From contig NZ_BCXB01000004.1 in the NCBI RefSeq assembly GCF_001894885.1, forward strand, positions 1-64,000: a DNA stretch of 64,000 nucleotides, written 5' to 3'. The stretch is from Rhodococcus marinonascens NBRC 14363. GTDB lineage: Bacteria; Actinomycetota; Actinomycetes; Mycobacteriales; Mycobacteriaceae. A model generated the notes under the pieces. The model did no database searches. It was given only the letters and a program-made list of their open reading frames with translations, and was not told the origin of the DNA. Below, in pieces: positions 1-64,000 of the stretch (position 1 is its first letter; every line of letters begins with the position of its first letter). Position numbers and translations under genes: made by a program.

Positions 1-105
1 TTCGGCCGGCGATTCGACCGGGCCCGACTCTGTCGAGGCGACGAATCAGTGTGGGCTGAGCATTGGCATTCGAGACATGACGGTGTGATCCCTTAGGGTG
101 GCCAG

Positions 106-780
106 GTGCGCCTAGTGATTGCCCGATGCCGAGTCGACTACGTAGGTCGATTGACGGCACACCTGCCCTTCGCTCGTCGACTACTACTGATCAAGGCCGA
201 CGGATCCGTGAGCATCCATGCTGACGACCGCGCCTACAAGCCGTTGAACTGGATGAGCCCGCCGTGCTGGCTCGTCGAAGAGTCGACGGACGACGGCGGA
301 ACCCTGTGGCTGGTCACCAACAAAGCCGGAGAGGAACTGCGGATCACCATCGACGGGATCGAGCACGACTCGAGTCACGAACTAGGGATCGATCCAGGGC
401 TCGTCAAAGATGGCGTCGAGGCCCACCTTCAGGAATTGCTCGCCGAGCACGTTGAAACCCTCGGTAGCGGTTACACACTCGTACGGCGGGAGTACATGAC
501 CGCGATCGGGCCCGTAGATCTGCTGTGCAGGAACGCGGACGGCGCCTCTGTTGCCGTCGAGATCAAACGCCGAGGCGACATCGACGGCGTCGAGCAACTC
601 ACGCGTTATCTCGAACTGCTCAACCGGGATCCACTGCTGGGGCCGGTGAGCGGCGTCTTCGCCGCCCAGCAGATCAAGCCGCAGGCCAAGACCCTAGCTA
701 GTGATCGAGGGATTCGGTGCCTGGTGCTCGACTACGAGGCGCTGCGCGGCACCGACAGCGCCGAGTTCCGGCTCTTCTGA
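106..780 (+). CDS. nucS: Endonuclease NucS (EndoMS), mismatch-specific
   Basis: The 224-residue product matches the actinobacterial/archaeal NucS family in length and motifs. The C-terminal nuclease domain shows the PD-(D/E)XK-type residues D138 (in GPVDLL), E152 and K154 (in VEIKRR). The N-terminal half is the dimerisation and DNA-binding domain. In this family the enzyme cuts both strands at mismatches and replaces MutS/MutL repair, which actinobacteria lack. Translation starts at GTG 106. A small gene follows on the same strand after 16 bp. The order nucS, mce, thioredoxin matches the mycobacterial nucS region. Confidence 0.95.
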
Positions 781-796
781 GGAATAGGCTGGATCC

Positions 797-1123
797 GTGC
801 CCCGCCGTAAACCGCAGCGGAAGAACTCGCGCCGCAGTGAGCCCCCGAAAACCTCCGAGGGCTCACTGTTCGGCAGTGCGCTGATTCGCCAGGAGTCGGG
901 TCCGGCCGGTGCCTCGGATGAGAGGTACATCGTCCGTAGTGTTCCTGGGGCGCGAGCGACCAAGTCGTACCGGTGCCCGGGCTGCGACCACGAGATTCGA
1001 CCGGGCGTGGCTCATCTCGTCGCCTGGCCTGCGGAATACGGCAGTGGTGAAGACCGTCGGCACTGGCACAGCGGGTGCTGGTCGGGACGTGGTACCCGGG
1101 GCCTGACGCGCAGGTGGTCCTAG
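797..1123 (+). CDS. Small basic protein with a possible zinc-binding site
   Basis: This is a 108-residue protein with a lysine/arginine-rich N-terminus (RRKPQRKNSRR) and a compact centre holding CPGCDHEI followed by HWHSGCW. The two Cys/His clusters could bind one zinc ion. I do not recognise an experimentally defined function; similar small proteins sit beside nucS in related actinobacteria. It starts at GTG 797, 16 bp after nucS, and is probably co-transcribed with it. Its TAG stop shares the palindrome CTAG (1120-1123) with the stop of the convergent coiled-coil gene. Confidence 0.75.
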   Translation: MPRRKPQRKNSRRSEPPKTSEGSLFGSALIRQESGPAGASDERYIVRSVPGARATKSYRCPGCDHEIRPGVAHLVAWPAEYGSGEDRRHWHSGCWSGRGTRGLTRRWS

Positions 1124-2190
1124 TTTCCGGTCCTGGCGTTTCGCTGGTCGATCGACCGGTCGCCTGAACTCCTCTCGACCGTGGACGGGTTCGTGGTGTT
1201 TGCTTCGGAGGTGTACTCCACGTTCCCGCCGCGAGCGTTACCCGAACCAGGCCCCGCGTCCGCCGAGGCCGACGTGGAACCGTTGTTCGACTGCCCGCTC
1301 GTCGAGGAATGTGACGGTGTGTCGTCGTTCTGCGCGCCGAGAAGTTCGCTTTCGCGGTTGACCGAGGCCAACATGGCGGGAACAGAATCGAGCTGGCCTC
1401 GGATTCCCAGGAGCTGAGCCAGAATCCGACCGCGGAGCACACGAAGTTCTTCTGTGAGTTCTTTCGCGTGGGTGATCTTGCGCTCCGACTGGTCGGTCGC
1501 CGTCTGCAGCCTGCGTTCCGCCTCGTGCGTGGCTTCCGAGAGACGGCGATGCGCGTTGGCCTTGCTGGTGCTCTCGAGTTCGTTGACCTCGGCGATCGCC
1601 TTCTGGCGCCGATCGGACATCGTACGGTCGAAGTCGTCTTGCACCTGCGACCGTCGCAGTTCGGCCTCGGCGGTCAGGCGATCGCGCTCGGACTGAGCCG
1701 CCGCTACGATCCGCGCGGCCTCTGTGCGGGCTTTCGTCATAGTCTGCTCGTGCTGAACCTCGAGAGAGCTCCGGCGGTCTTCGAGTTCCGCGATCAGTGA
1801 CTCGTAGTGGCCGCGGAGTTGGGCGGCTTCCTGCTCAGCGACGGAGATCGTCTCGGCCGCTTCGGTCTCAGCATTTGCGCGCACCTCGGAAGCTTCGTCG
1901 GATGCAAGACGGAGCATCCGGGAGATGCGGTCACTCATTCCCTCAGCGGTAGTCGGTGGGACGGACAGACGGTCGACGTCCTTGCGGAGATCGTCGATGT
2001 CGTCGCGCGAATCATCGAGCTGCTTGGCGAGATCCCGTGCCTGCGCCGCCGCGGCATCGCGGTCGGCAGCAGTGACGCGGAGTTCTGCGTCGAATCGCTC
2101 GAAGTAGTTGCGTACCTCGTCCCGGTCGAACCCCTTGCGCACGGTGGCGAAAGGAAGGGGGATCGAATCACGGTCCAGCTCGTTTGACAT
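1120..2190 (-). CDS. DivIVA-like coiled-coil protein
   Basis: The product has 356 residues from ATG 2190, preceded by AGGTAG; a TTG start 21 bp upstream is possible but less likely. The N-terminal segment (FATVRKGFDRDEVRNYF) is a DivIVA-type start, as in Wag31 and related polar-growth proteins. Residues of about 40-260 are strongly heptad-like and rich in A, E, R and Q, predicting a long coiled coil. The C-terminal 80 residues are low-complexity and rich in S, T, N and G. It may act as a cytoskeletal or cell-pole scaffold, but the exact role is inference. It is convergent with the gene at 797. Confidence 0.75.
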   Translation of the reverse strand: MSNELDRDSIPLPFATVRKGFDRDEVRNYFERFDAELRVTAADRDAAAAQARDLAKQLDDSRDDIDDLRKDVDRLSVPPTTAEGMSDRISRMLRLASDEASEVRANAETEAAETISVAEQEAAQLRGHYESLIAELEDRRSSLEVQHEQTMTKARTEAARIVAAAQSERDRLTAEAELRRSQVQDDFDRTMSDRRQKAIAEVNELESTSKANAHRRLSEATHEAERRLQTATDQSERKITHAKELTEELRVLRGRILAQLLGIRGQLDSVPAMLASVNRESELLGAQNDDTPSHSSTSGQSNNGSTSASADAGPGSGNARGGNVEYTSEANTTNPSTVERSSGDRSIDQRNARTGN

Positions 2191-2258
2191 GGATGCAAAT
2201 CTACCTGGCAAAAGTGGAGCGTGTCTCCATGCCTAGGGTGAGGCAGCCCGCCCCACCT

Positions 2259-2732
2259 TCACTGGGTTGCCGATGGCTCCACAAGTTCGATGAGAACGCC
2301 GCCGGCGTCCTTCGGGTGGATGAAGTTGATCCGTGAGTCGGCGGTCCCGCGGCGGGGAGCGTCGTACAGCAGCCGGACACCCCGACCACGAAGCTGAGCG
2401 GTGAGAGCGTCGATGTCCGCGACGCGGTATGCGAACTGCTGGAGTCCGGGGCCGCTGCGGCCGATGAACTTGGCGATGGTCGAGTTCTCGTTCAACGGTG
2501 CGAGCAGTTGCAGTGAGGTGCTGCCTTCAGGAGAGCCGGCAACGCTCAGCATCGCCTCGCGCACACCCTGCTCCTCGTTCACCTCCTCGTGCGTGGACAC
2601 CATGCCGAGGTGTTCGGCGTACCACGAGACGGCGACGTCGAGGTCGGGCACGGCAATGCCCACGTGGTCTATGGCGATCACAAGGTCCGAACACAGGGGC
2701 GGCGGAATCTGAGCCGCGGAGGACTGGGTCAT
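2259..2732 (-). CDS. mce: Methylmalonyl-CoA epimerase
   Basis: This 157-residue glyoxalase/VOC-fold protein has the family's paired beta-alpha-beta-beta-beta modules. DHVGIAVPDLD near the start carries the first metal-binding His, and GGVLIELVEP near the end carries the metal-binding Glu. The enzyme interconverts (R)- and (S)-methylmalonyl-CoA in propionyl-CoA and odd-chain fatty acid use. I chose ATG 2732 because the frame stays open far upstream, but the extension would overlap the membrane-protein gene on the other strand. The M. tuberculosis counterpart (Rv1322A) lies in the same place beside nucS. Confidence 0.9.
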   Translation of the reverse strand: MTQSSAAQIPPPLCSDLVIAIDHVGIAVPDLDVAVSWYAEHLGMVSTHEEVNEEQGVREAMLSVAGSPEGSTSLQLLAPLNENSTIAKFIGRSGPGLQQFAYRVADIDALTAQLRGRGVRLLYDAPRRGTADSRINFIHPKDAGGVLIELVEPSATQ

Positions 2733-2898
2733 GCTTCTGACGCTAGTGCTATCGTTTCGATAAATCTCATCAGGATGTGACTTCGGCCGCTCCACGCTCT
2801 CCGGGCGCAGTACTGCCACCGGAGAAGTACCGCACCCGGAGAAGTAGCGTGTGGCGTATAGCACTCTAGTGAGGACTGTCTGCGGACGGTCGGGCACA

Positions 2899-3312
2899 AT
2901 GGCTGCCATGGCGAACGCTTTTGATCTCGGTACCACGGCCAAGCGCTTCCGATTTGTCGCGATTCTGGAAGCATTCACCTGGCTGGGCCTTCTCGTCGGC
3001 ATGGCCTTCAAGTACCTTCCAGCCGACGGCAACGAGATCGGTGTGAAGATCTTCGGACCCATCCATGGCTGTGTGTTCATTCTGTACGTGCTGATCGCGG
3101 TGTGGACCGCCCGCAAACTGGGCTGGAACCGGCTCACAAGCTTCTGGGCGCTCTTCGCGAGTATCCCGCCCTTCGGCACCGTCGTGTTCGAGGTCTGGGC
3201 CGCGCACAACGGCCGCATGGCAGAGCTTTCGGAGCCGCGCACCGAGAAGAGCGAACCCGTAGCGGTGTTGGTTGTCGCTGAGGGTGAGGCCGATGACGTT
3301 GACTTCGTCTGA
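2899..3312 (+). CDS. DUF3817 membrane protein
   Basis: The protein has about 137 residues and three hydrophobic segments: FRFVAILEAFTWLGLLVGMAF, a central helix after the conserved PIHG, and SFWALFASIPPFGTVVFEVW. This pattern is that of DUF3817 integral membrane proteins, whose function is unknown. The frame is open from 2851; ATG 2899 or ATG 2908 is the likely start. The C-terminal tail is acidic and probably cytoplasmic. A second member of the same family lies at 29378-29743. Confidence 0.8.
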   Translation: MAAMANAFDLGTTAKRFRFVAILEAFTWLGLLVGMAFKYLPADGNEIGVKIFGPIHGCVFILYVLIAVWTARKLGWNRLTSFWALFASIPPFGTVVFEVWAAHNGRMAELSEPRTEKSEPVAVLVVAEGEADDVDFV

Positions 3313-3397
3313 AGACCTGTACCGAAGCTAGCCCTACTGCGCCCGATTGTCCGGCCCGCAATCCGGTGCGCGCGCGAATCGTGACAAACTGGTGAGC

Positions 3398-4372
3398 GTG
3401 ACTCGACCAGGTTCTCGTCCCTCAGCGCGTTCCTCCTCAGTGGCCGCAGCCATGACCGGGGCAGTTGACCTCTCCGTACTCAAGGAGCGCGCGACCACCC
3501 CGCCACCGCCACCGCCTCCGGCACCCACCGGCGAGGGTGCCGCGCCGGCTACCCCGGACGGCACCGGGCTCCCTGTGGTCATCGAGGTCACCGAGGCGAC
3601 GTTCGAAGCCGAGGTCCTCGTCCGCTCCCAGCAGATCCCTGTCGTTGTAGACCTCTGGGCCACCTGGTGCGAGCCGTGCAAGCAACTCTCGCCACTGCTC
3701 GAGAAGTTGGCGCTCGAGGCGGGCGGCACCTGGGTGCTCGCGAAAGTCGACGTGGACGCCAACCCGCGAATCGCGCAGGCATTCGGCGTCCAGTCCGTTC
3801 CGACTGTGGTCGCGATCGCCGCTGGACAACCTCTCGCCGACTTCCAGGGCGCACAACCCGAGCCGCAGTTGCGTCAGTGGCTTGCCGCGGTCCAGCAGGC
3901 AGTCGCCGGGAAGTTGTCCGGGCCGCCGGTCGGTGCGGGCGATCCGGACGAACCCGAGCCCGAAGACCCGCGTTTCGTGGCTGCCGAGGCCGCACTCGAC
4001 GGCGGCGACTTGGCCGGTGCGGAGGCCGAGTTCCAAAAGATCCTCGACGAGGAGCCCACCAATGCGGAAGCGCTGGGTGCGATCCGCCAGGTGCGTTTCC
4101 TCGCCCGCGTGCAGTCCATCGATCCCGGCGCCGTTGGCGCTGCGGACGCTGCCCCGGAAGATCTCGAGGCACAACTGCGCGCGGCCGACGTCGAGGTCTA
4201 CTCGCAGGCCCCCGATGCGGCCTTCACCCGGCTCATCGCCTTTGTCGCTCGCAGCGCCGGAGACGACAAGACCCTAGTACGGACTCGTCTGCTGGACCTG
4301 TTCGACCTGTTCGATCCCGCCGAACCCGTCGTCATGACTGCACGCCGGAAGCTGGCCGCGGCGCTGTACTGA
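3398..4372 (+). CDS. Thioredoxin-domain/TPR protein (YbbN-like co-chaperone)
   Basis: The product is 324 residues from GTG 3398; the frame extends upstream to a TTG at 3347, but related mycobacterial proteins (Rv1324) begin close to the chosen codon. A proline-rich linker (PPPPPPPAPTG) precedes a thioredoxin fold whose active site reads WATWCEPCKQ. The C-terminal half (about 190-324) is helical, with TPR-like repeats (AEAALDGGDLAGAEAEF...). This is the CnoX/YbbN layout of thioredoxin plus TPR, whose members act as redox-linked holdases. Partner and substrate are not shown by the sequence. Confidence 0.88.
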   Translation: MTRPGSRPSARSSSVAAAMTGAVDLSVLKERATTPPPPPPPAPTGEGAAPATPDGTGLPVVIEVTEATFEAEVLVRSQQIPVVVDLWATWCEPCKQLSPLLEKLALEAGGTWVLAKVDVDANPRIAQAFGVQSVPTVVAIAAGQPLADFQGAQPEPQLRQWLAAVQQAVAGKLSGPPVGAGDPDEPEPEDPRFVAAEAALDGGDLAGAEAEFQKILDEEPTNAEALGAIRQVRFLARVQSIDPGAVGAADAAPEDLEAQLRAADVEVYSQAPDAAFTRLIAFVARSAGDDKTLVRTRLLDLFDLFDPAEPVVMTARRKLAAALY

Positions 4373-4386
4373 GGCGGAACCGGGGC

Positions 4387-5706
4387 TCAGGGGCAAGTCT
4401 GCACGCGCTCCACTCGTCCGACGAGGAAGATGTATGAGGCGATTCCGAGTGCGGTTACCACTGTCATGTACACGAATCCGGGCGCGAAACTCTCGTCGGT
4501 GACGAGCAGACCGATGACGATGGGCGTCGCGATCGACGACAGATTGCCGATGAAGTTGAACATTCCACCGGTAAGCCCGAGCAGTCGTTCCGGTGCGAGT
4601 GCCGACACCAGCGACCAGGTGATCGACGCGAGTCCGTTGCCGAAGAACGCGATGGACAGGAACACGATCACCATCGTCGTCGAGTCGGTGAAGTTTGCGC
4701 CGATCATGGCGACCGTCAGCAACAGTCCTACGATGATCGGACCTTTGCGAGCGACTCCCAGTGATACCCCGTGCCGAAGCAGGAAGTCGGAGAACACTCC
4801 CGAGAACAGCACGCCGACAAGTGCCGCGATGAATGGCAGCGAGGCCAGGAATCCGGACTCGATGTAGTCCATTCCCCGGTAGTCGACGAGGTACGTCGGG
4901 AACCAAGTGAGGAAAAACCACAGCGTCGATGTAAGGCAGAACTGCCCCAGATAGATCCCCCACAGCTTGCGCCTGCCGAGTACGGTGGCGACATCGCTCC
5001 GGGTCACGGCCGGGCGTTGGGGTTGCTGCTTCTGCTCGAGGTCCACGAGTCCGCCACCCTCGCGGATCAGTTCGATCTCGGCCTCGTTGGCCCGCGAGTC
5101 GGTCGGTTCGCGATAGAAGGCGTACCAGGCGACACCCCAAACCATCCCGATCACACCGGTCACGATGAATACCCAGTGCCAGGACAGAACGGACTGCAGC
5201 CAGGCCAGGAATGGAGTCAGCAGGGCCAGACCGATGAACTGCCCGGAGGTATAGAAGCCGATCACCGTGCCACGTTCGCGCTCGGGGTACCAGGAGGTCG
5301 CGACCCGGTTGTTGATGGGATACGCAGGCGCCTCGAACACGCCGACCAGCAGTCGCAGAGCAATGAGCGCCACGAAGCCGCCGAAGATCCCCATGAAGGC
5401 GGTCGCCACCGACCACATGATGAGGCACACGGGGTAGAGCACTCGCGGGGGTATGCGGTCGACGAGCCATCCCCCCGGAATCTGCAGCGCCGCATACGTC
5501 CAGCCGAAGGCGGACAGCAGCAGTCCCTGCTGGGCCGTGGAGAGATCCATTTCGTCGGTGATCGCGGGCAACGCGATCGATAGATTGGCCCGGTCCATGT
5601 AGTTGATCACCACGGTCACGAACAGCATCACTGCGATAAGTACTCGCGCCTTCGACGCCTGCGCGGCGACCGGGCTGGACCGATCGCCCTTCTGGATCTG
5701 CACCAT
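4387..5706 (-). CDS. dgoT: MFS transporter, ACS family (probable D-galactonate importer)
   Basis: This is a 439-residue major facilitator with about twelve hydrophobic segments. The signature NYMDRANLSIALPAI in TM1 is typical of the anion:cation symporter family, which contains DgoT and GudP. ATG 5706 lies 5 bp downstream of the dgoD stop, so it is the last gene of the galactonate operon. The substrate is inferred from the dehydratase, aldolase and kinase encoded upstream; glucarate or another sugar acid cannot be excluded from sequence alone. Confidence 0.85.
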   Translation of the reverse strand: MVQIQKGDRSSPVAAQASKARVLIAVMLFVTVVINYMDRANLSIALPAITDEMDLSTAQQGLLLSAFGWTYAALQIPGGWLVDRIPPRVLYPVCLIMWSVATAFMGIFGGFVALIALRLLVGVFEAPAYPINNRVATSWYPERERGTVIGFYTSGQFIGLALLTPFLAWLQSVLSWHWVFIVTGVIGMVWGVAWYAFYREPTDSRANEAEIELIREGGGLVDLEQKQQPQRPAVTRSDVATVLGRRKLWGIYLGQFCLTSTLWFFLTWFPTYLVDYRGMDYIESGFLASLPFIAALVGVLFSGVFSDFLLRHGVSLGVARKGPIIVGLLLTVAMIGANFTDSTTMVIVFLSIAFFGNGLASITWSLVSALAPERLLGLTGGMFNFIGNLSSIATPIVIGLLVTDESFAPGFVYMTVVTALGIASYIFLVGRVERVQTCP

Positions 5707-5711
5707 CGCCC

Positions 5712-6860
5712 TCACCACTCCGCGAAGGATCCATCTTGGTGACGCCACACGGGGTTACGCCAACGGTGTCCTTCGGCCGCTCGTTCGACCACGTACTCCT
5801 CGTTCACCTCGATGCCCAGTCCGGGGCCGGTCGGGATTCGGACCTGGCCGTCCGCATAGGTGAATACGGAGGGGTCGACGAGGTAGTCGAGCAGATCGTT
5901 CGAGGTGTTGTAGTGAATGCCGAGGCTCTGTTCCTGGATCGTGGCGTTGTAGCAGCCGGCGTCGATCTGCAAGCAGGTAGCCAGGGCGATCGGTCCGAGG
6001 GGGCAGTGCAGAGCGAGTGCTACGTCATAGGCCTCGGCCATGTTCGCGATTTTCCGGGACTCCGTGAGGCCGCCACAGTGTGACGGATCCGGCTGGATGA
6101 TGTCTACCGCCCCGGACGCGAGGACCGATTTGAAATCCCAACGGGAGTAAAGTCTTTCGCCCAGCGCGATCGGGATCGGCGACTGTCGCAGCACATCGAC
6201 GAAACCGTCGACGTGCTCGGAGAGGACCGGCTCCTCCACGAACATCAGCCGGAACGGTTCGAGTTCGCGCAGCAACACCTTGGCCATCGGCTTGTGTACT
6301 CGGCCATGGAAGTCGACGCCGATGCCGATGTTCGGGCCGACTGCATCCCGCACCGCCGCGACATTGGCCAGAGACTGGTCGACCTTCTCCCAGGAGTCGA
6401 GGTACTGCAGTTCCTCGGTGCCGTTCATCTTCACCGCGGTGAACCCGCGGTCGACCACCTCGCGCGCTGCTTTCGCCGTCTCCGAGGGGCGATCACCGCC
6501 GATCCAGGAATAGATCTTGATCCGGTCCCGGACGCGGCCGCCCAGAAGTTCGTACGCCGGTACGCCGAGGGCCTTGCCCTTTATGTCCCACAGTGCCTGG
6601 TCGATGCCTGCCAGTGCGCTCATGTGGATGCCACCGCCACGATAGAAACCTGATCGGTACATGACCGTCCACAGGTCTTCGATCTGGTTCGGATCCTGCC
6701 CTATCAGGTAGTCGGACAGCTCCTCGACCGCGGCGGCGACCGAGGCCGCTCGACCTTCGAGGACCGGCTCGCCCCAGCCGACCACACCGTCGTCCGTCTC
6801 GATCCGCAGGAACAGCCACCTCGGTGGCACGGTGTAGGTGGTGAGTGATTTGATCTTCAT
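5712..6860 (-). CDS. dgoD: D-galactonate dehydratase
   Basis: The protein has 382 residues, the same length as E. coli DgoD, and belongs to the enolase superfamily. It begins [20 protein letters not shown], typical of the family. Metal-binding acidic residues fall in VDFHGR, FVEEPV and ALGER, and the C-terminal catalytic His is in [11 protein letters not shown]. It dehydrates D-galactonate to 2-dehydro-3-deoxy-D-galactonate. An exact AGGAGG Shine-Dalgarno lies just upstream of ATG 6860. The gene sits between the aldolase and the transporter. Confidence 0.92.
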
Positions 6861-6913
6861 TGGTCCTCCTGTGCGTGGCGAAGTTGTAGGCCCCGGTGGT
6901 CGTGTGGGTCGAT

Positions 6914-7540
6914 TCAGGCGGTTTCGGCCGACCAGATGTTCATGAGGTCGAGTGCGCGGACGCGGACGGTGTCGGCACTGTCCCCGGGTCGGTACAGGCA
7001 CGTTCCGAGTCCTGCGCCTCCGGCGCCTGCGGCGGCCCAGGTGGCCAGGTTGGTTCGGTCGACGCCGCCGACGGGAAGCAATTCGACTTCTGCGGGCAGG
7101 ACGGCCTGCCACGCGTTCATCCCTGTTGGCCCGACGGAGTCGGATGGGAAGAGCTTGATGCTGCGCGCTCCCGCATCGACGGCACGAAATGCCTCGGTGG
7201 GTGTTGCTGCACCCGGATACGGACGCAGTTTTCGAGCGACGGCAGCGCCGATGACATCGGCGTCGGTGTTGGGCGAAACGATGATCCGGGACCCGGCGGC
7301 CTCGGATCGGATCACATCGTCGACACTCAGTACGGTCCCTGCGCCGACGACGCACACTTCGCCCACAGCAGTCGCCAACCGTTCGATCGATTCGAACGGT
7401 TCAGGAGAGTTCAGTGGGACCTCTATTGCAGTGAAGCCTGCCTCGACGAGGGCGGAACCGACCGCGACGATCTCCTGCGGAGTGACCCCGCGCAGAATTG
7501 CGATCAATCCGGTTTGCGTTGCAGTTGCCCTGACGCTCAT
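6914..7540 (-). CDS. dgoA: 2-dehydro-3-deoxy-6-phosphogalactonate aldolase
   Basis: This 208-residue class I aldolase belongs to the KDPG/KDPGal family. It shows GLIAILRG near the N-terminus, the catalytic Glu region [10 protein letters not shown], and the Schiff-base lysine in SIKLFPS. It splits 2-dehydro-3-deoxy-6-phosphogalactonate into pyruvate and glyceraldehyde 3-phosphate. ATG 7540 overlaps the end of dgoK by four bases, so the two are translationally coupled. The operon context favours KDPGal over the Entner-Doudoroff KDPG substrate. Confidence 0.9.
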
Positions 7541-8571
7541 GGGGTCTCTTTCTCGGCGTTCTTGTGTGGCGTCGGTCGGACCAGTCCCGCGGTGACCGCA
7601 ACGTGCCACAATCCCTGTGCCGCAGCTTCTTCGGCGACAGTCTCGGTGGCTACACCGTGAACTTGCAGGCCCTTGGCGTAACGTCTGCAAAGATCGGCAT
7701 TTCCGCACAACAGGATTCGCCCCTCGGCGGCATAGTCCGGCAGAAGATGCCGGACTTCGTCGGCAATGATCACTCCGGAGACGTAGTCGGGAAGCGAAGC
7801 CGGATCGAGCAGTCCGTCGAGCACGAGCACTCGTGCTCCGAACAGTTCTGCGAGTAATCCGCGAGACGGAACCGACGTTCCCGTGGCGAGTCCGCGCTCG
7901 AACGCGGCGTCGTTCCGCACACCAACGGTTGCCGTGCGGCCGAGGATGCCGTGCTGCATCATCAGGCCGTACATCTCGCCAGCCAACGATGTGACGAATG
8001 AGACGATCTTGTGGTTTTCGACTCGCGTCCACTTGCTGTGGGTTCCGGGGAGGACGATGGTCAGAGGGCGTTCGGTGGGGGGGCGCTCAGTCCGGGGGAG
8101 TAGGCCCAGCGCCCCGATGATCTGCGTCTCCTCGCCTCTCATGACGTCGCCGGCCACCGAGCCGTCGGCGGCGGGGGCGACGCGCAGGCCGGGTACGAGA
8201 TGCAATACCCCGCGAGGGTGGGGGACCGCGGTCAGATCTGCGGCGCCGATGGCGAGATCCGTGGGGATGGTCAGGTAGCCCGCTTCACGCCAACCTTGAG
8301 CACTGCCGACCATGCCGCAGGCGATGGCCGGGAGATCAGGATCGGCCTCGAGCCAGTCGCCGCAGGCTTCGTCGAATGCGGCTTCGTAGCCGTGGGTTCG
8401 CGATCTGGGGTCGTCGCCGGTAGCGCCGAGTAAACCGAATTCCCTTCGGCGGAAGGCCAGAATGCGGCCTCCTTCGCCGAGGAGCCAGGCACGCTGCGAC
8501 GACGTACCCCAGTCGAGGGCGACCAGACGCGGCGACGATTTGCCAGCGGTTTGCTGTTTCACCCAATCCAC
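7537..8571 (-). CDS. dgoK: 2-dehydro-3-deoxygalactonokinase
   Basis: The 344-residue product has the DgoK pattern: ALDWGTSSQRAWLL at the ATP phosphate-binding loop, ACGMVGSAQGW, LPGTHSKW and GEMYGLM. It phosphorylates 2-dehydro-3-deoxygalactonate at C6 before the aldolase step. It starts at GTG 8571 and is the first gene of the four-gene operon dgoK-dgoA-dgoD-dgoT. No dedicated regulator gene lies next to the operon. The 124-bp gap upstream holds an inverted repeat that could be the operator. Confidence 0.92.
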   Translation of the reverse strand: MDWVKQQTAGKSSPRLVALDWGTSSQRAWLLGEGGRILAFRRREFGLLGATGDDPRSRTHGYEAAFDEACGDWLEADPDLPAIACGMVGSAQGWREAGYLTIPTDLAIGAADLTAVPHPRGVLHLVPGLRVAPAADGSVAGDVMRGEETQIIGALGLLPRTERPPTERPLTIVLPGTHSKWTRVENHKIVSFVTSLAGEMYGLMMQHGILGRTATVGVRNDAAFERGLATGTSVPSRGLLAELFGARVLVLDGLLDPASLPDYVSGVIIADEVRHLLPDYAAEGRILLCGNADLCRRYAKGLQVHGVATETVAEEAAAQGLWHVAVTAGLVRPTPHKNAEKETP

Positions 8572-8605
8572 TATGTGTGAGAAATCCCATTGTGACGAAC
8601 AGCGT

Positions 8606-8630
8606 CCCGATATGTGGGATTCGTATCGGG
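8606..8630. promoter_or_regulatory. Inverted repeat, candidate operator of the dgo operon
   Basis: A perfect 7-bp inverted repeat (CCCGATA, 11-nt spacer, TATCGGG) lies about 35-60 bp upstream of the dgoK start. A wider, overlapping inverted pair AATCCCA (8583-8589) / TGGGATT (8615-8621) surrounds it. The position suits repressor control of the galactonate genes. The protein that binds is not in the neighbourhood. Confidence 0.45.
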
Positions 8631-8695
8631 AGATGTGTTAAGGACGCCTCGTGTTCGATGGTCGGCGCGATCACTGTTGGAAAGGTGGAAGAACG

Positions 8696-10150
8696 CTATC
8701 GGTAGCGGCCCTCGCAGGTCTCCTCGCTGCCGAGCACCCCGGTGCGGAACGCATCGACCCGGGAGAACCCGCTCGGCACGGTCCGGCCGTTGACGTCGCT
8801 GGCCGCCAAACCGTCGGTGAGTAACCCTGACACCGCCTCGTCGAGGTCGCCAGGGGAGAGCCACACGCTGCCGGCCTCCAACGTGGAGGGGTTGTCCGGA
8901 CTGAGAGCGGCGGTGATTACACCGGACAGGCAGGCGGCGCGTAGAGCGGTCTGCGGTGAGTGAAGGTCGTCCCCACGCGCACTCTGCAATGCGAGAGTGT
9001 ATCGGGAAGCGAGCAGGACGTACGCGTTGTAATCGCCGGTGAGTTTGGTCTGGAAGAGTTCATTCCTGCCCGTATAGCCCGGTGTGCCGCGTTGGGCGAG
9101 GTCGTCGACACTGACCCCGATCGTGTTGGTGGCAGGGCAGTACGACACCGGTTCGGTGACATCCGCATCCGCGCAGGCGAGGTCGGCACCGTTCAGGTCC
9201 AGTTCGGGCGGGTTGCTCAGATCGAAGATCTGCCGGAACGAGCTGAAGAAGGCCTCGATGGACTCCTCGGTGACGGGAAGCTCGCCGTCGTCGGATTCGT
9301 CGGCGAACCGTTGAGGCAGATCTGCGCGACGCGCTTCGATCTCGCTCTCGTCGATGCGTGTACACGACGCGGGTCCATCCGTGAACCCGATCTGCGTGGC
9401 AGTGACCCGCTCGAACGCCGAGCCGTGCACGTTTTCCGGGTCGTTGGGGTCGGCGTCGCCGATCGCCACCGCCGACGCCAATACCTTGTTCAGGCCGTCC
9501 GAGGTGTTGAGCGTGAAGTGCGGCGACTTGTCCTCCGCGATGTGCCGCATGAACGATCCCGCGAAGCAGTCGGCCTGCTGTTCCCGCACGATGCCGCCAC
9601 TCGTGTTCGCGTCGGCGATGCCGGCCTTGGTCTGGACCGCGTGCCCATACTCGTGTGCCAACACGAAGACGGCGGCCACGGTGCCGAACTTCTCGGCGAC
9701 CTCCGGCACCAGCAGCGCCCGGTCCCAGCCGATCGTGTGGTCGATGCTGCAATAGCCTGCATTGAGAATTTCCGCGGTGCTGTCTCCGCAGAAGCGTGGG
9801 CCGTGGGAGTTGCGAGGATCCCAGGAGATGAGCTCCGCGACCGGTTCGAAGTCGCGGTGAAACAAGGCCGGAAACTCGATGCGCCAGTAGTCCTCGATGT
9901 CGCTGACCGCGTTCGCGACCATGCGGTCGATCTCACCGCCGTCGGTGCCGGTGACGGGAAGATCTGCGTCGGGCACCCCCTTCCGAGCGCCACTGGGCCC
10001 CGAGGTGACGTCCAGTCCCGCCACCTGGAACGGGTCGTTGTAGATGGACGTAGCCTCGCCATCGATCGAAAGGGTGCACCCCGACAGGACGACCGCAGTC
10101 GAGGCGAGAAGGGCCACACCTTCAGCCCACAGTCGATGTCCGGTCAGCAA
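8696..10150 (-). CDS. Lipoprotein neutral zinc metallopeptidase
   Basis: The protein has 484 residues. An N-terminal hydrophobic stretch ends in the lipobox LSGC (Cys25), so it should be a secreted, lipid-anchored protein. The zinc site is HEYGHAVQ at 166-173, as in putative neutral zinc metallopeptidases (YpfJ type, and mycobacterial LpqM). Several cysteines (for example C121 and C134) could form extracytoplasmic disulfides. The frame begins at TTG 10150, 13 bp after glgB, with GGGGGA upstream; GTG 10117 would shorten the signal peptide too far. Its substrate is unknown. It appears to be the last gene of the glgE-glgB transcription unit. Confidence 0.85.
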   Translation of the reverse strand: MLTGHRLWAEGVALLASTAVVLSGCTLSIDGEATSIYNDPFQVAGLDVTSGPSGARKGVPDADLPVTGTDGGEIDRMVANAVSDIEDYWRIEFPALFHRDFEPVAELISWDPRNSHGPRFCGDSTAEILNAGYCSIDHTIGWDRALLVPEVAEKFGTVAAVFVLAHEYGHAVQTKAGIADANTSGGIVREQQADCFAGSFMRHIAEDKSPHFTLNTSDGLNKVLASAVAIGDADPNDPENVHGSAFERVTATQIGFTDGPASCTRIDESEIEARRADLPQRFADESDDGELPVTEESIEAFFSSFRQIFDLSNPPELDLNGADLACADADVTEPVSYCPATNTIGVSVDDLAQRGTPGYTGRNELFQTKLTGDYNAYVLLASRYTLALQSARGDDLHSPQTALRAACLSGVITAALSPDNPSTLEAGSVWLSPGDLDEAVSGLLTDGLAASDVNGRTVPSGFSRVDAFRTGVLGSEETCEGRYR

Positions 10151-10163
10151 GGTCCGTCCCCCA

Positions 10164-12361
10164 TCAACGCTCCAGACTCATCCAGATCGCGCCGTTGGCC
10201 GGTAGCGCCACCTCTGCCGAGGCGGGACGGCCGTGCCACGGCTGCGACGTTGCCGTCACTGCACCGAGATTTCCCCAACCCGACCCGGAATAGATCGCCG
10301 CGTCGGTGTTGAGAATTTCACGCCATCTGCCGGGTTCTGGCAAGCCCACACGATAATTCGCGTGCGGGGAACCCGAGAAATTGAACAGGCACGCCACGAT
10401 CGACCCGTCGGTGCCATAGCGCAGGAAGCTGAGCACGTTGTTCGCGGTGTCGTTGGCGTCGATCCAGGAATATCCGCCCGGCGATGTATCGAGGGTCCAC
10501 AGCGCCGGGTGCTCACGGTAAGTGGTATTGAGGTCACCGACCAGTCGGAGAAGACCGCGGTGGAGGCCCCCGGTATGAGGATCGTTGAGGTGGTGCCAGT
10601 CGAGTCCACGTTCCTCGGACCACTCTCCGATCTGCCCGAATTCCTGGCCCATGAACAGCAGTTGCTTGCCGGGGTGCGACCACATGTACGCCAGCAGGGC
10701 GCGGACCCCTGCGGCCTTCATGTAGTCGTTTCCGGGCATCCGCGTCCACAGCGTGCCCTTGCCGTGGACCACCTCGTCGTGGCTGATGGGTAGCAGGTAG
10801 TTCTCACTCCACGCGTACATCAGCGAGAACGTGATCTCGTGATGGTGGTAGCTGCGGTGGACGGGGTCGTGGGCCAGGAATCCGAGGGTGTCGTGCATCC
10901 ACCCCATGTTCCACTTCATGCTGAAACCGAGCCCCCCGACGCTGGTGGCACGGGTGACGCCCGGCCAAGCCGTCGACTCTTCGGCGATGGTGACTACTCC
11001 GCGGTGCTGCTTGTGCACGGTGGCGTTCATTTCCTGCAGGAACGCGACGGCCTCGAGGTTCTCCCGCCCGCCATGGATGTTGGGCGTCCAACCGCCCTCC
11101 GGTCGGGAATAGTCGAGATAGAGCATCGAGGCGACCGCGTCCACCCGCAGGCCGTCCACGTGAAATTCGTCGATCCAGAACAGGGCGTTGGCCACGAGGA
11201 AGTTGCGCACTTCCCGCCGACCGAAATCGAACACGTACGTTCCCCAGTCGAGTTGCTCGCCGCGTTGCGGGTCGCTGTGCTCGTACAGCGGTGTGCCGTC
11301 GAAGCGGGCTAGGGCCCACTCGTCCTTGGGGAAATGGGCGGGCACCCAATCTACGATCACTCCGATCCCGGCAGCGTGCAGATGGTCGACGAACCACCGG
11401 AAGTCGTCGGGGGAACCGAACCGCGAGGTGGGCGCGTAATACGAGGTGACCTGGTACCCCCATGACCCGCCGAACGGATGCTCGGCGACGGGGAGTAACT
11501 CGACGTGGGTGAACCCTGATCCGGAGACGTGGGTGGCGAGCTGTTCAGCGAGTTCGTGATAGTTCAGGCCGGGGCGCCACGAAGCGAGGTGGACCTCGTA
11601 AATGCTCATCGGGGACTGCGCAGGCTCGGTGGTCGCGCGTTGCTCGAGCCACTTGGCGTCCTGCCAGCGGTAGGTGCTGACCGACACCCGCGACGCGGTG
11701 GCGGGTGGTACCTCGGCGGCGAAAGCCATCGGATCGGCCTTGTCGCGCACGCTGCCGTTCGGACCGTGAACCCGGAACTTGTACACCTCGCCCACCTCGA
11801 CACCGGGGATGAACAACTCCCAGACACCGCTGGAGCCGAGGACCCGCATAGGGAACCGGCGTCCGCTCCATGCGTCGAAATCGCCGATGACGCTCACGCC
11901 GCGTGCGGCGGGAGCCCAGACAGCGAAGGAGGTGCCGGTGACGGTTCCGTCCGGAGTTTCGTACCGCTGCCGGTGTGCGCCCAGGATCTCCCACAGGCGC
12001 TCGTGCCTGCCCTCGCCGAACAGGTGCAGGTCGAGTTCGCCGAGGGTCGGCAGGAAGCGGTATCCGTCTGCGAAGACTTCGTTGTGACCTCCAGGCCACG
12101 TTGTAGACAGTTGGTAGTCCGCCAGATCCTCGTAGGGGGCGAGGGTTCCCCACACACCGTGCGCGATGTGCTGCAACGAGAGGGTCGTCCGGCCGATGAC
12201 GGCATCGACCGACTCGGCGTGGGGGCGCAGGGCGCGGATCACCGTTCCCCCTTGGTGAGGGTGAGCACCCAGGATCGAATGCGGGTTGTAGTGCACGCCT
12301 GCAGCCAGCAGGTTGAGGTCGGCGGCGTTGGGCGCGAGTGCGGCGGGTGGTTCAACGGTCA

Positions 12362-12362
<1 letters not shown>
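10164..12362 (-). CDS. glgB: 1,4-alpha-glucan branching enzyme
   Basis: This 732-residue GH13 enzyme has an N-terminal glucan-binding module and CBM48, a central (beta/alpha)8 barrel and a C-terminal beta domain. The nucleophile Asp is in [13 protein letters not shown], the acid/base Glu in [10 protein letters not shown], and the transition-state His/Asp in [11 protein letters not shown]. It adds alpha-1,6 branches to the linear glucan made by GlgE or GlgA. GTG 12362 shares one base with the glgE stop (TAGTG), so glgE and glgB are tightly coupled. Confidence 0.96.
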
Positions 12363-14392
<2,030 letters not shown>

Positions 14393-14540
14393 TCCATAGC
14401 CGGAAGTTGCCGGCGGCTCCTGCACGGGCCACCGATTCAACCGTAATGGAGTGCCAGGCTTCCTGTCCGTATCGCAAGACTGTGTGGCGTCTCGCCTCGA
14501 TCAATCGCAGTGGCGCACGTCGTGCGTTATCGTTCGGGAA

Positions 14541-17141
14541 GTGAAAGCCTTGCGTCGATTCACCGTCCGAGCCCACCTTCCGGAGCGGCTCGTGGCCCTC
14601 GGTCCGCTGTCCACCAATTTGCGGTGGTCGTGGCATCCGGCCACGCAGGAGTTGTTCTCACTACTCGACGAGGACCTGTGGCGGCGGGTGGAGTTCGACC
14701 CGGTCAGGATGCTGGGTGAAGTCGATCCGTCCAGGCTGGACGAACTGGCCGATGACGATCGGTTCCTCGGCCGCCTCGGTGCCGCGGCCGCAGATCTCGA
14801 CGACTACCTGTCCCGGCCGCGCTGGTACCAAAATCAGCAGCGCAGGGGAGTGTCGTTAGGCGGCGGGATCGCCTATTTTTCAATGGAATTCGGGGTCAGT
14901 GAGGTGCTGCCCAACTACTCCGGTGGGCTGGGAATTCTAGCCGGAGATCATCTGAAGGCGGCCTCCGATCTGGGGTTGCCGCTGATCGGTGTCGGTCTGC
15001 TGTACCGCTCGGGCTACTTCCGGCAGTCGCTGACGGCTGACGGCTGGCAGTCCGAGCACTACCCTCCGCACGATCCACAAGGGCTGCCACTGCGGCTACT
15101 CACCGAATCCGGGCCGGAATCGGCCGGTAGTGCGCCTGTCCTCATCCACGTCGCGATGCCAGGTGGCCGGGTCCTGCGTGCCCGGGTGTGGATCGCACAG
15201 GTAGGCCGCGTCCCACTGCTGCTACTCGACTCTGACATCGCAGAGAACGACACGGAGTTGCGGGGCGTAACCGACCGCCTGTACGGGGGCGATCAGGATC
15301 ACCGCATTAGGCAGGAAATCCTCGCAGGTATCGGCGGTGTCCGCGCTGTGCGCGCCTACACTCACGCCTTTGGGCTGCCCGATCCAGGCGTGTTCCACAT
15401 GAATGAGGGACACGCCGGTTTCCTCGGTATCGAACGGATCCGCGAACTGGTGACAGCGGACGGACTCGACTTCGACGAGGCTCTGGCCGCGGTCCGCGCA
15501 GGCACGGTCTTCACCACGCACACCCCCGTTTCCGCCGGAATAGATCGGTTCCCGGTCGATCTCGTGCGGCACTACTTCGGCGGTGACAACGGGCAGAACG
15601 AATCTTCACTCCTTCCGGGACTGACGATGGACCGGATCCTCGGGCTCGGCCGTGAGCCGGATCCGTCGGTGTTCAACATGGCCCACATGGGCCTGCAGCT
15701 CGGTCAGCGGGCCAACGGCGTATCCAAGCTGCACGGGAGCGTGAGCCGCGACATGTTCCGGCCGCTGTGGCCGGGATTCGATGCAGATGAGGTGCCGATC
15801 GGATCGGTGACCAATGGTGTGCATGCGCCCACCTGGGCCGCACCGGAGTGGATCGATCTCGCCATCCGGATCATCGGTCCACAACTGGTGGAGGAAGCCC
15901 GCGGATGGGAGCGGCTGCAGGATCTTTCCGGGCACGAGTTGTGGTCCACCCGCAACGCGCTGCGCGCCAAGCTCGTGACTGAGGTGCGTAGGCGGGTGCG
16001 GGCGTCGTGGATCGAGCGCGGCGCGACCGCCGCGGAGCTGAGCTGGACGGACGAGGTGTTCGACCCTCGGATCCTGACCGTCGGCTTCGCCCGCCGAGTA
16101 CCCACCTACAAGCGCCTCACCCTGATGCTGCGGGACCCCGACCGGTTGCGGGCGCTCCTCCTCGACGCGGAGCGCCCAGTGCAGTTGGTGGTCGCGGGTA
16201 AGAGCCACCCCGCCGATGATGGCGGCAAGGCACTCATCCAGCAGATCGTGCGTTTCTCCGACGCCGCGGACGTCCGGCGCCGGATTGTGTTTCTCCCGGA
16301 CTACGACATGTCGATGGCTCGCTACCTGTACTGGGGCTGCGACGTGTGGCTCAACAACCCGCTTCGGCCTCTGGAAGCCTGCGGGACGTCGGGAATGAAG
16401 TCGTCGCTCAACGGGGGACTGAACCTGTCGATCCGCGATGGCTGGTGGGACGAGATGTTCGATGGCGAAAACGGCTGGGCCATCCCGACCGCGGACGGCG
16501 TCGTCGACGAGGCGCGCCGCGACGATCTCGAGGCGAGCGCCCTGTATGACCTGCTCGAGCGGTCCGTTCTGCCGCGGTTCTACGACCGCGACGATGACGG
16601 CCTACCGTTCCGTTGGGTGGAAATGGTGCGCCACACGCTGCAGAATCTCGGTCCCAAGGTGCTCGCTTCCCGGATGGTTCGCGACTACGCCGTCCAGTAC
16701 TACGCGCCCGCAGCCGAATCTGCTCGCATGGTGGCGGTCGACAATTTCGCAGGTGCCCGCGAGCTGGCGGAGTTCCGTCGGCGCGTCGAGGCTGCGTGGC
16801 CGACGGTGTCGGTCCTGCAGGTCGACGGTGCGGGTTTGCCTGATACCCCGGAGATTGGGGCGACTTTGGCGCTTCGTGCGCGCATCAGGCTCGGCGATCT
16901 GACGGTTTCGGATGTCACCGTGCAGGCGGTGATCGGAAAAGTGGGTCCGGACGACGAACTCACCGATGTCGTCGCGGTTGACATGACGCACTCCGAATCG
17001 GACGAGTCGGGGGAACTGTTCGTGGCGGACACCGCTCTCCCGCTGTCGGGGTCGGTCGGATACACCGTGCGGGTGCTTCCGCGGCACACACTTCTCGTCG
17101 ACCCGTCGGAACTGGGTCTGGTGGCTGTGCCGAACCCGTGA
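14541..17141 (+). CDS. glgP: Glycogen (alpha-glucan) phosphorylase
   Basis: The product is 866 residues from GTG 14541. The open frame reaches ATG 14451, but VKALRRFTVRAHLPERL is the family's usual N-terminus. It belongs to the shorter archaeal/actinobacterial GT35 phosphorylases. The PLP-binding lysine is at about K620 in ACGTSGMKSSLNGG. It releases glucose 1-phosphate from alpha-1,4-glucans and so opposes the divergent glgE-glgB operon. The shared 148-bp intergenic region must hold both promoters. Confidence 0.95.
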   Translation: MKALRRFTVRAHLPERLVALGPLSTNLRWSWHPATQELFSLLDEDLWRRVEFDPVRMLGEVDPSRLDELADDDRFLGRLGAAAADLDDYLSRPRWYQNQQRRGVSLGGGIAYFSMEFGVSEVLPNYSGGLGILAGDHLKAASDLGLPLIGVGLLYRSGYFRQSLTADGWQSEHYPPHDPQGLPLRLLTESGPESAGSAPVLIHVAMPGGRVLRARVWIAQVGRVPLLLLDSDIAENDTELRGVTDRLYGGDQDHRIRQEILAGIGGVRAVRAYTHAFGLPDPGVFHMNEGHAGFLGIERIRELVTADGLDFDEALAAVRAGTVFTTHTPVSAGIDRFPVDLVRHYFGGDNGQNESSLLPGLTMDRILGLGREPDPSVFNMAHMGLQLGQRANGVSKLHGSVSRDMFRPLWPGFDADEVPIGSVTNGVHAPTWAAPEWIDLAIRIIGPQLVEEARGWERLQDLSGHELWSTRNALRAKLVTEVRRRVRASWIERGATAAELSWTDEVFDPRILTVGFARRVPTYKRLTLMLRDPDRLRALLLDAERPVQLVVAGKSHPADDGGKALIQQIVRFSDAADVRRRIVFLPDYDMSMARYLYWGCDVWLNNPLRPLEACGTSGMKSSLNGGLNLSIRDGWWDEMFDGENGWAIPTADGVVDEARRDDLEASALYDLLERSVLPRFYDRDDDGLPFRWVEMVRHTLQNLGPKVLASRMVRDYAVQYYAPAAESARMVAVDNFAGARELAEFRRRVEAAWPTVSVLQVDGAGLPDTPEIGATLALRARIRLGDLTVSDVTVQAVIGKVGPDDELTDVVAVDMTHSESDESGELFVADTALPLSGSVGYTVRVLPRHTLLVDPSELGLVAVPNP

Positions 17142-17150
17142 GGGACCTCG

Positions 17151-17636
17151 TCAGCTTTCGGGCATCGCCGAGGAGTGATGATTGACGATCAGCCAGTTGC
17201 CGTCGGTGCGTTCGTAGACGAACGCGAACCGGGCTTCGACCACCTCGGGGACACCGTCGTTCTGAATCGTGATCCGGTATCGGCCCGGGTCGATCGCATG
17301 GTCCGCATCGAGCATCTCGATCACGGATTCCTCGACGACCGCGCTTGGTTTGCCCGCGAGGAAATGCACGAAGTAGTCGACGATCCCGGCGCGATCCGTG
17401 CGGATCGCATCGGATACGGCCGGGACCAGCACGACATCCGGTGCGTAGAGTGCCGCGACCGCGTCGGGGTTCCCCGTTTTCAAGGCCGAATTCCATTCGG
17501 TCAGGAAGTGGGCAATCTCTGATTCAGTGGCAATCGCCGGAACACCCTCTGCAGCGTCGGAGGAACTGCAAGCACCGACGAGACCGATCGTCGCGGCGAT
17601 GACAGCCGCAGACATGGCTTTTCCGCTAGGACGCAT
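17151..17636 (-). CDS. SgcJ/EcaC-like (NTF2-fold) lipoprotein
   Basis: The protein has 161 residues. A signal peptide ends in the lipobox VGAC, and a cone-shaped NTF2-like domain follows (EWNSALKTGNPDAVAALYAPD, then DGNWLIVNHHSS at the end). This matches the SgcJ/EcaC and DUF4440 group. Members often lack a demonstrated activity, so I infer only a membrane-anchored small-ligand-binding role. It is convergent with glgP, 9 bp away, and may be the distal gene after dinG. Confidence 0.8.
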   Translation of the reverse strand: MRPSGKAMSAAVIAATIGLVGACSSSDAAEGVPAIATESEIAHFLTEWNSALKTGNPDAVAALYAPDVVLVPAVSDAIRTDRAGIVDYFVHFLAGKPSAVVEESVIEMLDADHAIDPGRYRITIQNDGVPEVVEARFAFVYERTDGNWLIVNHHSSAMPES

Positions 17637-17703
17637 GGTCGATACGAGAATGCCCTGGGGTTCGAGTCGGTGTGACCGAACACCTATCGACTATCCCAGC
17701 CTT

Positions 17704-19779
17704 TCAGGGCCGTGAGTCGCGGATCCTCCCGAGTGCCTTGCGCACCACCTCCGGATCGGACGTCTCCCAGAACGGGGGCAGCGATGCGCGCAGGTAGCCG
17801 GCGTAGCGGGCGGTCGCGAGTCGTGGATCGAGAACTGCCACCACACCCTTGTCGTCGACGCTGCGCAGCAGGCGTCCCACCCCCTGCGAGAGCAGCAGCG
17901 CGGCGTGATTGGCTGCGATGGAAAGGAACCCGTTGCCACCGCGTGACTCGACCGCCTTCTGCCGGGCGACCAGCAGCGGGTCGTCGGGCCGAGGGAACGG
18001 GATGCGGTCGAGGATCACGAGGCTCAGCGACGCGCCCGGCACGTCGACCCCCTGCCACAGCGACAGAGTGCCGAACAGCGATGTCGACTCGTCGGCGGCG
18101 AAGGCCCGGACCAGGGCGCCGGTCGAATCGTCACCCTGGCACAGGACTGGGGTGTCGAGACGATCGCGCATGGCCTCGGACGCTGCCTTCGCGGCCCGCA
18201 TCGACGAGAACAACCCGAGGGTGCGCCCGCCTGCAGCCTCGACGAGTTCGGCGATCTCGTCGAGGTACGAGGGGGCGAGACCGTCGCGACCCGGCGGGGG
18301 AAGATGCTTCGCGATATAGAAGATTCCGGCGCGGGCATGGTCGAAAGGGGACCCGACGTCCAGGGCGTTCCATTTGAGCGTGCCCGCGTCCGACGGCGGT
18401 TCGTGGCCGGTCGCCATCGTGGCGCGGGCGTCGCCGGGGGCGCCGGGCGGATCGATCACCGCGGAGGACTCGGCCGGAAGCCCCCAGTTGACCGCCAATC
18501 CGTCGAAGGCACCGCCGACGGTCAGCGTGGCGGACGTGAGGATCACCGTCGATTCCTCGAACAGTCGCGACCGGAGAAGTCCGCCCACTGACAACGGCGC
18601 CATCCGCACGACCCGCCGGACCGACCCGCGATTCTCGTCGGCGGCCAGCCATACGACGTCGTGCCGCTTGGCCGGATCAGGCTCGTCGAACGCACCGAGA
18701 ACGCGGACCGCGGCGTCGTGAACGTCCTCGACAGAGGCGAGCGCCGTGTTACGTGCGGCCGCTGCCTCGGGGTCGCTCAGCGCCATGCCTGGACGGGACG
18801 GACCGATGGCCGTGCGCAGCGACCACGCGGCGTCGCGCAGGGTGGCGAGCGCGGGGGCCGCACCGGGCGGCAGCGCTTCCCACCGCTCGGGTCGCAGTTC
18901 CTCGAGTAGTGCGGCCCAGCCCTCGCCGGCGGCCTCGAGGCGGTCCGCATCCTGCTCTTCGACAAGTTTCGCGCAGCGCCGTGCAGCGGCACTGATCGCC
19001 GACGCGGCCAACTCCGCGGTGGCGACATTGGTGACTCGGTCGACCAGTTCGTGTGCCTCGTCGATGACCACGACATCGTGTTCGGGAAGGATCGCGATTC
19101 CCGTGATGGCGTCGATGGCGAGAAGGGCGTGGTTGGTGACGACTACGTCGACCTGCGATGCCTCCGCGCGGGCACGCTCGGCGAAACAGTCTTCACCGAC
19201 CGGGCAGCGGGACTTGCCGAGGCACTCCCGGGCCGTCACGCTGACCTGGCGCCACGCCCTGTCACTGACTCCGGGGGTGAGGTCGTCGCGGTCGCCCGTC
19301 TCCGTGTCCGAGGACCACTCGGTGAGGCGCTGGACTTCACGTCCGAGCCGAGAGACCGCGAAAGGATCGAACAGTTCGTCCGTCGGCGGCTCCTCCGCTG
19401 CCCCGGTATGGATCTTGTTCAAGCACAGATAGTTGTTGCGACCCTTGAGGATCGCGAAGTGCGGCCGTCTTCCGAGCGAATCCTCGAGTGCGTCCGCGAG
19501 CCGAGGCATGTCGCGGTCGATCAGCTGACGTTGCAACGCGATGGTGGCCGTCGAGACGATGACCGTCTTCCCTGACTGGACCGCGTGCCGCACGCTCGGC
19601 ACGAGGTAAGCGAGGGACTTGCCGGTGCCCGTCCCGGCTTGCACCGCGAGATGCTCCCCGGTGTCGATCGAATGCGCCACAGCCGAGGCCATCGTGAGTT
19701 GGTGCGGTCGCTCGGCGCCGCCCAGCGACCGCACCGCCGTGCGCAACAGTTCGGGGACGTTGGGGAGGTTTTCAGGCAC
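17704..19779 (-). CDS. dinG: ATP-dependent DNA helicase, DinG/XPD type
   Basis: This 691-residue superfamily 2 helicase has Walker A AGTGTGKSLAYL, the DEAH box VVIDEAHEL, and four cysteines in the insert between them (CLNK, CLGKSRCPVGEDC) arranged as an Fe-S cluster site. The C-terminal RecA lobe contains GTLSLWQGVDVPG and QGVGRLLR. DinG-type enzymes unwind 5'-3', including R-loops and structured DNA. Translation starts at GTG 19779. The position after glgP matches Rv1329c in M. tuberculosis. Confidence 0.93.
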   Translation of the reverse strand: MPENLPNVPELLRTAVRSLGGAERPHQLTMASAVAHSIDTGEHLAVQAGTGTGKSLAYLVPSVRHAVQSGKTVIVSTATIALQRQLIDRDMPRLADALEDSLGRRPHFAILKGRNNYLCLNKIHTGAAEEPPTDELFDPFAVSRLGREVQRLTEWSSDTETGDRDDLTPGVSDRAWRQVSVTARECLGKSRCPVGEDCFAERARAEASQVDVVVTNHALLAIDAITGIAILPEHDVVVIDEAHELVDRVTNVATAELAASAISAAARRCAKLVEEQDADRLEAAGEGWAALLEELRPERWEALPPGAAPALATLRDAAWSLRTAIGPSRPGMALSDPEAAAARNTALASVEDVHDAAVRVLGAFDEPDPAKRHDVVWLAADENRGSVRRVVRMAPLSVGGLLRSRLFEESTVILTSATLTVGGAFDGLAVNWGLPAESSAVIDPPGAPGDARATMATGHEPPSDAGTLKWNALDVGSPFDHARAGIFYIAKHLPPPGRDGLAPSYLDEIAELVEAAGGRTLGLFSSMRAAKAASEAMRDRLDTPVLCQGDDSTGALVRAFAADESTSLFGTLSLWQGVDVPGASLSLVILDRIPFPRPDDPLLVARQKAVESRGGNGFLSIAANHAALLLSQGVGRLLRSVDDKGVVAVLDPRLATARYAGYLRASLPPFWETSDPEVVRKALGRIRDSRP

Positions 19780-19788
19780 CCGAGCAGG

Positions 19789-20421
19789 TTACTCGGGGCC
19801 CACGTCGGAAATCGTCACGCGGTCCGAGGGGGTGTCGGCGCTGCGTCCCAGAAGGTGCACGCCCGCGGCACGCATCCTGGTCATCGCGGCCTCGACCGTC
19901 GTGGGCGACACTCCGACGGTGAGCGGGAGGATGACCCTCGTCGGGAACCCTGCGCCTGCCGCGTCGAGCGCCGTCGCGAGCACGCAGTGGTCGGTGGCGA
20001 TCCCGACGATGTCGACCTCGATGATTCCGGCCGCGCGCAACCAATTCTCCAGGCTCTGTCCGTTTGAGTCCTTGCCCTCGAAACCGGAGTACGCGGCAGA
20101 GAACTCTCCCTTGGAGAAGACCGATTCGATGCGGCTTCTCTCCAGAGCGGGGTGGAACGCAGCGCCCGGTGTTCCCGATATGCAGTGCTCAGGCCAACTG
20201 TCCACGTAGTTCGGCTCGTCGGAAAAGTGATCGCCGGGGTCGATGTGGTGATCGATGGTGGCCGCAACGGCGTCGTACTCACACGATTGCAGGAAGCGAC
20301 TGATCGCAGCGGCGACCGAGGAACCGCCGTCGACGGCGAGGGATCCGCCCTCGCAGAAATCGTTCTGGACGTCGACTAAGAGCAGCGCCCGAGAATGGTC
20401 TGTCTTCTCGAGTTCCGTCAT
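19789..20421 (-). CDS. pncA: Nicotinamidase
   Basis: The protein has 210 residues in the isochorismatase-like fold. The catalytic triad is visible as Asp in LLLVDVQNDFC, Lys in FSKGEF and Cys in IATDHCVLATA. The metal site falls in TIDHHIDPGDHF. It converts nicotinamide to nicotinate, feeding PncB in the same operon. The ATG at 20421 shares one base with the pncB stop (TGATG), which argues for coupling and against the TTG one codon upstream. The enzyme type is the one that activates pyrazinamide in mycobacteria. Confidence 0.93.
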   Translation of the reverse strand: MTELEKTDHSRALLLVDVQNDFCEGGSLAVDGGSSVAAAISRFLQSCEYDAVAATIDHHIDPGDHFSDEPNYVDSWPEHCISGTPGAAFHPALERSRIESVFSKGEFSAAYSGFEGKDSNGQSLENWLRAAGIIEVDIVGIATDHCVLATALDAAGAGFPTRVILPLTVGVSPTTVEAAMTRMRAAGVHLLGRSADTPSDRVTISDVGPE

Positions 20422-21740
20422 CAAGTCCTCCGGGAGCCTGAGTCGGTGAACCGCACCGGGATCGCCGGTTCGCCGCGGGAGAGCTTCAATCCCTCCCAGG
20501 GCAGACTCACGAAGCCCGCAGCGAGGAGGGATCTGCCGCCTTCCAGGTTAGTCGTCCCGGGGGCCGGCACGCCGCCACGAACCAGCGGGATCAGCAGTTC
20601 CCGCGCCTCGAGGCCGGCAGCGTCCGGCGGATCGGAGTGGGCCGAGTACACGACCTCTTCCACGAGGGTTCCGGTGTCGCGAGAGACCCGCACCGCTCGC
20701 TTGGCACCGCCCCGCGAAGCCTTGTTGCTGCTTCGTTTCTCGACGGGGATGCCGTCCACCTCGACGAGTTTGTAGACCATTCCTGCGGTGGGGGCGCCGG
20801 ACCCGACGACCACTGATGTGCCGACGCCGTAGACGTCGACAGGTTCGGAGCGCAACGCGGCGATCGCGTACTCGTCGAGGTCGCCGGAGACGACAATCTT
20901 CGTCCGTGTCGCGCCGAGGTCGTCGAGTTGGCGGCGAACCTGCCGCGCCAGGACGCCTAGATCGCCCGAGTCGATTCGGACTCCACCGAGTTCAGGCCCC
21001 GCGATCTCGACGGCAGTCTTCACACCATCGGTGATGTCGTAGGTGTCGACGAGGAGCGTGGTTCCGACGCCGAGTGCCGCGACCTGACCGCGGAACGCCG
21101 CCGCCTCGTCCGGTCGGTCCGCGGTCGTGTGCAACAAGGTGAACGCATGCGCGGCGGTGCCCGCCCCGGGAACGCCGTGCCTGCGGACCGCCTCGAGATT
21201 GGACGTAGCGGTGAATCCGGCAAGATACGCAGCGCGGGATGCCGCTACCGCGGATTCCTCGTGGGTGCGCCGAGAGCCCATCTCTATCATGGGGCGTCCG
21301 TCGGCGGCGGTGACCATTCGCGCGGCCGCCGACGCGATTGCACTGTCGTGGTTGAGGATCGACAGGCTGAGCGTCTCGAGCAGGATGCATTCGGCAAACG
21401 TTCCCCGAACGGAGAGGATCGGCGAACCGGGGAAGTAGAAGTCGCCCTCGCGGTAACCGTCGATGTCACCGGTGAAGCGAAAATCGCGCAGCCATCCGAT
21501 CGTCGCGTCGTCAAGGAAGCGTGAGACAACCTCGATCTCTGCGTCGCCGAAGCGGAAGTTCGACAGCGCGGACACCAACCGCGAAGCGCCGGCCACAACT
21601 CCATACCGGCGACCGTCGGGCAAACGACGCGCGAACACCTCGAAACTGCAGCGCCGGTGCGCCGAGTCGTCGGCGAGGGCCGCTCGCAGCATCGTCAGTT
21701 CGTACTGGTCGGTGAACAGTGCGCTGCTATCTGGGGACAC
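20421..21740 (-). CDS. pncB: Nicotinate phosphoribosyltransferase
   Basis: The product has 439 residues and starts TDQYELTML, the family's signature. Other NAPRTase motifs are EMGSRRTHEESAV, GVRIDSGDL and VSGDLDEYAI. It makes nicotinate mononucleotide in NAD salvage, using the nicotinate made by PncA. It starts at GTG 21740. A run of 16-bp tandem repeats begins only 10 bp upstream, in the space where its promoter should be. Confidence 0.95.
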   Translation of the reverse strand: MSPDSSALFTDQYELTMLRAALADDSAHRRCSFEVFARRLPDGRRYGVVAGASRLVSALSNFRFGDAEIEVVSRFLDDATIGWLRDFRFTGDIDGYREGDFYFPGSPILSVRGTFAECILLETLSLSILNHDSAIASAAARMVTAADGRPMIEMGSRRTHEESAVAASRAAYLAGFTATSNLEAVRRHGVPGAGTAAHAFTLLHTTADRPDEAAAFRGQVAALGVGTTLLVDTYDITDGVKTAVEIAGPELGGVRIDSGDLGVLARQVRRQLDDLGATRTKIVVSGDLDEYAIAALRSEPVDVYGVGTSVVVGSGAPTAGMVYKLVEVDGIPVEKRSSNKASRGGAKRAVRVSRDTGTLVEEVVYSAHSDPPDAAGLEARELLIPLVRGGVPAPGTTNLEGGRSLLAAGFVSLPWEGLKLSRGEPAIPVRFTDSGSRRT

Positions 21741-21750
21741 TCGGTTACTC

Positions 21751-21875
21751 TAAGCCCGGTGTCTTTGGGTCCGGTGTCTCTAAGCCCCGGTGTCTCTAAG
21801 CCCCGGTGTCTCTAAGCCCCGGTGTCTCTAAGCCCCGGTGTCTCTAAGCCCCGGTGTCTCTAAGCCCCGGTGTCG
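21751..21875. repeat. 16-bp tandem repeat array (about eight units)
   Basis: The unit TAAGCCCCGGTGTCTC is repeated exactly five times in a row from 21781 to 21860. A sixth copy, ending in a variant, runs to about 21875, and two degenerate copies precede the array at 21751-21780. It fills most of the 165 bp between the divergent pncB and clpS genes. The identity of the copies suggests recent expansion by slippage. Confidence 0.97.
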
Positions 21876-21905
21876 TCCGGTGGCTGCGCGTCGTACCCTG
21901 GGGGC

Positions 21906-22244
21906 ATGGCTTCTTGCTCGACGACAGCTCCACCGGTGGCCGCGATGCCGGCCTCGCCGCAGGTCACGCCTGCAGAGTCGGAGGTTGTCGAGGTCGGCGT
22001 GGTCGAGAACAGGCCGTGGGTAACTGTTGTATGGGACGATCCAGTTAATCTGATGCACTATGTGGCCTACATATTCCAGAAGCTCTTCGGATACAGCAAG
22101 GCCAAGGCCACGGAATTGATGATGCAGGTGCATTCCGAGGGGAAGGCCGTGGTGTCGAGCGGCTCTCGCGACAAGGTCGAGAACGATGTACGCAAACTGC
22201 ACGCCGCTGGCCTATGGGCCACAATGCAGCGTGACGGCAACTAG
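21906..22244 (+). CDS. clpS: ATP-dependent Clp protease adaptor
   Basis: The 112-residue product contains the ClpS core: [41 protein letters not shown] and a C-terminal helix. ClpS delivers N-degron substrates to ClpC/ClpA-ClpP. ATG 21906 is chosen because the upstream extension would run into the tandem repeats. The N-terminal 30 residues are a flexible A/P/S/T-rich tail, which in ClpS engages the chaperone. It is followed by the DUF2017 gene, the usual actinobacterial pairing. Confidence 0.95.
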
Positions 22245-22281
22245 CCTTGTCGTTCCGACAGTAAGGAACTCGGTACCTGAC

Positions 22282-22884
22282 GTGCGAATGTGGACCAGGA
22301 AGAACTCGCTCGGCGGCGTGACGTTGCGTTCGGAGTTGGACGCGCACGAGGCCACGGTGCTGCGATCGCTGGTCGCCTCCGTCGTCGGTCTCCTTGAAGA
22401 GCGGGCCTCATCCGCGCCGGAGGACGAACTCGCGGCGCTCACCGGAATGCGCACCGGTAACACGAAGGCGCCGGAGGAGGAGGTTCTCGCCCGACTCCTG
22501 CCCGATTTCCACCGGACCGATCCGGGCGAATCGGGAGATGCCCGCGAATCGGGTGACGATGCCCGGGCGGAGTCGCAGGCCGACATCAACGGGGCTTTGC
22601 GCGGACTGCATGAACCGGAGATCATCGACGCGAAACTGGCGGCGGGAGCGGTCATTTTGCACACCATCCCCGAGACCGGCGGCAAGGTTCTTCTGACGCC
22701 CGAGCAGGCTGACGCCTGGCTCAACGGAATCAACGACGTCCGGTTGGCGCTCGGCACCAACCTGGGGATCGACGCCGACACTCCTGACGAATTGGACCCT
22801 TCGGATCCTCGCGCAGCCCAATTGGACATCTACCACTGGCTGACCTGGATACAGGATTCGCTCGTCCAGGTGCTCGCGCCGTGA
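22282..22884 (+). CDS. DUF2017 protein
   Basis: The protein has 200 residues from GTG 22282, a start supported by relatives that begin M-R-x-W. It is acidic and helical and ends DIYHWLTWIQDSLVQVLAP, a conserved DUF2017 tail. It lies 37 bp after clpS and overlaps the peptidase gene downstream by four bases, so the three are probably one operon. The conserved pairing with clpS suggests a link to Clp proteolysis, which is inference only. Confidence 0.85.
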   Translation: MRMWTRKNSLGGVTLRSELDAHEATVLRSLVASVVGLLEERASSAPEDELAALTGMRTGNTKAPEEEVLARLLPDFHRTDPGESGDARESGDDARAESQADINGALRGLHEPEIIDAKLAAGAVILHTIPETGGKVLLTPEQADAWLNGINDVRLALGTNLGIDADTPDELDPSDPRAAQLDIYHWLTWIQDSLVQVLAP

Positions 22885-23975
22885 CGGCCACGACGCCGGG
22901 TCGCACGAACTCGCTCGTCGACGTGGCAGGCCTACGCGTCGGGCACCATCACGAACTCGACGACGACGCCACGTTCGGAGGCGGGGCCGCGACCGGATGC
23001 ACGGTCGTCCTGGCGCCGAACGGCGTGACCGCCGCCGTCGACGTCCGCGGGGGAGGGCCGGGCACCCGGGAGACCGACCTCCTCGATCCCAGCCACAGTG
23101 TGCGGTGTGTTCATGCGATCCTGCTGACCGCAGGCAGCGCCTACGGCCTCGCCGCTGCGGACGGGGTGATGCGATGGCTGGAGGAACATGGCCACGGAAT
23201 CCCGATGGGCACGCCGGGCCAGGTGGTCCCGATCGTTCCCGGTGCGGTGATATTCGACCTTCCGGTCGGAGACTGGTGCCGACGTCCCACCGCCGAATTT
23301 GGTTACCATGCTGCCGATTCCGCGTCGTCAAATGTGCTCTCGGGCTCGGTGGGAGCGGGAGTCGGCGCGCGTGCGGGGGCACTCAAAGGCGGTGTCGGTA
23401 CGGCGAGCATAGTCATCGAGGACGGTCCCGCCCGCGGTGTGACGGTTGCGGCGTTGATGGTGGCGAACCCGGTGGGATCTGTGTTCGACCCGTCCACCGG
23501 ACTGCCGTGGGGGGCCGCCGCCGAGAATGCCGCCGCGTTCGGGTTGTGCCGTCCCGAACCCGACGACCTGGCGGCAGCCAACGAGCTGGTAGCGAAGGCC
23601 ACCGTCCTCAACACGACGATCGGCGTGGTTGCCACGGATGCTCCACTGAGCAAGGCGTCGTGTCGTCGGGTCGCCGTCGCCGGGCACGACGGCCTGGCCC
23701 GCGCGATCCGTCCGGCACATTCGCCTCTGGACGGCGACACGATCTTTGCCCTCGCGACGGGAAGTCGCGACATCGAAACCCCCGCAGGGGTTCCGGACGC
23801 GTTTGCCGCAGACCTGCCGATCCTGATGGCGGTGTGCACCGCTGCGGCCGACGTCGTAGAGAGGGCGATTGTCGATGCCGTCCTCGCGGCGACCTCGGTG
23901 GCGGGCATCCCCACCTACCGGGATCTGTTCCCGTCGGCATTCGAACCGGGCGGTCCTGACCGCTACCGGAGTTAG
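22881..23975 (+). CDS. P1 family peptidase (DmpA/L-aminopeptidase-like)
   Basis: This 364-residue protein is in the DmpA/PepS58 family of self-processing N-terminal nucleophile hydrolases. It starts with LVDVAGLRVGHH, carries GGGPGTRETDLLDP and GSAYGLAAADGVM, and later KGGVGTAS and TIGVVATDAPL near the expected autocleavage and active-site region. Family members release N-terminal residues from peptides or beta-peptides. GTG 22881 overlaps the DUF2017 stop. Its place matches Rv1333 in mycobacteria. Confidence 0.88.
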   Translation: MTATTPGRTNSLVDVAGLRVGHHHELDDDATFGGGAATGCTVVLAPNGVTAAVDVRGGGPGTRETDLLDPSHSVRCVHAILLTAGSAYGLAAADGVMRWLEEHGHGIPMGTPGQVVPIVPGAVIFDLPVGDWCRRPTAEFGYHAADSASSNVLSGSVGAGVGARAGALKGGVGTASIVIEDGPARGVTVAALMVANPVGSVFDPSTGLPWGAAAENAAAFGLCRPEPDDLAAANELVAKATVLNTTIGVVATDAPLSKASCRRVAVAGHDGLARAIRPAHSPLDGDTIFALATGSRDIETPAGVPDAFAADLPILMAVCTAAADVVERAIVDAVLAATSVAGIPTYRDLFPSAFEPGGPDRYRS

Positions 23976-24065
23976 TGAGGGTGCCCCGTCCTTCAGGGTC
24001 GCGGCGTACACAGGGGGCAGACTATTAAGTTTCGGCAGAAGACCAGTTCTGGAAATGAACACATC

Positions 24066-24479
24066 GTGGACGAGGATCGGGTCCGGCGTTACATCAATTA
24101 CACCCGTTGGGTGTGGTTTACAGGCTCGGCGATCGCACTCGTAGGCGCGTCGGTCATCCTGGCGACCGGTGCCGGGACCATTGTTGTGGTGATCGTCGCG
24201 CTGACGATGGTGCAGTGCGCTCTGGCGATTCCCGCGGCATGGCTGCTGCCGCAGCGCTTTCGGTGGGCACGACTCATGTTGATTGTGCTCGGCGCTCTCA
24301 GTTTCGGGGCACTGTATCAGGCATTCGTATCGCAGGCATGGGCGTCGTTGATCCTGAATCTGTTTCTGGCGTCGACTGTCTCGGTGCTCCAGAACCGCGA
24401 CGTGAAGGAAGCCTTCGCAGCCGCAGCACGCGAGCGGAAATCGGCAAACCCACTCGATCTCACGCCGGTGACTTACTGA
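24066..24479 (+). CDS. Small integral membrane protein, unknown function
   Basis: The product has 137 residues. Four hydrophobic segments can be seen: WVWFTGSAIALVGASVIL, TIVVVIVALTMVQCALAI, LMLIVLGALSFGALYQAF and SLILNLFLAST. A charged C-terminal tail follows (LQNRDVKEAFAAAARERK). It starts at GTG 24066. I do not recognise a named family. It lies between the P1 peptidase and mec and may belong to either transcript. Confidence 0.75.
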   Translation: MDEDRVRRYINYTRWVWFTGSAIALVGASVILATGAGTIVVVIVALTMVQCALAIPAAWLLPQRFRWARLMLIVLGALSFGALYQAFVSQAWASLILNLFLASTVSVLQNRDVKEAFAAAARERKSANPLDLTPVTY

Positions 24480-24569
24480 GGCGGCAGTTGGTCGTCGATG
24501 GAATATGGGGGCGTGAGGTGGCCGACCGGACCGCCCGCACCTAGGATGGCGCTCACGGAGGTGGATGGC

Positions 24570-25022
24570 GTGTTGGTGATCCGATCGAATCTCGTCGAGG
24601 CGATGGTTGCGCATGCGCGCGCCGACCACCCTGACGAGGCGTGCGGAATCATCGCCGGGCCGGAGGGCTCCGACCGCCCGGAACGGCACATTCCGATGCT
24701 GAACGCGGAACGTTCTCCGACGTTCTACCGATTCGACTCCGGTGAGCAGTTGAAAGTATGGCGTGCGATGGACGACGCCGACGAGGTTCCGGTGGTGATC
24801 TACCACTCGCATACCGCCACCGAGGCGTACCCCAGTCGGACCGATATCTCCTTCGCATCCGAACCGGGCGCCCATTACGTGCTGATCTCCACTAGGGACC
24901 CCGGCGCCCACGAACTGCGCAGTTACCGGATCGTCGACGGTGTCGTTACCGAAGAACCCGTCGACGTGGTCCAGAGCTATAAGTTCGCCCACACCTCCGT
25001 GGCAGACGTCCCCGACAAGTGA
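24570..25022 (+). CDS. mec: CysO-cysteine peptidase, JAMM family
   Basis: The product is 150 residues from GTG 24570, chosen for the GGAGG eight bases upstream; starts at ATG 24546 or further upstream are open. The JAMM zinc motif is complete: a Glu early in the domain and HSHTATEAYPSRTD in the middle. Mec cuts the isopeptide bond of CysO-cysteine, freeing cysteine. It is followed by cysO and cysM, the complete sulfur-carrier route of cysteine synthesis, in the order known from M. tuberculosis Rv1334-Rv1336. Confidence 0.93.
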   Translation: MLVIRSNLVEAMVAHARADHPDEACGIIAGPEGSDRPERHIPMLNAERSPTFYRFDSGEQLKVWRAMDDADEVPVVIYHSHTATEAYPSRTDISFASEPGAHYVLISTRDPGAHELRSYRIVDGVVTEEPVDVVQSYKFAHTSVADVPDK

Positions 25023-25087
25023 CGCCGCCCGCCCTTCGTGGCGGGTTCCGTGCCGGATAGACACCCCACATCCACGAGGAGCCGACC

Positions 25088-26331
<1,244 letters not shown>

Positions 26332-26350
26332 CGAGAGCGGTGCGTGGATC

Positions 26351-27025
26351 TTGAGCTATTCGTTCGATTCTTCGCGATCTCATTCGCCGGTATCCAAGGG
26401 CGGCGCATTGCCCGCGCCTTCGCAGAAGTCGCGGCCGCTGTGGCTGAAATCCGCGGTCCTCGTCGGCGGATTCACGATGCTGCTGTATGTGATCGAAATC
26501 GTGGACCAGGTGTCGAACGACAGACTCCAGCGAGGCGGTGTCGAACCGCGCTCGCTCGACGGGTTGTGGGGGATTCTGTTCGCCCCGGTCCTGCACGGCG
26601 ATTGGGCCCACCTCTTCGCGAACACCGTCCCACTGCTGGTGCTCGGATTCCTAGTCCTGCTGTCCGGAATTGCCAGAGGACTCGCGGCGACGGGAATAGT
26701 CTGGGTGGTCGGCGGTCTGGGCACGTGGCTGACCGGAGGGTCGTATACCAACCACATCGGCGCCTCCGTACTGATCTTCGGCTTGCTGGCCTACCTGCTG
26801 GTCCGGGGAGTCTTCACCCGAAACTTCGGTCAGATCCTCCTCGGCATCGTGGTGTTCGTCTTCTACGGTGGCCTGCTGTGGGGGGTTCTCCCGAGCACGC
26901 CGGGAGTGTCGTGGCAGGGACACTTGTTCGGAGCAGTGGGCGGCGTCGCCGCCGCCTGGCTTCTCTCCGCCGATGCCAGGAAACAGCGGAACCGGAAGTC
27001 GGTCGGTCCGCAATCGTTCGTCTGA
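26351..27025 (+). CDS. Rhomboid family intramembrane serine protease
   Basis: The protein is about 224 residues if translation starts at TTG 26351; the frame is open into cysM, and no strong ribosome site fixes the start. Six hydrophobic helices are present. The catalytic serine is in HIGASVLIFG (GxSx), the catalytic histidine in SWQGHLFGAVGG, and the first-helix HxxxN pattern in WAHLFANTVPLL. Such proteases cut transmembrane substrates. It occupies the Rv1337 position after cysM. The glutamate racemase gene murI, next in mycobacteria, is not here. Confidence 0.9.
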   Translation: MSYSFDSSRSHSPVSKGGALPAPSQKSRPLWLKSAVLVGGFTMLLYVIEIVDQVSNDRLQRGGVEPRSLDGLWGILFAPVLHGDWAHLFANTVPLLVLGFLVLLSGIARGLAATGIVWVVGGLGTWLTGGSYTNHIGASVLIFGLLAYLLVRGVFTRNFGQILLGIVVFVFYGGLLWGVLPSTPGVSWQGHLFGAVGGVAAAWLLSADARKQRNRKSVGPQSFV

Positions 27026-27101
27026 TATCGGAGATGAGGTCGACGCGCCGAATCCGGTGGGAGCTTTTTTCAAATCGGGTCGTCGTGGCAGCATGGCGGG
27101 T

Positions 27102-27860
27102 ATGCGCATTACCGTCCTGGGGTGTTCAGGCAGCGTCTCCGGACCAGACTCGCCTGCATCGGGCTACTTGTTGACCGCGCCGGAAACGCCGCCGTTGGTA
27201 CTCGACTTCGGCCCTGGTGTGCTCGGTGCGCTCCAACGATTCGCCGACCCCGGCAAGGTCTCCGTTCTCCTCAGCCATCTGCACGCCGACCACTGCCTGG
27301 ATCTGCCCGGCCTGCTGGTGTGGCGGCGCTACCACCCCCGCCCGCCGACAGGCCGCGCCCTCGTCTACGGGCCCTCCGATACCGCCCGCCGGATAGGTGT
27401 GGCGTCCGCCGAGTGCGGAGCCGACATCGACGACATCTCCGACACGATCGACGTGCACAACTGGGCGGACGGCGAGCCCGTCAGGTTCGGTGACCTCACG
27501 ATCATCGCGCGTCGGGTGAACCACCCCCCGGAGGCCTACGGTCTGCGCCTGACCGACGGAGCCGGGCGCGCCCTCGTCTACACAGGCGACACCGGTATGT
27601 GTGAAGAGATCGTCGAACTGTCTCGCGGTGCCGACGTTCTACTCGCGGAAGCGTCGTGGACGCACAGCCAGGACCGCCCCAAGGGAATCCATCTCTCGGG
27701 TACCGAGGCCGGTCAGGTCGCGCACCGGGCGGGTGCCGGCGAACTGTTGCTCACCCACATTCCGCCGTGGACGTCGCGTGAAGACGTCATCGCCGAGGCC
27801 AAGGCTGAGTTCTCCGGCCCCGTCCATGCGGTGTCCGCGGGCAGCGTTTACACCATCTGA
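27102..27860 (+). CDS. Metallo-beta-lactamase fold phosphodiesterase (Rv1339-like)
   Basis: The product is 252 residues from ATG 27102 (ATG 27093 is also possible). The metal motif [11 protein letters not shown] is clear, with later ligands in [20 protein letters not shown] and LLLTHIPPW. It is close to M. tuberculosis Rv1339, described as an atypical class II cyclic-nucleotide phosphodiesterase, so cAMP turnover is a likely role; a tRNase Z-like activity is the main alternative. It lies 76 bp after the rhomboid gene and 44 bp before rph. Confidence 0.85.
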
Positions 27861-27904
27861 CGGCACGTGGTCGGACCTCGAGGAGGGCGACTAGGCTCTC
27901 GGAG

Positions 27905-28693
27905 GTGACCACACGAGAAGACGGTAGGGCGGACGACGAACTCCGCGAGGTCAAGATCACCAGGGGTTTCACCACGCACCCCGCGGGATCGGTGTTGGTG
28001 GAATTCGGAAAAACCAGGGTGATGTGCACGGCCAGCGTCGAAAGCGGTGTTCCCCGCTGGCGTCAGGGTTCCGGACTCGGCTGGCTGACAGCCGAATACG
28101 CCATGTTGCCAGCTGCGACCCACACCCGCAGCGGACGCGAATCGGTCAAGGGCAAGGTCGGCGGACGCACCCAGGAGATCAGTCGACTGGTCGGCCGTTC
28201 CTTGCGCGCCTGCATAGACCTTGCCGCGATCGGCGAAAATACGATCGCCCTCGATTGCGATGTCCTGCAGGCTGACGGCGGAACGCGAACCGCGGCCATC
28301 ACCGGCGCGTATGTCGCCCTCGTGGACGCGGTGTCGTACCTGCGCGCCGCGGGCCGCCTCGCCGATCCTCAGCCGATCTCTTGCGGTATCGCCGCGGTGA
28401 GCGTCGGTGTGGTCGACGGTCGCGTGCGGCTCGACTTGCCGTACGAGGAGGATTCGCGGGCCGAGGTCGACATGAATGTGGTGGCCACCGACACGGGCAC
28501 TCTCGTCGAGATCCAGGGCACCGGGGAGGGAGCGACGTTCCCGCGGAGCACGCTCGACAAACTCCTGGATTCGGCATTGACCGGCTGCGAGCGACTCTTC
28601 GAGATCCAGAAGGGAGCACTCGAGCTGCCCTACCCCGGTGGTCTGCCGGAACCGGAGGTCGCGGAGACATCGAAGAAGAAGTTCGGAGGTTAG
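27905..28693 (+). CDS. rph: Ribonuclease PH
   Basis: The 262-residue product shows RNase PH motifs [44 protein letters not shown] (phosphate and tRNA contacts) and [19 protein letters not shown]. It trims tRNA 3' ends by phosphorolysis as a homohexamer. GTG 27905 is preceded by GGAG. It is followed 4 bp later by rdgB, the conserved rph-rdgB pair. Confidence 0.95.
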
Positions 28694-28697
28694 GTCG

Positions 28698-29315
28698 GTG
28701 TCCAATGCCATGCGTGTGTTGGTTGCCAGTCGCAATGCGAAGAAACTCCACGAGTTGCATCGAGTGCTGGAGTCGGCCGGGGTCGACGGTATCGAACTGG
28801 TCGGGCTCGATTCGGTGCCGGAATATCCCGAGGCACCGGAGGCCGGCGCGACATTCGAGGAGAACGCTCTAGCCAAGGCACGTGATGGTGCGGAAGCCAC
28901 CGGATTACCCTGCGTTGCAGATGATTCCGGACTTGAGGTGGACGCCCTGAACGGTATGCCGGGTGTCCTGTCCGCTCGGTGGTCGGGCGTGCACGGAGAC
29001 GATCCCGCCAATACCTCCTTGGTCTTGGCGCAGATCAGAGATGTGCCGGACGGCAGGCGGGGAGCGACCTTCGTCTCGGCGTGCGCCCTCGTGGTGCCCG
29101 GCGGCGGCGAGTCGGTGGTCCGGGGTGAGTGGCGCGGCACGATCGCCCGTGAACCCGTGGGTGACAGCGGGTTCGGTTACGATCCGGTCTTCGTGCCGGA
29201 GGCTGATTCTCGATCAGCAGCCCAGCTTTCGCCGGAAGAGAAAGACGCGTCCTCCCATCGAGGACGCGCCCTGGTTCAACTCGTTTCCGCCCTCGCGGCG
29301 CTCGCCGAACGCTGA
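28698..29315 (+). CDS. rdgB: Non-canonical purine NTP pyrophosphatase (ITPase)
   Basis: The product is 205 residues from GTG 28698, eight bases after GGAGG; ATG 28710 is the alternative. Ham1/RdgB motifs are SRNAKKLHELHRVL, FEENALAKA, VADDSGLEVDALNGMPGV and DSGFGYDPVFVP. It hydrolyses dITP, ITP and XTP so that deaminated purines stay out of DNA. A pair of short GC hairpins (CCGCC-GCG-GGCGG, twice between 29323 and 29358) follows the stop and may end transcription. Confidence 0.94.
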   Translation: MSNAMRVLVASRNAKKLHELHRVLESAGVDGIELVGLDSVPEYPEAPEAGATFEENALAKARDGAEATGLPCVADDSGLEVDALNGMPGVLSARWSGVHGDDPANTSLVLAQIRDVPDGRRGATFVSACALVVPGGGESVVRGEWRGTIAREPVGDSGFGYDPVFVPEADSRSAAQLSPEEKDASSHRGRALVQLVSALAALAER

Positions 29316-29377
29316 CCCCCGCCGCGGGCGGAGACCGCAATCCCCCGCCGCGGGCGGCACTGAAGTCGTGGCCTCGG

Positions 29378-29743
29378 TCAGAGACCGAAAGCGGTTCGGA
29401 CCTGCTTGGTTCGTTGGTGCTCTACGTAGAAGGACAGGAACGGGATGGTGCCTGCGAGGAGGGTTCCGACCGTTCGGCCTGCGGGCCAGCGCACTTTCAC
29501 CGCCAGGTCCAGGGTCACCAGCAGGTAGACGAAGTACACCCAGCCGTGTACGACGGCGATCCAGGTGGGCAGATTGTCGACACCGAAGACGTACTTGGCG
29601 ACCATCTCGGCCGTGAGGACCAACAGCCACACGCCGGTGGCGTAGGCGAGGACGCGGTAGCGGAGGAGCGCGGGGGCGACCTTCTGCTGCTTCGCGGTGT
29701 CCCCGACCGAACTGGCGGTCTTCTCGTCTTGGCCCGTGCTCAC
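29378..29743 (-). CDS. DUF3817 membrane protein (second copy)
   Basis: The protein has 121 residues, a polar N-terminal tail and three hydrophobic helices, with VVHGWVYFVYLLVTLDLAV carrying the family's HG motif. It is a paralogue-level relative of the product of 2899-3312. It starts at GTG 29743 and overlaps the upstream membrane-protein gene by four bases, so the two are co-translated. It corresponds in position to Rv1342c. Function unknown. Confidence 0.83.
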   Translation of the reverse strand: MSTGQDEKTASSVGDTAKQQKVAPALLRYRVLAYATGVWLLVLTAEMVAKYVFGVDNLPTWIAVVHGWVYFVYLLVTLDLAVKVRWPAGRTVGTLLAGTIPFLSFYVEHQRTKQVRTAFGL

Positions 29744-30147
29744 GTGGAACTCCTATCGCTCTCGCGAGCGGACAGCTCGGCGAGATACTGGTTGTACTGC
29801 GAAATCTGTCGGCTCTCGAGGTCGTCGGGATCCGCGTCTTCGACCACAGAGGGGCGAGGGGGGAGGAGGTCCGCCGGAATCTCGTGAGGTGCGGCCGAAG
29901 GATCAGCCGGGTTCCTTGGTTGCGAGTCCTCGAGGGTCGCGTCCTCGAGTTGCACGAAACGTCGGTACGCATAGACGAAAAATGCCGCGAACAATGGCCA
30001 TTGGAAGGCGTAGCCGAGATTCTGTCCGGTTCCACCCACCGCCTCGAAGCGAGTCCACTGCCACCAGCCGAGTGCAAGGCACCCCGCAGCCCCGACCAAC
30101 ACAAGCAGAATCAGCGCGGGGCGACGTTGCTTGTGGTTTCCGGACAC
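29740..30147 (-). CDS. Small membrane protein next to the DUF3817 gene
   Basis: The product has 135 residues, with one hydrophobic helix near the N-terminus (ALILLVLVGAAGCLALGWWQW) and a second around 45-60 (FQWPLFAAFFVYAYRRF). The LGWWQWTRFE motif resembles the SURF1 N-terminus but no SURF1 body follows. The long C-terminal tail is acidic and proline-rich. The gene sits where LprD (Rv1343c) lies in M. tuberculosis. The Cys in AAGC is not in a convincing lipobox because it is followed by an uninterrupted membrane helix. Confidence 0.75.
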   Translation of the reverse strand: MSGNHKQRRPALILLVLVGAAGCLALGWWQWTRFEAVGGTGQNLGYAFQWPLFAAFFVYAYRRFVQLEDATLEDSQPRNPADPSAAPHEIPADLLPPRPSVVEDADPDDLESRQISQYNQYLAELSARESDRSST

Positions 30148-30329
30148 GTAGTGACGGTACCTGAGTCGCTGAATGCGCTGCTAGGAGCAAGTCGGCGCTA
30201 TGGCGATGGTCACAGGGTCGGCGGGGCCTGCCGGACGGACGACAGATCGCGATGAAATGTGGTGCGGGTCGAACTCAGTCGGCCTAGGTACGTCGGAGTC
30301 AGGGACTCTGCATCGGCAAGGGCTGGAAG

Positions 30330-30413
30330 TGCGCGAGGGGGGACTCGAACCCCCACGTCCTTTCGGACACCAGGACCTAAACCTGGCGCGGCTGCCAATT
30401 ACGCCACTCGCGC
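30330..30413 (-). tRNA. tRNA-Leu (anticodon UAG)
   Basis: On the minus strand the acceptor GCGCGAG pairs with CTCGCGC, with discriminator A. The anticodon stem CCAGG/CCTGG encloses the loop TTTAGGT, giving anticodon TAG. A variable arm and a T-arm with GTTCGAGTC follow. The length of 84 nt is normal for a class II leucine tRNA. Confidence 0.95.
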
Positions 30414-30547
30414 GCGAGAGACAGGTTACGCCATCGTCGAGGTCTGTCCGCACGCGGTCAACGGGCGGCGTTCATCCCCGTGGCAGTGTGAATGTCCGAC
30501 AAGATCCGGGTCGGGAGAAACGGTACCCGCAACGAACTTCACCTCTA

Positions 30548-30577
30548 CATGAGCCGGACGCATCATGAGCCGGACGC
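30548..30577. repeat. Short direct repeat in the fas upstream region
   Basis: The 14-bp sequence CATGAGCCGGACGC occurs at 30548-30561 and again at 30564-30577. It lies in the 494-bp gap between tRNA-Leu and fas, which otherwise shows no convincing gene. Its role is unknown. Confidence 0.7.
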
Positions 30578-30613
30578 CTCGTCAAGTCGGTAACGAATCG
30601 ATAACGATTAATG

Positions 30614-30779
30614 TGAGAATATCCTCAGGTTCTTGGACGTCCACGCACCGCCTGCGTCCTGCAGGGACGTGATCTACTCACCAGTCACTTCTGGTGGAAT
30701 CTGTGAGTGACATCACGGTATATCCCTCCGATGTGCGGCCGCAGGGCCCGGCAGGCTCGCGAACATGAGTAAATCCTCA
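30614..30779. promoter_or_regulatory. Paired TGAG-N6-CTCA sites upstream of fas
   Basis: Two near-identical dyads, TGAGAATATCCTCA (30614-30627) and TGAGTAAATCCTCA (30766-30779), are 152 bp apart in the fas leader. The second is extended to CATGAG-N6-CTCATG. The spacers also agree (ATCC). Two matching palindromes in one promoter region suggest binding sites for one regulator; which one is unknown. A separate AATCG-ATAA-CGATT dyad lies at 30596-30609. Confidence 0.5.
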
Positions 30780-30907
30780 TGATTCTGTGTCAATCTTGAA
30801 CAGCCCTAGAGAGCTGATCAGAGCGGATACAGCCGGTACACGATGCCGAGGGCGGCAGACACAGCAATCCCCACCCCCGACCAGGGGGACCAGGAGAGGA
30901 CACATGC

Positions 30908-33900
30908 GTGACGATTGACGACACGACACCCGCAGGAAGTGGAAGAGATTCGAAGGGTTCGCGGCGCGTCGGCGTAGAACGGGGCGACACTCGGTCGTCT
31001 GGTCGGGGAACCCTTGTGGATCGTCTGCACGCAGGTGAGCCCTACGCGCTGGCCTTCGGTGGGCAGGGAGCCCCCTGGCTGAACTCGCTCGAGGAACTGA
31101 GCCGCGACAACGGACTCGAGCCCGCACTAACCAAGATCGTCAACGACGCTGCCGCCTGCCTGGCCCCCGTCGCGCAGGAACTGCTGGTTGTACGGCCGGT
31201 CGGATTCGACCCCATTGCGTGGATCCTCGAACAGGAACTTGCAGACAGGGAAGACGGCGCTCCGGCTGCCGGCCCTTCCGGCGCGGCGCTCACCTCGGCA
31301 GCGGTGTCGCTCCCCGGTGTCTTCCTCACCCAGGTTGCTGCACTGCGTGCATTGGCAGCCCAGGGCCTCGACCCCGCGGTAACGGCTCCTGTGTCGGTGA
31401 TCGGTCACTCACAGGGACTTCTCGCCGCGGAAGCTGTCGCTTACTCGGGTGACAAGGATGGCGAACTCCTTGCGCTCGCTCAGCTGATCGGTGCTGCCGC
31501 CGCGCTGGTCGGGCGTCGTCGTGGCGTGATCTCTGCTGCGGACTCCACCCCCATGCTGGCGGTCTCCAATATCGACCCGGAGCGCCTTCACCAGATCGTC
31601 GAGGAACTCGCGGAAGGCCTCGAGCCCGAGCGCGCAGCCGTCCTCAGTATCCGCAACGCCCGTCGACGTGTCGTGCTGTCCGGCCCGCCTGCCCAGTTGG
31701 CGCGTGTCCAGCAACGCTGCGAGCAGATCGCGGCCGCCGAGGCCCGCGAGCGCGATGTCAAGAAACGTGGCGGCTCAATCTTCTCGCCCGTCTTCGAGGC
31801 CCTCTCCGTGGAGATCGGCTTCCACCACCCAGCTCTCGCGGAGACGATCGACATCGTCGGTCAGTGGGCTGCGCGCTGTGGTCTCGACGAGGAGAAGGCC
31901 CGTGCCCTCACGAGCGGCACCCTGGTCGATCCCGTCGACTGGGTCGCCGCCGTGGACAGCACGATCGATGACGGTGCCGCGTGGATCCTGGATCTCGGCC
32001 CGGAGGACATCCTTACCCGAATGACCTCGGCAAGTATCCGCGGCCGGGGTGTCGGAATCGTCCCGGCCGCGACTCGCGGTGGTCACCGAAACCTGCTCAC
32101 CCCCGGTGCGACCCCCGAGATCCCCGCAGCGTGGACCGAGTTCCTCCCGAAGCCGGTGACACTTCCCGGTGGCCGCATCGGAGTCGAGACCGCCTTCACG
32201 AAGCTGACCGGTCGTTCGCCGATCCTGCTTGCCGGTATGACTCCGACGACCGTCGATGCCAAGATTGTCGCCGCCGCCGCCAACGCAGGCCACTGGGCCG
32301 AGCTCGCCGGTGGAGGGCAGGTTACCGAGACAATCTTCGAAGACCGTGTCGCCGAACTGAAGACGCTGCTCGAGCCAGGTCGGGCCGTGCAGTTCAACTC
32401 GCTGTTCCTCGACCCCTACCTGTGGAAGCTGCAGCTCGGAGGCAAGCGCCTCGTTCAACGCGCGCGCGCTGCGGGTGCCCCGTTCGACGGCGTCGTCGTC
32501 AGCGCCGGTATTCCGGAACTCGAGGACGCGGTCGCGCTCATCGAGGAACTCGCCGAGCTCGGCATCACCAATATTGTGTTCAAACCGGGCACGGTCGCGC
32601 AGATCCGCTCGGTGATTCGCATCGCCAACGAGGTTCCCTCGTTCCCCGTCATCGTCCACATCGAGGGCGGCAGAGCCGGCGGTCACCACTCGTGGGAAGA
32701 CCTCGACGACCTGCTGCTGGACACCTACTCGGAGCTGCGCGCGCGCCCCAACCTGGTGATCTGTGTCGGCGGCGGCATCGGCACCCCCGAACGGGCGGCC
32801 GAATACCTGACCGGTCGCTGGTCGATCGAAGCAGGGTTCCCGGCGATGCCCGTCGACGGCATCCTCGTCGGTACGGCTGCGATGGCCACCCTCGAGGCCA
32901 CCACCTCTCCCGAGGTGAAGCGACTGCTCGTCGACACCCCCGGAACCCCGGACTGGGTCGCCGCGGGCACTGCAGAGGGCGGCATGGCTTCGGGCCGCAG
33001 CCAGCTTGGCGCCGACATCCACGAGATCGACAACGCTGCGTCGCGCACCGGTCGACTGCTCGACGAGGTCGCCGGCGATTCCGACGCTGTGGCCGAGCGC
33101 CGCGACGAGATCATTGCGGCACTGAACATCACGGCCAAGCCGTATTTCGGTGACATCGAGGCGATGACGTATGAGCAGTGGCTCCGCCGCTACCTCGAAC
33201 TGGCTGTTGGAATCGACGCCGCAAAGGGATTCGACTGCGGCACCGACCTCCAGGACGCCATCAGCGAGGCCACCACCAGCCCGTGGCTCGATATCACGTG
33301 GCGCGACCGCTTCGGCGAGATGCTTCAGCGCACCGAGTCGCGTCTGCACCCGGTCGACCGGGGACCGATCCCCACCCTGTTCGCTGACACCGCGATTCTC
33401 GAGCGCCCCGAAGCTGCCATCTGCGCGCTGCAGGGGCAGTACCCCGATTTCGGTTCCACCGCACTACATCCCGCGGACGTGTCATTCTTCGTATCGCTGT
33501 GCAAGACGCCCGGCAAGCCGGTCAACTTCGTGCCCGTCGTGGACGGTGACGTCCGTCGCTGGTGGCGCTCCGACTCCCTGTGGCAGGCACATGACCCCCG
33601 CTACACCGCGGACCAGGTCTGCGTCATCCCGGGCACCGTCGCCGTTGCGGGTATCACCCGAGCCGACGAACCGGTCGGTGAGTTGCTCGACCGCTTCGAG
33701 AAGGCTACCTATGACGAACTGCTCGCCGAAGGCGTAGCGCCCGTCGCGCTGAGCGGCCGTCGTCATCAGGACGTCGCCGGCGGACTCATCGACACAGTTC
33801 TCTCGGCGCCCGACATCGCCTGGGCCACACGCCTGACTCAGAGCCCGGTCCGCCGCCTCGGCGACCTGGACAAGTGGTCGGTCGAGTCCGACGCGTTGGC

Positions 33901-36900
33901 GGTCCACGAAACTACCGGTGCCGAACTCTCCGTCATCGACGACGAGCACGTGCTGCTCGCTGTTCCAATGGTGGCAGGAAAGTCCGTGACCATCCCGATC
34001 ACGGTGCCCGCGTCCGTCGCCGACGGTGGTGCCCCGGTAGTCACCGTGGCCGACGCGGAGCAGTCGATGACGGCTCTCCTCACGGTTGCGGCCGGCCATG
34101 AACTGCCCACCGTCAAGGACGGCGTCGCACGCCTCAACCTCGCCTGGATGCCCGACCTGGTCGCCGACCACGCCGGTGTCACCGGTTCGGGTCTGCCCGC
34201 GACGCTGAGCGTCAGTGGCAAGGCTGTCCCGGACGTGGTCGTCGGTGCTTGCTGGCCGGCCGTCTTCGCCGTGCTCGGCGGCGCGAAGACCGAAGATTCG
34301 TTGTCGGTCATCGAGGGAATGCTCGACCTGGTTCACCTGGACCACACGGTCGCGCTTGTCGGCGAACTACCTTCGGAGCCAAGCATTCTCGTAGTCAAGG
34401 CCGCGGTCGCCTCGGTTCTCGACACCGATCTGGGTCGCGTCGTCGAGATCAAGGTCGACGTCGGCGCCATGCTCGGTGAGGGCTTGGATGCGCCGGCTGT
34501 CGCTACCCTCTCGGAGCGATTTGCGATCCGTGGCCGCACCGGCAAGGGCGAACTGACCGACCCGGCCCGCGCAGGTGGCTCGCTCAGCGGCGAGGCCATT
34601 GACACTCCGCGCCGCCGTCGCCGCGACACCACGATCGCTGCTCCCCGCAACATGGGCTCGTTCGCACAGGTGTCGGGTGATCACAACCCGATCCACACCG
34701 CCGACAACGCGGCACTGCTCGCCGGCCTCGGTAGCCCGATCGTGCACGGTATGTGGCTGTCCGCCGCTGCCCAGCAGGTCGTCACCGCGGTGGACCGCGC
34801 CGAGACCAGGACGCCGCCGCGTCGTCTCACCGCCTGGACCGCTCGCTTCCTGGGCATGGTTCGGCCGGGCGCCGAGATCGAGGTCCGCGTCGACCGAGTC
34901 GCCGTCGACCGTGGCGCCGAGATCGTCGAGGTCGGTTGCCGTATCGACGGCGAACTGGTGATGGTTGCGACGGGTCGCACCGCCGCCCCGAAGACCGTCT
35001 ACGCTTTCCCCGGACAGGGCATTCAGCAACCCGGCATGGGCCTCGACGCCCGCGCCCGGTCGAAGGCCGCACGCGAGATCTGGGACCGCGCCGACAAGCA
35101 CACCCGCAAGGTTCTCGGTTTCTCGATCCTCGCTGTGGTCCGCGACAATCCCACGGTCGTCAGGGCCCGGGGCGTCGAGTACAAGCACCCCGAAGGTGTC
35201 CTGCATCTGACCCAGTTCACCCAGGCAGCCATGGCAACCCTCGGCGTGGCCCAGGTAGCTGAGTTGCGCGAGTCCGGTGCTTTCGTCGAAGGCGCGATGC
35301 TGGCAGGCCATTCGGTCGGTGAGTACAACGCTCTCGCCGCCGTCGCCGGTGTGCTGCCTCTCGAGGCTGTTCTCGAGGTCGTCTTCCAACGTGGATCCGC
35401 GATGCACGCACTCGTTCCCCGCGACGAGGCCGGCCGCTCCGACTACCGGATGGCCGCCATCCGTCCGTCTCAGATCGGACTGAGCGACGACGAAGTCGTG
35501 GCGTTCGTCGCCGGCATCGCCGAGCAGACCAGTGAGTTCCTGCAGGTCGTGAACCTGAACCTTCGCGGCTCACAGTACGTCATCGCAGGCACGGTCGACG
35601 GACTCGACTCGCTCGAGCAGGAAATCGACATCCGCCGGGAGGCTTTCGGCGGCAAGCGCGCTTACATCATGATCCCGGGTATCGATGTCCCGTTCCACTC
35701 GACGGTGCTGCGTAGAGGTGTCGACGATTTCCGCGGTCGCCTCGAGGGACTTCTTCCGCAGGACATCGACCCTGCCATCCTGATCGGGCGATACATCCCG
35801 AACCTGGTTCCCAAGCCATTCAGCTTGAAGAGGGAGTTCGTGCAGGAGATCGCCGACCTGGTTCCGTCGAAGCCTCTCAACAAGGTGCTCGAGGATTTTG
35901 ACTCCTGGGCGAACAAGCCCGTGAATCTCACCCGTGTGGTCCTCATCGAACTCCTGGCCTGGCAGTTCGCCAGCCCGGTGCGGTGGATCGAGACGCAAGA
36001 TCTGCTGTTCGCGGACGAGTCCGACGGCGGAATGGGTGTCGAGCGGTTCGTGGAGATCGGTTTGGGTGCTGTTCCGACGGTCGCGAATCTGGCGTCGCAG
36101 ACGCTGAAATTGCCGGATCGCGTCGGTCACCCGGTCGAGGTTCTGAACATCGAGCGCGAAGCATCCATCGTCTACTCCACCGACGTCGATCCGGCGCCGA
36201 TCGAGGACGACGAGCTCAGCGAAGCGTCGGACAACGGTGCCGCGCCGGAAACACCCGCCGCCCCGGTGCCCGCCGCAAGTGCTCCCCCAGCAGTGCCGTC
36301 CAGCGGGCCGCGTCCCGACGACATCGCGTTCAAGGCTGCCGACGCCACCCAGGTGCTGATCAGCCTGTGGACCAAGCTTCGTCCCGATCAGGTCGGCCCC
36401 GCCGACACTATCGAGGCGCTGTGCGACGGCGTGTCCTCGCGGCGTAACCAATTACTCGTCGACCTCGGCTCCGAACTCTCCCTCGGTGCCATCGACGGTG
36501 CCGCCGACGCCGACATGCGCTCGCTGGCCGGCACGGTCGACTCCTTGGCCCGCACCTACAAGCCGTTCGGCCCGGTGCTGTCCGATTCGATCACCGATCA
36601 CCTCCGCAAGGTCTTCGGCCCTTCGGGTCGGCGGCCCATGGCCATCACGGACCGCGTGAAGAAGGTTTGGGAACTCGGCGACGGCTGGGCGCATCACGTG
36701 ACCGCCGAGGTGGCGCTCGGAACTCGCGACGGCTCCAGCATCCGTGGCGGTGATCTCGGCGGCGTGGCAGGTGGCGGTCTCGCCGACGGCGCGGCAGTGG
36801 ACGCCGTCATCGACAGTGCCGTGGCCGCGGTGGCCTCGCGTCGAGGGATCAGCGTCTCCCTCCCGTCCTCGGGCGGCGTTGCAGGTGGCACGGTGGACGC

Positions 36901-39900
36901 TGCTGCTCTCGACGAGTTCACCGAGCACATCACGGGCCGTGACGGCGTGCTGGCGTCGGCTGCCCGACTGGTGCTCGAGCAACTCGGTCTCGCCGACGAC
37001 ACAGCTACGGCAGTGCACCCCTCCGACACCGAACTCGTCGACCTGGTGTCCGCGGAACTCGGTTCCGACTGGCCGCGTCTGGTTGCTCCCGCGTTCGACA
37101 GCGCCAGGGCGGTGCTGCTCGACGACCGGTGGGCCAGCGCACGTGAAGATCTGGCTCGTCTGTGGGTCCGGTCGAGCGCAGCAAAGGGAGACGACGCCGC
37201 CTCGTCGGACTCGGATTCTCTCGGTGTCGAGAGCTTCGCCGGTGCAGGCAAGTCCGTCGCGGCACATGCCGAGTGGTGGCAGGCCCGCGCGACCGGCGAG
37301 GGCCGTGCGGCACTCGGCGAGAAGTACGGGCGCATCGCGCAGGTGGCGGTCGCCGTCGCCGATGAGACGAGCGAATGGGCCGACCAGGTTGCCGTCGTCA
37401 CCGGTGCCAGCAAGGGTTCCATCGCGGCCGCGGTCGCTGGGAAACTTCTTGCGGGCGGTGCCACGGTCTTCGTGACCACGTCGCGACTCGACGACAAGCG
37501 TCTGAGCTTCTACCGTGACCTCTACCGCAGCAATGCGCGTGCCGGTGCCGCGCTCTGGGTGGTCCCCGCGAACATGGCCTCGTACACGGACATCGATGCG
37601 CTCATCGAGTGGATCGGCGGCGCCCAGTACGAAACTGCTGGTGGGTCGAAGAAGCTCGTCAAGGATGCCGTCACCCCGACGCTCCTGTTTCCGTTCGCCG
37701 CACCCCGTGTGGCAGGTGATCTCGCCGACGCCGGTGCTCGCGCCGAAATGGAAATGCGCGTTCTCCTGTGGTCGGTGGAACGCCTGATTAGTGGACTGTC
37801 GAAGATCGGTTACGACCGGGACGTCGACACCCACCTGCACGTGGTGCTGCCCGGTTCCCCGAACCGCGGTCTGTTCGGTGGTGACGGAGCGTACGGCGAG
37901 GCCAAGGCCGCGCTCGACGCCGTGGTCGGTCGCTGGAAGGTCGAGCGCAACTGGGCCGAACGCGTCACGCTGGTGCACGCTCTCATCGGCTGGGTCCGGG
38001 GAACCGGACTGATGGGCGGCAACGACCCACTGGTCGAGGCGGTCGAAAACGCAGGGGTGCGTACCTGGTCCACCCGGGAAATGGCAACCGAACTGTTGCA
38101 GTGGTGCGAGCCCGAGGCGCGTCGCCTCGCCTCCACCGAGCCGTTGGCGGCCGACCTGACCGGCGGGCTCGCCGAGGCGAATCTGGACTTGCCGGCTCTG
38201 GCGAAGCAAACTCAGGAAGCTGCCGGGGCAGACGACGTCGCCGACAGCGCCGCCGAGTTCGACACGATTTCGGCCCTGCCCGCGCCCCCGCGGATCGCCG
38301 AATCGGTGGCAACGCAGTGGTCGGGTGTCACGGCCGTCCCCGAGGACCTCGTCGTCGTCGTCGGCGCCGGTGAGCTCGGACCGTTCGGATCCGCGCGCAC
38401 TCGCTTCGAGATGGAGGTCGACGAAGAACTTTCGGCCGCGGGCGTTCTCGAACTTGCCTGGAACACCGGGCTGGTCGTGTGGGAGACCACACCGTCCCCG
38501 GGTTGGTATGACGCCGAGACCGGGGAACTGGTTGCAGAGGCGGAGATAGCGGACCGCTACCACGACACGGTCGTCGAGCGCTGCGGCATCCGCCGCTACG
38601 AAGACGATGGCGCGATGATCGATAACACCGCGCCCCTCTTGACGTCGGTGTTCCTCGACAAGGATCTGAGCTTCGTCGTCAGTAGCGAGGCAGAAGCCCT
38701 GAGCTTTATCGAGGCCGACCCGGAGAACACGGTCGCGACTCCGGTGCCCGACAGCGGTGACTGGCAGGTCACGCGCCGTGCGGGCACCGAGATTCGCGTG
38801 CCGCGCAAGATGAAGCTCACGCGCAGCGTGGGTGGTCAGATCCCGACCGGATTCGACGTCACCAAGTGGGGTATTCCGGCCGATATGGCCGACTCCGTCG
38901 ACCGGGTGGGCCTGTGGAACATCGTCGCCACCGTGGACGCATTCCTCACCGGAGGGTTCACACCCAGCGAATTGCTGCGGTGGGTGCACCCCTCGCTTGT
39001 TGCCAACACCCAGGGCACCGGCATGGGCGGCATGACCTCGATGAGGTCGCTGTATATCGACACGCTGCTCGGCGAGAACCGGCCGAATGACATCTTGCAG
39101 GAGGCGCTGCCAAATGTGATTGCGGCGCATGTTGTTCAGTCCTACGTCGGCGGTTACGGCGCCATGGTCCACCCGGTTGCGGCGTGTGCCACGGCCGCGG
39201 TCTCCGTGGAAGAGGGCGTCGACAAGATCACGCTCGGTAAGGCCCAACTCGTGGTCGCCGGCGGGTTCGACGATCTCGACATCGAGGGCATCATCGGATT
39301 CGGTGACATGTCCGCGACGGCCAAGACCGACGACATGCGGGCCAAGGGCATCGACGACCGCCGATTCTCGCGGGCCAACGACCGCCGCCGCGGCGGGTTC
39401 GTCGAGTCCCAGGGCGGCGGAACCATCTTGCTGGCCCGCGGTGACCTGGCGCTCGAGATGGGTCTGCCCGTCCTCGGTGTGGTCGCCTACGCCGGTTCGT
39501 TCGCGGACGGTGTCCACACGTCGATCCCGGCCCCCGGTATCGGTGCGCTCGGTGCCGGTCGAGGGGGAGCAGATTCTCGCCTCGCCCAGTCGCTCGGCAA
39601 GCTCGGGGTGAGCGCGGATGACATCTCGGTGATCTCAAAGCACGACACCTCCACCGCGGCAAACGACCCCAACGAGGCGGAGCTACACGAACGCCTGGCC
39701 GGGGCGCTCGGTCGCAGCGAGGGTGCCCCGCTGTTCGTCGTCTCGCAGAAGAGCCTCACCGGACACGCAAAGGGTGGAGCGGCGGCGTTCCAGCTGATCG
39801 GTCTCTGCCAGGTGCTCTCCCAGGGCGTCGTCCCGCCGAACCGCAGCCTGGACTGTGTCGACGAGAAAATGTCCGAGTTCGACCACCTCGTGTGGGCTCG

Positions 39901-40261
39901 GGAGCCGCTGCGCTTCGGCGAGCAGTTCCCGCTGCGGGCCGGTCTGCTGACCAGCCTCGGATTCGGGCACGTTTCCGGCATGATCGCGGTGGTACACGCG
40001 CAGGCGTTCGTCGAGTCGATCCCGGCCGACATGCGGGAGGGATACCTTGAGCAGGCCCGCAAGCGCACTGTCGAGGGTCAGCGTCGTCTGGCTCGCGCGA
40101 TGTGCGGGGGCGGCAGCCTGTACGAGCGTCCGGCCGATCGCCGCTTCGGTGGCGACGGCGTCCCGGCCGCAGCGTCCCGTCAGCTCGAAGCGGATGTACT
40201 GCTCACCGAGGCCGCGCGCCTGGGAGCGGACGACGTATACAGCTCGGGCCTGCCCGGCTGA
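30908..40261 (+). CDS. fas: Type I fatty acid synthase, multifunctional
   Basis: This 3117-residue polypeptide has the actinobacterial FAS-I domain order. Acetyltransferase: GHSQG near residue 165. Enoyl reductase: LLAGMTPTTVD near 440. Dehydratase hot-dog: FAQVSGDHNPIH near 1250. Malonyl/palmitoyl transferase: GHSVGEYNAL near 1467. ACP: GVSSRRNQ, phosphopantetheine serine about 1843. Ketoreductase: VVTGASKGSIA near 2162. Ketosynthase: Cys in AACATAAVS near 2758, with His in KHDTSTAAND and TGHAKGGA. It makes C16-C26 acyl-CoAs, including mycolic acid precursors. GTG 30908 follows GGAGAGGA. acpS lies 12 bp downstream. Confidence 0.97.
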   Translation: MTIDDTTPAGSGRDSKGSRRVGVERGDTRSSGRGTLVDRLHAGEPYALAFGGQGAPWLNSLEELSRDNGLEPALTKIVNDAAACLAPVAQELLVVRPVGFDPIAWILEQELADREDGAPAAGPSGAALTSAAVSLPGVFLTQVAALRALAAQGLDPAVTAPVSVIGHSQGLLAAEAVAYSGDKDGELLALAQLIGAAAALVGRRRGVISAADSTPMLAVSNIDPERLHQIVEELAEGLEPERAAVLSIRNARRRVVLSGPPAQLARVQQRCEQIAAAEARERDVKKRGGSIFSPVFEALSVEIGFHHPALAETIDIVGQWAARCGLDEEKARALTSGTLVDPVDWVAAVDSTIDDGAAWILDLGPEDILTRMTSASIRGRGVGIVPAATRGGHRNLLTPGATPEIPAAWTEFLPKPVTLPGGRIGVETAFTKLTGRSPILLAGMTPTTVDAKIVAAAANAGHWAELAGGGQVTETIFEDRVAELKTLLEPGRAVQFNSLFLDPYLWKLQLGGKRLVQRARAAGAPFDGVVVSAGIPELEDAVALIEELAELGITNIVFKPGTVAQIRSVIRIANEVPSFPVIVHIEGGRAGGHHSWEDLDDLLLDTYSELRARPNLVICVGGGIGTPERAAEYLTGRWSIEAGFPAMPVDGILVGTAAMATLEATTSPEVKRLLVDTPGTPDWVAAGTAEGGMASGRSQLGADIHEIDNAASRTGRLLDEVAGDSDAVAERRDEIIAALNITAKPYFGDIEAMTYEQWLRRYLELAVGIDAAKGFDCGTDLQDAISEATTSPWLDITWRDRFGEMLQRTESRLHPVDRGPIPTLFADTAILERPEAAICALQGQYPDFGSTALHPADVSFFVSLCKTPGKPVNFVPVVDGDVRRWWRSDSLWQAHDPRYTADQVCVIPGTVAVAGITRADEPVGELLDRFEKATYDELLAEGVAPVALSGRRHQDVAGGLIDTVLSAPDIAWATRLTQSPVRRLGDLDKWSVESDALAVHETTGAELSVIDDEHVLLAVPMVAGKSVTIPITVPASVADGGAPVVTVADAEQSMTALLTVAAGHELPTVKDGVARLNLAWMPDLVADHAGVTGSGLPATLSVSGKAVPDVVVGACWPAVFAVLGGAKTEDSLSVIEGMLDLVHLDHTVALVGELPSEPSILVVKAAVASVLDTDLGRVVEIKVDVGAMLGEGLDAPAVATLSERFAIRGRTGKGELTDPARAGGSLSGEAIDTPRRRRRDTTIAAPRNMGSFAQVSGDHNPIHTADNAALLAGLGSPIVHGMWLSAAAQQVVTAVDRAETRTPPRRLTAWTARFLGMVRPGAEIEVRVDRVAVDRGAEIVEVGCRIDGELVMVATGRTAAPKTVYAFPGQGIQQPGMGLDARARSKAAREIWDRADKHTRKVLGFSILAVVRDNPTVVRARGVEYKHPEGVLHLTQFTQAAMATLGVAQVAELRESGAFVEGAMLAGHSVGEYNALAAVAGVLPLEAVLEVVFQRGSAMHALVPRDEAGRSDYRMAAIRPSQIGLSDDEVVAFVAGIAEQTSEFLQVVNLNLRGSQYVIAGTVDGLDSLEQEIDIRREAFGGKRAYIMIPGIDVPFHSTVLRRGVDDFRGRLEGLLPQDIDPAILIGRYIPNLVPKPFSLKREFVQEIADLVPSKPLNKVLEDFDSWANKPVNLTRVVLIELLAWQFASPVRWIETQDLLFADESDGGMGVERFVEIGLGAVPTVANLASQTLKLPDRVGHPVEVLNIEREASIVYSTDVDPAPIEDDELSEASDNGAAPETPAAPVPAASAPPAVPSSGPRPDDIAFKAADATQVLISLWTKLRPDQVGPADTIEALCDGVSSRRNQLLVDLGSELSLGAIDGAADADMRSLAGTVDSLARTYKPFGPVLSDSITDHLRKVFGPSGRRPMAITDRVKKVWELGDGWAHHVTAEVALGTRDGSSIRGGDLGGVAGGGLADGAAVDAVIDSAVAAVASRRGISVSLPSSGGVAGGTVDAAALDEFTEHITGRDGVLASAARLVLEQLGLADDTATAVHPSDTELVDLVSAELGSDWPRLVAPAFDSARAVLLDDRWASAREDLARLWVRSSAAKGDDAASSDSDSLGVESFAGAGKSVAAHAEWWQARATGEGRAALGEKYGRIAQVAVAVADETSEWADQVAVVTGASKGSIAAAVAGKLLAGGATVFVTTSRLDDKRLSFYRDLYRSNARAGAALWVVPANMASYTDIDALIEWIGGAQYETAGGSKKLVKDAVTPTLLFPFAAPRVAGDLADAGARAEMEMRVLLWSVERLISGLSKIGYDRDVDTHLHVVLPGSPNRGLFGGDGAYGEAKAALDAVVGRWKVERNWAERVTLVHALIGWVRGTGLMGGNDPLVEAVENAGVRTWSTREMATELLQWCEPEARRLASTEPLAADLTGGLAEANLDLPALAKQTQEAAGADDVADSAAEFDTISALPAPPRIAESVATQWSGVTAVPEDLVVVVGAGELGPFGSARTRFEMEVDEELSAAGVLELAWNTGLVVWETTPSPGWYDAETGELVAEAEIADRYHDTVVERCGIRRYEDDGAMIDNTAPLLTSVFLDKDLSFVVSSEAEALSFIEADPENTVATPVPDSGDWQVTRRAGTEIRVPRKMKLTRSVGGQIPTGFDVTKWGIPADMADSVDRVGLWNIVATVDAFLTGGFTPSELLRWVHPSLVANTQGTGMGGMTSMRSLYIDTLLGENRPNDILQEALPNVIAAHVVQSYVGGYGAMVHPVAACATAAVSVEEGVDKITLGKAQLVVAGGFDDLDIEGIIGFGDMSATAKTDDMRAKGIDDRRFSRANDRRRGGFVESQGGGTILLARGDLALEMGLPVLGVVAYAGSFADGVHTSIPAPGIGALGAGRGGADSRLAQSLGKLGVSADDISVISKHDTSTAANDPNEAELHERLAGALGRSEGAPLFVVSQKSLTGHAKGGAAAFQLIGLCQVLSQGVVPPNRSLDCVDEKMSEFDHLVWAREPLRFGEQFPLRAGLLTSLGFGHVSGMIAVVHAQAFVESIPADMREGYLEQARKRTVEGQRRLARAMCGGGSLYERPADRRFGGDGVPAAASRQLEADVLLTEAARLGADDVYSSGLPG

Positions 40262-40273
40262 AAGTAGGCTGTG

Positions 40274-40666
40274 ATGGGAGTTCTGGGGATCGGCTTCGAC
40301 CTCGTGGCGGTGTCGGAGTTCGCCGAGCAGATGGACCGGCCAGGGACGGCCATGCTCGACAACTTCACACCGGGTGAGCGTCGAGACGCCGTGACCCGGA
40401 GTTCCGATCCGGCTAGACATTTCGCCGCCCGGTGGGCTGCGAAGGAGGCAGTGATAAAGGCTTGGTCCACTTCCCTCTTCGCCAGCCCACCGGTGCTGCC
40501 CGAGATGATCCACCACCTGATCGAGGTGGTGACCGACGCGTGGGGGCGACCCAGCATCCGCTTGCTCGGAGACGTCGCCAAGCATCTGACTGACGTGAAA
40601 ATCCACATCTCCCTCACCCATGACGGAGACATGGCCGGCGCGTTCGCGGTCATCGAGTCATCCTGA
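40274..40666 (+). CDS. acpS: Holo-ACP synthase
   Basis: The 130-residue phosphopantetheinyl transferase shows GIGFDLVAVSEFAEQ with the metal-binding Asp, and ARWAAKEAVIKAW with the catalytic Glu/Lys. It attaches phosphopantetheine to the ACP domain of the FAS-I encoded directly upstream. ATG 40274 is preferred over the GTG one codon before. The fas-acpS pair is conserved in mycolic-acid bacteria. Confidence 0.94.
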   Translation: MGVLGIGFDLVAVSEFAEQMDRPGTAMLDNFTPGERRDAVTRSSDPARHFAARWAAKEAVIKAWSTSLFASPPVLPEMIHHLIEVVTDAWGRPSIRLLGDVAKHLTDVKIHISLTHDGDMAGAFAVIESS

Positions 40667-40672
40667 AGTCGG

Positions 40673-41296
40673 CTACGACTTGGGTGCGGACGGCCGCGAT
40701 TCCTTCTCGGCGACCAACAGGTACGCCACCATCAGCCGTTTGAGTTCGGCGACGGCGTCCGCGTGGCTCTGATTGTCCTGCACCGAGAAATTGAGCATCG
40801 AGTACACCACGTGGACCAGGACTTCCGCCATCATCGTGCGGCGCTCGCGCGACGTATGAGGAGTGAGCGGGGCAAGCATCCGAGAGACCTGTTCCGCGAA
40901 CGCTTTTTCGTGGAGGGCCCCGGTGGCACGGGTCGAGGGCGTCGACTGCATCGCCAGCCAGACTTCTCGCCTCGACGGGTCGGATGTCCAAAGTCCCGCC
41001 ATGTGGTCGACGAAGGAATTGAGGAACCGTAGCCAGTCGAGGGACGGGACTTCACCGTCGAACTGCGCGATCTCGTGTTGAACCCCAACGAGATCTTGCC
41101 TGTTGAGTTCGCACACGATCACGTACTTGTTCGCGAAGAACTGGTAGAGCGTGCCGATCGGGACGTCGGCCCGGGCCGCTACCTCCTCGCAGGTGAACGA
41201 TTCGAATCCGACGTCCACCAGCAACTCCCGCGACGCCGCGAGCAGTGCGTCGAACTTGCGGCGACTACGTTCCTGGATCGGACGTTTGCGGGGCAT
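40673..41296 (-). CDS. TetR family transcriptional regulator
   Basis: The product is 207 residues from ATG 41296, which follows AGGAG; GTG 41374 would add 26 residues. The N-terminal helix-turn-helix is standard: RRKFDALLAASRELLVDVGFESFTCEEVAARADVPIGTLYQFFANK. The C-terminal ligand domain is unlike characterised regulators I can recall, including M. tuberculosis FasR. It converges on acpS with a 6-bp gap. Its target may be its own promoter or a distant gene. Confidence 0.88.
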   Translation of the reverse strand: MPRKRPIQERSRRKFDALLAASRELLVDVGFESFTCEEVAARADVPIGTLYQFFANKYVIVCELNRQDLVGVQHEIAQFDGEVPSLDWLRFLNSFVDHMAGLWTSDPSRREVWLAMQSTPSTRATGALHEKAFAEQVSRMLAPLTPHTSRERRTMMAEVLVHVVYSMLNFSVQDNQSHADAVAELKRLMVAYLLVAEKESRPSAPKS

Positions 41297-41605
41297 TAAC
41301 TCCTGCGGGTCCGACTGCACCTCCAACGCTGGGTCCACACGGCGTGGCACTTGCTTGCTGGCTGAAGACTCCACCGCCCCAGGCTATCTGTCTTCCGTCA
41401 GGATTCGGAAGTTCCCTCCCGGCGATGCGCGTCGTATTCACCTGGATCAGACGATGCGTCGGGTCGCCCTGCGCTGAGCGTGTGAGCGACCACAGATGGT
41501 TTTGGGCTGCCAGTGTGGTAGGCCACGAATTCGCGAGCAGCGTGAGTCGTCGACGGGCGTGCCCCCGGATGTGGGAGTCGATGCCCCGAGGGTGGCGACT
41601 TGATT

Positions 41606-41624
41606 AGATATCTGTCAATATTGA
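41606..41624. promoter_or_regulatory. Candidate ArsR operator
   Basis: Two perfect palindromes lie side by side just before arsR: AGATATCT (41606-41613) and TCAATATTGA (41615-41624). AT-rich dyads overlapping the promoter are typical ArsR/SmtB operators. The second ends three bases before the arsR ATG, and there is no Shine-Dalgarno, so the transcript may be leaderless. Confidence 0.55.
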
Positions 41625-41627
41625 TGA

Positions 41628-42014
41628 ATGTCGAATCAGGAGTCGCTGGAGAGCGGCGCATGTTGTTCGCCGTTGGTGCGGGAACCGCTGACCGAAGATT
41701 GGGCTGGTGATCTGGCCCGGATGTTCAAGGCGCTAGGGGACCCGGTCCGACTGCGGTTGTTGAGCTTGGTTGCCAGCCACGCCGGCGGCGAAGCGTGTGT
41801 GTTCGATATTTCCGAGTCGTTCGATCTGTCCCAGCCGACGATCTCACACCACCTGAAGGTGCTGCGGGCGGCCGGATTACTGGACTGCGAACGCCGCGGA
41901 ACCTGGGTGTACTACTGGGTGATTCCCTCGGCCCTGCAGCAACTCTGCGCGGTGCTGCTCACTGAGAGCGGCCCTGCGGTGCCGGCCGAGGCGTGCGCCG
42001 AGGTGTCGGCATGA
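41628..42014 (+). CDS. arsR: ArsR/SmtB family arsenic-responsive repressor
   Basis: The 128-residue product has a winged helix (LGDPVRLRLLSLVASHAGGEACVFDISESFDLSQPTISHHLKVL). Candidate As(III) ligands are the Cys pair C12-C13 near the N-terminus and the Cys in GEACVFD, an arrangement seen in actinobacterial ArsR proteins rather than the E. coli CVCDL type. It should release the operator on binding arsenite. Its TGA stop overlaps the acr3 ATG. Confidence 0.92.
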   Translation: MSNQESLESGACCSPLVREPLTEDWAGDLARMFKALGDPVRLRLLSLVASHAGGEACVFDISESFDLSQPTISHHLKVLRAAGLLDCERRGTWVYYWVIPSALQQLCAVLLTESGPAVPAEACAEVSA

Positions 42015-43135
42015 GCGAGGCCACGACCACCGAGGGCCCTCCAGCCGTCGGCAAACTCTCCACCCTCGACCGGTTGTTGCCGGTATGGATCGGCGTCGCC
42101 ATGGTCGCCGGTCTGCTTCTGGGCCGGATGGTCCCGGGACTCGGGGACGCCCTGAGCACCTTGGAGATCGACGGCATCTCGTTGCCGATCGCCCTCGGCC
42201 TGCTGATCATGATGTACCCGGTGCTCGCGAAGGTGCGCTACGACCGTCTCGACGCCGTCACCGGCGACCGCAGATTACTGATCGGGTCGCTGCTGCTGAA
42301 CTGGGTCATGGGCCCAGCGCTGATGTTCGCACTGGCTTGGCTGCTGCTGCCGGACCTGCCCGAATACCGCACCGGTCTGATCATCGTCGGCCTCGCCCGG
42401 TGCATCGCGATGGTGATCATCTGGAACGACCTCGCCTGTGGCGACCGCGAGGCAGTCGCCGTCCTCGTGGCTTTGAACTCGATCTTCCAGGTGATCATGT
42501 TCGCCGTCCTCGGCTGGTTCTACCTGTCGATCCTGCCGGGTTGGCTCGGCCTCGAGCAGACTACCGTCGACACCTCGGCGTGGCAGATCGCGAAGTCGGT
42601 GCTCATCTTCCTCGGCATCCCACTGCTCGCCGGCTACTTGACCCGCCGCTACGGAGAAAGAGTCAAGGGCAGAACCTGGTACGAGTCGAAGTTCATTCCC
42701 AGAATCGGGCCGTGGGCGCTGTACGGGTTGCTCTTCACGATCGTGGTTCTCTTTGCGCTGCAGGGTGATCAGATCACTTCCCGGCCCTGGGACGTCGTCC
42801 GGATCTCGATCCCGCTGCTGGCGTACTTCGCAATCATGTGGGGCGGCGGCTACCTCCTCGGCGCCGTGATGGGACTCGGATACGAGCGCACCACCACCTT
42901 GGCGTTCACCGCCGCCGGCAACAACTTCGAACTGGCCATTGCCGTCGCGATCGCCACCTACGGCGCCTCCTCCGGGCAGGCACTGGCTGGGGTGGTGGGG
43001 CCGTTGATCGAGGTTCCCGTTCTGGTCGGCTTGGTCTACGTGTCCCTGGCGCTGCGCAAGCGCTTTGCCCACTCCGTCGGTTTCACGCCCGAATCTGCAT
43101 CTCCCGTTCCTGCATCTGTGGCCAAGGAGCACTGA
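42011..43135 (+). CDS. acr3: Arsenite efflux transporter, ACR3 family
   Basis: This 374-residue permease has about ten transmembrane helices. The functionally essential Cys of ACR3 is in IIVGLARCIAMVIIWNDLACGD, and the conserved Glu is in GPLIEVPVLVGLVY. It expels arsenite using the membrane potential. ATG 42011 overlaps the arsR stop (ATGA), and its own TGA overlaps a downstream ATG at 43135, so the operon is closely coupled. Confidence 0.94.
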   Translation: MSEATTTEGPPAVGKLSTLDRLLPVWIGVAMVAGLLLGRMVPGLGDALSTLEIDGISLPIALGLLIMMYPVLAKVRYDRLDAVTGDRRLLIGSLLLNWVMGPALMFALAWLLLPDLPEYRTGLIIVGLARCIAMVIIWNDLACGDREAVAVLVALNSIFQVIMFAVLGWFYLSILPGWLGLEQTTVDTSAWQIAKSVLIFLGIPLLAGYLTRRYGERVKGRTWYESKFIPRIGPWALYGLLFTIVVLFALQGDQITSRPWDVVRISIPLLAYFAIMWGGGYLLGAVMGLGYERTTTLAFTAAGNNFELAIAVAIATYGASSGQALAGVVGPLIEVPVLVGLVYVSLALRKRFAHSVGFTPESASPVPASVAKEH

Positions 43136-43191
43136 TGCCAGAGCGCTCTGTTCGACGCGGACCTGCTGGTGCCCCCATCGAAAGGATTGCC

Positions 43192-43614
43192 ATGTCCACG
43201 AACCCGAGCGTGTTGTTCGTGTGTGTCAAGAACGGCGGCAAGTCGCAAATGGCGGCCGGGTTGATGCGCAAGGCTGCCGGTGAGGCCGTCGACGTGTATT
43301 CGGCCGGTACCAAGCCCGGCGCCGCGGTCAACGGGCTGTCGGCCGATGTGCTGCTCGAGGTGGGCGTGGACATCACCGGCGAAGTCCCGACACTGATCGA
43401 CCCTCAGATGATCCGTGATGTCGATCTGGTCGTCATACTCGGACGCGAGGCGCAGGTCGAACCAGTGCCGGGCACTCGGTTCGAGAACTGGGACACGGAC
43501 GAACCATCAGACCGGGGCATCGGGGGTATCGAACGGATGCGCCTGGTCCGGGACGACATCGTCGCCCGCGTCAACCAAAGCGCCCTCGAGTTTCACACCA
43601 CTTCCCAGTCCTGA
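43192..43614 (+). CDS. arsC: Arsenate reductase / arsenate-mycothiol transferase
   Basis: The 140-residue product is of the low-molecular-weight phosphatase type, with the P-loop FVCVKNGGKSQMA. The usual Arg of CX5R is replaced by Lys, as I recall for corynebacterial mycothiol-linked ArsC. It should reduce arsenate to arsenite for export by ACR3. ATG 43192 has AAAGGA upstream; ATG 43135, overlapping the acr3 stop, would add 19 atypical residues. A GC hairpin at 43624-43652 follows the stop and may terminate the operon. Confidence 0.9.
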   Translation: MSTNPSVLFVCVKNGGKSQMAAGLMRKAAGEAVDVYSAGTKPGAAVNGLSADVLLEVGVDITGEVPTLIDPQMIRDVDLVVILGREAQVEPVPGTRFENWDTDEPSDRGIGGIERMRLVRDDIVARVNQSALEFHTTSQS

Positions 43615-43798
43615 TCACCTCCTCGGCTTGCGCCCGCACCGGGCGTCCGCCGATGAGTTCGTGCGTGAAGCGCTGAGTCAGCTTTGTCGCGGCAATATCG
43701 AAATCGATTCTTTTGCAGTCGAATCCGATGAACACGTGCACCGAACCAGGTTTCGAGATTGATCGCGGCGTTGCAGCAGTCGTATATGGAGTTGATGG

Positions 43799-44272
43799 TC
43801 AGACGGAGAGATCCCGGCGCAGCTTTGCGACGTGGCCCGTGGCGCGGACGTTGTACTGGGTGACCTCGATCTTCCCGTCTTCGTCGACGAGAAATGTGGA
43901 GCGGATGACGCCCCGCACGGTCTTGCCATACATCTTTTTCTCGCCGAACGCGCCCCAAGCCTCGAGGGTCGCCTTCTCAGGGTCGGAGAGTAGCGGGAAC
44001 GTCAGCTCCTCGGTATCGCGGAACTTTGCCAGCTTTGCCGGCTTGTCGGGGGAGATACCGATCACGTCCAGGCCGGCGCCGTTCAGGGCGGCGAGGTTGT
44101 CGCGGAAGTCACACGCTTGCTTGGTGCAACCCGGCGTGCTGGCCGCCGGGTAGAAGTACACGACGACCTTGCGTCCGCGGTAGTCGGCGAGTGACACGTC
44201 GTTGCCGTTGGCGTCGGGCAACGTGAAGTCGGGGGCGGTTTCTCCGGGGGCGAGTCTGCTGTTGTCGGTCAC
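43799..44272 (-). CDS. bcp: Thioredoxin-dependent thiol peroxidase (bacterioferritin comigratory protein)
   Basis: The 157-residue peroxiredoxin shows the peroxidatic cysteine in STPGCTKQACDFRD, with a second Cys five residues on as the likely resolving residue (alpha2-helix type). It begins LAPGETAPDFTLPD. It reduces peroxides with thioredoxin or related thiols. It starts at GTG 44272. The 184 bp between it and arsC hold a hairpin but no gene. Confidence 0.93.
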   Translation of the reverse strand: MTDNSRLAPGETAPDFTLPDANGNDVSLADYRGRKVVVYFYPAASTPGCTKQACDFRDNLAALNGAGLDVIGISPDKPAKLAKFRDTEELTFPLLSDPEKATLEAWGAFGEKKMYGKTVRGVIRSTFLVDEDGKIEVTQYNVRATGHVAKLRRDLSV

Positions 44273-44431
44273 GAGAAGTCAGGCTACCGGGAATGGCTGG
44301 ACGTCGGCCGAGTGCGATTGGGGGAGACGTAGTCGCAGGTCCTTTGCTCTCGTCTACGGTTGACGGAAGTGTGGGACCGCCGCGGTAGCGTCGTTCTTGC
44401 TGATCGAACAGTCGAACAAGTTGGAGGATAC

Positions 44432-44653
44432 GTGCCCAGGGACACCGAGAGTATCGAGCGTGAGATCGAGAACGCGCGTAATCAGCTCGCGAGCACTCTC
44501 GACGAATTGACGGTCCGCACCAATCCGAAGGTTCTCCTGGAGAACACGAAGCGGACTCTGATCGCGAAGCTGAACGAGCCGGCAGTCAAATACGGACTGA
44601 TTGTCGCTGGTGCGGTGGTGGGACTCATGGTGCTTCGCAAAGCGTTGCGCTGA
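44432..44653 (+). CDS. DUF3618 small membrane protein
   Basis: The protein has 73 residues from GTG 44432 with GGAGG just upstream. The amphipathic N-terminal half, DTESIEREIENARNQLASTLDELTVRTNPK, is the DUF3618 signature. A single C-terminal transmembrane helix follows (YGLIVAGAVVGLMVL) with a basic end. Function is unknown; members often sit near cell-envelope genes. Confidence 0.87.
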   Translation: MPRDTESIEREIENARNQLASTLDELTVRTNPKVLLENTKRTLIAKLNEPAVKYGLIVAGAVVGLMVLRKALR

Positions 44654-44763
44654 ACGGCCCTCGCATTGCCGCTGGGATGTGAAGTTCGCGGCGACCGAAC
44701 ATCCCGGCGGCCCGTTCGTTAGTCTGCGTGACCGCCGCCCGTGGTGGGATGGTGAGAAAGAGA

Positions 44764-44797
44764 AAGACCCTCATCTTCGTGAAAAGATGAGGGTCTT
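44764..44797 (-). terminator. Rho-independent terminator after tRNA-Lys
   Basis: A perfect 14-bp stem (44764-44777 with 44784-44797) encloses a 6-nt loop. Read on the minus strand it is followed by a pyrimidine-rich TCTTTCTC run. It lies just past the 3' end of tRNA-Lys and could also serve the plus strand, where TTCTT follows. Confidence 0.85.
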
Positions 44798-44805
44798 CTT
44801 ACAAG

Positions 44806-44878
44806 TGCGCCCACAGGGACTCGAACCCCGGACCCAGTGATTAAGAGTCACTTGCTCTACCAACTGAGCTATAGGCGC
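44806..44878 (-). tRNA. tRNA-Lys (anticodon CUU)
   Basis: On the minus strand the acceptor GCGCCTA pairs with TGGGCGC, with discriminator A. The anticodon stem GTGA/TCAC encloses a loop with anticodon CTT. The D-loop contains AGTTGGTAGAGC and the T-arm GGTTCGAGTCC. The length is 73 nt. Confidence 0.95.
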
Positions 44879-45162
44879 TCGCTCTTGCGAGACAGAACAC
44901 TAGCGGTTGGCTTCTCGAGAATGCAAATCGCCTGGTGACAGGTCCGAACGGCGTGCGATTCCACCACCTGACGGGAACAGCACCCCTACTGGTCACGATT
45001 GATATTCGAACGTTACTGGGAACTCCGACGCTTGTTTGGAACTGGCCTCCGACGGCTGGCATCATAAGGAATACACGGGCTCGACGTACCGATTCCTCCT
45101 GAAGGCGAAGGACTTGCCGGCGTGAACGTGAATTCGGAGAAAGAACGTGAACGGGGTGGTGT

Positions 45163-46392
45163 ATGAGCGTTGGGCGCAGCCGCGCGCAAGCGGTGGGATC
45201 GGTCTCGAAGACGGCGACGATTGTGGCGACATCACTCGTATTTGCACTGTCGATCGTAGGATGCACCGTCTCTGGTGCTGGCAACGTCACGTCGGAAGGT
45301 GAAGCGCTGATCGACTCCAATCCGGTCACCGAACTCATCAAGCCGAAGTTGACGCCGTCGGCTACTGACGGTGCCGTGGGCATCTCGCCCGGACAGTCCG
45401 TGACGGTGACGGTGGCCGACGGCACGCTATCGCAGGTCACCATGGTCAATCCCGACGGCGAGCCGGTGGACGGCGCGTTCGCGCCCGACGGGTTGTCCTG
45501 GGTGAACACGGAACCGCTGGGCTACGACAGGAAGTACCGGCTCGAGGCGAAGGCGAATGGTTTGGGTGGCGCTACCACCTCGACGTCGGTATTCACAACC
45601 AGCGCGCCGGGTAACGTCACCAAGCCATATGTGTTGCCGTGGGAAGGTGACGTGGTCGGCATCGGTCAGCCCGTCGCAGTGCAGTTCGACGAGGACATTC
45701 CCGACCGTGAGGCGGCCGAGGACGCGATCACGGTGACGACGAATCCACCGGTTGAGGGTGCGTTCTATTGGGTGAACAATCGCGAGGTGCGCTGGCGTCC
45801 GCAGAACTTCTGGGCGCCCGGCACCACTGTGGACGTCAAGGTCGCCGCGTACGGACTGGATCTCGGTGACGGTCTGTTCGGCCAGGAGGACGGTCGCACG
45901 GCGTTCACGATCGGCGACGCAGTAATTGCCACGGTGGACGACAACACCAAGCAGGTGACCTTCGAGCGCAACGGCGAAGTGGTCATCACGATGCCCACGT
46001 CGATGGGTAAAGACGACGCACCGACCGACAACGGCTTCTACATCATCGGTGACCGCTTCGCGAAACTCGTTATGGACTCCTCGACGTACGGTGTGCCGAT
46101 CAACTCTCCAGATGGGTACAAGACGCCGGTCGACTGGGCTACCCGAATGTCGTACAGCGGCATCTTCTTCCACTCGGCACCGTGGTCGGTGGCGCAGCAG
46201 GGCTACTCGAATGTGAGCCACGGCTGCCTGAACCTCAGCCCGTCCAACGCGAAGTGGGTTTATGACAACACGAAGCCCGGCGACATCGTCATCGTCAAGA
46301 ACACGGTGGGCGGCACGCTTTCGGGTACCGATGGCCTCGGCGACTGGAACGTTCCGTGGGATGCCTGGAAGGCCGGCAACGCCATAGTTTGA
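45163..46392 (+). CDS. L,D-transpeptidase, lipoprotein type
   Basis: The 409-residue product has an N-terminal signal ending in the lipobox SIVGC. Two Ig-like domains follow (about 60-240), then a YkuD catalytic domain. The active site is [11 protein letters not shown], nucleophile about C355, with the upstream HSAPW. This is the LdtMt2/LdtB layout; the enzyme makes 3-3 cross-links in peptidoglycan and is the target of carbapenems in mycobacteria. The gene is preceded by about 280 bp with its promoter and ends at a strong terminator. Confidence 0.93.
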
Positions 46393-46418
46393 GGGCGACA
46401 GTGAAGACCAATCGCACG

Positions 46419-46460
46419 AAATAGGAAAGCCCCCGGCCGAAGCCGGGGGCTTTCCTATTT
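46419..46460 (+). terminator. Strong terminator after the L,D-transpeptidase gene
   Basis: A perfect 19-bp stem (46419-46437 and 46442-46460) has a CGAA tetraloop and ends with TTTCCTATTT. Its last bases touch the left attachment site of the integrated element, so in the uninterrupted chromosome it would lie between this gene and tRNA-His. Confidence 0.9.
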
Positions 46461-46483
46461 GGGGTGAGTGACGGGACTCGAAC
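46459..46483. repeat. attL core (tRNA-His 3' fragment)
   Basis: This 25-bp copy of the T-arm and acceptor end of tRNA-His is identical to 54861-54885. Sequence beyond it (from 46484) does not continue the tRNA, so it is the displaced 3' end left by integration. Confidence 0.93.
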
Positions 46484-46587
46484 TCCCGTTCCTGGGGAAA
46501 CAATGAGCTACACAGAAGAGCTCGAAACAACCTCTGAGCTGCACATAGTCGATTCGCTGACCTATCGAACACACATTTGAATACACG

Positions 46588-46625
46588 TTCATGCAACAGT
46601 GGTATTGCATGAAACGTTGCATGGA
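46588..46625. promoter_or_regulatory. Candidate integrase arm-type sites, left arm
   Basis: Three copies of TTGCATGAA or a one-base variant cluster here: inverted at 46588-46596, direct at 46605-46613, and TTGCATGGA at 46617-46625. The same word recurs just inside the right end (54798-54806). The rest of 46484-46689 shows no gene. Confidence 0.65.
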
Positions 46626-46689
46626 ACCTCTCGCACGTGCGCGGCATCTTGCCAACCAACGCGGCTGACAGAGGCAGACCGACCCGCGT

Positions 46690-48177
46690 TCACCATCCAT
46701 CCCCCTTGTCTCTTCCCCTGACGCGCATGAGGGCGTGGGGTAGGTCCCAGCATCTCGGCTTCTCTGGGATGCGTGTGCCGCCTGGGGTGGTGAGGATCTT
46801 GCCCCGGTTGGGTCGGGGGTTGTCGGGTCGCCATGAGGTGAAGTTGCCTTCGACCGCGCACATGACCTGCATGAGTGCGTCGGCGAGGTCGTCATGTCCA
46901 GCGGCTTCGGGTACCTCGATGCGGACAGCCCCGGTGGGTGTCATCTCGTACGTGAGGGCGTGGAGCTGTTTGAGTAGTTCCGCGTGTCGGGGCAGGACGA
47001 TCCTGCCCTGCTGAAGCAGGACCTTGAGTGCCCCGTATCCGCTGGTCTTGCGTCGGTTGTCGGTAGTGACCGGAGTGACGGGGGTCCATTGGCGCATGAG
47101 GTGGCATTGGTTCTCGATCCTCCGGAGGAGGACTTGAGAGGGCATCTGTCCGACACCGTTGGATTCGGAGATGAGGCGCACCAGGCCATACTCGCGGGCG
47201 ACGGCGGCAATGCGGTCGATGAAGTCGGAGTAGGGCATTCGGTGGTGGGCTTCAAGCCAGGGCAGGAAGTAGACCAGTTCGTCGAGGTGCTTGCCCCGGT
47301 TGAGTTCCTGATCGTCGAGGACGCCGAGGAGAACGAGGGCGTTGCTGTCGTTGAATCCCCAGTCGATTCCGGCGACGGCGGTCTGTCCGTGCGCCTGCTC
47401 GGGCGGGATCAGCGCGTAGTCGGCGACGGCGTTGTCGAGTTCCTCCATCGTGAAGTACGCGCCGGTCTCGTCGGTCCATTCGGCCTCGATCTCGGTCTTG
47501 AACTTGATGGGGGACCAGGTGCGCCGCCACTCGTCTATCAGTTCGTGGTCGGCGATCGGTGACGCGGTGGAGGGCCAGTGCCATGACCGGACACGCGCCG
47601 AGGGTGAGCCCAGCCCTTCGAGGTACTTGCTGCGGAAGAAATGGCTGGACGATCCCCAGGGCGTCGAGGCGAGGATTACGCGGCTTTCAGTCCGGGCCAG
47701 GATCGACGGTTCGGCCGCCTGCCACAGGTTCATGCTGATGAATGCGGCTTCGTCGACGATCAGTAGGTCGATGCTGTTGCCGCGTGCCCTTGCCTCGGAT
47801 GCGGGGATGGACTGGATGGTCGACCCGTTGGCGAAGGTCAGTAGTTGTTTCTGGTCGTCGAGTACCGAGCCGCGCAGGAGGGGACTTCGGCGGGCCATGC
47901 CTGCGCAGTCGTCGAGGACGCGTTTGGAGGAGTCTTCGCCGTTGGAGATGACGAGGACGTGGACGTTGCTCCGAATGAAGGCAGTATGCAGGGCGCACAC
48001 GGCAAGGACTCGGGACTTGCCTACCTGTCGGCCGGCACACATGACGCGGTAGCGGGCGGGGCTGCGGGCGAAGTCGGTTTGATAGTCCCAGAGTGGTTCG
48101 CCGATGACCTTCTCGGCGAAGTAGGCCGGATCGTCGATGAGCTGATCGGGGTCGATCCCGGCGAGGGTGGCGCTCAT
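46690..48177 (-). CDS. Phage terminase large subunit
   Basis: The 495-residue packaging motor has Walker A AGRQVGKS at 48-55, Walker B LLIVDE at 138-143 followed by the coupling-type STPWGSS, and a RNase H-like nuclease with GIDWGFND (D272) and HDDLADAL near the C-terminus. It should cut concatemeric DNA and pump it into the capsid. ATG 48177 overlaps the small terminase stop (ATGA). It is the last gene before attL. No portal gene is next to it, which is unusual. Confidence 0.92.
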   Translation of the reverse strand: MSATLAGIDPDQLIDDPAYFAEKVIGEPLWDYQTDFARSPARYRVMCAGRQVGKSRVLAVCALHTAFIRSNVHVLVISNGEDSSKRVLDDCAGMARRSPLLRGSVLDDQKQLLTFANGSTIQSIPASEARARGNSIDLLIVDEAAFISMNLWQAAEPSILARTESRVILASTPWGSSSHFFRSKYLEGLGSPSARVRSWHWPSTASPIADHELIDEWRRTWSPIKFKTEIEAEWTDETGAYFTMEELDNAVADYALIPPEQAHGQTAVAGIDWGFNDSNALVLLGVLDDQELNRGKHLDELVYFLPWLEAHHRMPYSDFIDRIAAVAREYGLVRLISESNGVGQMPSQVLLRRIENQCHLMRQWTPVTPVTTDNRRKTSGYGALKVLLQQGRIVLPRHAELLKQLHALTYEMTPTGAVRIEVPEAAGHDDLADALMQVMCAVEGNFTSWRPDNPRPNRGKILTTPGGTRIPEKPRCWDLPHALMRVRGRDKGDGW

Positions 48178-48671
48178 GTATCGGTGCCTTTCTCGCGGCT
48201 TTCGTTGTGCTGGGACAGCAGGGTTGCGAGGTCGACCTCGGTGGCTGCGGCGTCGCGCTGGAGCTTGGCGCGGGCAACGGGGTCCATGCCGAGGGTGGCG
48301 CGCAGGCTCGCGGCGCGTCCCTCGTAGATGGGCAACAGTTTCGCGGCGGCGGTGGCCTGCCCCCCGTCGTCGATGATGCCGTGCGTGTCGATCCACTCGT
48401 GCAACAGGTCGCACTTGGCCTCGAATCGTGCCCACGCCAACAGGGCGGGCTCGTAGGAGGGGTCGTTGAGGTAGGCGCACTGTGCGAGTGCGGTTTCCAC
48501 CCAGCGGGCGGCGATGGGGGCGATTTTGCGGTCTGAGTGTGCGCCGTGCCGTGTCGACAGTGTGTGACCCTTCTCGAAGGGTGGACGCTGCCAGGACGCT
48601 ACGGGGGCGGGGGTGTGTTCCCCTGCCCCCGTAGCGTCCTTGCGGGCACGCGCTTTCGGGCGGCCCACCAT
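48174..48671 (-). CDS. Probable phage terminase small subunit
   Basis: The product has 165 residues with a basic N-terminus (GRPKARARKD). The helical C-terminal half (YEGRAASLRATLGMDPVARAKLQRD) resembles the P27-type small terminase tail with its conserved G-M/L-x-P-x-x-R. It overlaps the large subunit gene by four bases and follows the capsid gene directly. Small terminases recognise the packaging site. The call rests on position plus this weak motif. Confidence 0.75.
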   Translation of the reverse strand: MVGRPKARARKDATGAGEHTPAPVASWQRPPFEKGHTLSTRHGAHSDRKIAPIAARWVETALAQCAYLNDPSYEPALLAWARFEAKCDLLHEWIDTHGIIDDGGQATAAAKLLPIYEGRAASLRATLGMDPVARAKLQRDAAATEVDLATLLSQHNESREKGTDT

Positions 48672-48672
48672 G

Positions 48673-49551
48673 TCAGACCAGCTTTACGCCGCGCAGGATG
48701 ACGATGCCCTGGGGGTTGACGGGGGTTGCGTCGTAGCGGCACACAACCCGGATGGCCTGCTGGTCGTAGTCGCCGAACGTTTGGTCGAGCAGTGTGACCG
48801 TGGGTGCCATGTCGCGGGCGACGGTGATCATGGACATGTCCGCGAGGACGATGGAACTCTCGTCGGTGTCGGTGCCTTCGTTGATGGGGATGCGGTTGGT
48901 GACGACCACCGGGTGCCCGAGGAGCTGGTAAGCGCCGGACTGGGTGATGTCGGGTTGCACGATGTAGCGGCCCGAGGTGTCCTTGATTTTGCGGATCGCC
49001 ACGAAGTCGCGGGAGTGCATGAACCAGCGCAGCCGGGTCGGGTCGATCTCGGCACCGAGTGCGAGACCTTCCGCGTCGTGCAGGTCGTCGAGGGTGGGGA
49101 CGCCAACGGCCGCGAGCTCCTGTGTGTCGGTGTAGTTGAGGATTCCCTTGGGCTGGGTACCGCCCGCGCCGGTTCCGGCGATGAGGGTGTCGTCGATCTT
49201 GCCCGCAACATCGGTGATCATGCGGGCCTGGATTCCGCTGATGGTTTCCGCGATGGACTGACGTGCCAACTCGTTCGAGTAGCGGTGCAACGACTTGATG
49301 GATTTGATTTTGGGATCCAGAAGCAGGACTTCACCGAAGGTGGGTTCCACCTCGTCGATGAGTTCGTTCTCACCGTGCCAGCTGGGGGAGGTGGACTCGG
49401 TGAACGTCGGAATCCTGACCGGGCCGTGCGCGTCGATGATGGTGGGGCCGGCGGCGAGGAAGACGGACGCCTTCTGCAAGGGGACGGTGATGATGTTGGT
49501 GATCTGTTCGGCGGAGAGAACGGATGCGGCGCCGGAAGTGGACAATGCCAT
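48673..49551 (-). CDS. Phage major capsid protein, HK97 fold
   Basis: The 292-residue product has the features of HK97-family major capsid proteins: an N-arm, then IPTFTESTSPSWHGENELIDEVEPTFGEVLL (E-loop/spine region), SNELARQSIAETISGIQARM, TGAGGTQPKGIL and LLGHPVVVTNRIP. It begins at ATG 49551 with GGAG upstream. It lacks the long delta domain of self-scaffolding relatives, consistent with a separate scaffold-like gene upstream. A hairpin and a possible promoter lie in the 217-bp gap before it. Confidence 0.9.
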   Translation of the reverse strand: MALSTSGAASVLSAEQITNIITVPLQKASVFLAAGPTIIDAHGPVRIPTFTESTSPSWHGENELIDEVEPTFGEVLLLDPKIKSIKSLHRYSNELARQSIAETISGIQARMITDVAGKIDDTLIAGTGAGGTQPKGILNYTDTQELAAVGVPTLDDLHDAEGLALGAEIDPTRLRWFMHSRDFVAIRKIKDTSGRYIVQPDITQSGAYQLLGHPVVVTNRIPINEGTDTDESSIVLADMSMITVARDMAPTVTLLDQTFGDYDQQAIRVVCRYDATPVNPQGIVILRGVKLV

Positions 49552-49729
49552 GATGTGCTCCTGAAACGTGATGCCAGGAATTAGGGGAGACCCGGCGGGG
49601 AAAGGCGTTGAACGCCAGTGGGTTTGGGCTGCGAGCGTCAAGCTCAAGCGGGCCGTGAGGTGCCGGACCTCGGGTGGAACGGGTGACAGTGGGGCACCGG
49701 GCCGAACCGTCACGGTGACAATACACGAC

Positions 49730-49761
49730 ACCCCCGACAGGTTGGGGTACCTGCCGGGGGT
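49730..49761 (-). terminator. Hairpin between scaffold and capsid genes
   Basis: A 12-bp stem with one mismatch (49730-49741 with 49750-49761) and an 8-nt loop lies just after the scaffold stop. No T-run follows on the minus strand, so it may attenuate or stabilise mRNA rather than terminate fully. It would help set the scaffold-to-capsid ratio. Confidence 0.5.
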
Positions 49762-49768
49762 TACGTAC

Positions 49769-50209
49769 TTAGCTTGCGCCTTGCACCAGGCTCACGAAGT
49801 CGGCCGTGCCGTCCGCGATCTGCTGTGTCGGGTCGTTCGTCGACGGCGGGCGAGGGGCTGGACCGCCGATCTCGTTGCCGGACCTGCCGATCGACTTACC
49901 GAGGTGGGGTCGTTCGCCGACGAGTGCGCGAGCGGCCTCGGCGTACTTGTCGGCGTCAGGCTTGCCGTCGTCCCCGACGAGTTCGGTGGTGTCCACGTAC
50001 CGGCCCAGGTCCTCGGGGTCCGCGAGGACACCCGTCAGGCCGTCGAGCGCGGTCTTGGTGTGGATGCTGGACAGTTCGTCGCGAAGGCCGTCACGTTCGG
50101 TCTCCGCGGACTTCGTGGACTGACGGTGCTCGGCGGCTTCGCTGCGCAGGTCGCCAATCATCTTCTGAGCCCACTCAGGCAGGGATGCAACAGTGTTGGT
50201 ATCGGTCAT
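49769..50209 (-). CDS. Probable capsid scaffold protein
   Basis: The 146-residue protein is acidic. A helical stretch, WAQKMIGDLRSEAAEHRQSTKSAETERDGLRDELSS, predicts a coiled coil, and a flexible tail rich in P, G and N follows. This is the usual make-up of phage scaffold proteins (GP20-like), and its place immediately before the capsid gene fits. ATG 50209 has GGAG upstream. The call is by architecture and context. Confidence 0.75.
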   Translation of the reverse strand: MTDTNTVASLPEWAQKMIGDLRSEAAEHRQSTKSAETERDGLRDELSSIHTKTALDGLTGVLADPEDLGRYVDTTELVGDDGKPDADKYAEAARALVGERPHLGKSIGRSGNEIGGPAPRPPSTNDPTQQIADGTADFVSLVQGAS

Positions 50210-50211
50210 GG

Positions 50212-50394
50212 TCAGTGCTCCTCGTTGTCGTTGCGGATCCTTTTGGACTTGCGGGCGAACTCGTCCAACAGGCTGGACATCAATGCCAGCTGTGTCGGGG
50301 TGAACGTTTCCGTCCGTCTACCCAGGCCCATCAGGCGGTGACGCATGCCCGTGCGGGCCAGGTCGAGGAGATCCTTCTCGGGGTTGTTCGTCAT
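50212..50394 (-). CDS. 60-residue protein of the satellite element
   Basis: The small basic protein (MTNNPEKDLLDLARTGM...) is predicted to be helical. It starts at ATG 50394 after a GGAG site and ends 2 bp before the scaffold gene. I do not recognise it. A helix-rich peptide at this place could be a regulator or a morphogenesis factor. Confidence 0.6.
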   Translation of the reverse strand: MTNNPEKDLLDLARTGMRHRLMGLGRRTETFTPTQLALMSSLLDEFARKSKRIRNDNEEH

Positions 50395-50403
50395 TGCCTT
50401 CTC

Positions 50404-51000
50404 CTATTCTTCGGTGATGCGGGGAAGTCCGAGGTGAACGGGGACGCCATAGTGGTCACGCAACCGGATTGCCAGGTTCCGGAGCATCCTGTCGGCTTGG
50501 AGTGCCGGCACACGGTCATCGGATGTGATGAATGCCCACTTCGAGTCCCCGTAGTGGGTTGTGGGCACGAATAGTTCGCGGAGCTTGACCTCTTCGACCC
50601 GCAACTCGTCTACACCGAGAACGTCCCGTTGTAGCGGCCCAGGTACTGAGAGGACCGCGCCCCGGACATCGACCCGACCCGACACGATCACCGGCCTCTG
50701 CGGGAACCGGAAGTCGGTAGCAGCACGGATATTGTGTAGGGCCGTTTGAGCGCCGATCAGGAACAGGAAGTCATCCAGCGACGGCACCACGGCGAACCCG
50801 CACAGGCACTTGGGGTTCGGTGCCCGATGGGTGGTGCCCGGCTCGTGGCAGACTGCGCGTGCTTGCGACGCAGGCCAGGACAGTGGATGCAGGAACGGGG
50901 AGAACAGTTCCTCGCTGTGGTCCGGGAACGCGAACCAGAACCGCCAAAGTCCCTGCCTGTTCACTGAGTCAGTCGGTGGGGTGCCCTCAATGCCGGTCAT
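50404..51000 (-). CDS. Unknown protein of the satellite element with a Cys/His cluster
   Basis: The protein has 198 residues. The central region has a possible metal site, CHEPGTTHRAPNPKCLCGF, of a type found in hypothetical actinobacterial and actinophage proteins. ATG 51000 overlaps the stop of the upstream ATPase gene (ATGA), so the two are coupled. No enzymatic motif is visible. Confidence 0.7.
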   Translation of the reverse strand: MTGIEGTPPTDSVNRQGLWRFWFAFPDHSEELFSPFLHPLSWPASQARAVCHEPGTTHRAPNPKCLCGFAVVPSLDDFLFLIGAQTALHNIRAATDFRFPQRPVIVSGRVDVRGAVLSVPGPLQRDVLGVDELRVEEVKLRELFVPTTHYGDSKWAFITSDDRVPALQADRMLRNLAIRLRDHYGVPVHLGLPRITEE

Positions 51001-52136
51001 CGGTTCTCTCCTGGTGTTGAAAGTGTGGAAAGTGTTGAATTGGTGGAATCGTCAGTGGTGGGAGTGTCGGTATTGAGCTGGGCATTTACCGCGCTTTCAA
51101 CACTTTCCACACTTTCCACACGTCCTACGTAGATGCCGCGACCGGACTTCTCGATGTTCCCGGCGTCATACAAGCGACCCAGCAGAGTTCCGGCGGTCTT
51201 GGAATCGATACCGAGGTGCTCCGCGACTTCGCCGGGTGTCGTCTGACTGCGACTCTCGACGAACCGCAGAATCTCGATGGACCTGTCACCCAAGGCCGTT
51301 TTCTGCTGCCTGTGTTCGACTGTTGCGGCAGCATCGGTGAGGTCCATACCGTCGAGCGACCACCGACCATCCGAGGTCGTCAGGGCGTACTCGTTCTCAG
51401 GCACGTCCCTACCTGTCACCGCGAGCACCGCATCATCGGATTTCCGCTTGCGTGCCAACACGAGAATGAAGTCAGCGGACCCGGCGATGCCCTGCGTACC
51501 GGACACCGCATCCACGAAGTCCGACGACTCAGCCTTACGGGTGTGGTGCACCACCAGCAGGCTCGAACCGGACACCGCATCCACGAGGTCTTTCAGCTTG
51601 GTTCCGATCGCGTAGTCGGCGGTGTACGAGTCCTCTCCGGCACGCTTGGGCGGTTTCACCTTCCCGAGCGTGTCCAGGATGATCAGCGGAGCCTTGGCGG
51701 AATGAAGATCCAGAAACTCGGAGATCATCGCCACCACCTCGAGCGGGCGGGCCCGGACGATCAGATGAATATCCTTCGGGATCGGAATACCCTCACCGAG
51801 GATCTGACGGAACCGGCCCTGCAAGCGTCGGTGCCCGTCCTCCAGCGCCATGTACAGCACAGGGCGGCGTGACACCGATATCTTCCCGAGTGCGAGACCA
51901 CCTGTGGCGCAAGCGAGTCCGATACCCGCCACGAACCAAGACTTACCGGCTTTCGGCGGGGCGACAATGAGACCGAAGCCTTCGGGGACGATGCCTTGCA
52001 CGCTCCACTGCAACGGCGGGAAGCTTTGCGCGTCAAGCCAAGCGCCGTCCGCCATTCCGTCGAGGACGTGCGGTTCCCGATCGGCGTACTTTTGGCTGAT
52101 CGCGATCACCTCTGCAGGTGAATTGATAACTGTCAT
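50997..52136 (-). CDS. RepA-like AAA ATPase / replicative helicase
   Basis: The 379-residue product has Walker A APPKAGKS at 59-66 and Walker B LIILDTLGK, and later VVHHTRKAE. This is the RecA-like fold of RepA/RSF1010-type hexameric helicases. A winged-helix domain follows (TPGEVAEHLGIDSKTAGTLLGRLYDAGNIEKSG). The last 45 residues are low-complexity, containing VESVESVES and STLSTLST. It probably starts or drives element replication. ATG 52136 overlaps the preceding gene stop. Confidence 0.83.
   Translation of the reverse strand: MTVINSPAEVIAISQKYADREPHVLDGMADGAWLDAQSFPPLQWSVQGIVPEGFGLIVAPPKAGKSWFVAGIGLACATGGLALGKISVSRRPVLYMALEDGHRRLQGRFRQILGEGIPIPKDIHLIVRARPLEVVAMISEFLDLHSAKAPLIILDTLGKVKPPKRAGEDSYTADYAIGTKLKDLVDAVSGSSLLVVHHTRKAESSDFVDAVSGTQGIAGSADFILVLARKRKSDDAVLAVTGRDVPENEYALTTSDGRWSLDGMDLTDAAATVEHRQQKTALGDRSIEILRFVESRSQTTPGEVAEHLGIDSKTAGTLLGRLYDAGNIEKSGRGIYVGRVESVESVESAVNAQLNTDTPTTDDSTNSTLSTLSTPGENR
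51014..51121. repeat. 9-bp repeats in inverted blocks at the end of the RepA-like gene
   Basis: Plus-strand block 51014-51049 consists of four 9-mers (GTGTTGAAA, GTGTGGAAA, GTGTTGAAT and a variant). Block 51095-51121 carries three matching 9-mers on the minus strand. The blocks are inverted and can pair over about 21 bp. They encode STLSTLST-like and VESVESVES peptides in the protein tail. Iteron-like spacing suggests a possible origin. Confidence 0.75.
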
Positions 52137-52411
52137 ACGTTGATGCCTCCGCATCTGTTGATGAGTTCCGCAAGGTGTGCGTCGCCGCCACCACGCCGCC
52201 ACAGGGACCGCACAGCACCGATGTCGTAGCCGGTGCCAGGCATGCCTATGGCTGAGACGAGATGACGGGCGGCGGCTGCGACGACATCGGCGTCTGGGGC
52301 TGGCTTCGTGTCGCTGCACGAGCAAATCCAGGGGTCACGGTGACCGCACGGGAAGGGTTCGAGCCGCTGGGAAGCGGTAGCCCGCCTGCGGAGATATTTG
52401 GTTGTGGACAT
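52133..52411 (-). CDS. 92-residue Cys-rich protein of the satellite element
   Basis: The small protein has FPCGHRDPWICSCSD in the N-terminal third, a possible zinc site. A helical C-terminal half follows (ADVVAAAARHLVSAIG...). Its stop overlaps the start of the RepA-like gene (ATGA), and it lies 4 bp after the next upstream gene. The tight packing supports expression. Function unknown. Confidence 0.6.
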   Translation of the reverse strand: MSTTKYLRRRATASQRLEPFPCGHRDPWICSCSDTKPAPDADVVAAAARHLVSAIGMPGTGYDIGAVRSLWRRGGGDAHLAELINRCGGINV

Positions 52412-52415
52412 TCGG

Positions 52416-52631
52416 TCACCCCGCCACTGCGTCGCGGGCCGCGAGGAGCGCGGTGATCATTACGGGAACGTCTTCGGCGCTGATCTCCGCATCATTGACC
52501 AGAATTAGTCGGTCGACCTCGCCGTTGTCGTGCTGGAACAGGTGCGCCGCCACCTGAACCTCGGAATGCCCGAACGTGAACTTGGGGCCGATGTTGCGGA
52601 AGAACGGCTCGGGTGCGATGCTGTGAGACAT
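52416..52631 (-). CDS. 71-residue protein of the satellite element
   Basis: The product is MSHSIAPEPFFRN... with a predicted beta-rich centre (KFTFGHSEVQVAAHLFQHDNGEVDRLILVND). ATG 52631 has a very good AAGGAG site seven bases upstream, which fixes this start over a longer open frame to 52721. I do not recognise it. Confidence 0.65.
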   Translation of the reverse strand: MSHSIAPEPFFRNIGPKFTFGHSEVQVAAHLFQHDNGEVDRLILVNDAEISAEDVPVMITALLAARDAVAG

Positions 52632-52713
52632 TGGAATCTCCTTGGTGGGTGATTTCTGCAGTGGCCCTCGGCGCCCTGATCGGTGCAAACGATCAGGGAA
52701 TACGTCGGGGGCT

Positions 52714-52920
52714 TCACTCATTTGCGCCGAAGAGCGCGAGAAACGGCAGCCTCGGGATGAGTACGCGCCGAACGAGTTTGACGCTGGGAATGGTGCCGTT
52801 CTCGATGCCTGCCGTGATGGTGCGGGGGTCGACCCTCAGCGCCTTGGCTGCTTCCGCCCGTGTGATTGTGATCGAATCTGAGTGCTGTAAGTCGCTAAGC
52901 GTGACCTGGGTGGTACTCAT
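52714..52920 (-). CDS. Excisionase-like / small DNA-binding protein
   Basis: The 68-residue protein contains a MerR/Xis-type helix-turn-helix, ITITRAEAAKALRVDPRTITAGIENGTIPSVKLVRRVLIPR. This fold is common to excisionases and small phage regulators. It starts at ATG 52920 after AGGAG, divergent from the gene at 53053, and so controls or is controlled by the shared operator region. It may both direct excision and repress early genes. Confidence 0.8.
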   Translation of the reverse strand: MSTTQVTLSDLQHSDSITITRAEAAKALRVDPRTITAGIENGTIPSVKLVRRVLIPRLPFLALFGANE

Positions 52921-52930
52921 TGCTACTCCT

Positions 52931-52959
52931 GTCGTAACCCTTTGACGGTGGGTTACGAC
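52931..52959. promoter_or_regulatory. Inverted repeat operator 1 of the satellite element
   Basis: A perfect 10-bp inverted repeat (GTCGTAACCC, 9-nt spacer, GGGTTACGAC) lies 10 bp upstream of the excisionase-like gene. It is a likely binding site for that protein or for the product of the divergent gene. Confidence 0.6.
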
Positions 52960-52970
52960 TAGCAAAGCAC

Positions 52971-53017
52971 AGGCATATTGGTACGTCAACCCGGCGTCAA
53001 AAGGTACCGATATGCCT
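52971..53017. promoter_or_regulatory. Inverted repeat operator 2 of the satellite element
   Basis: AGGCATATTGGTAC (52971-52984) is matched by GTACCGATATGCCT (53004-53017) with one mismatch over 14 bp and a 19-nt spacer. It sits centrally in the 132-bp divergent region, so occupancy could switch between the integration genes (plus) and the replication/packaging genes (minus). Confidence 0.6.
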
Positions 53018-53052
53018 AGACGCGGATAGCTACATTCAGGTACGTTGCAGGC

Positions 53053-53601
53053 ATGACGGAAGTGAAGATTCACGCAGTCGACAAAGACTTCGAAGTGATT
53101 CCAGGTCTCACGATCTGCAGGAACGCACGTGTTCAGCTCATCGACTACCGCGGATACGACGTCGACGCCATGCTCACCGTGACGGAGGCAGGGAAGCCTG
53201 AGGTTCGATCTCTGACAGTCGTGCAACGCGACGGCGGACCGCCGGTGACTGGCACCGCATTGCGCTCAATCGCGATCCAATCCGTGGTCCGCCAGTTCGT
53301 GAAGCAACAAATCGAAATCGAGCACGGCATCGAGGCGGGTGCCGAGGTCGTAGCGCTTGGCCTCCTATCGACTTCAGAGGCGCGCCAGCTGAAGAAACTT
53401 GGACCTCAGCCGGAAACGATCGAACAAGTTGCCCGCGTCTACCGCCTCGCAGAGTTCATGAGTGATGCCCCCACTAAGGCGATCGAGGATGCTTTCGAGG
53501 TGTCTCGGAGCACTGCAGGTGCCTGGATCGGGCGGGCGCGGGCCGCAGGGCTGATCGCGCCCACCCCGATCGCAGAGGAGCAATCCGATGCCACGACGTA
53601 A
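53053..53601 (+). CDS. HTH protein upstream of the integrase
   Basis: The 182-residue product has an N-terminal beta-rich part of unknown fold. The C-terminal segment, RLAEFMSDAPTKAIEDAFEVSRSTAGAWIGRARAAGLI, is a convincing helix-turn-helix. Similar proteins precede integrases in actinobacterial elements. The stop lies 14 bases inside the integrase frame. It is the best candidate for the element's repressor, by position and domain only. Confidence 0.78.
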   Translation: MTEVKIHAVDKDFEVIPGLTICRNARVQLIDYRGYDVDAMLTVTEAGKPEVRSLTVVQRDGGPPVTGTALRSIAIQSVVRQFVKQQIEIEHGIEAGAEVVALGLLSTSEARQLKKLGPQPETIEQVARVYRLAEFMSDAPTKAIEDAFEVSRSTAGAWIGRARAAGLIAPTPIAEEQSDATT

Positions 53602-54778
53602 CCGCAGAGCGGGCAAAGGATCCATCACCAGCTACACCACCAAGGCCGGCACCCGCTGGCGCTACCAACTCTGGGTGCCCGTCGATCCCGAACACCCCGA
53701 CGCCGGCCTACGTCAGATCGGCGGGGCCGGATACGCCACGGCGGCTAGCGCTGACGAAGCCCTCACCAAAGCCAAGAACGACACCACAGCAGGCCTACGC
53801 CCCAACACCACCAAGACCACCCTCGGCGACTACGCCCAAACGTGGCTCGACGGACACCGCATCGCCAAAACGACCCGCGAGCAATACCAACGACACATCA
53901 CCCTCCACATCACACCCCACCTCGGCACCATTACAATCCGAGCCATCACCGCAACCCGCATCGCCAAGTTCTACCGCGAGCTCGAGGCGGCAGGGCTGGG
54001 CACCAACACCATCCGCAAAATCCACGTCACCCTCACCCAAATCCTCGACGCCGCAGTATCCGACCGGCACATCACCACTAACAGAGCCCGCGACAAGGCA
54101 GCAAAACCCCCCACCGGGAAACAAGTTCGAGAAGACACCCACGAACTCGAAGCATGGAACGCCCAGCAGCTCTCAGCGTTCCTCTCCTGGGACCGCGACA
54201 CCTACCAAGACGAACTACACCCCCTATGGCACAGCCTCGCAGCAACAGGAATGCGCCGAGGCGAAGCCCTCGCACTGCGCTGGACCGACCTAGACCTCAA
54301 GGACGGGCGCATCACCATCCGTCGAGCACTGGACTCCTCACAGGCAGGCAAGGGGGAAGTGAAGGGCACCAAGACAGGCCGGACCCGGGTAGTGGACATC
54401 GACCCAGCAACCGTCGACGTACTCAAAGCACACCGGGCCGTGCGGGGCAGCCTGTCACTGTCGCTCGCTCGCGGGGATGCCCTCGTATTCGGCAACGACG
54501 CCGGAGAGCCGCGCAACGTGCGGTCGGTATCCAACTCCTGGGCGCACCGCGTTCGCAAGGCACAGGGCAAGCTGGGGGTCGAAATTGTGCCGACACTGAA
54601 GCTGCATGGTCTACGTCACACTCACGCAACCCTGTTGATCGGTGCGGGGGAGTCGATCAAGGTGGTGCAGGAACGTCTCGGTCACGCCTCCATTGCGGTG
54701 ACGATGGACGTGTACGCGCACGTGCTACCGGGGGCACAGAAGGGTGCGGCGGACAGGTTCGCGGCCCTGCTCGGGTAG
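53588..54778 (+). CDS. int: Tyrosine recombinase (integrase)
   Basis: The 396-residue product has an arm-binding N-terminus (about 1-70), a SAM-like core-binding domain (75-165) and a catalytic domain. The catalytic residues are R223 (ATGMRRGEAL), H340 and R343 (HGLRH), H366 (LGHAS) and Y376 (MDVYAHV). It is 83 bp from attR and should insert the element into tRNA-His. It overlaps the upstream HTH gene by 14 bases. Candidate arm sites lie at both ends of the element. Confidence 0.96.
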   Translation: MPRRNRRAGKGSITSYTTKAGTRWRYQLWVPVDPEHPDAGLRQIGGAGYATAASADEALTKAKNDTTAGLRPNTTKTTLGDYAQTWLDGHRIAKTTREQYQRHITLHITPHLGTITIRAITATRIAKFYRELEAAGLGTNTIRKIHVTLTQILDAAVSDRHITTNRARDKAAKPPTGKQVREDTHELEAWNAQQLSAFLSWDRDTYQDELHPLWHSLAATGMRRGEALALRWTDLDLKDGRITIRRALDSSQAGKGEVKGTKTGRTRVVDIDPATVDVLKAHRAVRGSLSLSLARGDALVFGNDAGEPRNVRSVSNSWAHRVRKAQGKLGVEIVPTLKLHGLRHTHATLLIGAGESIKVVQERLGHASIAVTMDVYAHVLPGAQKGAADRFAALLG

Positions 54779-54785
54779 ATCGGTA

Positions 54786-54806
54786 TTGCATATTCTGTTG
54801 CATGAA
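54786..54806. promoter_or_regulatory. Candidate integrase arm-type sites, right arm
   Basis: TTGCATATT (54786-54794) and TTGCATGAA (54798-54806) occur directly after the integrase stop. The flanking GGTATTGCAT is shared with the left-arm cluster at 46601-46610, which links both ends to one binding protein. Confidence 0.65.
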
Positions 54807-54813
54807 GGCAAAA

Positions 54814-54859
54814 AGAAACCCCCTGTGTTGCTGGTTATCCCAGCTCACAGGGGGTTTCT
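54814..54859. terminator. Terminator between integrase and tRNA-His
   Basis: A 14-bp stem (54814-54827 with 54846-54859) with an 18-nt loop lies between the two convergent genes. It has TTTCTCTT on the plus side and a T-rich run on the minus side, so it can work in both directions. Confidence 0.85.
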
Positions 54860-54860
54860 C

Positions 54861-54885
54861 TTGGGGTGAGTGACGGGACTCGAAC
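54861..54885. repeat. attR core (3' part of intact tRNA-His)
   Basis: This 25-bp copy is identical to 46459-46483. It forms the encoded CCA, acceptor and T-arm of tRNA-His. The element therefore restores the tRNA on integration. Confidence 0.93.
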
Positions 54886-54938
54886 CCGCGACAGCCAGGA
54901 TCACAACCTGGTGCTCTACCAACTGAACTACACCCACC
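54862..54938 (-). tRNA. tRNA-His (anticodon GUG)
   Basis: On the minus strand the acceptor GTGGGTG pairs with CACTCAC, with the histidine-specific extra G at -1 opposite C73 and an encoded CCA. The anticodon stem CCAGG/CCTGG encloses TTGTGAT, giving GTG. The gene is intact although an element is integrated at its 3' end. It lies next to orn, the usual mycobacterial neighbourhood. Confidence 0.95.
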
Positions 54939-55022
54939 ATGCGCTCCGGTCACCGCCCGAGGGCAGTAACTTCGGCAAGGAAGATACTAGCGCGTCCGGT
55001 GCCCGAGACGCCAATCGATATC

Positions 55023-55622
55023 TCAGGCGGGTCCGAGTTCTGCGACGACTGCAGCGATGTCGCTGGTAGACGGACCAGGATCGGTTACGAAAGCGGTCTT
55101 CCGATAGTACTTCAATTCGCGGATCGACTCTTGAATGTCGGCCAAGGCGCGGTGAGCGAGACCCTTTTCGGGCTGACCGAAGTAGATTCGCGGGTACCAG
55201 CGGCGGCACAGTTCCTTGATGGAGCTGACGTCGATCATCCGGTAGTGCAGGTAGGTGTCGAGGTCGGGCATGTCACGGGTGATGAACCCGCGGTCCGTCG
55301 CGATCGAGTTGCCGGCCAGGGGAGCGGTGCCTGCCACCGGAACGTGCTTGCGAATATAAGCGAGCACTTGCTGCTCGGCCTCGGCGAGAGTGACCGTGGA
55401 CTTCCGAACCTCCTCCGTCAGTCCAGAATTCTCATGCATCTTGGTCACCACATCCGGCATGGCGGCTAGCGATTCGTCGTCGGCATGAATGACGATGTCG
55501 ACACCTTCACCCAGCACATTCAGTTCGCTGTCCGTAACCAGAGCGGCGATCTCGATCAGTTTGTCGGAACCGAGCCGAAGGCCGGTCATTTCACAGTCGA
55601 TCCACACAAGTTTGTCCTGCAC
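55023..55622 (-). CDS. orn: Oligoribonuclease
   Basis: The product is 199 residues from GTG 55622 ([15 protein letters not shown]); GTG 55640 would add six residues and cannot be ruled out. DEDDh exonuclease motifs are [23 protein letters not shown] and the Asp/His region [12 protein letters not shown]. It degrades 2-5-mer RNAs, including pGpG. It lies downstream of an intergenic hairpin at 55738-55785. Confidence 0.95.
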
Positions 55623-55737
55623 CAGGAACACAGTAGTCACGTCGATAGCGGACTAGGTCTGCGGTGGACACTTTCTTCCGACGTGCGTGATTGTAGGAGA
55701 AGCTTTTCGATCGAGAAGTCCCTGTGTGGTTGCGAAA

Positions 55738-55785
55738 GGCCATGCCGCACAGTGGCGCGCATGCGTACCACTGTGCGGCATGGCC
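55738..55785. terminator. Perfect 18-bp hairpin between the ABC permease and orn
   Basis: An 18-bp inverted repeat (55738-55755 with 55768-55785) encloses a 12-nt loop that is itself largely self-complementary (CGCGCATGCG). On the minus strand it is followed by TTTCGC only, so it would be a U-poor terminator for the transporter operon, or a protein-binding site. The 243-bp gap holds nothing else I can name. Confidence 0.6.
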
Positions 55786-55865
55786 AAGGCCGGTATTCGC
55801 GGGATCTGTTTGCGGCACGTTTGACGATGCGCAAGCAGATGTCGAAACCTGCAGTCAGCCGCGAT

Positions 55866-57101
55866 TCAAAGGCGGCCGTGTGCCCTTCGTCGACCCCTCG
55901 TGATTGCGTCGAAGGAGACCGCGGCAACCAGCACAGCGCCGGTTACCATGAACTTCACCGAGGACTCCAGTGCGAGCAAGTCCATGCCGTTGGAAATCGA
56001 GCCGATGACCAGCGCGCCGAGCAACGCCGCCCACACCGATCCGCGCCCGCCGAAAAGGCTTACGCCGCCGATGACCGCGCTCGCGATAGTCAGGAGGAGT
56101 AGGTCGCTTGCGCCGGAGTTCTGGTTAACGGCCATGAGCCGGGAGGCGAGGAGGATGCCGCCGCCCGCCGCCAAGGTGGAGGCAAGCATGAACACCAGAA
56201 TGCGGACGCGGTTCACCCGGATGCCCGCGCGTAGGGCGGCTTCGGCGTTGCCGCCGACCGCGTAGACGTGACGACCGAAGGTCGACCACCGCAGCAATCC
56301 GTTGACGAGCAGCACCAGTCCGATCAGGATCAGCAGCGACAGCGGCACGCCGCGCTCCGAGCCCAGAACGGCAGTTCCGGCGACGACGGCGGCTGCGATG
56401 GCGCCCACACGGACCGCCAGCAAGGCAGGCCGGTCGACTTCGAGGTTCTCGGCGCGGCGCCGGCGGCGCCGAAGCAGTTCCCCACCGGCGACGACGGCAA
56501 TGGCCAGGACCGCCAGCGTCCATCCGAATGTCGGACTCAGGAACGTGCCGGCCAACGCGGTGATGGCCGGGTCTGTGATGTTGACGGTTCCGTTGGCGCC
56601 CAGCACGGCGAGCAGGGCGCCTTGCCAGGCAAGCAGGCCGGCGAGGGTGATGACGAACGATGGAATCTGCAGGCGGGTAGCGATCGTGCCCTGTATCAGG
56701 CCGATCACTGCGCCAGCCGCGAGCGCAGCGAGAATCGCCATCCAGGCGGGCCATCCGCGCAGCACCGACGTGGTGGCCATGATGCCGCCGGCGAGGCCGC
56801 TGACGGCTCCGACGGACAGGTCGATTTCGCCGAGCAGCAGTACGAGAACCACGCCGATCGCGATCGTGCCCATTCCGGCAATCTGCAGCGCCAGGTTGGT
56901 CAGGTTGGCCGGGGACAGAAAGCGGTCGTTGGCGATGGAGAAGACGATCCAGATGAACACCAGCACGAGGAGGACGCGGACGGATCCGAGTTCTCCCTCG
57001 GCGATCTTGCGGGCCGCCGCGCGCAGGTCGAAGCTGCTTTTCGGTTGTGGTGCCGGATCGTCTGGTTTAACCGTGAGTCGTTGGGCGGGAAGGATGCTCA
57101 C
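55866..57101 (-). CDS. Sugar ABC transporter permease (XylH/RbsC type)
   Basis: The 411-residue membrane protein has about ten hydrophobic helices and the BPD_transp_2 family motifs: AIGVVLVLLLGEIDLSVGAVSG, STFGRHVYAVGGNAEAALRAGI and IGGVSLFGGRGSVWAALLGAL. A long cytoplasmic basic stretch (LLRRRRRRAENLE) sits mid-protein, as in XylH-like permeases. GTG 57101 overlaps the ATPase stop by four bases. The substrate is probably a pentose or related sugar; xylose is only a guess. Confidence 0.88.
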   Translation of the reverse strand: MSILPAQRLTVKPDDPAPQPKSSFDLRAAARKIAEGELGSVRVLLVLVFIWIVFSIANDRFLSPANLTNLALQIAGMGTIAIGVVLVLLLGEIDLSVGAVSGLAGGIMATTSVLRGWPAWMAILAALAAGAVIGLIQGTIATRLQIPSFVITLAGLLAWQGALLAVLGANGTVNITDPAITALAGTFLSPTFGWTLAVLAIAVVAGGELLRRRRRRAENLEVDRPALLAVRVGAIAAAVVAGTAVLGSERGVPLSLLILIGLVLLVNGLLRWSTFGRHVYAVGGNAEAALRAGIRVNRVRILVFMLASTLAAGGGILLASRLMAVNQNSGASDLLLLTIASAVIGGVSLFGGRGSVWAALLGALVIGSISNGMDLLALESSVKFMVTGAVLVAAVSFDAITRGRRRAHGRL

Positions 57102-57916
57102 GATTGGTGCTCCTCGGTACTTTCGGAAGGTCTGTCGGATTGTGCACCGGTGATGGCGCCTACGACCACCTCTCGGCTGACGGAGTCGGTGCGGAAGGAC
57201 CCGGCGTTGCGGCCCAGACGCAGGACGGTGATGCGGTCGGCGACCTGGAAGACGTCGGCAAGGTTGTGAGAAATGAGGACCACGCCCAGGCCACGCTCAC
57301 GCAGTCGCGTGATCAGGGCAAGGACCTGCTCGGTCTGCGCGACGCCGAGTGCGGCGGTGGGCTCGTCCAGCAGCACCACCTTTGGATTGCCGAGCATCGC
57401 CCGTGCGATGGCCACGGTTTGGCGCTGGCCGCCTGAGAGACCACCGACCTCGGATCGCACCGATCGCAGAGTGCGTACGGCCAGGATGTCCAGTAACTCC
57501 CGGGAGCGGCGTTCCATCCCGATCTCATCGAGTGGGAACCCCACCCGGCCGGTCTCTTCGCGTCCGAGGAACAGGTTCGCGACGACGTCGAGGTTGTCGC
57601 ACAGGGCGAGATCCTGATAGACGACCGCGATGTCGAGTTCGGCCGAGTCGTGTGGGCTGGAGATGCGAACGGGTTTGCCGTCGAAGGAGATATCCCCGGA
57701 GTCGGGCGGGCCGACGCCGGACATCACCTTGATCAAGGTCGACTTGCCGGCCCCATTGTCGCCGACCAGGGCGACCACCTCACCTGGGTGGACCTCGAAG
57801 TCGACGTCCGACAGGGCCTGCACCTGACCGAACGACTTCGTGACTCCCTTCAGTGACAGCAATGGGCAACCGGACCTGGGGTGGGCGGCGATGGGGTCTT
57901 CGGTGGTGACGGTCAT
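57098..57916 (-). CDS. Sugar ABC transporter ATP-binding protein
   Basis: The 272-residue single-domain ATPase has Walker A GDNGAGKST, the Q-loop in AVVYQDLAL, signature LSGGQRQ, Walker B VVLLDEPTAAL and switch His in LISHNL. Many sugar ATPases of this class have two cassettes; this one has only one and probably works as a dimer. It lies between the binding protein and permease genes. ATG 57916 is 163 bp downstream of the binding protein gene, across a hairpin. Confidence 0.92.
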   Translation of the reverse strand: MTVTTEDPIAAHPRSGCPLLSLKGVTKSFGQVQALSDVDFEVHPGEVVALVGDNGAGKSTLIKVMSGVGPPDSGDISFDGKPVRISSPHDSAELDIAVVYQDLALCDNLDVVANLFLGREETGRVGFPLDEIGMERRSRELLDILAVRTLRSVRSEVGGLSGGQRQTVAIARAMLGNPKVVLLDEPTAALGVAQTEQVLALITRLRERGLGVVLISHNLADVFQVADRITVLRLGRNAGSFRTDSVSREVVVGAITGAQSDRPSESTEEHQS

Positions 57917-57983
57917 GATGCAGACTCCTGGACGGGTGCCGGCATGGCGTGTGGATGCATGTGGTTCGTTCCTCTCTCGGTGC

Positions 57984-58047
57984 GGTAACGCAGCAGGATC
58001 AGCTGGACGCTGCCGGAGCGCCGTCGGCGCTGTCCTGCTGCCTTACC
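57984..58047 (-). terminator. Intra-operon hairpin after the binding-protein gene
   Basis: A 15-bp stem with one mismatch (57984-57998 with 58033-58047) lies between the binding protein and ATPase genes. Such structures commonly stabilise the upstream mRNA or cause partial termination, so that binding protein outnumbers the membrane components. Confidence 0.6.
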
Positions 58048-58079
58048 GTGGCCTACCGGACCGTTTTGCCAGTCTTCGG

Positions 58080-59162
58080 TCAGCCGATTCCGGCGGTCTG
58101 GCATGCCTCGACATAGAAGTCGGTGCAGATGTCTGCCGCGCTCCACCAGGCGTCGCCGATGATTTCCGTGGCGACGGCGTCATCGGTGACCGCGACCATC
58201 GGGGTGTAGATGGTGGGGATCGATCCGGCACCGTTGTCGACGGAGGCGTTCACCAGCCCGCTGGGCGGCTCCTGGCCTTGGGCGAGCGCGGCCGCGAGTT
58301 CGGCGGCGGCCTCGGCCTGTGGGGTGATCTTCTTGTAGACGGTCATGTGCTGCTCACCTGCGACGATGCGCTGGATTCCCGCGAGTTCGGCGTCCTGACC
58401 GCTGACGGGCTTCGTGGCCGGATCGATACCGGCCGCCTTCAGCGCCGCGATCGCGCCGCCGGCGGTTCCGTCGTTGGCGGCGTAAACCGCGTCGAAGCCG
58501 TCCTTGCCGACCTTCGTGATCGCCTGCTCCATCTGCGTCTGGGCCTTGTCCGGGCTCCAGTCCGGAGTGTCGTATTCGGCGACGATCTCGATACCGTTGG
58601 CGTCGAAAACATTGTGCGCGCCTGCCTTGAAATCGCCGGCGTTCGAGTCCTGTGGCGACCCATTGATCATGACGATGCGCGCAGGCTGAGGATTGGGGCT
58701 CAGCTCGTCGAGCAGCGCCTGCGCCTGCATCTCGCCGACCTTCTCGTTGTCGGTGGAAACGAAGTAGTCAATCGGCGCGTTGCTGATCATGCGGTCATAC
58801 GAGATGACCTTGATCCCGGCCTGGTTGGCGCGGTTGGCCAACGCGGCAGCTGACTTTCCGTCGACGGGGTCGAGTACGAGAACTGACGCGCCCTGGGTGA
58901 TAGCGGCCTCGACCTGTTGCTGCTGCTTGGACGGGTCCTGGTCGGCGTTGTAGTACAGCAACTCACAGTCGCCGCACAGTTCCTGAAACTTCTCGGTGAA
59001 TGCCGGACGGTCCTTGGCCTCGTACCGTGCCGTTTTCGTCTCGGGCAGCAAGAGTGCAACCGTCGTCTGGTCGCTGTCTCCACCTCCCGAACCGCAGGCC
59101 GCGAGCGTGGGGATCGTCGCCGCTGCCACCGCGAGCAACGCTGATTTCTTCTGGAAACGCAT
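58080..59162 (-). CDS. Sugar ABC transporter substrate-binding lipoprotein (XylF type)
   Basis: The 360-residue product has a signal peptide with lipobox LAAC and a periplasmic-binding type I fold (LLLPETKTARYEAKDRPAF, VLVLDPVDGKSAAALANRAN, VISYDRMI, YAANDGTAGGAIAALKAAGI, VSGQDAELAGIQRI). The pattern is nearest to XylF and other aldose-binding proteins. A GGAG site precedes ATG 59162. It is divergent from a GntR gene that probably regulates the operon. Confidence 0.9.
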   Translation of the reverse strand: MRFQKKSALLAVAAATIPTLAACGSGGGDSDQTTVALLLPETKTARYEAKDRPAFTEKFQELCGDCELLYYNADQDPSKQQQQVEAAITQGASVLVLDPVDGKSAAALANRANQAGIKVISYDRMISNAPIDYFVSTDNEKVGEMQAQALLDELSPNPQPARIVMINGSPQDSNAGDFKAGAHNVFDANGIEIVAEYDTPDWSPDKAQTQMEQAITKVGKDGFDAVYAANDGTAGGAIAALKAAGIDPATKPVSGQDAELAGIQRIVAGEQHMTVYKKITPQAEAAAELAAALAQGQEPPSGLVNASVDNGAGSIPTIYTPMVAVTDDAVATEIIGDAWWSAADICTDFYVEACQTAGIG

Positions 59163-59448
59163 GGTTCGCTCTCCTTCATGAGACGCATGTCGAGCGGGGC
59201 AAAGCCCAGCCGAAACGAGTCGAGCTAGTTAGCTAGCTGTATAGACGGAAGGAGTGTTGACCGTCACACGTGGTCTTGTCAAGGAATTCCTATACTCGCG
59301 TAAAGAATATGGAATACGTCCAGTTCAATGACTGCTCGACAGCCCACGGCGCCTAGTGGCTTTCGGCGGTGATTTTGCACCAAGGGGTACGGCCTCCGTC
59401 AAGGGCTGTCTAGCTGACTATGATCTAAGTCACATGAAGGGTGTGAGA
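59163..59448. promoter_or_regulatory. Divergent control region of the transporter and gntR
   Basis: This gap contains no gene. TAGCTAGCTGTATAGAC around 59228-59244 contains GTATAGAC, which fits the GTNTANAC half-palindrome of HutC-type GntR sites. A related TGTCTAGCTGACTA lies about 170 bp further on, shortly before gntR. Both are candidate operators. Confidence 0.4.
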
Positions 59449-60171
59449 ATGGTAGGGGCGCGATCACCTCGCTATGTGGAAATTGCAGCCGAGTTGCGCC
59501 GCCGGTTGGGCTCTGCGGGCGCCGGTGATCCCCTGCCGAGTGAAGCCGAGCTTTCGGAAAGGTACGGCGTGAGCCGGATGACGGCCCGTCAAGCGGTCAA
59601 GTCTCTCGAGGCGGAAGGCCTGGTCTACCGGGTGCCGGGAAGCGGCACCTATGCCTCCGGTAACGAAGCTGATCGGACCATGGGAATCTTGCGTTCGTTC
59701 ACCGATGACATGGCCGAACGCGGCATCGCGGTCATTTCCGACGTGCTCTTTTCGGATTGGGTCGACCTGTCGCCGGAAACTGCAGCGGAACTGGTTGCGA
59801 CTCCGGGCAGTCGCGCGGTTCGCGTGATGAGGGTCCGACTGGGTGATGGACTGCCGTTAGCGCTCGAGACGGTGACCCTGCCGCCGCGCTGCTCCTTCGT
59901 TCTCGACTACGACCTCGGGACGATCTCGCTGCACCGGTTGCTCGAGGATCACGGCCTCATCCTCACCGAGGCCCGTGGAACGGTCGCCGCGACCATCGCC
60001 GACGACAACGACGCCGCACATCTCCGTGTTGCGATCGGATCGCCGTTGTTGGTCGAAAACCTGCGCGTCGAGGACCAAAACGGTGAGCGTGTCGAAGCAA
60101 CTGAGACGAGATATGTTGGTAGCAAATATATTTTGGATGTGCAGTTCCGCCGTCAGAACAGATTCCCCTGA
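59449..60171 (+). CDS. GntR family regulator, HutC/UTRA type
   Basis: The product is 240 residues from ATG 59449, which has GAAGGG upstream; ATG 59434 is possible. The N-terminal winged helix is PRYVEIAAELRRRL...LPSEAELSERYGVSRMTARQAVKSLEAEGLVYRVPGSGTY. The C-terminal UTRA domain (about 95-235) binds small effectors such as sugars. It diverges from the sugar ABC operon, the likely target. Confidence 0.9.
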   Translation: MVGARSPRYVEIAAELRRRLGSAGAGDPLPSEAELSERYGVSRMTARQAVKSLEAEGLVYRVPGSGTYASGNEADRTMGILRSFTDDMAERGIAVISDVLFSDWVDLSPETAAELVATPGSRAVRVMRVRLGDGLPLALETVTLPPRCSFVLDYDLGTISLHRLLEDHGLILTEARGTVAATIADDNDAAHLRVAIGSPLLVENLRVEDQNGERVEATETRYVGSKYILDVQFRRQNRFP

Positions 60172-60203
60172 GTGCATCCTCGGAAGCACCACCGTGAGAG
60201 TTG

Positions 60204-61007
60204 CTAGCTGCCCAGCTTCCTGTAGAAAGTGCCCACGATGGGGGCGACGACGGCACGTGGGCTGTACTGCCCGGCAACGGACATCACCTTGCTGATGACG
60301 CCGGGCACGACCCGCATCTTGTTGTCGGCCAAGCCGTCGAGCGACACTTTGGCGGTGTGCCGGCTGGAAATCCACAGGAAGTCGGGCACCAATTTATCCA
60401 CGATCGACGCGCCGGCTGGATCGGGTTCCTCGGTGCGGACCGGTCCAGGCGCGAGGAGCGTGACACTCACGCCCGATCCCTTGAGTTCGCCGCGAAGTGA
60501 CTCGGAGAAGGTGTTGACGAAGGCCTTGGTGGCTGCGTACGTGGCGTTGTGGGGGATTGGCATGTTCCCGGCCGCAGAGCCCACCATCAGGATCGCGCCG
60601 GACTTGCGTTCGAGCATGCCGGGCAGCACCGCGAGCGTGAGGTCGTGCACAGCAACCGTATTCAGTTCCACCTGGGCACGCTCGTAGGAGGGGTCTAGTT
60701 CGGAGATGGAGCCGAACGTGGCGATTCCGGCGTTGTTGCACAGGACGCTGATCTCACGGCCGGTGAGTTCGGCGACCAGCGTGGCGCGCGCGTCCCGGTC
60801 CGACAGGTCGCATGCGCGCACCTCGACCTCCACGCCGTGTTCGGCGCAAAGAGTTTCGGCCAGCGACTCCATGATCTCACCGCGGCGTGCGACGAGGATC
60901 AAGGAGTGGCCACGGGAGGCCAGATCCGCGGCCAGCGCCTCGCCGATTCCGGACGAGGCGCCGGTGACGACGGCGCGGGCTGTGGGGGTGGGGTTAGGCA
61001 GGCTCAC
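60204..61007 (-). CDS. cmrA: Short-chain dehydrogenase, mycolate reductase CmrA-like
   Basis: The 267-residue SDR shows the cofactor motif VTGASSGIGEALA, the NNAG motif LCNNAGIATFG and the catalytic Ser and YAATK. The middle and C-terminus (YAATKAFVNTFSESLRGELKGSGV, VPDFLWISSRHTAKVSL, NKMRVVPGV) closely follow M. tuberculosis Rv2509. That family reduces the beta-keto group of newly condensed mycolates. It starts at GTG 61007. In mycobacteria it also lies near orn; here the sugar transporter and GntR genes come between. Confidence 0.88.
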   Translation of the reverse strand: MSLPNPTPTARAVVTGASSGIGEALAADLASRGHSLILVARRGEIMESLAETLCAEHGVEVEVRACDLSDRDARATLVAELTGREISVLCNNAGIATFGSISELDPSYERAQVELNTVAVHDLTLAVLPGMLERKSGAILMVGSAAGNMPIPHNATYAATKAFVNTFSESLRGELKGSGVSVTLLAPGPVRTEEPDPAGASIVDKLVPDFLWISSRHTAKVSLDGLADNKMRVVPGVISKVMSVAGQYSPRAVVAPIVGTFYRKLGS

Positions 61008-61035
61008 GGTCAGTCAGCCTAGTGCTTGACTTCCC

Positions 61036-61055
61036 CCCGGCCCTGAACGGCCGGG
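61036..61055. repeat. Right-end hairpin of the IS200/IS605 remnant
   Basis: A perfect 7-bp stem with a 6-nt loop lies next to the end of the tnpB remnant. In this family such hairpins are recognised by TnpA and overlap the 3' part of the TnpB guide RNA. Confidence 0.75.
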
Positions 61056-61059
61056 ATTC

Positions 61060-61785
61060 CTACGCGGGAACACATGATGTGTTCTCCGTTCGGTGGGTTC
61101 CTGCTTCATTACTGACTGCGCACTGGCCAAACGTTTCTCCGCAGCACGCAGGTGCCGGGGTGCGGGCATCTTCTCCCGAGTGCCCGTCCGAGCGGGCAAT
61201 GACCGCCAGATCCGTCAACCCCAAATCGATTCCGGCCACGGTCGGTGCCTGCGGTAACGGCTGTTCGTCTCGTTCGACGACGAACGAGACGTAGCAGCGG
61301 CCGTCCGCCTCCCGAATCACCGTCACCGACGACGGCTCCGACGGCAGATCCCGGGACCACACCAGTTCGACATCCCCGATCTTCGCCAACCGCACACCCC
61401 GAGAGGTGACCGTGAACCCGTTACGGGTCAACCGGAATGCCTGCCGGTTGTCCTTACGGGACCGCAGCCGGGGCGCCCCCACCCTGCGGCCCTTGCGTTT
61501 CCCGGACAGGGAATCGAAAAAGTTGCGGTACGCCCGCCGCTCATCCTGGCAGGCCTGCACCAGTGCCACCGAGGTCACCTCGGCCAACCATCCCCGTTCG
61601 GGGGTCGTCTTCGCCGAGGTGACCACCAGCTTCTGCACCTCGGCGTCGGAGATCTTCTCCCCCGCGACGCGGGCATCCTGTCGGCATCGGATCGCATCGT
61701 TGAATACCACCCGCACACACCCGAACGAGCGGGCCAGCATGCGCTGCTGCTCCCCCGTCGGTACCGGTAGCCGGCGATCACCCAC
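61060..61785 (-). pseudogene. tnpB: tnpB remnant (RNA-guided nuclease family)
   Basis: The remaining 241-residue frame contains the TnpB N-terminal domain (QQRMLARSFGCVRVVFNDA, GAPRLRSRKDNRQAFRLT) and the first RuvC motif GIDLGLTDLAVI. The normal protein is about 400 residues. The RuvC-II Glu, zinc ribbon and RuvC-III Asp regions are missing. After RuvC-I the sequence shifts frame (RHLRAAEKRLASAQ is in another frame) and joins directly to the tail VMKQEPTERR. The start is also shifted: GYRYR lies in a different frame from PTGEQQ. It cannot encode an active nuclease. Confidence 0.88.
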
Positions 61786-61830
61786 CCAACATGCTCATGA
61801 CCTACGACACACACTGATGAGTTACCCAGG

Positions 61831-62214
61831 CGCGGTACAACATGCGCTTTCGGTGTACACGCGCATGTGCTCTTTGTGACGAAGTACCGCCGTCACGTGT
61901 TCGCCGCCGAGCACTGTCAGTGACGGTCCAAAAGTCGGCCGATCATGCGCGGGATGTGCGCGCCGACTTCGGTGCCACCCTAGATCGAGTTCAACGGGGA
62001 AGACGACCACGTACATCTGCTGCTCGAGTACCCACCCACCGCGCAACTCTCGAAGCTGGTGAACTCACTCGAAGGGGTGTCCTCCCGGAAGTTGCGCCGG
62101 CCCCGCACCCACCGGAACCCTCTGTGCTCGCCGTCGTACTTCGCCGCATCCTGCGGTGGTGCACCCCTGTCGATCATCCGGCAGTACATGGAACAGCAGC
62201 GGAAACCGGATCAG
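61831..62214 (+). pseudogene. tnpA: tnpA remnant (IS200/IS605 Y1 transposase)
   Basis: Translated in pieces, the region gives VHAHVLFVTKYRRHVF, then a stop (TGA 61919-61921), then CADFGA, then after a frameshift EFNGEDDHVHLLLEYPP with the HUH motif. LSKLVNSLEGVSSRKLRR follows. After a deletion come SPSYFAASCGGAPLSIIRQYMEQQ with the catalytic Tyr. All landmarks of an IS200-type TnpA are present, but the frame is broken at least three times. Confidence 0.88.
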
Positions 62215-62273
62215 AGCAGGGATCGGCTATCGGAGGACCTGAAGGACCGGGCCTGCACCGAAAAATCGTTGGG

Positions 62274-64000
62274 TCAGATTCGCGCCGCGAGACGGGTGCC
62301 CTGCTCGATCGCGCGCTTGGCGTCGAGTTCGGCGGCGACGTCGGCACCACCGATGACGTGGGTGGTGACACCGGCGACGGTCAACTCGTCAACGAGGTCA
62401 CGCACAGACTCCTGACCTGCGCAGATGACGACGTTGTCGACGGGGAGGGTACGCGCGTTCTCACGCTTCTCGCCGAACGTGATGTGCAGGCCGTCGTCGT
62501 CGATCCGCTCATAGTTGACGCCGGAGAGTTCCTGCACGCCCTTGTTCTTCAGTGCGGCGCGGTGGACCCAACCGGTGGTCTTCGCGAGGCCTGCCCCGAT
62601 CCGGCCGGCCTTGCGCTGCAACAGGTACACCTCGCGCGGGGACGGTGAGGGTTTGGGTGTGGTGAGGGCACCCGCTGCGGCTTCGGGATCGGTGACACCC
62701 CACTCCTGCTTCCACTCCTTCAGGTCGAGGGTGGGGGAGTGCTCGTGAGTGAGGAACTCGCTGACGTCGACGCCGATACCACCGGCACCGATCACCGCGA
62801 CCGACTTTCCGACGGGCCTGCCACCCCTCACGACCTCCGGATATGTCAGGACCTTCGGGTGGTCGATACCCGGGATGGTCGGGACGCGCGGCGTCACGCC
62901 GGTTGCGACGATCACCTCGTCGAAGTTGCCGACGAGTTCGGCTGCGCCGACACGAGTGTCGAGGCGGACGTCGACGCCGGCGAGAGGAAGTTGGCGGTTG
63001 TAGTAGCGGATCGTCTCTGCGAACTCCTCCTTGCCGGGAATCTTGCGGGCGATCCCGAACTGGCCGCCGATCTGCGAGTCCGCCTCGAAGAGCGTCACCG
63101 AGTGGCCTCGCTGGGCCAGGCCCAGGGCGGCGGATAGCCCGGCGGGGCCGGCTCCGACGACGGCGACACTCTTGGTGGTTCTGGTGGGGGAGAGGATGAG
63201 TTCCGTTTCGCGGCCCGCGCGTGGATTGAGTAGGCAGGACACGTGCTTGCGGGCGAAGGCGTGGTCGAGGCAGGCCTGGTTGCAGGCGATGCACGTGTTG
63301 ATCTCGTCTGGGTGTCCAGCCTCGGCCTTGCGAACCCAGTCGGGGTCGGCAAGCATCGGACGGGCCATCGAGATCAGTTGGGCGTCACCGCGGGTGAGGA
63401 TTTCTTCCGCGACCTCGGGCATGTTGATCCGGTTCGAAGCCGCCACCGGGATGCTCACGTGCTTCTCGAGCTTGCCGGTGATGTCGGCGAACGCGGCCCG
63501 GGGCACCGACGTCACGATCGTGGGAATACGGGCCTCGTGCCAGCCGATGTCGGTATTGATGATGGTGGCGCCGGCGGACTCGACTTCCTTTGCCAGCGCG
63601 ACGATCTCGTCCCACGTCTGGCCACCCTCGACGAGGTCTGCCATCGACAGGCGGAAAATGATGATGAAGTTCGGGCCGACTGCGGCACGGGTGCGGCGGA
63701 CGATTTCGACAGCCATCCGACGACGGTTCTCAGAGGTGCCACCCCACTTGTCCGTGCGCTTGTTGGTGCGCTCGCACAGGAACTGGTTGATGAAGTAGCC
63801 TTCGCCGCCCATGATCTCGACGCCGTCGTAGTTTGCCTTCTGTGCTAACCGCGCGCAGCGCACATAGTTGCGGATTTGCCAGCGCACACCCCGGTCGGTG
63901 AGTCTACGAGGGCGGATCGGGTTGATTGGGGCTTTGATCGACGAGGCGGAGACGCTGAACGGCTGATAGCTGTAGCGGCCGGCGTGCAGGACCTGCAGGG
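62274..64000 (-). CDS. fadH: 2,4-dienoyl-CoA reductase (NADPH), FadH-like, partial
   Basis: At least 575 residues are present; the frame runs off the right edge, so the N-terminus is missing. The old-yellow-enzyme TIM barrel shows LHAGRYSYQP, NYDGVEIMGGEGYFINQFL and GWHEARIPTI. The 4Fe-4S site is in INTCIACNQACLDHAFARKHVSC. The FAD and NADPH Rossmann domains follow (VVGAGPAGLSAALG, VIGAGGIGVDVS), ending IEQGTRLAARI. It matches E. coli FadH throughout, and reduces 2,4-dienoyl-CoA from unsaturated fatty acids. The GTG at 63887 is an internal codon, not the start. Confidence 0.93.
   Translation of the reverse strand, partial: LQVLHAGRYSYQPFSVSASSIKAPINPIRPRRLTDRGVRWQIRNYVRCARLAQKANYDGVEIMGGEGYFINQFLCERTNKRTDKWGGTSENRRRMAVEIVRRTRAAVGPNFIIIFRLSMADLVEGGQTWDEIVALAKEVESAGATIINTDIGWHEARIPTIVTSVPRAAFADITGKLEKHVSIPVAASNRINMPEVAEEILTRGDAQLISMARPMLADPDWVRKAEAGHPDEINTCIACNQACLDHAFARKHVSCLLNPRAGRETELILSPTRTTKSVAVVGAGPAGLSAALGLAQRGHSVTLFEADSQIGGQFGIARKIPGKEEFAETIRYYNRQLPLAGVDVRLDTRVGAAELVGNFDEVIVATGVTPRVPTIPGIDHPKVLTYPEVVRGGRPVGKSVAVIGAGGIGVDVSEFLTHEHSPTLDLKEWKQEWGVTDPEAAAGALTTPKPSPSPREVYLLQRKAGRIGAGLAKTTGWVHRAALKNKGVQELSGVNYERIDDDGLHITFGEKRENARTLPVDNVVICAGQESVRDLVDELTVAGVTTHVIGGADVAAELDAKRAIEQGTRLAARI

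Follow-up and report, generated by a model that had tools for sequence, protein, structure and literature searches.

A compact tRNA-His element of Rhodococcus marinonascens with its own capsid, scaffold and terminase genes and no detected portal looks like a phage satellite

The window, a 64,000-nucleotide stretch of the Rhodococcus marinonascens NBRC 14363 genome, carries an 8.4 kb att-bounded, satellite-like element at tRNA-His. Within this length it encodes an integrase, an excisionase-like protein, an AAA ATPase, a scaffold, an HK97-type capsid protein and the small and large terminase subunits (TerS and TerL). We consider this to be probably an integrative phage satellite that makes its own shell and packs its own DNA, with a helper phage giving the portal, connectors and tail; we infer helper dependence from the missing portal and tail only. 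Because its relatives share the same layout, the element appears to be a genuine genetic parasite that takes its doorway and tail from another virus, and not a decaying virus.

The element is bounded by an exact 25 bp repeat (46459..46483 and 54861..54885, both on the plus strand), the right copy of which lies inside the 3' end of tRNA-His (54862-54937, minus strand). The two copies are identical at 28 of 30 positions over 30 bp, with a start-to-start spacing of 8402 bp. On the plus strand, a 396 aa tyrosine integrase (53588..54778; Phage_integrase PF00589, 7.8e-24; phrog_1, 1e-70) has its start overlapped by the gene for a putative regulator of 182 aa (53053..53601; DUF6214, 0.002, below cut-off). 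The minus strand encodes a 68 aa excisionase-like helix-turn-helix (Xis-like) protein (52714..52920), whose matches to HTH_17 (5.5e-5) and TIGR01764 (1.3e-5) are both below cut-off, and a RepA-like AAA_25 ATPase of 379 aa (50997..52136; PF13481, 2.6e-20). Three small proteins are encoded on the same strand: one of 101 aa or shorter (52416..52721), one of 92 aa (52133..52411) with relatives also in three portal-bearing loci, and a 60 aa ORF (50212..50394) with relatives in all but one of the four complete compact relatives described below. Start codons for the capsid, ATPase and excisionase-like genes were picked by comparison. The integrase and the tRNA-associated att sites are what is broadly expected of an integrative satellite, while no portal, tail or lysis match that would indicate a complete prophage was found among the element proteins scanned against Pfam and PHROGs.

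The shell and packaging genes are also on the minus strand. The 146 aa scaffold protein (49769..50209; phrog_4708, 5.9e-6) is followed by the HK97-type major capsid protein of 292 aa (48673..49551; Phage_capsid PF05065, 4e-40; TIGR01554, 3e-45), a TerS-like protein of 165 aa (48174..48671) and a 495 aa TerL (46690..48177; PF03237, PF17289, phrog_2). TerS has a weak phrog_83 match (0.003) and adjoins TerL in relatives, and here its stop overlaps the TerL start by 4 bp. TerL matches Terminase_6N (6e-10), Terminase_6C (9e-7) and phrog_2 (7.5e-41) and is a mosaic, with an ATPase half closest to the copy in genome G017 and a nuclease half closer to the copies in G003, G278 and G233. The family matches and exact 25 bp repeats therefore confirm the gene set, att repeats and intact reading frames (TerL, TerS, capsid, scaffold, ATPase, Xis-like protein and integrase) that the preliminary description had assigned to these 8.4 kb.

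The same description had claimed that portal and tail genes are absent, and the family scans, PF04860, PF05133 and a custom portal profile all agree. PF04860 has no match anywhere in the host genome, PF05133 matches only on contig C13, and the custom profile has no match inside the element. This profile derives from 29 members of the family; Pfam and PHROGs confirm one of them (L062) as a portal, and another (L050) coincides with a PF05133 match. Connector and tail genes were likewise not found in the element with Pfam, PHROGs and a custom connector profile, and no HNH endonuclease match was obtained among the element proteins scanned (Pfam, PHROGs and NCBIfam). A head maturation protease had no match among the 10 of 12 element proteins compared with Pfam and PHROGs, nor among the 10 of 12 compared with NCBIfam. 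The lack of a protease is not necessarily a defect: it may reflect the short 292 aa capsid protein, which would leave no room for a delta domain, and the separate scaffold, and in the one portal-bearing relative scanned the protease match is weak (phrog_1522, 0.0013).

Portals diverge strongly in sequence, and an unrecognised one could in principle be hidden in the island. The largest unassigned frame not antisense to an assigned gene encodes a 198 aa protein (50404..51000, minus strand) without a family match in Pfam, PHROGs or NCBIfam. To our knowledge, 198 aa lies below known portal sizes, so this frame is too short to be a portal candidate. The only relative found is in the element of G017, with none seen in the other three complete compact elements outside the window, and the compact elements have no portal match with either the Pfam families or the custom profile. 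No candidate for a hidden portal was found, and we regard this explanation as scarcely credible.

The order scaffold-capsid-TerS-TerL is common to seven elements, that of the window and six others, which disposes of the concern that the compact set might occur in no other genome. Five are complete: that of the window and L037, L038, L039 and L040, in which exact att repeats of 24-36 bp bound about 8.6-9.3 kb. A search for the same gene order at tRNA genes, as had been proposed, thus yielded four complete relatives, located at tRNA-Ser (two genomes), tRNA-Val and tRNA-Arg. None of the five contains a PF04860 or PF05133 portal. The two partial elements are L105, on a 4 kb metagenomic contig, and L179, which lies beside the same flanking genes as the element of the window and has a transposase gene inserted, so at least one compact copy may be dead. 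A search of genome contigs with two short patterns gave three loci and does not amount to a census; no near DNA relative of the element was found in a phage collection.

This recurrence bears on the alternative raised in the preliminary description, a decayed prophage or remnants that keep packaging genes by chance. The missing portal and tail and the broken copy L179 would fit decay. However, the set and its order recur in seven elements, which rules out a lone decayed prophage, and exact att repeats are found at different tRNA genes in five. In addition, the capsids form one clade and dN/dS values are below 1: against the two nearest relatives these are 0.10-0.11 for the capsid and 0.17-0.19 for RepA, with less clear values for the scaffold (0.32-0.47) and for the capsid against L040 (0.37-0.43). 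The high TerL value for the pair L037-L038 (0.85) perhaps stems from domain swapping. Since the same layout recurs in relatives, decay is very unlikely.

The insertion site was compared across the genus. Of 27 other genus genomes, 17 have the genes that flank the element at most 245 bp apart (at most 76 bp in 11 of these), against 8.48 kb in the window, which is consistent with empty sites. The flanking L,D-transpeptidase gene is absent within 1.5 kb in seven of the 27. A full prophage with the same genes at this site, which the preliminary description had named as a finding that would speak against a satellite, was not seen in this comparison. Mobility is thus suggested by comparison only, from apparently empty sites and copies elsewhere.

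The capsid tree and gene order suggest separate origins for the shell and the motor. In a tree of 122 capsid sequences, trimmed to the last 300 residues with none dropped as short, the seven compact capsids form one clade (support 0.993) that falls within a wider set of capsids, most of them from loci with a portal. A capsid match was obtained in 85 genomes of the window's family, and the best-scoring 40 regions outside the window were fetched; a portal is present in 31 of the 36 other fetched genome regions with a related capsid. The best 80 of 183 capsid matches in viral contigs were also taken, and among the 71 of 78 loci (L179-L256) in which 3 kb or more precede the capsid gene, 70 have a portal, the sole exception being one of the six further compact elements. 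The TerS-TerL pair belongs to a different lineage from that of the capsid and occurs elsewhere with a tape-measure gene and without a portal or capsid match, including on the 15.9 kb Rhodococcus qingshengii plasmid pDJL3. This TerL lineage was found in nine of 401 family genomes, five with compact elements and four with a tape-measure gene. The custom portal profile has no match in the fetched regions of these nine genomes; it may miss other portal types, so the absence is weaker for the tape-measure elements than for the five complete compact elements. In the TerL tree (47 sequences after matches below 300 residues were dropped), a single clade for the seven compact elements has a support of only 0.45. 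For elements with this TerL that are not of the compact family, a quick search for att repeats of at least 15 bp around them turned up no convincing pair. Scaffold and capsid would therefore come from a portal-bearing lineage and TerS-TerL from a tape-measure lineage without portal matches, and these different lineages suggest that the element is a chimera formed from two types of satellite.

A structured non-coding element (49552..49768, minus strand; covariance-model core 49600-49673) lies between the scaffold and capsid genes. Its folding z is -3.3, and 95% of cells in its alignment are paired, with five of 37 pairs changed on both sides; of five covariation measures, one (further pair types) does no better than shuffles (235/500). 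Beyond the copies and duplicates, a sequence profile from five copies (the window and L037-L040) matched only L179 (1.3e-30) among the loci collected by that stage. As the complete scaffold-to-capsid spacer of L105 (179 nt) has no match, six of the seven compact copies have the structured element ahead of the capsid gene. A covariance model (R1) built from these six was run over 100 of 291 loci and ten whole genomes, where the strong matches were its own source copies only (next best E 0.15 and 0.157), and Rfam gave four weak matches, all below gathering score and none in the spacer. The structured element was found neither in tape-measure TerS-TerL elements nor in portal-bearing capsid relatives, so this distribution does not tell a packaging signal from a capsid leader. 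It is possible, although we would not call it probable, that these elements form an actinobacterial satellite superfamily in which a TerS-TerL motor is joined to a shell or tape-measure payload while the helper provides the portal, and in which the structured element serves as a packaging signal or packaging-coupled RNA of the shell type. If so, a tape-measure payload of the pDJL3 type would reset tail length.

In our preferred reading, that of a satellite with its own shell and motor, growth of a helper phage in the cell would lead to excision and replication of the island, whose scaffold and capsid protein would assemble into a small shell around a portal from the helper. The island TerS-TerL would then recognise island DNA, dock on this portal and pack the DNA, and helper connectors and tail would complete a transducing particle. 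The earlier proposal that portal and tail are borrowed is retained, but not that only the shell is replaced, as the element also brings its packaging motor. A resident helper was sought among portals elsewhere in the genome: a PF05133 portal is present in four of the five complete compact carriers, while G003 (Rhodococcus globerulus) has neither a PF05133 nor a PF04860 portal. PF05133 is so common (11 of 28 genus genomes) that this association means little and it was rejected; in G018, the match sits in a portal-bearing island relative, not in a full phage.

The host genome also has a prophage-like region that encodes a portal, a tape measure and an unrelated capsid, along with a scaffold in which one segment resembles that of the element (20 of 45 residues identical). 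This region is relevant to the unlikely case that the island is a capsid-size redirector, whose capsid and scaffold co-assemble with or reshape a helper shell, like Ccm of SaPIbov5. The available text on SaPIbov5 and PmCI172 (PMC6092414) connects small capsids with islands that carry a capsid homologue. However, a redirector should need neither its own scaffold nor a complete TerS-TerL, both of which are on the island, and co-assembly with the resident capsid is unlikely because it is of another family (phrog_29, against phrog_10 for the element). More improbable still is an interference or cargo device, whose capsid and terminase would either poison the helper's assembly or trap it, or else would package DNA of the host, with no spread of the island itself. 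Satellites often interfere with their helpers, according to the available part of a review (PMC11389934), but the integrase, excisionase-like gene and own DNA-recognition subunit suggest self-transfer.

In tailed phages, the portal is usually regarded as having to fit both the shell and the motor, because shell assembly begins at it and the motor is mounted on it. If the satellite reading is true, a foreign portal can meet both sets of contacts, and the specificity of portal-scaffold and portal-terminase contacts becomes directly testable. The range of satellite borrowing would widen from whole particles and tails only to, here, portal plus tail.

In a full-text search that left most subscription journals outside, a portal-less scaffold-capsid-TerS-TerL set was not found in print, including the available portions of PMC10690885, PMC11389934, PMC10023795, PMC12324425 and PMC6092414, and pDJL3 did not appear by name among the literature matches listed. 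Capsid-forming phage-inducible chromosomal islands (cf-PICIs) are comparable in being integrative satellites with their own major capsid protein, TerS and TerL (TerS being assigned here by position, relatives and the weak phrog_83 match) and in the expected use of a helper's tail. According to the available text, cf-PICIs also encode a protease, portal, head-tail connectors and HNH (PMC10690885); as these were not found, the element lies outside the published cf-PICI gene set. SaPIbov5 and PmCI172 likewise have a capsid homologue on a small island, but the portion of the source available ties it to small helper-derived capsids and describes no complete terminase of their own (PMC6092414). The Mycolicibacterium aichiense phage WillG (10.9 kb) and similar records have small genomes; the WillG capsid is 28% identical, and no portal is annotated or matched by the custom profile. 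In contrast to the element, WillG has no annotated TerL and has an adaptor, a stopper, a tape measure and a serine integrase. The Streptomyces satellites MulchRoom and MiniFlayer are also actinobacterial and have their own capsid, scaffold and terminase. Portal-bearing relatives from the window's family and IMG/VR (L041-L071 and most of L180-L256) have capsids 36-57% identical, a related scaffold, mostly an integrase nearby and, in L062 and L069, a related RepA, but differ in having a portal, another terminase lineage and the order TerS-TerL-portal-(F14)-scaffold-capsid-connector. Finally, pDJL3 and the chromosomal TerS-TerL-tape-measure elements have a large tape-measure protein in place of any capsid or scaffold match, but share with the compact elements the lack of an annotated or matched portal and the same TerS-TerL lineage, joined in pDJL3 by an integrase and an AAA ATPase.

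Reanalysis of the island recovered the att repeats and gene set as they had been described, within the same bounds. Exact 25-bp repeats at 46459-46483 and 54861-54885 (28/30 identical over 30 bp) enclose 8.4 kb, and the right copy forms the 3' end of a tRNA-His gene. From the integrase end, the gene order is tyrosine integrase, putative regulator (182 aa), excisionase-like HTH protein, two small genes and AAA_25 ATPase (RepA-like), followed by a protein of unknown function (198 aa), a small gene of 60 aa, the scaffold, a short capsid protein of HK97 type (292 aa), TerS and TerL. The TerS call leans mainly on position and relatives, because its family match is weak (phrog_83, E 0.003). Strong inverted repeats lie at 46409-46470, terminator-like and adjoining the left att site, and at 48590-48643, a hairpin with 24-nt arms close to the TerS start.

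The preliminary description had weighed a decayed prophage, or a gene set unique to one genome, against a functional satellite, and the recurrence of the same layout in six further elements argues against both. A capsid search returned matches in 85 of 401 family genomes, and the regions around the best 40 of these were compared, the window being set apart. Four (G017; G003, R. globerulus; G278, Rhodococcus sp. KRD162; G233, R. zopfii) carry scaffold-capsid-TerS-TerL without a portal. They lie between exact att repeats (24-36 bp), two of them at tRNA-Ser genes and the others at tRNA-Val and tRNA-Arg. Partial copies were found on a 4-kb metagenomic contig (L105, among the matches listed) and on an IMG/VR contig (L179, among the best 80 of 183 viral-contig capsid matches), whose integrase end falls outside the contig. 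L179 shares its neighbouring L,D-transpeptidase and tRNA-Lys genes with the window element and is therefore probably inserted at the same site; a DDE transposase gene sits between its scaffold and capsid genes.

The genes that flank the island, 8.48 kb apart in the window, are separated by at most 245 bp in 17 of 27 other genomes of the genus (at most 76 bp in 11 of these 17), which are apparently empty sites, and by ∼0.6 and ∼1.1 kb in two more. One further match was a tRNA alone, and in seven genomes the L,D-transpeptidase gene was absent from the 1.5 kb examined. A full prophage at this site in close relatives, as expected if the island were a remnant, was not seen in the genomes with close-set flanks. 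In the nearest relative (L259, G014) no L,D-transpeptidase gene was present in the 1.5 kb beside tRNA-His, and another insertion may occupy this locus. Comparison of the window with its two nearest relatives gave dN/dS values of 0.10-0.11 for the capsid and 0.17-0.19 for RepA. The remaining comparisons gave higher values: 0.20-0.35 for TerS where unsaturated, 0.20-0.37 for the window's TerL, 0.32-0.47 for the scaffold (one close pair excepted) and 0.46-0.49 for the integrase. Capsid values reached 0.43 against L040, a complete compact relative, and the TerL pair of two others (L037-L038) gave 0.85.

The reported absence of portal and tail was borne out by portal profiles and protein family scans. 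No portal was found in the island with PF04860, PF05133 or a custom profile built from 29 sequences, which is limited and may miss other portal types, and protease, connector, HNH and tail families gave zero matches among the island proteins scanned. The PF05133 portal of the host genome lies on contig C13, inside a prophage-like region, a possible helper, where genes for a scaffold and a decoration protein accompany a capsid of its own (phrog_29), a tape measure of 1431 aa and a minor tail protein. A 45-residue segment of the island scaffold shares 20 residues with the scaffold of this region and may matter for portal recruitment; it is widespread among such scaffolds. The C13 TerL (L286:8923-10591) is split over two adjacent frames, which match separate PHROGs of corresponding length (phrog_19179 and phrog_21277), so a split TerL may be normal in this phage group. 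We propose that island excision would depend on a helper, that the satellite shell would assemble on the helper's portal, that the satellite's own motor would carry out packaging and that helper connectors and tail would complete the particle. This scheme appears well supported by the anatomy of the element; what was observed is the gene content, the att sites, the recurrence of the layout, dN/dS values under 1 and the apparently empty sites.

A portal is present in 31 of the 36 remaining regions from the best 40 of 85 capsid matches; the five without one (L072-L076) all have distant capsids. Two of these (L072, G365; L073, G210) have scaffold and capsid relatives and no match to TerL or portal profiles, and L072 has small genes judged HNH-like by eye. 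Similarly, among viral contigs that extend 3 kb or more ahead of the capsid gene (from the best 80 of 183 matches), 70 of 71 have a portal, L179 being the sole exception. These portal-bearing relatives (L041-L071 and most of L180-L256) are a large group that includes elements of actinobacteria as well as short viral contigs, many of them ∼10 kb long; they have the order TerS-TerL-portal-scaffold-capsid-connector and are apparently portal-bearing capsid-forming satellites.

In a capsid tree rooted on five distant capsids, the seven compact capsids form a single clade (support 0.993) inside a larger set of 110 capsids, most of them encoded at portal-bearing loci; the nodes that nest the clade have support of 0.40-0.90. 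Judging from sequence comparison, the TerS-TerL pair descends from a different lineage. Island-type TerL occurs in 9 of 401 family genomes, namely in five complete compact elements and in four TerS-TerL elements with a tape measure, in which the capsid and custom portal profiles found no match. A gene-order search identified 7 of 397 genomes, the host included; among its seven other regions, none of which matched capsid or portal profiles, L098, L099 and L100 have a tape measure, as does L097 via its near-copy L112. The island TerS-TerL lineage was observed with a large tape-measure protein in L287, L288 (G238, its tape measure recognised through likeness to that of L103), L289 (G162), L290 (G170), L291 (G245), L098, L099, L100, L103 and L112, all without a match to capsid or portal profiles. 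L287 is the circular R. qingshengii plasmid pDJL3 (NZ_CP025962.1; 15.9 kb), with neither capsid nor portal in its annotation. These elements look like satellites that supply a motor and a tail-length ruler. On L108, a 39.9-kb viral contig resembling a full phage, island-type TerL adjoins a phrog_533 portal. TerL is a mosaic in the compact family: the ATPase half of the window protein groups with G017 (support 1.0) and its nuclease half with G003, G278, G233 and L179 (0.92) rather than with G017, and the seven TerLs form one clade with support of only 0.45.

Six of the seven compact copies share a conserved stretch of some 200 bp between the scaffold and capsid genes, which forms a covarying, structured non-coding element ahead of the capsid gene (49552-49768, minus strand). 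In the six-row alignment, standard pairs fill 95% of cells, versus 29-50% on sliding, 5 of 37 pairs show changes on both sides (equalled in 4 of 500 shuffles) and the covariation score was reached by 0 of 500 shuffles, while the pair-type count was no better than shuffles. These pairing controls lean toward structure, because the structure comes from this very alignment, in which two of the six sequences are nearly the same. The window copy folds with z -3.3. A 77-position model matched only its own source copies, with nothing else at E < 0.1 across the 100 loci and 10 genomes searched and no match in L105. The element could be a packaging signal or an mRNA leader.

Overall, the island is a real, recurrent mobile element with an unusual gene set among phage satellites. 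Small prophage-like elements bearing a capsid include phiRv1 and phiRv2 of Mycobacterium tuberculosis. The 10.9-kb Mycolicibacterium phage WillG (L002, OR387121.1), whose annotation includes a capsid protein, a tape measure, adaptor and stopper proteins and a terminase of 97 aa, resembles the island in having no annotated portal but differs from it in having no annotated TerL. The island would act like a capsid-forming satellite, but the portal, protease, connectors and HNH of the capsid-forming PICIs (cf-PICIs) were not found in it, and it is therefore not a cf-PICI as far as these are described in PMC10690885. SaPIbov5 and PmCI172 are islands with a capsid homologue tied to small capsids (PMC6092414); that account describes no complete terminase in them.
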